From Akkermansia muciniphila (GTDB lineage Bacteria; Verrucomicrobiota; Verrucomicrobiia; Limisphaerales; JADLHS01): DNA of 33,797 nt. A program made the translations under genes and the position numbers. The DNA lies in NCBI GenBank assembly GCA_945882065.1, contig CAMCWI010000010.1, forward strand, positions 1 through 33,797. Direction: 5' to 3'. Each line of letters starts with the position of its first letter. The first letter of the stretch is position 1. Positions 1-33,797 of this stretch are shown here, one piece after another. The notes beneath the pieces are model-generated. The model searched no databases. It was not told the origin of the DNA and saw only the letters and a list, made by a program, of their open reading frames with translations.

Positions 1-1740
1 ACCACCGCCTTCGAGCGCGATTGCGACAAGCTCGCCAAGTCGCGCAGCAAAGACGCCGTTCGCTTGCATCAACTCTTCAAGCTCGATTGGGATCATTCGC
101 TCCAGGAAAGCCCCGAGTTCGCCACCGACGTCGGTTTCCCCGGATTGAACGACCGATGGTCGGACAATTCGGTCGAAACCATCGCGCGCCGCAAACGCGA
201 ACTCCACGCTCCGCTCAAAGCCATCGCCTCCATAAAACGCGGCAAACTTTCCGCCGGAGATCAGTTGAACTACGATCTCTACAAACGCAATTACGAACAA
301 TCGCTCGAAGGCACGCGTTTTCCCGGCGAGTATTTTCAAATCACACAACTCGGCGGCATCCAGCAGGACATCGCGCGCATGTTGGATGTTGCACCGCACA
401 CGACCGTGAAGGACTACGAGGACATCATCTCGCGTCTCAACGGCGTGCCGACGGTCGTGGATCAAACCCTCGTGTTGCTCCGCAAAGGTCTGGCCGCCGG
501 AATCACTCCGCCGCGCATCACGCTCCGCGATGTGCCACAACAGGTGAAGAACCAACTCGAACCCGATCCCACCAAGAGCGCGTTTCTTCGCCCGTTCCAG
601 AAATTCCCCGTCGAGTTTTCAGATGCAGACAAGACACGCCTTCGCCTCGCTGCTGAACTTGCGCTGAAGGAAAAAGTTCTACCCGCATTCACCAAGCTGC
701 ACGAGTTCATCGCCAACGACTACGTGCCCGGAGCGCGTGAGACGATTGCCTGCGGTGACTTGCCCGATGGCAAAGCGTGGTATGAATTTAACGCCCGCGC
801 CATGACGACCACGAAATTGTCTCCCCAAGAAATCCACATCCTCGGCCTCTCAGAAGTCGCCCGCATCCGCGCCGAGATGGATAAGGTCATCTCCAACTCC
901 GGCTTCAAGGGCAGCTTCGAGGAGTTCCTCGCGTTCCTCCGCAGTGACCCGCAATTCTCCTACACCAACGCCGCCGATCTGTTGCGCGGTTATCGCGACA
1001 TCTGCAAACGCGCCGATCCTGAACTCGCCCGGCTTTTCGGCAAACTCCCGCGTCTGCCTTACGGCGTGAAACCCATCCCCAGTTACGCCGAGAAATCGCA
1101 AACCACCGCCTACTATCAGCCCGGCTCACCCGATGCTGGCCGTCCCGGATATTTCTACGCGAACACCTACGACATCAAAACGCGACTCACTTGGGAGATG
1201 GAAGCTCTCTCGTTGCACGAGGCTGTTCCCGGCCATCACCTCCAGATCGCGCTCGCGCAGGAATTGGAAAACATACCGGACTTCCGTAAGCACGGCAGCT
1301 ACACGTCATTCGTCGAAGGTTGGGGACTTTATGCGGAGAGCCTCGGCACAGAGATGGGTTTCTACACTGATCCCTACTCGAACTTCGGTCGCCTCACCTA
1401 CGAGATGTGGCGCGCGATCCGACTCGTAGTGGATACCGGAATGCACTCGATGAGTTGGACGCGGCAACAAGCCATTGATTACTTCCTCGCCAACGCCAGC
1501 AAAAACGAACACGACATCACCGTGGAAATAGATCGCTACATCGTCTGGCCCGGCCAAGCGCTCGCCTACAAGATCGGCGAACTCAAAATCAAGGAACTCC
1601 GCGCCACCGCTACTCGCGAACTGGGCGACAAGTTCGACGTGCGCCAGTTCCACGATCAAGTCCTCGGCAATGCCGCCGTGCCGCTGGATGTTTTGGAAGC
1701 GCGCATTAAAGAGTGGGTGGCTGCGACCAAAAAACGATAA
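1..1740 (+). CDS. DUF885 family protein (predicted metallopeptidase-like), 5' end cut by window edge
   Basis: Frame is open from base 1 (TTAFERDCDKLAKSRSKDAVRLHQLFKLDW...), so the TTG at 64 is probably not the start. HEAVPGHHLQ motif and FVEGWGLYAESLG are typical of DUF885. Confidence 0.9.
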   Translation, partial: TTAFERDCDKLAKSRSKDAVRLHQLFKLDWDHSLQESPEFATDVGFPGLNDRWSDNSVETIARRKRELHAPLKAIASIKRGKLSAGDQLNYDLYKRNYEQSLEGTRFPGEYFQITQLGGIQQDIARMLDVAPHTTVKDYEDIISRLNGVPTVVDQTLVLLRKGLAAGITPPRITLRDVPQQVKNQLEPDPTKSAFLRPFQKFPVEFSDADKTRLRLAAELALKEKVLPAFTKLHEFIANDYVPGARETIACGDLPDGKAWYEFNARAMTTTKLSPQEIHILGLSEVARIRAEMDKVISNSGFKGSFEEFLAFLRSDPQFSYTNAADLLRGYRDICKRADPELARLFGKLPRLPYGVKPIPSYAEKSQTTAYYQPGSPDAGRPGYFYANTYDIKTRLTWEMEALSLHEAVPGHHLQIALAQELENIPDFRKHGSYTSFVEGWGLYAESLGTEMGFYTDPYSNFGRLTYEMWRAIRLVVDTGMHSMSWTRQQAIDYFLANASKNEHDITVEIDRYIVWPGQALAYKIGELKIKELRATATRELGDKFDVRQFHDQVLGNAAVPLDVLEARIKEWVAATKKR

Positions 1741-1783
1741 GAGTGAATCACACCCATTCAACTCGCGTTGCCGGAATTCCTCC

Positions 1784-1813
1784 TTGACGGATATTCTCCC
1801 GACTCTCTAACAT
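1784..1813 (+). promoter_or_regulatory. Candidate sigma70-type promoter for nusA
   Basis: TTGACG (1784-1789), 18-nt spacer, TAACAT (1808-1813), about 100 nt before the nusA ATG. Confidence 0.4.
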
Positions 1814-1858
1814 CGGTGGATAAGAGTAAAGTTTGACGCTGGCGCAAGCTGGCATGTG

Positions 1859-1890
1859 AAGTCGGAAGAATAATATCTGCCGACTTTTTT
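1859..1890 (+). terminator. Terminator-like hairpin in the nusA leader (possible attenuator)
   Basis: AAGTCGG (1859-1865) pairs with CCGACTT (1880-1886), followed by a T-run to 1890; located upstream of the nusA start. Confidence 0.55.
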
Positions 1891-1917
1891 ATTCCCCTCG
1901 TGGGAAAAGGAACGACT

Positions 1918-3198
1918 ATGAATGCTGATTTTTTGGCGGTATTGGAGTTTTGGGAGCGCGAAAAGGGCATCAGTCGTGATGTCCTCGTGGGTGCTGTCCA
2001 AGAAGCCTTGTTGTCCGCAGCCAAGAAAGCCGTTGGCGCAGCCCGTGAACTTCGCGTCACCATTGATCCCAAGAACGGCGACATCAAAGCCTGGGCCAAA
2101 CTCATCGTCACCGAGAAGGTCATCTCTAAGCACGATCAAATCTCCGTGTTCGACGCGCGACGCGTGAAGGGCGATGCCCAAATCGGCGAAGAACTCGAAA
2201 TCGAAGTCACCCCCACAGGTTTCGGACGCATCGCATCACAATACGCGAAGCAGGCGTTGATGCAGAGCGTCCGCCGCGCCGAAAAGGCGATGATCTTCAC
2301 CGAATTCAAAGATCGCGTCGGCGACATCATCAGCGGCACCGTTCGCCGCTTCGAACGCTCCGATGTGCTCGTGGACCTCGGCAAATACGAAGCCATGCTT
2401 CCGAACAAGGAACGCGTGCCCACGGAAGAATATCAAGTCGGCGAACGCATCCGCTGCTACGTCAAAGCCGTCGAGCAAGGACCGCACGGCCCAGAAATCA
2501 TTTTGTCCCGCGCCGATCCCCGGTTTGTCATCAAGCTGTTTCAAGTCGAAGTCTCCGAGATCAGCGATGGCACCATCGAGATCAAAGGCATCGCCCGCGA
2601 AGCTGGTTTCCGCACCAAGCTCGCCGTCTGGACGCGTGATGAAAAAGTTGACCCAGTCGGCGCATGCGTCGGCTTGCGCGGTCAACGCGTGAAGAACATC
2701 GTCCGCGAACTCAACAACGAAAAAGTGGACATCATCAAGTGGTCGTCCAACGTTCGCGATTACGTAACCAACGCGCTCGCGCCCGCAAAGATCAAGACCT
2801 TTGAACTCGATGAAATAAACAAACGCGCGAAAATCAAAGTCGCTGACGATCAACTCTCGCTCGCCATCGGCAAACGCGGCCAGAACGCACGCCTCACCTC
2901 CAAGCTCACCGGATGGCAAGTGGACATCGAAGCCGAAGTGGTCGTACGCCACGGATTCGAGGAAAAAGTTGCCGAAGCCGTCGAACATCTCGCAGCCATT
3001 CCTGGCATCGCCCGCGAACAAGCAGACGCGCTCGTCCACGCCGGACTCACGCGCTTGGAAGATTTATTGCAAGCGGAAGAAGGCGACATCAAAGACATCC
3101 CGCAAATCGGTGAACACGCCGGCACTGTGCTGCAAGCCGCGCGTGACGAAGCCGAGCGCCGCAAGATTCAGATTGGTGGCGACGCCGCGACAGTCTGA
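1918..3198 (+). CDS. nusA: Transcription termination/antitermination factor NusA
   Basis: MNADFLAVLEFWEREKGISRDVL...; KH region (DPVGACVGLRGQRVKNIVREL, LAIGKRGQNARLTSKLTGWQVDI) and a C-terminal HhH-like domain. ATG 1918 preceded by AAGGA; the ORF track starts at an upstream GTG (1900). Confidence 0.95.
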   Translation: MNADFLAVLEFWEREKGISRDVLVGAVQEALLSAAKKAVGAARELRVTIDPKNGDIKAWAKLIVTEKVISKHDQISVFDARRVKGDAQIGEELEIEVTPTGFGRIASQYAKQALMQSVRRAEKAMIFTEFKDRVGDIISGTVRRFERSDVLVDLGKYEAMLPNKERVPTEEYQVGERIRCYVKAVEQGPHGPEIILSRADPRFVIKLFQVEVSEISDGTIEIKGIAREAGFRTKLAVWTRDEKVDPVGACVGLRGQRVKNIVRELNNEKVDIIKWSSNVRDYVTNALAPAKIKTFELDEINKRAKIKVADDQLSLAIGKRGQNARLTSKLTGWQVDIEAEVVVRHGFEEKVAEAVEHLAAIPGIAREQADALVHAGLTRLEDLLQAEEGDIKDIPQIGEHAGTVLQAARDEAERRKIQIGGDAATV

Positions 3199-3226
3199 GC
3201 GAACAGATACAAAAAACTCTCAACCA

Positions 3227-3257
3227 CCCCGCCCTGCTCTGCACGGCGGGGGTTTTT
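3227..3257 (+). terminator. Intrinsic terminator after nusA
   Basis: CCCCGCC (3227-3233) pairs with GGCGGGG (3245-3251), 11-nt loop, followed by TTTTT. Confidence 0.8.
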
Positions 3258-3425
3258 GTCGAAACCATTCTTGCCTCTGCACTGACCTGTCTTCAAGTTT
3301 TCTGGCCGCGAAACATCCAAACACGAATCTCATTCACCTCACCGCGTGATATGCGCCCAGTCACCTGTCAATACCGCTGGTAAACAGCGCGTGATTTCCA
3401 CAAGCCCACTTGTTACGCTCCGCGT

Positions 3426-4169
3426 GTGACTCGTGTAGACCAGGCATTGGTGGATCGGGGAATTTGCGAAAGCCGTGAGAGGGCCAAGCGCGCTGTCATG
3501 GCCGCGCAGGTTCTCATCAACGGCCAACCCGCCCGCAAACCCAGCGACTCCGTCAAAGACTCCGATCAACTCGTCCTCACTACGCCGGAAAAATTCGCCA
3601 GTCGTGGTGGCCATAAACTCGAACATGCACTCCAGCATTTTCAAATCGTAGTCGCTGGCGTGATCGCCATTGATCTTGGCGCGTCCACTGGAGGATTTAC
3701 TGATTGCTTGCTGCAATCGGGCGCAAAACAAATCTACGCAGTGGATGTCGGCCACGGCCAGCTCGCGTGGAAACTCCGCCAGGACAAGCGCGTCGTCGTA
3801 ATGGAAAAAACCAACGCGCGTCATCTCACGCCCGAACAGATGCCGCAGCCGTTCTCGCCCGCCAATCTGGTGGTGATTGATTGCTCGTTCATTTCTCTAC
3901 GCAAAATTCTTCCGCCCGCCGTTGCTTTGTTGCGCGCGGGCGGTAACATTGTCGCGCTTATCAAACCACAGTTTGAAGCGAGCAAGGAAGAAGTGGACAA
4001 AGGCGCAGGAGTCATCACAGATGCGGCAATACACGAGCGCGTGATCCGCGAACTTGAAGAGTTCGTCGGCAAAGATAATCGTATTCACTGGCGCGGCGTC
4101 ACCGAATCACCACTGCTCGGACCTGCAGGCAATAAAGAATTTCTGGTGCTGATTGAAAAACACGGCTGA
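3426..4169 (+). CDS. tlyA: TlyA family RNA methyltransferase (S4 + FtsJ-like)
   Basis: N-terminal S4 region (VDQALVDRGICESRERAKRAVMAAQVLING) followed by SRGGHKLEHAL, IDLGASTGGFTDCLLQSGA, IKPQFEA. GTG start. Confidence 0.92.
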   Translation: MTRVDQALVDRGICESRERAKRAVMAAQVLINGQPARKPSDSVKDSDQLVLTTPEKFASRGGHKLEHALQHFQIVVAGVIAIDLGASTGGFTDCLLQSGAKQIYAVDVGHGQLAWKLRQDKRVVVMEKTNARHLTPEQMPQPFSPANLVVIDCSFISLRKILPPAVALLRAGGNIVALIKPQFEASKEEVDKGAGVITDAAIHERVIRELEEFVGKDNRIHWRGVTESPLLGPAGNKEFLVLIEKHG

Positions 4170-5037
4170 AAAAATCCAACGCGTCGGACTCATCGGGAAT
4201 CCTGACAAGGCCACCTGTGGCCGCTCCGTGGAGCGCGCCGCCAAACTCATCCGCGCCACGGGTCGCAAGCTCTTCACCGAACCCGTCACTGCGCAACTCG
4301 CCAAGATCAAGGCCAGCACCTGCGCCGATCCCATCGAACTCGCGCGCTCGGTTGATTTACTCATCGTCTTCGGCGGCGATGGCACGATGCTCCGCGTCGC
4401 CCGCGAAATCGCTGGCGTCAACACTCCCTTGCTCGGCGTTAATATCGGCGGGTTAGGTTTTCTTACTGCTGTTCCGTCCGATCAATTGGAGCGCGCCCTG
4501 AAACTCATCTGGCAAGGCGGCTTCAAATACGAGCGGCGCGCCTTGATCGAAGCCACCACGCGTATCGGCGGAAAAAACATCCGCAAACTCGCGCTCAACG
4601 ACATCGTCATCGGACGCGGCGAAGTCGCCCGGCTCATTGATCTGGAAGTGGACGTCAACGGCGATCCGCTCACGCGGTATCGTTGCGATGGTTTGATCGT
4701 GAGTTCGCCCACAGGCTCGACCGCCTACTCACTCGCAGCCGGCGGCGCAGTGGTTCTACCAACGGCGGATGTGTTTGCGCTCACGCCCATCTGTCCCCAC
4801 ACGCTCTCGAACCGTTCACTCATTGTGCCGCTCAACGCCACCATCCACATCAAACCTGTGAGCCAACGCACCGCTACGATCCTCAGCGCCGACGGCGAAA
4901 TCATCAGCGAACTTGTGCCGGGTGATGTTGTCACCGTGCGCCGCAGCAAACATTCCGTGCGCCTTATGCACCTGGCCGACAGTTCATTCTTTGAAGCACT
5001 CCGCCGCAAACTTCAATGGCGCGGCACTTATCTTTGA
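4153..5037 (+). CDS. nadK: NAD kinase
   Basis: FGGDGTMLRVAREI, GVNIGGLGFLTAV, SSPTGSTAYSLAAGGAVVLP motifs. Overlaps the end of tlyA by 17 nt. Confidence 0.93.
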   Translation: MKNTAEKIQRVGLIGNPDKATCGRSVERAAKLIRATGRKLFTEPVTAQLAKIKASTCADPIELARSVDLLIVFGGDGTMLRVAREIAGVNTPLLGVNIGGLGFLTAVPSDQLERALKLIWQGGFKYERRALIEATTRIGGKNIRKLALNDIVIGRGEVARLIDLEVDVNGDPLTRYRCDGLIVSSPTGSTAYSLAAGGAVVLPTADVFALTPICPHTLSNRSLIVPLNATIHIKPVSQRTATILSADGEIISELVPGDVVTVRRSKHSVRLMHLADSSFFEALRRKLQWRGTYL

Positions 5038-5058
5038 ATCTCCTGAAATCAAAATCAC

Positions 5059-6075
5059 ATGGTCCGCCTGATTGACATCGCCGAGCGCGTCGGAGTTTCC
5101 GTGATGACCGTTTCCAAGGCATTGCGCGACGATCAACTCGACGTCGCACCCGCCACGCGCGCCCGGATCAAAGCCGCCGCCAAGGAAATGGGTTACCTGC
5201 CCGACCCCGCCGCGCAAAGTCTCCGAAACGGTTCAACCAAACTCTTCGGCCTCGTCATCCCCACCACCACGAATCCTGTTTTCGCACGGATGCTGTTTGC
5301 CATCGAGGAACAGGCGCACGCACTCGGTTACGATCTGTTGCTGTGTCACACGCACAACATGGTTGAGCGCGAAGAAATCTGCATCCGCCGCCTGCTCGCG
5401 CGTCGCGTGGACGGGATTTTTATCTCGCCCGTGTATCGCATGGGGAACGACGCCCGAATCTATCGAGAATTGCACGCCAGCAAAACACCCGTCGTGTTGC
5501 TCGGCTCACCCGCAGCATTTTGCAGTCAATTCGTCAGCGTCCAACCGCAGGAAGTCAACGCCAGCTACGCCGCCACACGCCACCTTCTTGAACTTGGCCA
5601 CAAACGCATCGCCTACTTCACCGGCCCACTGCCTGCGATCTGGGCGCAGGAACGCTACGAGGGATTTCGCCGCGCGCACAGCGAGGCGGGACTTGATGTG
5701 GACGACGCACTTGTCTTCCATGCGGGCAGCACCATTGAGGATGGCGCAAAGGCCGCGCTCCAGTTTGCCGACGAAAAATGTGATGCCACCGCCATCCAAA
5801 CAGCGAACGATCTCATCGCCATCGGTTGTGCCGAAACGCTCCTCCAGCAAGGCATCCGCATCCCTAAAGACATCTCGCTCGTGGGCTTCGGAAATATTCT
5901 CGTGTCCGAACATTTCCGAGTACCGCTCACGACGATTCGCCAGCCGAAATACCGCATGGGCACAGCCGCCGTCGAGATGATGACCCAACTCCTCAAAGGC
6001 GACCGCGTAGAAAATCGCCGCCTCCCAGCCGAACTTATCATCCGCGACAGCACTACCGCGCCGCGTGAGAATTGA
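5059..6075 (+). CDS. LacI family transcriptional regulator
   Basis: N-terminal HTH VRLIDIAERVGVSVMTVSKALRDD and LacI/periplasmic-binding fold (FGLVIPTTTNPVFARML, ISLVGFGN, TTIRQP). Confidence 0.95.
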   Translation: MVRLIDIAERVGVSVMTVSKALRDDQLDVAPATRARIKAAAKEMGYLPDPAAQSLRNGSTKLFGLVIPTTTNPVFARMLFAIEEQAHALGYDLLLCHTHNMVEREEICIRRLLARRVDGIFISPVYRMGNDARIYRELHASKTPVVLLGSPAAFCSQFVSVQPQEVNASYAATRHLLELGHKRIAYFTGPLPAIWAQERYEGFRRAHSEAGLDVDDALVFHAGSTIEDGAKAALQFADEKCDATAIQTANDLIAIGCAETLLQQGIRIPKDISLVGFGNILVSEHFRVPLTTIRQPKYRMGTAAVEMMTQLLKGDRVENRRLPAELIIRDSTTAPREN

Positions 6076-6115
6076 TTTCAAACGTTGAACGACGAAAAAG
6101 TTCTCGCCCCGTTTT

Positions 6116-6141
6116 GAGCCTCTTGTGCCTCTTTGTGGCTA
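6116..6141 (+). repeat. Single arm of a TTGTGCCTCTTTGTGGC-type dispersed repeat
   Basis: GAGCCTCTTGTGCCTCTTTGTGGCTA closely matches the right arm of the palindrome at 14776-14802. Confidence 0.5.
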
Positions 6142-6196
6142 GACATCCGGTGAATGCTCACTCGTGTTGGTATCCGCCCTGCTAAAATAATCCTGC

Positions 6197-6607
6197 ATGA
6201 GAAAAATACTTGTCGGCATCGGCTTGATAACTGTGGTTGTGTGTGCGCTGTGGGCATCCAGGGCTTGGACCACACTCCGCGCCAACGCACGCACCACCAA
6301 ATTCAACGAAGACGTGGACAACCTCTTCGTGGGCCTGCAAAAATACAAGGAACGCGTGGGCAGTTACCCTACAGGCGGCAATGCAGACATCGCCAAAGCC
6401 CTGTCGGGAGAGAATTCCAAGAACATCATCATCCTCGTGGGTCGCAAGACCGAATTGAATGAAAAGGGCGAACACGTTGATCCGTGGGGCACCGCGCTGA
6501 AAATTTACTTCTCCGAGGCCAACATCCTCATCCGCTCCGCCGGACCGAACCGCAGATTTGATGACAGCAGTGTCATGGAAGCAGACGATTACATCCGCTC
6601 CAACTAA
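6197..6607 (+). CDS. GspG-like (type II secretion pseudopilin-like) small membrane protein
   Basis: Single N-terminal TM segment; C-terminal DPWGTALKI...IRSAGPNRRFDDSS resembles the DPWG...SxGPDG region of GspG. No prepilin peptidase motif. Confidence 0.55.
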   Translation: MRKILVGIGLITVVVCALWASRAWTTLRANARTTKFNEDVDNLFVGLQKYKERVGSYPTGGNADIAKALSGENSKNIIILVGRKTELNEKGEHVDPWGTALKIYFSEANILIRSAGPNRRFDDSSVMEADDYIRSN

Positions 6608-6665
6608 GCTCACGCTGTCTCCCAACGGGTGACCGGAACCGGAGATGATCTCCGTTCATCCCAAC

Positions 6666-6696
6666 GAAAAAAGCCGCCCATATCGGGCGGCTTTTG
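6666..6696. terminator. Bidirectional intrinsic terminator
   Basis: AAAAAAGCCGCCC ATATC GGGCGGCTTTT: strong stem with A-tract and T-tract, between the convergent GspG-like gene and the 34-aa ORF. Confidence 0.85.
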
Positions 6697-6711
6697 ATTT
6701 GTGCAAATCGG

Positions 6712-6816
6712 TCAGGCGGCCTTCTTCTTGAACTTTGCTTTGATGGCCGTGGCTTTGCGCTTCAAGTAGGCGTTGGCGCGTTTCCGTTTGGTGGTCTTGT
6801 TAGTTTGTTGTCCCAT
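6712..6816 (-). CDS. 34-aa highly basic small protein (not in supplied ORF track)
   Basis: Reverse-strand ATG..TGA encodes MGQQTNKTTKRKRANAYLKRKATAIKAKFKKKAA, with a terminator just beyond the stop. Confidence 0.65.
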   Translation of the reverse strand: MGQQTNKTTKRKRANAYLKRKATAIKAKFKKKAA

Positions 6817-6861
6817 ATCAGTCTTTACTTTGCTTTCGTATTACGATTTCGTGTGACCACT

Positions 6862-7431
6862 ATGGTAATTCGTCCGTCCCGATTCAACATCTATTTGCTG
6901 CTGGCAACCGCGCTCCTCACCGTTGCTGGCTGCGAAACCTTCTCATCCAAATCAAAAAAACAGATCGCCACTCTGCGCGTCCACCTTGAGTCCCCGAACG
7001 ATCCGTCGGACCTGACTGAAAAAGTTTCCGTGCTTCGTGCGTCGCCCATCACCGTCAAGATCGAGAAAGCACCCTTTCTCAACGAAACTCATGTGGCCTT
7101 GGCGAGCATCATCGGGAACGAAGATGAATTCATCGTCTCCATCCAGTTCAACCAGCAAGGCCAGCACTTGCTTGAACAGTATTCCTCCACCAACCCGCAA
7201 CGCCGTTTCGCCATCCGCAGTCAATTCCGCCAGGGCACAAACGTCTTCGACCGCTGGCTCGCCGCGCCGCTCGTCATGCGGCGCATCTCGGACGGCGTCC
7301 TTTCCTTCTCGCCGGACGCGAATCGCGAAGAGGCGGATATTTTTGTGGAAGGATTGAATAACGCCGCCGAAGTCCCGAAGCCTAAGAAAAAGAAAGCTGA
7401 CGACAAAGCGAAAGACGGAGGAGCGAAGTGA
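6862..7431 (+). CDS. Hypothetical lipoprotein
   Basis: ATG 6862: MVIRPSRFNIYLLLATALLTVAGCETFSSK has a lipobox (TVAGC). Ends with a lysine-rich tail KPKKKKADDKAKDGGAK. Confidence 0.7.
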   Translation: MVIRPSRFNIYLLLATALLTVAGCETFSSKSKKQIATLRVHLESPNDPSDLTEKVSVLRASPITVKIEKAPFLNETHVALASIIGNEDEFIVSIQFNQQGQHLLEQYSSTNPQRRFAIRSQFRQGTNVFDRWLAAPLVMRRISDGVLSFSPDANREEADIFVEGLNNAAEVPKPKKKKADDKAKDGGAK

Positions 7432-8465
7432 TTTGTTTTAGTTCTCCCCGTCATTTCATCATCAACTTCGCACTCGCACTCGGTTCGATCCTTAATGGAC
7501 AAAACCTCCGCGCACAGCCGTTCAATCTGCCCACAGCCAACCGCGCCATCTACGACGGCGATGGCGGTGGTGAAAAATTCTTCGTCCCCACTGTCGGCAA
7601 AACTTGGAAGAGCGGATGTTTTGGTTGCGTCCGCACCGAAGGCTGGCAGATGCACGAAGGTCTCGATATCCGCTCCTTGCAACGCGACAAGCGCGGCGAA
7701 CCCACCGACCCCGTCAACGCCACTACCGACGGCGCCGTCGCTTACATCAACCGCAAATCCGCGCTCTCCAACTACGGCAGCTACATCATACTGCGCCACA
7801 CGATTGACGGCATCGAAGTCTATTCCACCTACGCCCACTTACGCGAAGTGCGCGAGGACTTAAAGTCCGGCTCAACCGTCAAAAACGGCGAACAGATCGG
7901 CGTGATGGGGCGCACCGCGAATACTCGACAAGGCATATCCAAAGATCGCGCTCACGTTCACTTTGAACTGAACCTCTTCGTCAACGAACGCTTCACGGCC
8001 TGGTATAAAAAAACTTACCCAAAGCAACGCAACGATCACGGCCAATGGAACGGGCAAAATTTTCTAGGCATCGATCCGCGCGCCATTCTGCTGGAACAAC
8101 AAGAACAAGGCGGAGGTTTCAACCTCATCAAACTTCTCCAAAGCCAGCCGGAACTTTGCCGCGTGACTGTGCGCAACACCAATTTCCCGTGGCTCACCCG
8201 CTACGCTCCTCTGATCAAGTCAAACCCACAAGCCACCAAGGAAGGCATCGTCGGTTACGAACTCGCGCTCAACTTCAATGGTATTCCCATTGAACTCATC
8301 CCGCGCGGCGCATCCGAGTTGAAAGGCAAATCCAGATTCCAACTTCTTTCCGTCAATGAAACCGAGCAGAAGAAAAATCCTTGCGGCAAGATCGTCACCA
8401 AGCGCAAAGGCCAATGGGAACTAGCCACGCGCGGTCAGAATTTGTTGGAGTTGCTCACTTACTGA
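7428..8465 (+). CDS. M23 family metallopeptidase (secreted peptidoglycan endopeptidase-like)
   Basis: HEGLDIRS...ATTDGAVAYINRKSALSNYGSYIILRHTIDGIEVYSTYAHL...GEQIGVMGRTAN...AHVHFEL: M23/LytM motifs. Overlaps the previous gene by 4 nt. Confidence 0.85.
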   Translation: MICFSSPRHFIINFALALGSILNGQNLRAQPFNLPTANRAIYDGDGGGEKFFVPTVGKTWKSGCFGCVRTEGWQMHEGLDIRSLQRDKRGEPTDPVNATTDGAVAYINRKSALSNYGSYIILRHTIDGIEVYSTYAHLREVREDLKSGSTVKNGEQIGVMGRTANTRQGISKDRAHVHFELNLFVNERFTAWYKKTYPKQRNDHGQWNGQNFLGIDPRAILLEQQEQGGGFNLIKLLQSQPELCRVTVRNTNFPWLTRYAPLIKSNPQATKEGIVGYELALNFNGIPIELIPRGASELKGKSRFQLLSVNETEQKKNPCGKIVTKRKGQWELATRGQNLLELLTY

Positions 8466-8480
8466 CGGAGGCGATGTCTC

Positions 8481-9389
8481 GTGTCTACGCACCACGCATC
8501 ATACACCACGTATCGAGGCCGCCTCGCTCCCTCACCCACAGGCAATCTTCACCTCGGCCACGCGCGGACTTTCTGGACTGCACAGCAACGCGCACGCTCT
8601 CGCGGCGGCACATTGATCTTCCGCAACGAAGACCTAGATAGTGCCCGCTGCAAGCCGGAATTCGTATCCGCCATGTTCGACGACTTGAAATGGTTCGACT
8701 TCGATTGGCAGGAAGGCCCGGACTGCGGCGGACAATTTACGCCCTACAACCAAAGCGAGCGCATGAATTCCTATCGCGCCGCGCTCGATCAACTCCGCGC
8801 CACCGGACTCATCTATCCCTGCACCTGCTCGCGCAAAGACATCGCTGCCGCCGCACACGCTCCTCACGCTGAAGACGATGACGAACCGATCTACGCGGGA
8901 ACGTGCCGACCGACGCAGAGTTCCAAGTTGAAGGTTGAAGGTTGCAAGTTGGACGACCGCGCGGAGCAACCCGCAACTTTCAACCTTAAGCCTTCAACCC
9001 GCTTCTCTTGGCGCTTCAAAGTTCCTGACGGCGAAACCATTTCCTTCACCGACAACAATCTCGGCCCGCAATCGTTCGTCGCCGGAAAAGACTTCGGCGA
9101 TTTTGTGATTTGGCGGCACGACGATGTTCCCGCCTACCAACTCGCCTGCGTGGCGGACGACGCTGCCATGCAGATCAGCGAAGTCGTGCGCGGCGCGGAC
9201 TTGCTCGTCAGCACCGCGCGGCAAATCCTGCTCTACCGTGCCATCGGCTTGCGCGTGCCAGAATTTTTCCACTGCACGCTGATGACTGACGATGCCGGTG
9301 TCCGGCTCGCCAAACGCCACGATGCTCTCAGCCTCCGCAAGCTGCGAGAACTCGGGGAGAGTCCCGCCACGCTCCGCAGCAAGTGGTGA
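8481..9389 (+). CDS. gluQ: Glutamyl-Q tRNA(Asp) synthetase, with in-frame repeat insertion
   Basis: GRLAPSPTGNLHLGHARTFWTAQQRA (class I HIGH region), YPCTCSRKD...YAGTCR zinc-like cysteines, RLAKRHDALSLRKLRE (KMSKS-like region). Length about 300 aa lacks an anticodon-binding domain. Confidence 0.9.
   Translation: MSTHHASYTTYRGRLAPSPTGNLHLGHARTFWTAQQRARSRGGTLIFRNEDLDSARCKPEFVSAMFDDLKWFDFDWQEGPDCGGQFTPYNQSERMNSYRAALDQLRATGLIYPCTCSRKDIAAAAHAPHAEDDDEPIYAGTCRPTQSSKLKVEGCKLDDRAEQPATFNLKPSTRFSWRFKVPDGETISFTDNNLGPQSFVAGKDFGDFVIWRHDDVPAYQLACVADDAAMQISEVVRGADLLVSTARQILLYRAIGLRVPEFFHCTLMTDDAGVRLAKRHDALSLRKLRELGESPATLRSKW
8921..9000 (+). repeat. Imperfect palindromic repeat inside gluQ
   Basis: Left arm GTTGAAGGTTGAAGGTTGCAAGTTG and right arm CAACTTTCAACCTTAAGCCTTCAAC are near-complementary (one bulge per arm, one mismatch), with a GC-rich loop; the frame stays open. 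Confidence 0.8.
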
Positions 9390-9438
9390 AACCAACTACG
9401 TTGCCTTCATCGCTCCAATTTGTGTAGCTTCCCCATAG

Positions 9439-10281
9439 ATGAAGACAAAAGTCCCGGATCAATTAGCCGCAGAAGTGCCGCAAACCAAGTGGGGCAAAAC
9501 ACTCCTCGCCACGCCCGTCATCATGACGGTCATCGCGACCTTGCTCGCAGGCTTGGCGTCCAGCGAGATGACACGCGCTCAATACGACCGCGCCCTTGGA
9601 GCACAACTCCAGTCCAAGGCAGGCGATCAATGGGCTTACTTTCAGGCGAAGAAACTTCGGGGCGCGATGCAGCAAAACTCTCTCGCACTACTCAATGCCA
9701 CCGCTGAAATCCGCACAATTGAGAATCCCGCGCTGACAAAGATTCCCGTTCCCAACACTGCCAGCATGGATTCAAAAGTTGAAGCAGCGCTTGAAGCCAT
9801 TGAAAATCAAAAGACCGAAGCTGAGATCACCGACCTGTTGAAGCCCGTGGATGACAAGTCGCTCGCCGCCGCGTTGCAAGCGGCCAAAGACAACTCCATC
9901 TCTTTCGATACGCTCACCGCTCCCGCCAACCAAGCTCTTGATCAATTGGAGAAGTCCCTTCCCTCTGGCGACAAAGCCGCCGCACGCGATCTCACCGCCG
10001 CCAAGATGCGCTACAACGCCATGCGTTACGAAGCCGAAGCGCGCCTCAATCAGACCATCGCAGGTTTCTACGAGTTGCAAGTGCGCAAGGCCAACATCTC
10101 CGCCGAACGCCACCACAAACGCAGCGGAAAATTTTTCTTCGGCATGTTGACCGCGCAAGCTGCGGTCATTGTTTCCACGTTCGCCATCGCTGCTCAAAAG
10201 CGGAGCTTCCTCTGGTCCATCGCCGCAGTAGCCGGGCTTGCCGCCATCGTCTTCGCCATCTACGTCTATCTGCGCGTGTAA
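9439..10281 (+). CDS. DUF4337-like membrane protein
   Basis: TM near the N-terminus, QSKAGDQWAYFQAKKLRGAMQQNSLALL core, two C-terminal TM helices; overall layout resembles DUF4337. Confidence 0.6.
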   Translation: MKTKVPDQLAAEVPQTKWGKTLLATPVIMTVIATLLAGLASSEMTRAQYDRALGAQLQSKAGDQWAYFQAKKLRGAMQQNSLALLNATAEIRTIENPALTKIPVPNTASMDSKVEAALEAIENQKTEAEITDLLKPVDDKSLAAALQAAKDNSISFDTLTAPANQALDQLEKSLPSGDKAAARDLTAAKMRYNAMRYEAEARLNQTIAGFYELQVRKANISAERHHKRSGKFFFGMLTAQAAVIVSTFAIAAQKRSFLWSIAAVAGLAAIVFAIYVYLRV

Positions 10282-10285
10282 TGCC

Positions 10286-11737
10286 GTGAATTTGTCAGCC
10301 TCACAGATTTTCCGGCAACGCTTCACATGCGGATTGCTTGTTGCGGGAATCCTCGCTGTCGCCCAGACAATTCCGCGCGCCATTGCCGTGGAGCGTTCTG
10401 ATTGGCCGCACTTTCTCGGACCAAACCACAACAACATCTCCGCTGAAACCGGTTTGCTCGACCGTTGGGCCACCAACGGTCCGCCGCAAGTCTGGGAGAA
10501 GACTGTCGGCTCAGGTTACAGCGCGCCCTCGGTGATAGGCGATTTGCTTGTGTTGCATCATCGCCTCGGTGACGAGGAAATCGTTGAAGCAATGGACGCC
10601 ACCACCGGCAAAACGAAGTGGCTGCATAAATACCCAAGCCGCTTTCGCGATCCCTTCGGCTACAACAACGGCCCACGCTGCACGCCGTTGCTCACATCGA
10701 ATTTCTGTTTCACATTTGGCGCGGACGGCAAATTGACCTGCCTTGCGCTGGCGGACGGCAAGTTGGTCTGGCAACGCGACACCGCCAAAGATTGGAATGT
10801 CCCCGAAGCCTTCTTCGGCGTCGGCAGCACACCGCTGATTGAAGACGGGAAATTGATCGTTATGGTCGGTGGTCAGCCGGATTCCGGCGTCGTCGCTCTC
10901 GATCCCGCCACCGGCAAAACGATTTGGGAAAGTGTCGGGCGCAAAACTTGGAACGGCGTGGCGACTGTGACAGCGCGTTCAACCAAGCCTTACGCTTGGA
11001 CGGGTTCTGAGATGCTCGCCAGCTATTCTGCACCCATCGCCGCGACGATTCACGGTCAGCGACACCTGCTTTGCCTGATGCGTCAGGGCCTCGTCTCATT
11101 GAATCCAACAAATGGCGAAGTCCGCTTTAGTCGCTGGTTTCAATCCACCGTCAACGAATCCGTCAACGCCATGACGCCAGTCGTTCATGACGATCTCGTA
11201 CTTATATCTGCCGCGTACTATCGGATCGGCGCCGTCGCTTTGCGCGTAAAACCGGATGGCAAGTCCTTCGATGAACTTTGGCGCAGTCCTACAAACTCTT
11301 TCGAACGCGATCCTGCCACCGGCGATTATCCTGCGCCTGTGTTGGAGCTTCATTTCAACACGCCCGTGCTGCACGACGGATTCCTCTATGCCTTCAGCGG
11401 ACGCAACGAGCCTGATGCGAGCTTCCGCTGCGTTGAACTCAGGAGTGGTCATCTCATGTGGAGTCGCAACGAAGGCTGGCCGGCGCACAGCAAACAACAG
11501 CCACCCGTGTACGGGCGCGGCTCGGGAATTCTCGCCGATGGCAAACTCATTGTCCTTGGTGAAGGCGGGAAGCTGGGAATGTTCCGACTGAACTCCGTGA
11601 AGCCAGAGGAAATTTGCGCGTGGCAAGTCCCGCAACTCCGCTACCCCTGCTGGGCTGGCCCCGTGTTGGCAGGGAAGAATCTCTACCTGCGAAGCGAGGA
11701 CAAGCTGATCTGCTTCAACTTTGCGAAACCAGATTAG
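10286..11737 (+). CDS. PQQ-binding-like beta-propeller (BamB-like) secreted protein
   Basis: SDWPHFLGPNHNNISAETGL, ALDPATGKTIWES, DLVLISAAYYRIGAVAL repeats. GTG 10286 gives a signal peptide and follows the previous stop; the ORF track starts earlier at 10238. Confidence 0.85.
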   Translation: MNLSASQIFRQRFTCGLLVAGILAVAQTIPRAIAVERSDWPHFLGPNHNNISAETGLLDRWATNGPPQVWEKTVGSGYSAPSVIGDLLVLHHRLGDEEIVEAMDATTGKTKWLHKYPSRFRDPFGYNNGPRCTPLLTSNFCFTFGADGKLTCLALADGKLVWQRDTAKDWNVPEAFFGVGSTPLIEDGKLIVMVGGQPDSGVVALDPATGKTIWESVGRKTWNGVATVTARSTKPYAWTGSEMLASYSAPIAATIHGQRHLLCLMRQGLVSLNPTNGEVRFSRWFQSTVNESVNAMTPVVHDDLVLISAAYYRIGAVALRVKPDGKSFDELWRSPTNSFERDPATGDYPAPVLELHFNTPVLHDGFLYAFSGRNEPDASFRCVELRSGHLMWSRNEGWPAHSKQQPPVYGRGSGILADGKLIVLGEGGKLGMFRLNSVKPEEICAWQVPQLRYPCWAGPVLAGKNLYLRSEDKLICFNFAKPD

Positions 11738-11947
11738 CCGGAACGAGGCGGTCAAATAGATACGCCGCACTCAGATTCAGCACATCCGCTGGCGGATTCA
11801 AGTGGCTAGCGCAATCATCCTGTGCGTCCGTTTGATGGCGTCCGCTCGCAACTTCAGCGTGACACTTGTTTATCGGATGGCAAAATAATAGAAATGCGAG
11901 ACACCCTATCAAAGCTAGGCCAAAGCAATAAACTCTCGCACGCGTCT

Positions 11948-13048
11948 GTGAGAATCCTTATCGCGCCGGACAAATTCAAGGGCACGCTCACCGCGCGACA
12001 AGCCGCAGAGGCCATCGCGTGCGGTTGGCAAAAAGCGCGACCCGACGACGATCTCACTTTGCTTCCCATCAGCGACGGCGGGGATGGTTTTGGTTGTGTG
12101 CTCGGCGATGCGCTCGGCGCGAAGCCTCAACGCATTTCCACTTTGGACGCGGCCCATCGCAAATGCGTCTCAACATGGTGGTGGCAGCCGGAGACTCGCA
12201 CTGCCATCATCGAATCCGCCAACATCATCGGCCTTGCGATGCTTCCACAGGGAAAGTTTCATCCGTTCCAACTCGACACCTTTGGCCTCGGAAAAGTTCT
12301 TCTCGCAGCGACAATCAAAGGCGCGAAGACAATCATCCTCGGCATCGGCGGCAGCGCGACTAACGACGGCGGCTTCGGTCTCGCCCGCGCGCTGGGCTGG
12401 GAGTTTTTTGACGCGTGCGGTGAACGCATCGAGCAGTGGACGCAACTTCATACTCTCGCGAAAATCCGGCGACCAAAGTCGTTGAAGCTTCCGAAGATCA
12501 TCGTGGCGGTGGATGTGGAAAACCCATTGCTCGGCAAACGCGGCGCAACCCGCGTCTATGGCCCGCAGAAAGGTTTGCGCGCGGAAGAGTTTGCGATCGC
12601 AGAGAAAAATCTGCGCCGGCTAGCCTCAGTCGTGAAGCACCAGTTTGGATTTGATTTCACTCACTCGCCCGGCGCAGGTGCAGCGGGCGGACTCGGCTTC
12701 GGACTCGCCATGTTTGCAAGCGGCGAATTGCGGCCCGGCTTTGAACTGCTCGCCAAAACTACGCGGCTCGCGAGTCATCTCAACGCCTGCGATCTCGTCA
12801 TCACCGGCGAAGGATCTCTCGACGACTCAACGCTCATGGGCAAAGGCGCAGGTTCACTCGCGGAACTTTGCCGGGCGCGCAAGATTCCCGTGATCGCTCT
12901 CGCCGGAGTGCTGCACGATTCGGGGAAGTTGCGAAAGCTTTTTACCCAAAACCATTCGCTGACGCAGCTCACCACGCCAACAAAAGCCCGTTCTCGCGCC
13001 GCGCACTGGCTGGCCGTTCTCGCTGAACAAATAGCGGTGAAGCGGTGA
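11948..13048 (+). CDS. Glycerate kinase (GarK/GlxK family)
   Basis: RILIAPDKFKGTLTARQAAEAI, PISDGGDGFG, ILGIGGSATNDGGFGLARALGW, GAAGGLGFGLAMF, VITGEGSLDDSTLMGKG. Start ambiguous: GTG 11948 or ATG 11894. Confidence 0.93.
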   Translation: MRILIAPDKFKGTLTARQAAEAIACGWQKARPDDDLTLLPISDGGDGFGCVLGDALGAKPQRISTLDAAHRKCVSTWWWQPETRTAIIESANIIGLAMLPQGKFHPFQLDTFGLGKVLLAATIKGAKTIILGIGGSATNDGGFGLARALGWEFFDACGERIEQWTQLHTLAKIRRPKSLKLPKIIVAVDVENPLLGKRGATRVYGPQKGLRAEEFAIAEKNLRRLASVVKHQFGFDFTHSPGAGAAGGLGFGLAMFASGELRPGFELLAKTTRLASHLNACDLVITGEGSLDDSTLMGKGAGSLAELCRARKIPVIALAGVLHDSGKLRKLFTQNHSLTQLTTPTKARSRAAHWLAVLAEQIAVKR

Positions 13049-13214
13049 TCCCGAAACTGGAACAGAAACCGAACTGCTAAAGTCGCCGCATTGTGTTGGT
13101 TGGCAATAGTTCAAGTATCAGGACAACAATCCCGGAATCTCAACACCGCCTCTTCAAGATTCGCCGGCATACTTCCGCTTCCATGCCCTGCCCCGCCCCG
13201 CTACTCTGCCGCGC

Positions 13215-13898
13215 ATGAATAATCACGGCAATGGCTTCATCAAGGAAGACCCTTGGCGCGTCCTGCGCATCATGGGTGAGTTCGTGGAGTCCTTTGAAAC
13301 ACTCTCGCATCTGCATCCGGCGGTAACGGTGTTCGGGTCGGCGCGCACCAAACCGCGTGATCCTTACTACAGGGCCGCCGTGGAACTCGCCAAGAAACTC
13401 GCGCGTCACAACATCCCCGTCGTGACTGGCGGCGGGCCGGGCATCATGGAGGCCGCGAACAAAGGCGCATCTGCCGCTGGCGGAAAATCTGTTGGGCTTA
13501 ACATCGAGTTGCCACACGAGCAAAAGGGAAACGACTTTGCCAACGTGCCAGTGAACTTCCACTACTTCTTCTCGCGCAAAGTCTGTTTCGTGAAATACAG
13601 CTTTGCGTTCGTCTTCATGCCCGGTGGCTTCGGCACGCTCGATGAATTGTTTGAGGTGCTTACACTGGTTCAGACCGAACGCATCCCGAAATTTCCGTTG
13701 ATTCTCTTCGGCAAAAAATATTGGTCAGGCTTGCTGCGCTGGATGCAGAGCGAGTTGCACGACAACAGCAGATACATCGGCCCAGACGATCTAAAGTTGC
13801 TCACGATCACGGACGATGTGGATGAAGCCGTGGCCGTGATCACCCAATACCTCGAACGCGTCGGCCCGCCGCAGACTGTGCCGATGGCTTTTTCCTGA
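13215..13898 (+). CDS. LOG family protein (Rossmann fold, cytokinin riboside 5'-monophosphate phosphoribohydrolase-like)
   Basis: VFGSARTKP, VTGGGPGIMEAANKGA, FMPGGFGTLDELFEVLTLVQT: LOG motif PGGxGTxxE. Confidence 0.92.
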   Translation: MNNHGNGFIKEDPWRVLRIMGEFVESFETLSHLHPAVTVFGSARTKPRDPYYRAAVELAKKLARHNIPVVTGGGPGIMEAANKGASAAGGKSVGLNIELPHEQKGNDFANVPVNFHYFFSRKVCFVKYSFAFVFMPGGFGTLDELFEVLTLVQTERIPKFPLILFGKKYWSGLLRWMQSELHDNSRYIGPDDLKLLTITDDVDEAVAVITQYLERVGPPQTVPMAFS

Positions 13899-13907
13899 AA
13901 TCATACG

Positions 13908-14678
13908 ATGCCTGCCACGAGCCATTACGCAGTGCTGTTGCGGAACGAAACGCGCCCTGCTGCCGATCAAATCCGTCGCGCGTTCAGTTCTTTCAGTCAT
14001 CTGACGGATGTGGATGCTATCCGCCTCGCGGCGAACGCCGAGGGTATTCTCATGCGGCAATTGAGTTCCGACGAAGCGCGTGCATTTCATCGCGCGCTTA
14101 ACGCGGAGGGTGTGGATGCGACATTCGTCGCAGAAGATAATCTGCCTGCGCTCCCAAAAAAAATGGCGTCGCACCGTATCGAACTCGCCGAGAAAGACCT
14201 CGTCGTGTTCGACCAGATCGGCAGGCAGGAGAAGTTTGCCTGGGGTGAGATTTCCCTGCTCGCCCTCGGCACAATGACGCATTTCGGCATCGGTCATGCC
14301 ACCAAAGTTGGAACCAAGCTGGGCTACAATCCAGCAACCGGGGTCTGGCCTAAAGAAACTGTCGAGCACTCGCACAAGCTCGCAAAAGATTCCCAACTCC
14401 TGCTTGAGATCGTGATCACACGCAGCGGAAAACGCTTCCAGATCAACGCCGCCGAGTTTCCGTTCCGCTACGTCGTGGATCGCCCTGAGTTTTCGCTTGT
14501 GGACAAGATTGTCTGGCTGGCGGAAGCATTGATCCAGCGCGCGCCGCAAGCACTCTTGAATCGGGGTGCTCGCGACGTGCGGGATGGTGTGAAATTGGTG
14601 CGCGGCTATCCAACGCCACAGGTTTTCAACGACGAAATGGTGTGGCTGCTTTGGGATCTAGCTCAGAAAGCGCGGTGA
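13908..14678 (+). CDS. Hypothetical protein
   Basis: Intact 256-aa ORF 10 nt after the LOG gene; no family recognised. Confidence 0.65.
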   Translation: MPATSHYAVLLRNETRPAADQIRRAFSSFSHLTDVDAIRLAANAEGILMRQLSSDEARAFHRALNAEGVDATFVAEDNLPALPKKMASHRIELAEKDLVVFDQIGRQEKFAWGEISLLALGTMTHFGIGHATKVGTKLGYNPATGVWPKETVEHSHKLAKDSQLLLEIVITRSGKRFQINAAEFPFRYVVDRPEFSLVDKIVWLAEALIQRAPQALLNRGARDVRDGVKLVRGYPTPQVFNDEMVWLLWDLAQKAR

Positions 14679-14697
14679 ATGGCAGGGGCGATGAGTT

Positions 14698-14802
14698 GCC
14701 ACAAAAAGGCACAAGAAGCACAAAACCGGAATGCCGGAATACTTTTAGAGCCATAAATTTCTCCGCCTCTGCCCCTTTGTGCCTCTTGTGCCTTCTCGTG
14801 GC
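14698..14802. repeat. Intergenic palindromic repeat
   Basis: GCCACAAAAAGGCACAAGAAGCACAAAA (14698-14725) and TTTGTGCCTCTTGTGCCTTCTCGTGGC (14776-14802) are inverted with few mismatches. Confidence 0.8.
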
Positions 14803-14838
14803 TGAAAACCGGCGGCAGATGGACTTTGCCGCAGACGT

Positions 14839-15795
14839 TCATTTCCAAAACGGACACCGCACCCAGCGTTGCGGTTCGACCTCGATCAACTCTGGCAACG
14901 CCCTCCCACATTCCTCACGCGCCATCGGACAACGTGGAGCAAACCGGCAGCCAGATGGAAAGTTCCCGATACGCGGGACGTTGCCGGGAATAGTGGTCAA
15001 ACGCGTCGCATCACCACCGAGCTTGGGAACGCTCGCCATTAACGCGCGCGTGTAGGGATGCAGCGGACGCCGCAGGAGTTCACGCGCCGGGGCAAGTTCC
15101 ACGATCTGCCCGGCGTACATCACCGCCACGCGATCCGCGATGTCGCCCACGATGCCGAGATTGTGTGTGATGAGAAGGATCGCCATGCCAAGGCGTTCCT
15201 TGAGGTCGCGCAACAAATCCAGAATCTGCGCCTGAATGGTCACATCGAGCGCGGTAGTCGGTTCATCCGCGACGAGTAATTTGGGTTCGCTCGCCAGTGC
15301 CATCGCGATCATCACGCGTTGCTGCATCCCGCCGGACATCTCGAACGGATAATTTTTCAGCCGCGCTTCCGGCGCAGGAATGCCGACGAGTTTCAACAGG
15401 CGGATGACTTCGGTATCGTTCGCTTTTTGCGGCTGATGCAGCTTAAGCGATTCCTTGATCTGTGCGCCGATGCGGAACACAGGGTTCAACGCTGCGCCCG
15501 GTTCTTGGAACACGTAACTCACCACGCCTCCACGGATGGAGCGCAGTTCCTCAGACGTCATCTTCAACACATCGCGACCATTCAGGAGAATTTCGCCGCT
15601 GACGTAATTAGCAGGCGGAGAGGGGACGAGTCGCGCAATGGATTGAGCGGTGATACTCTTACCACAACCGCTTTCACCCACGAGACAAACCGTTTCACCC
15701 GCATCAAGCGTGAGCGACACGCCATCCACGGCGCGCGCGCCGCCCTCCGAGTTCACGAAGTCGAGCCGGAGGTTTTTTATTTCGAGCAGGGGCAT
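14839..15795 (-). CDS. Peptide/nickel-type ABC transporter ATP-binding protein (OppD/DppD-like)
   Basis: GESGCGKSITAQSIARL (Walker A), FEMSGGMQQRVMIAMALA (signature), LLVADEPTTALDVTIQAQIL (Walker B), C-terminal GCRFAPRCPMAREEC oligopeptide-type cysteines. Confidence 0.93.
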   Translation of the reverse strand: MPLLEIKNLRLDFVNSEGGARAVDGVSLTLDAGETVCLVGESGCGKSITAQSIARLVPSPPANYVSGEILLNGRDVLKMTSEELRSIRGGVVSYVFQEPGAALNPVFRIGAQIKESLKLHQPQKANDTEVIRLLKLVGIPAPEARLKNYPFEMSGGMQQRVMIAMALASEPKLLVADEPTTALDVTIQAQILDLLRDLKERLGMAILLITHNLGIVGDIADRVAVMYAGQIVELAPARELLRRPLHPYTRALMASVPKLGGDATRLTTIPGNVPRIGNFPSGCRFAPRCPMAREECGRALPELIEVEPQRWVRCPFWK

Positions 15796-15844
15796 GGTTT
15801 AATGGGGCAACATCTCAACAGGCATTGGGCGACTGAGGGAAAAC

Positions 15845-15873
15845 TTGACCGCAACGCGTTGTAAATCTAGGCT
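15845..15873 (+). promoter_or_regulatory. Candidate promoter of tRNA-His
   Basis: TTGACC, 17-nt spacer, TAGGCT, ending 11 nt before G-1 of the tRNA. Confidence 0.4.
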
Positions 15874-15884
15874 TCCCGCCGGTT

Positions 15885-15960
15885 GGTGGCCATAGCTCAA
15901 TGGTAGAGTCCCAGATTGTGATTCTGGTTGTTGCGGGTTCGAATCCCGTTGGTCACCCCA
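15885..15960 (+). tRNA. tRNA-His(GTG)
   Basis: Cloverleaf: G-1 paired to C73, acceptor GTGGCCA/TGGTCAC, anticodon arm CCAGATTGTGATTCTGG with GTG, T-arm GCGGGTTCGAATCCCGT, encoded CCA. Confidence 0.96.
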
Positions 15961-15979
15961 ACTCTTTCCCTCCACTCAC

Positions 15980-17350
15980 TTATTTCTCTGCGATGCAGTA
16001 GAGGTTTTGTTTTCCACGCAGGAACAATTCATTTCCCACGATCGCAATGGATGCGTCAGCTCCTTCACCGATCGAATTCGTGGCGACGATTTCCAGCGTG
16101 TCGCTTTGTTTGAGCACGACGCATTTGCCTTCGCGACTCGAAACGTAGAGATGATTCTTCGATGCCACGGGCGAAGCGTAGGCATTGAATACGCCAGGCA
16201 ATGATGCTGCTTCGAAATATGCCTTGCCGGTGCGCGTGTCGAAGCAGGACAAGGCCGCCCCGCGACTGGATAGAAAATAGAGCCGGTTGCCCGACAGTGC
16301 TGGCGACGGCACGTAGGGAGTGTTCTTGTCATGACTCCAACGCACAGCATCCGTGCCCGTCAGATCCCCGGTGCGCCCGAGAGTGATCGCCTGCACGGAC
16401 GCGCCCCGGAAACCGCTGGTGGCGTATACGGTGTCCGCGTCCGCCACGGCTGACGGGATCATGTTCGCCGTGTACCCGCCGCACTGCCAGAGTTGTTTGC
16501 CTGTCGCAACGTCGTAACTGCGGACTGTCATCGTCGCGCCCACGATCACCTGCTGCTGGCCTTTGAAATCCACGATCAGCGGCGTGACCCAGCCGCTTTC
16601 TTCCTCTCGCGCCGTGCGCCAGAGTTCTTTACCCGTGTTTTTGTCGAGCGCGGTGATGAAGTCGTCTCCCTCGTGATCCCAGTTCACGATCACCACATCT
16701 CCGCGCAATGCAGGCGAGGCTGCTTCACCAAACGTTCCGCGCATCCGCATCTGGCCGAATTCTTTTGACCACTTCAAGTTTCCTTCCATGTCGTAGCAAT
16801 ACAGTCCACGCGACCCAAAAAATGCGAGCACCACTTTTCCATCCGTGATCGGCGATGCCGAGGCAAATCCGTGATCTTGATGATGTCCCTCGTGCGGCAC
16901 TTCTTCCTTCGCGATTTTCTGCCAGAGCGTTTTGCCCGTCTTGCGATCCAAGCACATCACGGTGAATTGAAATTTATCCGTGGGTTTTTCTGAGCGGCCC
17001 ATCCCGCCTTCACGACGGCGACGCCCATCTCCCGGCGCGTTCGTGTTGACGATGACTGGTGGCGGTTCGACCGGCTTCACCTCTGCTTTCTTCTCCGGGC
17101 CAACGGCGGCGAGGATGAAAAGTTTATCGCCCCAAATCACGGGTGTGGCCGAACCGTGCCCGGGCAGTTTTACCTTCCACTTCACATTCTTGGTGTCGCT
17201 CCATTCGGTGGGCGGGCTGGATTCCGGCGCAGTGCCATTGGCGAACGGTCCGCGCCACGCAGGCCAGTTGGCCGGGTCAATATCAGCAGCGTTGGAGAAA
17301 TGAGAGACGAACAACACTGTAACGCAGAGGATGGATATCGTGATTTTCAT
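15980..17350 (-). CDS. PQQ-binding-like beta-propeller (BamB-like) secreted protein
   Basis: Signal peptide MKITISILCVTVLFVSHFSNA; DPANWPAWRGPFANGTAPESSPPTEWSDTKNVKWKVKLPG, LDKNTGKELWRTAR, DVATGKQLWQCGG repeats. Confidence 0.88.
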   Translation of the reverse strand: MKITISILCVTVLFVSHFSNAADIDPANWPAWRGPFANGTAPESSPPTEWSDTKNVKWKVKLPGHGSATPVIWGDKLFILAAVGPEKKAEVKPVEPPPVIVNTNAPGDGRRRREGGMGRSEKPTDKFQFTVMCLDRKTGKTLWQKIAKEEVPHEGHHQDHGFASASPITDGKVVLAFFGSRGLYCYDMEGNLKWSKEFGQMRMRGTFGEAASPALRGDVVIVNWDHEGDDFITALDKNTGKELWRTAREEESGWVTPLIVDFKGQQQVIVGATMTVRSYDVATGKQLWQCGGYTANMIPSAVADADTVYATSGFRGASVQAITLGRTGDLTGTDAVRWSHDKNTPYVPSPALSGNRLYFLSSRGAALSCFDTRTGKAYFEAASLPGVFNAYASPVASKNHLYVSSREGKCVVLKQSDTLEIVATNSIGEGADASIAIVGNELFLRGKQNLYCIAEK

Positions 17351-17409
17351 AGGTTGAACATGGACGGATCGCTTAAATCGATATTCACAAACATCCGCAC
17401 ATTCCGCAA

Positions 17410-17439
17410 GCGCCCAGCAAATTAGCGCCCAGCAAATTA
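17410..17439. repeat. Tandem duplication of a 15-nt unit
   Basis: GCGCCCAGCAAATTA twice, head to tail. Confidence 0.9.
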
Positions 17440-17454
17440 GGGAGGGTGAAATGG

Positions 17455-17613
17455 GGTGTGATTAAAGTAGGGTGAGACTGACAAAGGTCTGCGACTGGTA
17501 GGGCGCATCAGTCCCTGCGCGCCGGGCTTGGTCAGTCAGACAACAGCGCGCACGAAGTGATGCGCCCTACCAATTCGGTCATGCGGTTGCCCTCACCCGT
17601 TTGTAATCACACC
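17455..17613. repeat. Composite palindromic element, copy 1
   Basis: Outer arms GGTGTGATTAAAGTAGGGTGAG (17455-17476) / CCTCACCCGTTTGTAATCACACC (17591-17613); inner perfect 15-bp inverted repeat TGGTAGGGCGCATCA (17496-17510) / TGATGCGCCCTACCA (17558-17572). Confidence 0.9.
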
Positions 17614-17633
17614 GCTTTGGGATTCTCCAGATT

Positions 17634-17668
17634 CTTTTCGTGTGTTTCGTGTGTTTCGTGGTTAATCC
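17634..17668 (+). repeat. TTCGTGTGTTTCGTGTGTTTCGTGGTT-type short repeat
   Basis: Three near-identical 9-nt periods ending in TTCGTGGTTAAT, intergenic. Confidence 0.5.
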
Positions 17669-17698
17669 TTTTGCGTTGGTCGGTTTATTTAATTCAAG

Positions 17699-18643
17699 AT
17701 GAAGACAATCAAACTGGGAACAAGTTCACTCACCGCAAGCCGTCTGGCCTTCGGCTGCTGGCGCATCGCGGGCACGCGCGACAATCTTAAATCCGCTGCC
17801 GAAGCAGATGCGGAGGCACGCACGGCCGTTGTCGCTGCTTACGAAGCGGGCTACACACTGTTCGATGGTGCGGATATCTATGGCGGTGGGCGTGCTGAGG
17901 AGATTCTCGGCGCAACTCTGAAATCTGTTCCCGGAATGCGCGAACGCATCCTCATCACGAGCAAAAGCGGCGTGCGCCACGCAGGTTCACCGACTCCTGA
18001 CGCGCCAGGACGCTATGATTTCTCGCCGGATTACATCGTGAAGTCTTGCGAGGAATCGCTCAAGCGGCTCGGCATCGAGACCATTGATCTCTACATGCTG
18101 CATCGCCCGGATTATCTCGGCGACCCGCACGAGATTGCTGGCGCGTTCGCGCAACTTTACGACGCTGGCAAGGTGCGGTTCTTTGGCGTGAGCAACTTTC
18201 GTCCGTCGCTTGTCAACGCGTTGCAGGCGGCGTGTCCGTTTCCGCTCGCGGTGAATCAAGTGGAGATTAGCCTCGCGCAACTCGCCGCGTTCGAGGATGG
18301 GACGCTGGATCAATGTCTGGAGAAGAACATCACGCCGATGGCGTGGAGTCCGCTGGGCGCGGGCTTGCTTGGCGATGGCGCGAAGCGTTTGCTTCCCGCG
18401 CAACAAGGTTACAAGACCGACGACATCGTGAAGGTGCTGGATGAAATTGCCGCCGCGCGTGGCGTGAGCCGGACGGTGATTGCGTTCGCGTGGCTGCTGC
18501 GACATCCGAGCAAGATTGTTCCCATCGTGGGCACGACGAATCCCGGACGCATCCGCGAGGCGGTGAAGGCAACCGAGTTCGAGTTAAGCCGTGAGGAATG
18601 GTATCGCCTCTTCATCGCCGCGCGTGGGGAAGCGTTGCCGTGA
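17699..18643 (+). CDS. Aldo/keto reductase
   Basis: LGTSSLTASRLAFGCWRIAG, AYEAGYTLFDGADIYGGGRAEEILG, SLKRLGIETIDLYMLHRPD, FFGVSNFRPS, VPIVGTTNPGRI. Confidence 0.95.
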   Translation: MKTIKLGTSSLTASRLAFGCWRIAGTRDNLKSAAEADAEARTAVVAAYEAGYTLFDGADIYGGGRAEEILGATLKSVPGMRERILITSKSGVRHAGSPTPDAPGRYDFSPDYIVKSCEESLKRLGIETIDLYMLHRPDYLGDPHEIAGAFAQLYDAGKVRFFGVSNFRPSLVNALQAACPFPLAVNQVEISLAQLAAFEDGTLDQCLEKNITPMAWSPLGAGLLGDGAKRLLPAQQGYKTDDIVKVLDEIAAARGVSRTVIAFAWLLRHPSKIVPIVGTTNPGRIREAVKATEFELSREEWYRLFIAARGEALP

Positions 18644-18691
18644 TGGAGTTCTGAAACAAATCACCCCGTGGCGACGTAAAAGAGTTTCCGT

Positions 18692-18979
18692 TCAGTTTAT
18701 AATTTCTCTTAGCCTCGTTGTGAGCGCACTAAGTTCTGACTTCTTCATCGAGAAAACTTCCGTCTTGTATGCAGCGTCTAGTTTCAATTCTCTGATCGCG
18801 CTGGCTTTCCCTCCGTCCGTGATGAAAATGTCCGCGTAAGGAAGTGCGCAAGCCGCGCGCGTGATGTCATACTGGTCGCGCGGTTCAATTTTCTCCCTGC
18901 GATAAAGTTGCATGGCATGAAGCTCTGCTTTTATTTTCAGGGTGGGGATGAAATTCACCTTTCTCCCACGCAGATTCAA
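18692..18979 (-). pseudogene. 5'-truncated gene remnant resembling the C-terminus of a PIN-domain-like protein
   Basis: DITRAACALPYADIFITDGGKASAIRELKLDAAYKTEVFSMKKSELSAL resembles the distal DxxHxxxLPYxDxFxTD part of PIN-like proteins. No N-terminal part; frame closes with TAA at 18980-18982, next to repeat copy 2 (18983). Confidence 0.5.
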
Positions 18980-18982
18980 TTA

Positions 18983-19127
18983 GGGTGTGATTAAAGTCGG
19001 GTGAGGCTATGCTTGATGGAATTCTCCCCCTCGTTCTCGTCCTCGCCCTCGAAATTTCACAACAAAACCGAGGACGAGAACGACAACGAGGACGACTCTA
19101 CACCCTGACCCGTTTGTGATCACACCC
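18983..19127. repeat. Composite palindromic element, copy 2
   Basis: Outer arms GGGTGTGATTAAAGTCGGGTGAGG (18983-19006) / CCCTGACCCGTTTGTGATCACACCC (19103-19127), same as copy 1; inner palindrome differs: CCTCGTTCTCGTCCTCG (19029-19045) / CGAGGACGAGAACGACAACGAGG (19069-19091). Confidence 0.9.
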
Positions 19128-19190
19128 GACAGTGCTGTACTCAGCATAACGGAATTGCCTATCACCGATTATTCCGCTCAACTGCTCGCG

Positions 19191-21149
19191 ATGAACCACC
19201 ACCATATTGTCCAACTCTCAACCGTCATGTCTTCCCTGCTTATGGCGTGTGCTACTGCCGCTACGCTTGGCGCGACTCCATCTCCGCAGGCCGCCGCCGC
19301 ATTGCGCGCTGCCGCCGAACCTCTGACGCCACGGAAAGCGCCGACAGGTCATCTCTCGAACTACGATGAATCCAAAGTCGGCAACCATATCCTGCCCGAT
19401 CCGCTCGTGTTGCACAATGGCGAGCCGGTGCGTGACCCGGAAACATGGCTCAACATTCGCCGCGCGGAAATTCTCAAGCTCTACGAGACCGAAATTTTCG
19501 GCAGCGTTCCCAGCACCGCGCCGAAGATGAAATTTGAAGTGGTGAAAACCGACACAAACGCGATGGGAGGTTCCGCCATCCGAAAGGACATCGTCGCGCG
19601 CATGGGTGACGGGCCGGACGCGCCCAAGGTGAATGTCGTGCTTTATCTTCCAGCGAACGCAAAACAACCGTCGCCCGTCCTGCTGCATTTGCTTTTTGGA
19701 AATCCTCCCGTCAGCGATCCGGGCGCGGTTTCATCCGGTACGAATCGCCCGCCCGAACACGGGCCGATCCGTGACATCCTGGCGCGCGGTTACGGTTACG
19801 CTTCGTTCCGCTACACGGAAATCGAAGGCGACGGAAAAACGAACAATGTGAATATCGCGCGACGGCTTGCACTTGCGGCCGGCCAGACCGAACCCGTCAC
19901 CGGCGAGTGGGGCACGATCACCGCATGGGCGTGGGGCGCGAGTTGTGTTCTGGATTTTCTCCAGGAAGATGGCGACGTGGACATGCACCGCGTCGCGCTC
20001 ATCGGTCATTCGCGGCTCGGCAAGACTGCGCTTTGGGCCGGTGCGCGTGATCCGCGGTTCGCCCTGGTGTTCGCGAGTTGTTCCGGCGAGATGGGTGCAT
20101 CGCTCTCGCGTCGCGACTTTGGCGAAAGCTTGGATGACGTCATTGCAAATTTTCCGCGCTGGATGGTTTCGGGCTTTTTAAAATTCTCCGGTCGCTGGAA
20201 CGACATACCGGTGGACTCGCACATGATCATCGCTCTCAACGCCCCGCGCCCCGTGTTCATCACCGGCGGCACGGACGATCTCTGGGCTGACCCTTACGGC
20301 CAATTTCTGGCCCAAGTCGCCGCAGGGCCGGTTTATCGTCTGCTGGGGAAGCGTGATCTCGGCACGACTGAAATGCCGCTCGACAAGCCGCTGATCTCCG
20401 GCGAACTCGGTTTTCACCTGCACACGGGCGGTCATTCGATAACTGCCGAGGATTGGAAAGCGTTTCTGGATTTTGCGGACGGCCAGTTGAAATCCAAATC
20501 CACGCAGAAGGCGCAACGCTTTGAAAAGAAAATCACCGTCACCGCCAAGTTCAATTATCTGCTCTCGTTGCCGGAGGATTACACCAAATCGAAAACCAAG
20601 TGGCCGCTCGTGATGTTCCTCCACGGCTCGGGCGAAAGCGGCAAAAACATTCACAAGGTCAAGACCCACGGCCCGGCCAAACTCGCCGACGTGAACGGCC
20701 CATTTCCGTTCATCCTCGTCTCGCCGCAATCGGCGCGACGCGGCTGGGATCCTGACAAACTCAACGCATTGCTCGATGCGGTGATCAAAAAATATCGCGT
20801 GGACAAGGATCGTGTGTATCTGACCGGCCTGAGCATGGGCGGCTACGGCACTTGGGATCTGGCGGCGGCTTATCCCGAAAAGTTTGCGGCCATCGCGCCC
20901 ATCTGCGGCGGCGGCGATCCATCGGATGCTCCCGCGATCGCGAAGCTGCCCATCTGGGTTTTCCACGGCGCGAAAGACAAGACCGTGCCGCTCGACAGGT
21001 CGGAGAAAATGGTGGAAGCCGTCAAAGCAGCAGGAGGCAATCCCAAGTTCACAGTGTATCCCGACGCGGCTCACGACTCATGGAGGCAGACCTACAACGA
21101 TCCCGAATTCTACAAGTGGCTGCTGGCTCAAAATCGCGGCAAACGTTGA
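19191..21149 (+). CDS. Two-domain esterase: CE15-like glucuronoyl esterase plus CE1/PHB-depolymerase-like alpha/beta hydrolase
   Basis: N-terminal domain with GHSRLGKTALWAGARDPRFALVFASCSGEMGASLSRR and HTGGHSITAEDWKAFLDF; C-terminal domain with WPLVMFLHGSGESG, VYLTGLSMGGYGTWDLAAAYPEKFAAIAPICGGG, WVFHGAKDKTVP, AHDSW. ATG 19191 preferred; upstream part of the ORF overlaps repeat copy 2. Confidence 0.85.
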   Translation: MNHHHIVQLSTVMSSLLMACATAATLGATPSPQAAAALRAAAEPLTPRKAPTGHLSNYDESKVGNHILPDPLVLHNGEPVRDPETWLNIRRAEILKLYETEIFGSVPSTAPKMKFEVVKTDTNAMGGSAIRKDIVARMGDGPDAPKVNVVLYLPANAKQPSPVLLHLLFGNPPVSDPGAVSSGTNRPPEHGPIRDILARGYGYASFRYTEIEGDGKTNNVNIARRLALAAGQTEPVTGEWGTITAWAWGASCVLDFLQEDGDVDMHRVALIGHSRLGKTALWAGARDPRFALVFASCSGEMGASLSRRDFGESLDDVIANFPRWMVSGFLKFSGRWNDIPVDSHMIIALNAPRPVFITGGTDDLWADPYGQFLAQVAAGPVYRLLGKRDLGTTEMPLDKPLISGELGFHLHTGGHSITAEDWKAFLDFADGQLKSKSTQKAQRFEKKITVTAKFNYLLSLPEDYTKSKTKWPLVMFLHGSGESGKNIHKVKTHGPAKLADVNGPFPFILVSPQSARRGWDPDKLNALLDAVIKKYRVDKDRVYLTGLSMGGYGTWDLAAAYPEKFAAIAPICGGGDPSDAPAIAKLPIWVFHGAKDKTVPLDRSEKMVEAVKAAGGNPKFTVYPDAAHDSWRQTYNDPEFYKWLLAQNRGKR

Positions 21150-21153
21150 CCGC

Positions 21154-22011
21154 TCACCAGATTTTTTTTAATCCGGCCAGAGACAACGCCGTGCATTCCA
21201 TCGGAGTCTTTCCATCCGGATAGGCTTCCTGTTCAACCGTGATCCACTCCGTGCCACCGACTTCGCGACACGCCTTGAGCGTGGCGACCCAGTCCACAGA
21301 ATCCTGGCCAAGGATCGCCTTCTTGCCTGCCTCCTCTTTCACCACAGTCGGTTTGAAATGCGTGATCTTGGTGCGCCCCGGATGACGCCGGACAAGTTCC
21401 GCCGGATTCAACCCCGCCGTGGCCGACCATCCGCAATCCTGCTGCAACACCACATCCTGGCTCGTGCGTTCGGCGAACAAATCCCAATACGTCTTGTCCC
21501 CGTCTTTTTTGAATTCGTGCGTGTGATTGTGATAGCCGCAATACATCCCCAGCGGCTTGAGCTTCTCGGCCGCCTTGTTGAACGTCTCCGCCAGCTCCTT
21601 GCTTTTCTCTGGATGAGAAAAATCTCCATCGCCCGGCACGATCAAAAATTTGCACCCAAGAGCCTGATGGAATTCAATCGTGCGCTGCAATTCGTCGCCA
21701 CGGAAGCTGCCGGTCTTGATGTGCGTTCCCGCTGGAGCCAGTTTCAATTCATCCAAGCGCGCACGCAGCTCCTTTGGTTTGCCGCTGTATTTGTGGTAAC
21801 CGGCGAACTCCACGCCATCAAAACCCATCGTTGCGATCTGCGCAAGCGCGGCGTCGAAATCCTTCGAGCAATCATCGCGCACGGAATAAAGCTGCACGGA
21901 GATGCGCGGGTTGGAAACGCCAGCAGCCCAAAGCGACGGCTTCAAAGTGAACGCAGCCGCAGCCGCGACGAATGTTTTGACGAAATTTCGACGGGTCAGA
22001 TTGGTGTTCAT
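21154..22011 (-). CDS. Sugar phosphate isomerase/epimerase (xylose isomerase-like TIM barrel), Tat signal
   Basis: MNTNLTRRNFVKTFVAAAAAF Tat motif; ISVQLYSVRDDCSKDFDAALAQIATMGFDGVEFAGYH, GMYCGYHNHTHEF, WITVEQEAYPDGKTP. Confidence 0.9.
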   Translation of the reverse strand: MNTNLTRRNFVKTFVAAAAAFTLKPSLWAAGVSNPRISVQLYSVRDDCSKDFDAALAQIATMGFDGVEFAGYHKYSGKPKELRARLDELKLAPAGTHIKTGSFRGDELQRTIEFHQALGCKFLIVPGDGDFSHPEKSKELAETFNKAAEKLKPLGMYCGYHNHTHEFKKDGDKTYWDLFAERTSQDVVLQQDCGWSATAGLNPAELVRRHPGRTKITHFKPTVVKEEAGKKAILGQDSVDWVATLKACREVGGTEWITVEQEAYPDGKTPMECTALSLAGLKKIW

Positions 22012-22187
22012 TAAAAAATGATTAACAGTGGGCGGGGGTTCATGTCCAGAGCTTAAAACAACACGAGGCACTCAACGGACAGAATCAGATGAAAACAGAC
22101 TTGGCGACGGTTCGAATTTGCCTCGCCATTCACATCCCGGCTACCCTTTGCCGCATTACGAACAATGCGAATGTCTCGTTTCAACAA

Positions 22188-22883
22188 ATGACAAATCTTC
22201 GTCCACGAAATTCTTTGTTTGCGCTCCAACCCTTTGTTCTTTTCATGATCGCATTGATCGTCGGCAGTTGCGCCACCACCCGCCCGCCCTTGAGCGTGAA
22301 ATCACCCAACCGCGTTCTCTTCGTCGGCAACAGCTTCACCTATTACAACGGCGGATTGGAAAAACATGTGAAACAACTCGTGCTCGCTGCGAATGGTGAC
22401 TCCAGTTCCCAAGCAAACCGCGCAACGAAGGGCGGCGCGACACTGAAAATTCTCGACAATCTGCCCTGGGTGCATGAAACCATTCGCACGGGCCGTTATG
22501 ATGTCGTGATTATTCAGGAAGACATCCCGGAATTGAAGGAGCATTCGGTGCAACCCTTCTTTGAACATGCCCGCAAGTTCAATCAGGAAATCAAAAACGC
22601 AGGCGGACGAACCGTTTTCTTCATGGCTTGGCCGTACGAGCGTCTGAATTGGATAACGCAGGAGCAGATCGCTCAGGCGCATCGAGAGATCGGCAAAGAA
22701 TTGTCTGCACCGGTCGCAGCGGTCGGGCTGGCCTTTCAACGATCTCTGGCAACACGGCCCGAACTGGCCATGCTGGGCCGCGACAAGGAACACGAAACAA
22801 TTCACGGCACCTATCTCGCCGCCTGCGTGATATTCGCGACATTGTTTGACCAAAGTCCTGTCGGCCTGGAATACCATCCATAG
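22188..22883 (+). CDS. SGNH/GDSL hydrolase-like lipoprotein, possibly ending at a premature TAG
   Basis: MTNLRPRN...MIALIVGSCATT lipobox; NRVLFVGNSFTYYNGGLEKHV block I; ETIHGTYLAACVIFATLF. ORF track starts at 22089; ATG 22188 gives the lipoprotein signal. See finding on the in-frame stop. Confidence 0.7.
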   Translation: MTNLRPRNSLFALQPFVLFMIALIVGSCATTRPPLSVKSPNRVLFVGNSFTYYNGGLEKHVKQLVLAANGDSSSQANRATKGGATLKILDNLPWVHETIRTGRYDVVIIQEDIPELKEHSVQPFFEHARKFNQEIKNAGGRTVFFMAWPYERLNWITQEQIAQAHREIGKELSAPVAAVGLAFQRSLATRPELAMLGRDKEHETIHGTYLAACVIFATLFDQSPVGLEYHP

Positions 22884-23030
22884 GGAATTTCACGCGGGGA
22901 CGCCGTATTTCTCCAGCTCATCGCATGGAAGACGGTCGAGGATTGGAAATAATATTTTTCCCCAACTCACGACAAAGCTCGACTTCCGCTTTTCAAAGAA
23001 ATAAAAACAGCCCAACAAAATCAAAATCAC

Positions 23031-24224
23031 ATGAAACTGTTTTCCACTTTAAACCTCCTGCCGGTGCTGCTGACTCTTAGTTTGGCGGCCCGTTCTGAAA
23101 ACGTCGGCTCTGCCTTTTACGGCGACGCGCCCGATGCGCATCATCCGTGGGCGATACATGATCGCAATCGGCCCCAGCCCAAACACATTGAGCCGGGCAG
23201 CTTCAGCAACCAGCAACAGCCGGGCAAACCGCCGTCCGACGCAGTGGTGTTGTTTGACGGCAAAGACCTTTCCAAATGGGAATCCGACAAGGACGGGAAT
23301 GTTCCCACGAAGTGGATCATGAAGGACGGCGCGATGGAATGCGTGCCGGGTTCAGGTTACGTCCGCACCAAGGATCAGTTCGGCGACTGCCAGCTTCACA
23401 TCGAATGGGCCGCGCCGTCAAAAGTGGAAGGCGAAAGCCAGGGACGCGGCAACAGCGGCGTGTTCCTCATGAGCAAAATGGAAATTCAGGTTTTGGACAA
23501 TTACAACAACCCCACCTATCCCGACGGCTTTGCGGGGTCTGTGTACGGCGTCAACCCGCCAATGGTCAATCCGCTGCGACCGCCGGGTGAATTTCAAGCC
23601 TACGACATTGTATTCCGCCGCCCAATCTACAAGAACGGCGTGGTGCTGGACCCCGGTTACGTGACGGTCTTCGTCAATGGCGTTCTCGTTCAAGATCACA
23701 CCATAATCGAAGGCGGCACCGGCCACATGGGCCGCACCAAGCCCGGCCCGTTCCCGGAAGTCGGACCGTTGAAACTTCAGGACCACGGCAACCCGGTTCG
23801 TTACCGCAACATCTGGTATCGTCCGCTGCCGCCGCGCGCCGTCGAGGGCGGAACCGATGGCCGCCTCACCACCGAAGCTACCACAGCCAAGCGCGCCGAG
23901 ATCGCCGCCGAGATCCGTGCCGATGCCGCCAAACTCAAAGACCCCGCCAATCCTGTTCCCGAAATGTTGCGCCTCGCCGAATCACTCGTTTACGAAATGG
24001 ACGAACAAACCGGTGACCGCGCCCATCTTCTGGCAACAACTTATATGGCCAACCTCGCGCAACTTTCCGGCGAAAAACTGGCCGCTAAAAAGGACGAGGT
24101 CAAAAGACTCCGCGACGTTTGCAAATATCTGATAAAAGCTGGAGTGATTGAAAATGAGGACGTGATCAAACTCAAACTTGAACAGATCATCAAGGATCAG
24201 GGTTGGGACAAGAAGAAATCATAA
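23031..24224 (+). CDS. DUF1080 (3-keto-disaccharide hydrolase family) protein
   Basis: Signal peptide; VVLFDGKDLSKWESDKDG, WIMKDGAMECVPGSGYVRTKDQFGDCQLHIEWAAP, GRGNSGVFLMSKMEIQVLDNYNN, PLKLQDHGNPVRYRNIWYRPL. Confidence 0.93.
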   Translation: MKLFSTLNLLPVLLTLSLAARSENVGSAFYGDAPDAHHPWAIHDRNRPQPKHIEPGSFSNQQQPGKPPSDAVVLFDGKDLSKWESDKDGNVPTKWIMKDGAMECVPGSGYVRTKDQFGDCQLHIEWAAPSKVEGESQGRGNSGVFLMSKMEIQVLDNYNNPTYPDGFAGSVYGVNPPMVNPLRPPGEFQAYDIVFRRPIYKNGVVLDPGYVTVFVNGVLVQDHTIIEGGTGHMGRTKPGPFPEVGPLKLQDHGNPVRYRNIWYRPLPPRAVEGGTDGRLTTEATTAKRAEIAAEIRADAAKLKDPANPVPEMLRLAESLVYEMDEQTGDRAHLLATTYMANLAQLSGEKLAAKKDEVKRLRDVCKYLIKAGVIENEDVIKLKLEQIIKDQGWDKKKS

Positions 24225-24449
24225 AACGCAGCGACCGGAATAGACGCGCACCAACTTGTTAAAAACGGTACTGGACTGTCGCAATGTTTACGGCTGCTTC
24301 CGTCGCTATAACACCCACTGTAGCCCGACAGTCTGCCAGCGTTGTTGCAGCGGCAAGCCACTACGTCACCAAGGACAATTGCCGCCCCAATCATACCCGC
24401 CCCATTGTCAGGCTTGAATTGCATTCCCGGCAGTTGTTACGTTGTGTGG

Positions 24450-27400
24450 ATGTCCTTCAGCCAAAATAAAATTCTTTCCGTGACTGCGGCTTTGCTTGCG
24501 GCAACTGTAACATCGGTTGCGGAGTCAACTTACACCGCCACAAATCGGCAACCCACGGTTGAGGAACTTTCCAAACTTCCCGCCGTCACTCCCGCGAAGG
24601 CGGATCAGTTGCGGAAGGATATCACCGTCCCCACCGGGTTCGACTTCACAATTTTTGCCACGCCGCCGGCGGTGAATTATCCTGTGTTCGTTTCCGCTGC
24701 GGTGGATGGAACGCTTTACGTTTCTAGTGACGGCAACGGTTCGATTGATCGAAAACCGCACATGGGGCGCGTCCTCCGCGTGCGCGACACCAACGGCGAT
24801 GGTCAGGCGGATGAGGTGAAGGCGTTCGTTCCGGATGTGGATTCGCCACGTGGATTGGTCTGGGATCACGACCGCCTTTATCTCCTGCACCCACCTGACA
24901 TTGATGTGTTCATTGATCGCGATCACGACGGAGTGGCGGATGAAAAGAAAACTCTCGTCAAAGGCATCGGCTGGACTTTCAAGGATCGTCCGGCGGATCA
25001 CGGGTCGAACGGGCTCGAACTCGGCGTGGACGGCTGGCTCTACGCAGCGATTGGCGATTTCGGATTCATGGAAGCAACGGGCACGGATGGACGGAAACTT
25101 CAATTGCGCGGCGGCGGAGTGGTCCGCGTGCGACCTGACGGAACGGGCCTCGAACTTTACGCGAACGGCACACGTAACATTCTTGAAGTCGCAGTGAGTC
25201 CGCTGCTCGATATCTTTGCACGCGACAACACAAACGACGGCGGCGGCTGGGATGTGCGCCTCCATCATTTCACGGGACTGACTCAGCATGGCTATCCGCG
25301 TTTGTTCAAAAACTTTACCGGCGAACTCCTCGAACCCCTCGCCGATTACGGCGGCGGTTCAGGTTGCGGCGCTGGCTGGATTGACGAACCCGGAATTCCC
25401 GCAGCGTGGAACAACGCTCCGTTCACCGCCGACTGGGGGCGCAATTGGATTTATCACCACGGGCTAACGCCAAAGGGGGCGACGTTCACTGCGACGCAGA
25501 AGGAGTTCATTCACCTGCCCCGCCCTACGGATCTTGATGTGGACGGAAACGCCGCGATCTACGCGAGCAGTTGGAAAGGCGCGTCCTTCACATGGGTTGG
25601 ACCAGACGTCGGTTTCATCGCGCGCGTGATGCCGAAGAATTTCAAAGCTCAACCGATGCCCGACTTTGCCTCGATTAACAATCAACAACTGGTGAGCACG
25701 CTGGAATCGCCGAGTCATAGTCGCCGACTTGCAGCGCAACGGACTTTGCTGAACCGTGAAAAAATCGAGAGCGTTGTTCCCGCCATACGCTCGCTGGCGA
25801 GTAACAAATCAAAGCCCCTGCCCTCGCGTGTGGCGGCGGTGTTCCTGTTGAAGCAGAAGTTCGGGACAGAATCGCACGCGTTCCTCGCCAAGCTGGTTTC
25901 CGATCCATCCATCGCGCCGTGGGCGATCCGCGCTTTGACAGACCGCCGCGACCAACTCACGGACATTCCCTCCAGCCGTATCGTCTCGGCACTCAAATCA
26001 ACCGATCCCCGCGTTCGCCGGGAAGCCGCGCGGGCTTTGGAGAAAATTGCCACACCGAAACAGCATAAGGTTTTGACCCCGCTGCTCACGGATGAGGATG
26101 CGGTCGTGGCTCACACTGCAATGCAGGCACTGATTCAACTCAAGGCCGCAGATGCTTCGCTCGCAGTCTTGGATGACCCGAAAGCATCACCGGCCTTACG
26201 AACTGGAGCACTGCGCGTATTGCAATCACTCCACGAACCGACCGTCGTGACCGGTTTGTTGGCGAGGCTTGAAAAGGAAACCAATGCAGATCGCCGCGCT
26301 GGTTTGCTGACAGCGCTTTGCCGGTTACATTTCATCGAAGGCGAATGGCACGGGGATTCGTGGGGAACGCGACCGGACACTCGCGGACCATTTTACCAAC
26401 CGGAATCCTGGAGCGAGACACCACGCATCGCGAAAGCACTCAGGGCGACGCTGAAGAATGCGGACTCGAGCGAGGCCGTCTGGATTGGACGTGAACTTGC
26501 GCGGCATCGCATCCCGACTGGCGAGGCTATAGACAACCTGATCGCTCGTGCGGCGAATGACGCCAGCCTGATCCCAGCCATCGCCGCTCAACTCGCGCAA
26601 AGTGAAGACGTGCCGGTCAGTGCCATCCCCTTGTTGGTCCGCGCTGCGCGCGGCGACGATTCCCAGAACGCAACTCGCGCACAAGCGGTGATCGCCCTCG
26701 CCAAGACAGCGAGCCCTGAAGCATGGCGGACCATCCTGTTTGCTTTGCCCAAAGTGAGAAAGACGCAAACGGAAAACAATCTCGCCGAGAAAGCGCGCGA
26801 CGCCGTGCGGCACGCGTCAAAGATTGATCAAGTTCATACTGTGTTTGAAGAAGTCGCTGCAGAGCTTAACGGCGAGGAATCCGAACTCGCGGATGAGATA
26901 TTATTAAAGCTGTCGTCCTCAAAAGTCGGTTCGCCAGAACCGCGCGAGACTTCCCGCACCGCTCTGGATACTGGTTGGACCGAAACAAAACGCCGCGCCC
27001 AAATCATCCGCGCGTCTGCAAATTCAGGAAACGGCAGCCGCGCTGCTCAGATCGTCGCAGCGTTGACTGACCCCGATGCAGTCGTAGCTGATGCGGCACG
27101 GAGTGCGGTGTCGCGATTGAAGATTGATCCTGAAAAAATCCGCGCTGCTGCTGCCGCTCAAAAAATCGGTGAGATGACTGCGGATGCTGCGATGACGGCG
27201 GTTGAAAATTTGAAAGGCGACATCAACCGTGGCGCGCAATTGTTCACTACGATTGGTTGCAACGCCTGCCACACCGTGAAAGCAGACGAGCCGCTGAAAG
27301 GTCCGTTCCTCGGAACGATTGCGAATGTTTATCGTCGCCGACAAATCGCCGAAGCGATTCTGCTCCCGAACAAAACCATCGCGCAGGGATTTGTCGCGAA

Positions 27401-27635
27401 TCATTTCGAGTTGAAGGATGGCAGCGAAGTGGACGGCTTTGTCGTACGCGAGGCGGCGGACGCGGTCACCATTCGCACTATCGCCGCCAAAGAGCAGACG
27501 ATTCAGACTGGCGAGATCGTTAAACGGCAAAAACAAGAACGCTCACTCATGCCGGAAGGACTCGCGGCAGGAATGAGCGTCCAAGAATTCGCTTCGTTGC
27601 TCGATTATCTCGAGAGTTTGCCGAAGGCGAAGTGA
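24450..27635 (+). CDS. PVC-type heme-binding CxxCH protein (NHL/glucose-dehydrogenase-like propeller, HEAT-like repeats, C-terminal cytochrome c)
   Basis: ITVPTGFDFTIFATPPAVNYPVFVSAAVDGTLYVSSD, MGRVLRVRDTNGDGQADE, HEAT-like middle, C-terminal GCNACHTVKADEPLKGPFL...LPNKTIAQGF. ATG 24450 gives the signal peptide; ORF track starts at 24342. Confidence 0.92.
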   Translation: MSFSQNKILSVTAALLAATVTSVAESTYTATNRQPTVEELSKLPAVTPAKADQLRKDITVPTGFDFTIFATPPAVNYPVFVSAAVDGTLYVSSDGNGSIDRKPHMGRVLRVRDTNGDGQADEVKAFVPDVDSPRGLVWDHDRLYLLHPPDIDVFIDRDHDGVADEKKTLVKGIGWTFKDRPADHGSNGLELGVDGWLYAAIGDFGFMEATGTDGRKLQLRGGGVVRVRPDGTGLELYANGTRNILEVAVSPLLDIFARDNTNDGGGWDVRLHHFTGLTQHGYPRLFKNFTGELLEPLADYGGGSGCGAGWIDEPGIPAAWNNAPFTADWGRNWIYHHGLTPKGATFTATQKEFIHLPRPTDLDVDGNAAIYASSWKGASFTWVGPDVGFIARVMPKNFKAQPMPDFASINNQQLVSTLESPSHSRRLAAQRTLLNREKIESVVPAIRSLASNKSKPLPSRVAAVFLLKQKFGTESHAFLAKLVSDPSIAPWAIRALTDRRDQLTDIPSSRIVSALKSTDPRVRREAARALEKIATPKQHKVLTPLLTDEDAVVAHTAMQALIQLKAADASLAVLDDPKASPALRTGALRVLQSLHEPTVVTGLLARLEKETNADRRAGLLTALCRLHFIEGEWHGDSWGTRPDTRGPFYQPESWSETPRIAKALRATLKNADSSEAVWIGRELARHRIPTGEAIDNLIARAANDASLIPAIAAQLAQSEDVPVSAIPLLVRAARGDDSQNATRAQAVIALAKTASPEAWRTILFALPKVRKTQTENNLAEKARDAVRHASKIDQVHTVFEEVAAELNGEESELADEILLKLSSSKVGSPEPRETSRTALDTGWTETKRRAQIIRASANSGNGSRAAQIVAALTDPDAVVADAARSAVSRLKIDPEKIRAAAAAQKIGEMTADAAMTAVENLKGDINRGAQLFTTIGCNACHTVKADEPLKGPFLGTIANVYRRRQIAEAILLPNKTIAQGFVANHFELKDGSEVDGFVVREAADAVTIRTIAAKEQTIQTGEIVKRQKQERSLMPEGLAAGMSVQEFASLLDYLESLPKAK

Positions 27636-27641
27636 TATAAG

Positions 27642-28379
27642 TCACTTCGCAGCGAGCGGACGTATCTTGATGTTGCGGAAGGAAACCATGCCGTGATCGC
27701 CTTGGAGCGCGATCGCACCTTTGTTGTACTTGGCGAAGTGTTCCATCTTGCCGAACTTGCTCTTGGCGACACGGCTGTTGAAATCTTCGCTGCCCAGCAC
27801 GTAATCAAAATACTTCACGCCATTGATGATGTGTTCGCACTTCTCGGGAGAAATCACGATGCGCATGTGATTCCATTCGCCAACGGGTTTGGTGGCGTCG
27901 AGCGGCTTTCCCGTTTTGGCATCCATGGGAGGTTCATACAGACCGTAGAGCCATCCGCAACGCTGGGGATCTTTCGCAGCCACGTTGTCCTCGAGTTGGA
28001 TCTCGGGGCCGGTGCCCCAAACAGACTTAGCCGCTTCGGTGACGTGAAACATGATGCCGCTGTTGCCCGCGTGCGTGATGTTGTATTCCAACTCGAGTTC
28101 GAACCACTCGAATTGATCCGCCGTGACAATGTCACCGGCGTTCTTGGGATCAACACAAGCGAGTGTTCCGTCCTTCGCCTGCCAACCCGCACGGATGGTG
28201 CTGGTCCGGAAATTACTCCAACCACTCAGATCGTTGCCGTTGAATAGTAGCTTCCATCCTTCGGCCTTTTGTGCCGCGCTGAGCGTGTTTGGTTTATAGC
28301 AACTCACGGAGTTGCGGGTCGCACACGATGTGATCATCAGAGCCGTCAAGGCTGATGCCGCCAAGAATATTAACTTCAT
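27642..28379 (-). CDS. DUF1080 (3-keto-disaccharide hydrolase family) lipoprotein
   Basis: MKLIFLAASALTALMITSCATRN lipobox; WKLLFNGNDLSGWSNF, HAGNSGIMFHVTE, GPEIQLEDN, ALQGDHGMVSFRNIKIRPL. Confidence 0.93.
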   Translation of the reverse strand: MKLIFLAASALTALMITSCATRNSVSCYKPNTLSAAQKAEGWKLLFNGNDLSGWSNFRTSTIRAGWQAKDGTLACVDPKNAGDIVTADQFEWFELELEYNITHAGNSGIMFHVTEAAKSVWGTGPEIQLEDNVAAKDPQRCGWLYGLYEPPMDAKTGKPLDATKPVGEWNHMRIVISPEKCEHIINGVKYFDYVLGSEDFNSRVAKSKFGKMEHFAKYNKGAIALQGDHGMVSFRNIKIRPLAAK

Positions 28380-28529
28380 CGCGAGGAGTTTGTGTTTTGA
28401 AATCAAGCCGTCAAGCTGGAAGGAGGTTGTTACGCAAATAACTGATGGGTTTCGGAGCTGCAATCACTACCCCTTACGAGGTATGGCTTGAAGCCCATCC
28501 AACTGTTAAGCAAACTGCGTTCAAATCAA

Positions 28530-29891
28530 ATGAAACCCTATTCCGAGACACGTCTTTTGAAACATCTTGCGATCATGATCGCGCTGATTGCTGCCGCCAA
28601 CCATGCATTAAGCGAGGTCAGGCTTCCCGCGATCATTTCCGATCACATGGTGCTGCAACAAGGCAAGGCCGCTCCGATCTGGGGCTGGGCCGACCCTGGC
28701 GAGGAAGTGTCGGTGTCCATTGCAGGACGAACAAAAACCACCCACGCCGACAGTTCCGGCAATTGGTCCATCAAACTCAAATCCCTGCGCCCCGGTGGCC
28801 CGCATCAGCTCTTGGTGAAGGGTAAGAATGAAATACTTATCAACGACGTGCTTGTTGGCGAAGTGTGGCTTGGAAGCGGTCAATCCAACATGGCGCAACC
28901 CGCACAGGAAGCTCGCGACTTTGCGACGACGAAAGCCGATTCGGAGCAACCCCGCATCCGCATGTTCAAGGTGGAATCCGGCGGCGCAACCAACATCTTG
29001 TCTGATTGCACCGGCTCTTGGAAGGTTTGTTCGCCGGAAACCATCGGACGATTCTCTGCGGTGCTGTATTTCTTTGGTCGCCAGCTTCACGACACGCTCA
29101 AAGTGCCGATGGGATTGATCAACTCCTCCGTCGGCGGGACGACCGTGGAATCGTGGATTCCTCCCGAAGCGCAAAACGCCACTCCGGGTGACGGGCGCGG
29201 CGATCTGTTCAATGGCAAAATCGCTCCGCTCATCCCCTACTCCATCGCCGGTGCGATTTGGTATCAGGGCGAAGCCAACGCCCGCACGGTGGAGTCGGCG
29301 CGCGTTTATCACGAACGTTTCCCGCTCTTGATCCAGCACTGGCGCAAGCACTGGGGTGAAACCTTCCCCTTCGCCTGGGTGCAATTGCCGAACTATAAGG
29401 AACGTGCCGAAGGTTGGTGTCTCGTCCGCGAAGGACAATTGAAAACGCTCAACCTACCCAAGACCGGTATGGCGATCACCGTGGATATCGGCCAGTCCGG
29501 GAACATCCACCCGAAGAACAAGCAGGAAACCGCGCGTCGTCTGTCGCTCTGGGCCTTGAGAACTGTTTATGGAAAAAAAGTGCCAAGCATCTCCGGGCCG
29601 CTACCCACTTCCCAAAAGTTCCGGAGCGATCAAGTTGTATTGAGCTTCAACCACACCGACGGCGGCTTGATCGCCAAGGACGGAGACCTGAAAGGGTTCC
29701 TCATCGCCGGGAGCGATCACCAATGGCTTCCCGCTCAGGCAAAGCTCAAAGGGAAACAAGTCATCGTCTCCAACCCTGCGGTAAAGAATCCCGTCGCCGT
29801 CCGGTACGCGTGGCAGGATGATCCCGCCTGCAACCTTTACAACGGCGCGGGTCTTCCGGCTTCTCCGTTCCGCACCGACGATTGGAAATGA
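28530..29891 (+). CDS. Sialate O-acetylesterase family protein (SGNH-type)
   Basis: VRLPAIISDHMVLQQGKAAPIWGWADPGEEVSVSI, VWLGSGQSNMAQPAQEA, LINSSVGGTTVESWIP, IWYQGEANA. Confidence 0.93.
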   Translation: MKPYSETRLLKHLAIMIALIAAANHALSEVRLPAIISDHMVLQQGKAAPIWGWADPGEEVSVSIAGRTKTTHADSSGNWSIKLKSLRPGGPHQLLVKGKNEILINDVLVGEVWLGSGQSNMAQPAQEARDFATTKADSEQPRIRMFKVESGGATNILSDCTGSWKVCSPETIGRFSAVLYFFGRQLHDTLKVPMGLINSSVGGTTVESWIPPEAQNATPGDGRGDLFNGKIAPLIPYSIAGAIWYQGEANARTVESARVYHERFPLLIQHWRKHWGETFPFAWVQLPNYKERAEGWCLVREGQLKTLNLPKTGMAITVDIGQSGNIHPKNKQETARRLSLWALRTVYGKKVPSISGPLPTSQKFRSDQVVLSFNHTDGGLIAKDGDLKGFLIAGSDHQWLPAQAKLKGKQVIVSNPAVKNPVAVRYAWQDDPACNLYNGAGLPASPFRTDDWK

Positions 29892-29966
29892 GTTCAATCC
29901 GTTCGTTTTGATAATCCGCTTCCACCTCAACAAAAACGCACCCTACTGTCAACCTTCCGCTCGCAA

Positions 29967-32900
29967 CTACACCCACGCCAACAGCATCACGTTGGAATCA
30001 TTGCCGGCACCGGCTTTGATTTCCCAGCGGACAAAACCGGCGCGTTGCAACATCGCCTCCAACTCCGCCTGCGTCTGAAAATGCAATCCCTCCTTGGTGC
30101 GGTTCATGCCCATGCGTGTTGCAAATTCCTCCCATCTGTGAATCTTGCGGTGTGCGGCTGTCTCTGAACGTGCGCCGTCGCGTAACACCAACAGCCCGCC
30201 GGGACGCAATGCCTGGCGCGCTTTGGTGAGGATCGCCAACTGTTTCTCCGCAGTCCAATAGTGCAGCACATCGAGCAGCAGCACCGCATCGCACGGCGGA
30301 TAGTCGCACGTCAGCAGATCGCCGTGAGTGAACTCGATGCGCGGACTTTCCGGTGCGCTGCGTTGTGCCACACGGATTTTGTCCTCATCATAATCCACGC
30401 CCCAGAACGTCCGCGTATCCGTGAACGTCGCGAGCCAATGCGTCGCCATGCCGTAGCCGCAACCGAGATCGAGCACATGTGCGCGACGCGGCACAACTTC
30501 GTCCAACGCTAGGAACACGGTGTCAAGCTTCATCTTCCAGCGCACGAACTCCTCCACGTATTTGCCCTGATAGCGATAGAGCCGATTGATCTTGCGACGC
30601 ACGATGCGCGGCGTGTTGATCTCGTCGAGTTGTTCTTGCAAGCCGTCGCGCACGAGGGTTTCGCAATGCTTCATCAGCGCTACGACGCCGAGCGAGTAAT
30701 CAAAATTCTGCGGCGTCACACGCGGCAGTGCACGAACGGTCGCGTGGAACGGCTCGAACCAATACGCGTCGCGCGGCATCACGCAGTTCGTATCACACAG
30801 CACGACGGGCAGAATATCCTGCTTCAATTCCACCGCCAACTCGAACGCACCGCGATGAAAACGTTGCACGAAACTGTCTGGAGAACGCGTACCTTCCGGG
30901 AAAAAATGCAGAGACAATCCCGCGTTCAGACGTTGCCGACAGAGTTCAAGCGTAGCCTCTGGCTGGCCGGATTCTATCGGCACATGACCGAGACACTTGC
31001 AGGCGACGCCGAAAATCGGTGTGTCATAGACGCGCTTTTTCACCGTCATGCAAATGTCGCTGGACACGATGAACGCGGCCAGAACATCCACGGCGGATTG
31101 ATGATTGCTGATGACGATGGCAGGGCGATTAAACGTTTCGTCGGAAACTTTTTGGTAATCCGCTCTGCCGAACGGGAACGACTTGACCAAAAATTTCATC
31201 GCAATCTGTGAAAGCTGCCGCAAGCGCCGATCGGCGGTTGTTGGGGAAATCAATTTCAAAAACGGGCGCATCATTACGAAAACAAACGTCTGGCTCGCCA
31301 ACAGATATAGACCACACCAGACCGTTGCCAGCAGATGCCACCAGCGCGGTGCGCCACGCGGCGGGTTTCTGAACAACAGTAAGTCCATGCTGATCGGCAC
31401 GACAATGAGTGTTGCTAAAAATGCAAAACCCATACCGATCAAGACCGTCACGCCCATCGAGAACAACACAGGATGATTTGCGATGACCATCACGCCGAAG
31501 CCGAAGATCGTCGTCAGCGCAGACACCAACACGGACGCACTGTTCGCCGCTGCATGACTTGATTGTCCGCGCCACTCATCCAACTTGCTCGTCACGAGAA
31601 ACACTGCGTAATCCTCGCCCACGCCGATCACGAAGATGACAAAAATGCTGTTCATCAGATCAATTGGCAGCCCAAGCCAGCCCATCAATCCGAACGTCCA
31701 CAACAATCCGATCGCCAGCGGCAACAACGTGATCAACACCAATTCCACGGATCCGAGCGTGAGGAACAACAACACCGCCACGAACACCCCCGTCCACAAC
31801 GCGAACCGATTCAATCCCACCTTTGCCAATCCTGCGATGTGATCTGCGAGTCCCTTGCCGTCTAGCACGATGGCGTCAGGCATTATCAGCCGCAGCTTCG
31901 CAGCCTCGTCGCGGTTCTTGAGTTTCACGAGCGTGCTGATGGCGTTGTCGTTCGTGGCGAGAGCGGCGCGCTCGGTCAACGCCTTCTCCAGCGGCGTGCC
32001 TTGAAACATATCAAGCGTGAGCAATGGCCGCTCACCCTCGACGCTCTGCCAGAACTTCGCGAATGCCTCCGCACGGAAATCGAGTTCGCCGCCGGTTTTA
32101 TCCAACGTCTCGCGCAGAGCAACACGCCGCTCCGCAGTCCAGAATTCACGCCAACGTTTCAAGTTTGCAAGCTGCGTTTCCGGCGCAGGACACACGGACG
32201 AGAGCGAGAAAGCCGACGCCACATTCGTATCGCGAGAAAGCACTTCAAACGCGCGATCATTCTGCGCGAGTGCTTCCTCCTGTGTCTTGCCACGCACCAC
32301 CACCATCGTCATGCCAAGCGCGTTGCCCCAAGTATTTTGGATCAATGCATCATCGCTGCGCGTCGAGTCACTGATGCCGTTGAGCTTCGCGATGTCGCCC
32401 TCGAATCGAAGTCGTTTTGCGCCGAACGCCATTGCCACTGTTAACACGACAACGAACAACACAAGCCAAAGACGCCGCCGCGATTCCCAGCGGAAATACT
32501 TTTCCCACCACGCCGTCAACCAGAGTGGTGGTTGACCTGACTTCTTCGCCACTGGCACTAGCAACGGCAAAATCACCAGCGCAAACCCCGCCGAGAACAC
32601 CACACCGATCGCACCCAACATGCCGAGTTGTTGATACCCGTGCATCGGCGATGTCATCATCACCAAGAACGCCGCCAACGTCGTGATCACACCGACGCTG
32701 ATGGGAAAAACGAGCCGGCTCAGATGCCGACCAATCTCGCGCCGATCCGTCGTGCCTACGTTGTCGAGGTGATAGATGATGTGGATGGCGTAATCCACCG
32801 TGATGCCGACGGCGATGGATGCAAAGCCCGTGGCGATGGCAGAAAGATGTTTCTGCCACAGCATGAACACTACGCCCGCCATCAGTGTTCCGAACAAAGA

Positions 32901-33797
32901 CGGCAAAAATGACAAAGGCGCGAGCCAACGCCGCCGATACGCCACGAAACACAGCACGATCATCCCCGCCGAACCGATGGCGATGCAACGCGTGGCATCA
33001 ACGCGGATGATGGTGGAATTATCTACCGCCATGCGATGTCCGCCCGTGATCGCGACATGGACGCCGGGAAATTGTTTCTCCACATCCGCGACGACGCGCA
33101 TCATCTCCTTCACCAACGACGCGCTCGCCTTTGAGTCTGACGACGCGAAGCTCGGCTCGGCCATCATCAACACATGTCGCCCGTCGCCACTAGTGATGCG
33201 TCCATCCACGATCTGCGCGTCACCGAAACCTGTCTGTAACGGCAGCACCTTCGCCACCACCAATGCGCTCATGCCGACGGGATCAGCCGCGACTACGTCT
33301 TTGAGCACCATGCCTTCCGGCCCCGCGAGCTTGCGGCGCATCACGGTCAGATATTCGCGAACTTCGGCAGGCGCGAGTTTTGTTTCCAACGCCAGAGCAT
33401 CGGATTTGGTGAAAAGATTCGGCAACGCGCCAGTGAGAAATTCGATCACCTTCCCCTGCCCGCCCGCTTCTATGTGATACGTGATGCGTCCGAAATTTTG
33501 ATTTGTGGAAAACCGCGCGAAAACTTCGTCTCCTGCTCGCGCGAGTGTTTCGGGATCGTCAGTGTTGATGCCGATGTCGAGATAGACGCGATCAATCTGA
33601 CGGAACTTCTTCAGCGCATAACGATACTCATCCACCTGCCGGTCATTACGCGGCAGCATGTCGAGGATGTCCTCCTGTAAATCAATCCGAGACGAGAACC
33701 AACCCGCTGCCGCCATCACAAGCACAGTCGCCACCAACACGCCGCGCCGATGCGCAACGAGCCAGAGATAAAGCCGCGTGTAGAGATTGTCCTTCAT
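29967..33797 (-). CDS. Fusion protein: MMPL/RND-type exporter + PlsC-type acyltransferase + SAM-dependent methyltransferase
   Basis: N-terminal ~850 aa has MMPL repeats (GITVDYAIHIIYHL, FVIGVGEDYAVFLVTSK); middle NHQSAVD (HxxxxD) and FPEGTRS; C-terminal VLDLGCGYGMATHWLA and LRPGGLLVLRDG. ATG lies exactly on the window edge, so the start may extend further. Confidence 0.93.
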   Translation of the reverse strand: MKDNLYTRLYLWLVAHRRGVLVATVLVMAAAGWFSSRIDLQEDILDMLPRNDRQVDEYRYALKKFRQIDRVYLDIGINTDDPETLARAGDEVFARFSTNQNFGRITYHIEAGGQGKVIEFLTGALPNLFTKSDALALETKLAPAEVREYLTVMRRKLAGPEGMVLKDVVAADPVGMSALVVAKVLPLQTGFGDAQIVDGRITSGDGRHVLMMAEPSFASSDSKASASLVKEMMRVVADVEKQFPGVHVAITGGHRMAVDNSTIIRVDATRCIAIGSAGMIVLCFVAYRRRWLAPLSFLPSLFGTLMAGVVFMLWQKHLSAIATGFASIAVGITVDYAIHIIYHLDNVGTTDRREIGRHLSRLVFPISVGVITTLAAFLVMMTSPMHGYQQLGMLGAIGVVFSAGFALVILPLLVPVAKKSGQPPLWLTAWWEKYFRWESRRRLWLVLFVVVLTVAMAFGAKRLRFEGDIAKLNGISDSTRSDDALIQNTWGNALGMTMVVVRGKTQEEALAQNDRAFEVLSRDTNVASAFSLSSVCPAPETQLANLKRWREFWTAERRVALRETLDKTGGELDFRAEAFAKFWQSVEGERPLLTLDMFQGTPLEKALTERAALATNDNAISTLVKLKNRDEAAKLRLIMPDAIVLDGKGLADHIAGLAKVGLNRFALWTGVFVAVLLFLTLGSVELVLITLLPLAIGLLWTFGLMGWLGLPIDLMNSIFVIFVIGVGEDYAVFLVTSKLDEWRGQSSHAAANSASVLVSALTTIFGFGVMVIANHPVLFSMGVTVLIGMGFAFLATLIVVPISMDLLLFRNPPRGAPRWWHLLATVWCGLYLLASQTFVFVMMRPFLKLISPTTADRRLRQLSQIAMKFLVKSFPFGRADYQKVSDETFNRPAIVISNHQSAVDVLAAFIVSSDICMTVKKRVYDTPIFGVACKCLGHVPIESGQPEATLELCRQRLNAGLSLHFFPEGTRSPDSFVQRFHRGAFELAVELKQDILPVVLCDTNCVMPRDAYWFEPFHATVRALPRVTPQNFDYSLGVVALMKHCETLVRDGLQEQLDEINTPRIVRRKINRLYRYQGKYVEEFVRWKMKLDTVFLALDEVVPRRAHVLDLGCGYGMATHWLATFTDTRTFWGVDYDEDKIRVAQRSAPESPRIEFTHGDLLTCDYPPCDAVLLLDVLHYWTAEKQLAILTKARQALRPGGLLVLRDGARSETAAHRKIHRWEEFATRMGMNRTKEGLHFQTQAELEAMLQRAGFVRWEIKAGAGNDSNVMLLAWV

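Follow-up and report, generated by a model that had tools for sequence, protein, structure and literature searches.

Results

The window analysed here, a stretch of 33,797 bases, is a complete contig (C10) of a metagenome-assembled genome (G000; 348 contigs, 89.7% complete); among genomes with a name, those closest to it are MAGs called 'Verrucomicrobia bacterium' and Pedosphaera. Read as DNA and as translation, positions 29967..33797 of the minus strand form one unbroken ATG-to-stop frame of 1276 amino acids, with its TAG stop at 29967-29969 and its ATG at the contig edge, which the frame reaches because the window is the complete contig; the contig terminates exactly at the start codon. The preliminary description of this DNA had assigned to this single frame two MMPL halves, a PlsC-type acyltransferase (AT) and a class I SAM methyltransferase (MT), and Pfam, NCBIfam and PDB searches agree in confirming this, with the motifs as it gave them.

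Truncation of the start by the contig edge was considered and rejected, as the sister sequence (L007) has its ATG at the identical position, overlapping the 3' end of the upstream glycosyltransferase gene; the start codon is therefore native and the window protein complete. Split genes or a frame error were likewise rejected in view of seven intact copies: besides the window, colinear single chains of 1275-1277 amino acids exist in six other genomes (G005, represented by L007; G512, L008; G002, L009; G010, L014; G003, L015; and G488), so that the fusion is no artefact of frame or assembly. The window gene is under purifying selection; compared with L007, its MMPL part has a dN/dS of 0.09 and its MT or C-terminal part one of 0.08.

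In the exporter part, the Pfam family MMPL (PF03176, E 9.5e-20) matches in two stretches, one of them aa 660-825. The first MMPL/RND half (aa 1-461; 32415..33797, minus strand) is placed by PF03176, by its HpnN/HAE3 match and by hydropathy, with peaks at aa 20, 268, 295, 320, 362, 396 and 443. The second half (aa 462-808; 31374..32414, minus strand) is placed by PF03176 at aa 660-825 and by the HpnN structures 6wu0/5khn in the PDB, which match aa 664-804. Alignment and hydropathy locate a DY pair of the proton-relay type, Asp335-Tyr336, in TM4 (32790..32795, minus strand), of which Asp335 is invariant in the eight aligned fusions and Tyr336 is replaced by Phe in both Bacteroidota, while the corresponding pair in TM10, Asp729-Tyr730 (31608..31613, minus strand), is invariant in all eight. 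The positions of Asp335 and Asp729-Tyr730 resemble the proton relay of MmpL3, and by analogy I presume a similar role for them. In NCBIfam the MMPL part matches HpnN/HAE3, the AT the AGP acyltransferases and the C-terminal part the SAM methyltransferases. The identity of a hopanoid exporter was rejected, as the scores remain far below the curated HpnN cut-offs (117.6 vs 751.85 bits for TIGR03480, and 60.5 vs 1100 for NF052374).

Between the MMPL part and the AT, hydropathy reveals a hydrophobic linker helix (aa 823-845; 31263..31331, minus strand), and the match to the PlsC structure 5kym starts at aa 840. This helix is likely a membrane anchor of the AT, and its hydrophobic stretch, at aa 823-841, would fit the membrane-lying anchor helices of PlsC. 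The PlsC-type domain itself (aa 889-1000; 30798..31133, minus strand) is recognised by PF01553 (E 4.9e-21) and by 5kym over aa 840-1055 (E 4.3e-12). It carries motif I, NHQSAVD, from aa 898 (H899-x4-D904; 31086..31106, minus strand), in which N, H, S and D are invariant in the alignment, and motif III, FPEGTRS, at aa 966-972 (30882..30902, minus strand), with an invariant P-E-G-x-R. The core of the class I SAM methyltransferase (aa 1108-1201; 30195..30476, minus strand) matches Methyltransf_25 (PF13649, E 5.1e-16), and its motif I, DLGCGYG, lies at aa 1110-1116 (30450..30470, minus strand) according to the motif scan and the alignment. A structure model of the AT-MT part is of moderate quality (mean pLDDT 60); in a fold search with it all 50 matches listed are methyltransferases, of the small-molecule/O-methyltransferase kind. 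Across the eight fusions, down to 25% identity, the HX4D and PEGxR motifs of the AT, the DxGCGYG motif of the MT and the Asp residues in TM4 and TM10 are invariant columns.

The sequence past base 33797 is present solely on other contigs of the same genome. One of these, C182, carries in the order upstream of the fusion genes for an AMP-ligase, an acyl carrier protein (ACP), an HxxxD protein, an FAD oxidoreductase, a second AMP-ligase and a GT2-DUF2062 glycosyltransferase, the same order as in the relatives, and terminates inside the last of these genes, about 100 bp short of the fusion ATG when both contigs are placed on L007. The cluster is complete in L008 (the same locus as G512), where the run from AMP-ligase to GT2-DUF2062 leads into the fusion, followed on the opposite strand by genes for an LPLAT, an AAT/C45 protein, an ApeI-like dehydratase, a 166-aa protein, LolA, a polysaccharide deacetylase and a ketosynthase with chain-length factor (KS-CLF), and then by ACP, a KS-like protein, KS, a 152-aa protein and HtrB. 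The KS/LolA half also adjoins the fusion in G010 and, in G028, the 3' part of a fusion that is cut by the contig end, and in G002 the start of this half (LPLAT, AAT, dehydratase) lies beside the fusion over the part of the contig that was read.

In the window genome and in G005, the KS/LolA half is found on another contig than the fusion; in G000 this is C118, with KS-CLF, ACP, ApeI-like dehydratase, LolA, deacetylase and AAT. G003 has its two halves on two long contigs, C23 (57,666 bases) and C127 (234,012 bases, the KS lying around 130 kb), so that the KS/LolA half is truly a separate locus there, as it is in the window's sub-clade. Azoarcus is a known case of polyene genes in clusters that are not linked (PMC3949708). 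Downstream of the fusion, the window holds a putative sialate O-acetylesterase-like frame (named by eye) and others instead of the KS/LolA half.

The gene set of the aryl-polyene/flexirubin type (KS with chain-length factor, ACP, ApeI-like dehydratase, AMP-ligase) is thus divided over C182 and C118 in G000, and contiguous in L008. The suggestion that the fusion belongs to such a cluster is borne out by the AMP-ligases, ACP, glycosyltransferase and oxidoreductase directly upstream and by the KS, ACP, dehydratase and LolA genes on C118 and beside the fusion in relatives. The partners predicted upstream, past 33797, are there as far as the C182 genes are concerned, but the ketosynthase/LolA half is not among them, being at its separate locus. 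DarA/DarB, a ketoreductase and an ammonia-lyase were not seen in the G000 contigs read; an ammonia-lyase homologue occurs within the related cluster of G466.

Two further proteins of these clusters deserve mention. The ketosynthase and a chain-length-factor-like part form a single chain of 732-733 amino acids in L008 (18456-20654, minus strand) and L058 (3913-6108, minus strand), whereas in Persicobacter KS and CLF are two adjacent genes (L059, 10312-11505 and 11495-12376). The genes for ACP and FAD oxidoreductase flank that of a conserved protein of about 418 amino acids with an HxxxD motif (HALMD; L008, 5268-6521, plus strand; L057, 3331-4587, plus strand); it has no Pfam match and is a candidate ester- or amide-forming acyltransferase. 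Its AlphaFold model (pLDDT 33) was left out of the evidence.

Of 196 evenly sampled genomes from the same order, searched at E<=1e-30, 11 match: seven with the Pedosphaera-type fusion, one with a Bacteroidota-type fusion (G430) and three without an AT between MMPL and MT (G465, G466 and G477). Among 388 genomes of the phylum, a close relative was found, besides the window, only in G252, and this one also lacks the AT. The AT-less MMPL-MT fusions of these related genomes (L088, 15152-18244, minus; L101, 5127-8255, minus; L102, 10855-13986, plus; L103, 10555-13686, minus strand) have just 8-21 residues at the AT site in all four chains. The DUF2062 glycosyltransferase gene lies directly upstream of the AT-less chain in G252, G466 and G477, and none was detected near that of G465. 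As AT-less versions occur in similar clusters, the AT is dispensable on the chain; the trees fit both a gain and a loss of the AT. The Bacteroidota-type trifunctional fusion in G430 (L100, contig C23, 7317-11195, minus strand) also has a Bacteroidota-like gene order (FAD, C45, AMP-ligase) within this verrucomicrobial order, for which horizontal transfer or contamination is possible.

The window copy stands apart in its AT. Identity profile, private positions, trees and dS delimit a divergent, apparently replaced segment at aa ~822-975 (30873..31334, minus strand): identity to L007 is mostly 80-98% outside this segment and mostly 32-55% within it, with 32-52% over aa 841-960, where the other orthologues compared share 62-82% identity with L007 or with one another. 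The window differs from every other Pedosphaera-type copy at 41 positions that are private to it, and 31 of these fall in aa 801-1000. Window and L007 are united in the MMPL tree (100/100) and again in the C-terminal tree (97/97), while in the AT tree the window falls outside all eight others (99/91). The topology of the AT is rejected by the MMPL data (p 0.018), and a clade of window and L007 by those of the AT (p 0.0098); both p-values are somewhat generous, since an initial tree had already been seen when the groups were named. The dS of the AT segment is raised (1.24 vs 0.77-0.89) and near saturation. As a donor for the segment, nothing above 57% identity was found among the genomes searched.

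Discussion

The fusion is probably an inner-membrane exporter of an aryl-polyene (APE- or flexirubin-like) lipid, in which an MMPL pump, an anchored AT and a cytosolic MT are joined in one chain. This reading starts from the domains, the conserved catalytic residues, the single chain in seven genomes and the cluster membership; for the substrate, the sequence of the steps, the direction and the coupling to energy it draws on the protein families and on the genetics of the E. coli ape genes (ApeM, ApeD, ApeL; PMC8253772). An aryl acid would be loaded on the ACP by the AMP-ligase and ACP encoded upstream, and elongated to a polyene by the enzymes of the KS-CLF, ACP and dehydratase locus. At the inner leaflet, the AT would then transfer the polyene (or a fatty acyl group) to an acceptor that is a glycerolipid or a glycolipid, and the MT would methylate the product at the aryl head group or the acid; 12 MMPL helices would place the C-terminus in the cytosol, the site of SAM and acyl-ACP. 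The MMPL part, driven by protons, would extract the lipid to the periplasm, and a LolA-like partner may carry it on to the outer membrane. That modification and export are physically coupled, as had been proposed, is not supported in that form, the coupling having been deduced from the fusion only.

The gene set is similar to the flexirubin-type clusters of Bacteroidota (PMC3992019) and the flexirubin head group is methylated (PMC8253772), so the fusion could also serve a true flexirubin, a dialkylresorcinol-ester pigment, with the AT or the HxxxD protein making the polyene ester and the MT methylating the aryl head. I regard this as improbable, as resorcinol genes of the DarA/DarB kind did not turn up in those stretches of the clusters that were read, even though they may lie elsewhere in the genome. 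Still more improbable is that the exporter's place in a polyene cluster is fortuitous and its cargo an unrelated lipid, for instance a hopanoid or a common glycerolipid; the MMPL part does score against HpnN and the HAE3 family, but for HpnN far under the cut-offs, and the linkage to the DUF2062 glycosyltransferase and AMP-ligase genes is kept across Verrucomicrobiota and Bacteroidota, whether or not the version has an AT.

As for the divergent segment in the window's AT, an intragenic replacement by a divergent homologue is the best reading, a preference that stops short of proof. Accelerated evolution of the AT is disfavoured, since dS is raised as well and the AT data reject the clade of window and L007. 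The segment might also be a chimera made during assembly instead of a real recombination, a concern that the fragmented state of the MAG raises; this seems unlikely to me, as each of the two junctions preserves the frame and falls at a homologous position, every AT motif is kept, no second, sister-like AT copy was found in the G000 assembly, and no donor above the identity given was found. Given the AT-less chains in four genomes and the in-frame replacement of the AT core in the window lineage, the AT may tentatively be seen as a cassette that can be exchanged while the exporter and the MT on either side of it are conserved, though I put this below an even chance. If it holds, the exported lipid could be retuned while pump and methyltransferase are left untouched. 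In the anchoring of the E. coli pigment the lipid acceptor has been described as still unknown (PMC8253772), and the natural series of ATs that are present, absent or replaced could reveal the role of the AT in such anchoring.

The preliminary description held that exporter and acyltransferase are separate genes in clusters of this type. This is correct for E. coli CFT073, where the ape cluster has ApeM (RND), ApeD (LPLAT) and ApeB (MT) as separate proteins, along with ApeJ and the LolA-like ApeL, with polyene-lipid anchoring and export as proposed roles (PMC8253772); the likeness to the window cluster drawn here concerns the set of functions. It is also correct for a Pseudoalteromonas cluster, in which the LPLAT is a separate gene and a 746-aa 'hypothetical' protein is encoded near LolA. 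In the flexirubin cluster flxA-flxY of Chitinophaga pinensis, flxP-flxU are proposed to export the pigment and, by description, comprise a deacetylase, a phospholipid/glycerol acyltransferase, LolA, a glycosyltransferase and an exporter, like the window cluster (PMC3992019). HpnN/HAE3 RND exporters share the MMPL family and the two-half layout and give the best solved-structure match, but have neither AT nor MT, and belong to another cluster, and the fusion scores well below the HpnN cut-offs.

The statement fails for the Bacteroidota Aureispira and Persicobacter, in which the same fusion exists, already named in the former, and the three-domain architecture is therefore not new, although no paper describing an MMPL-AT-MT fusion was found in the literature searched. 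A tblastn search of plasmids gave two end-to-end relatives, both from Bacteroidota, Aureispira (E 2e-113, 95% of the query) and Persicobacter (E 6e-98, 97% of the query). The protein of Aureispira anguillae (WP_264793640.1), with the same MMPL-AT-MT order over 95% of the query, bears the NCBI product name 'trifunctional MMPL family transporter/lysophospholipid acyltransferase/class I SAM-dependent methyltransferase', and by domain order, end-to-end similarity and intact catalytic motifs the window protein can be assigned to this family. They differ in their 25% identity and in the local gene order, the Aureispira fusion being followed by genes for an FAD oxidoreductase, a C45 peptidase and an AMP-binding protein. 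On plasmid pPP6 of Persicobacter psychrovividus the fusion (WP_338399298.1) is annotated only as a 1-acyl-sn-glycerol-3-phosphate acyltransferase and lies in a flexirubin-like cluster with ammonia-lyase, FabG, KS, CLF, LolA, deacetylase, C45, AMP-ligase and a DUF2062 protein. As in the Verrucomicrobiota, the GT-DUF2062 gene is directly upstream of the fusion, and LolA, deacetylase, KS, ACP, C45, AMP-ligase and HtrB are common to both; unlike there, KS and CLF are separate, ammonia-lyase, FabG and a stand-alone methyltransferase are additional, and the fusions are 25% identical. A known exporter-enzyme fusion is thus extended from the Bacteroidota to the Verrucomicrobiota, where it is tied to complete polyene-lipid clusters.
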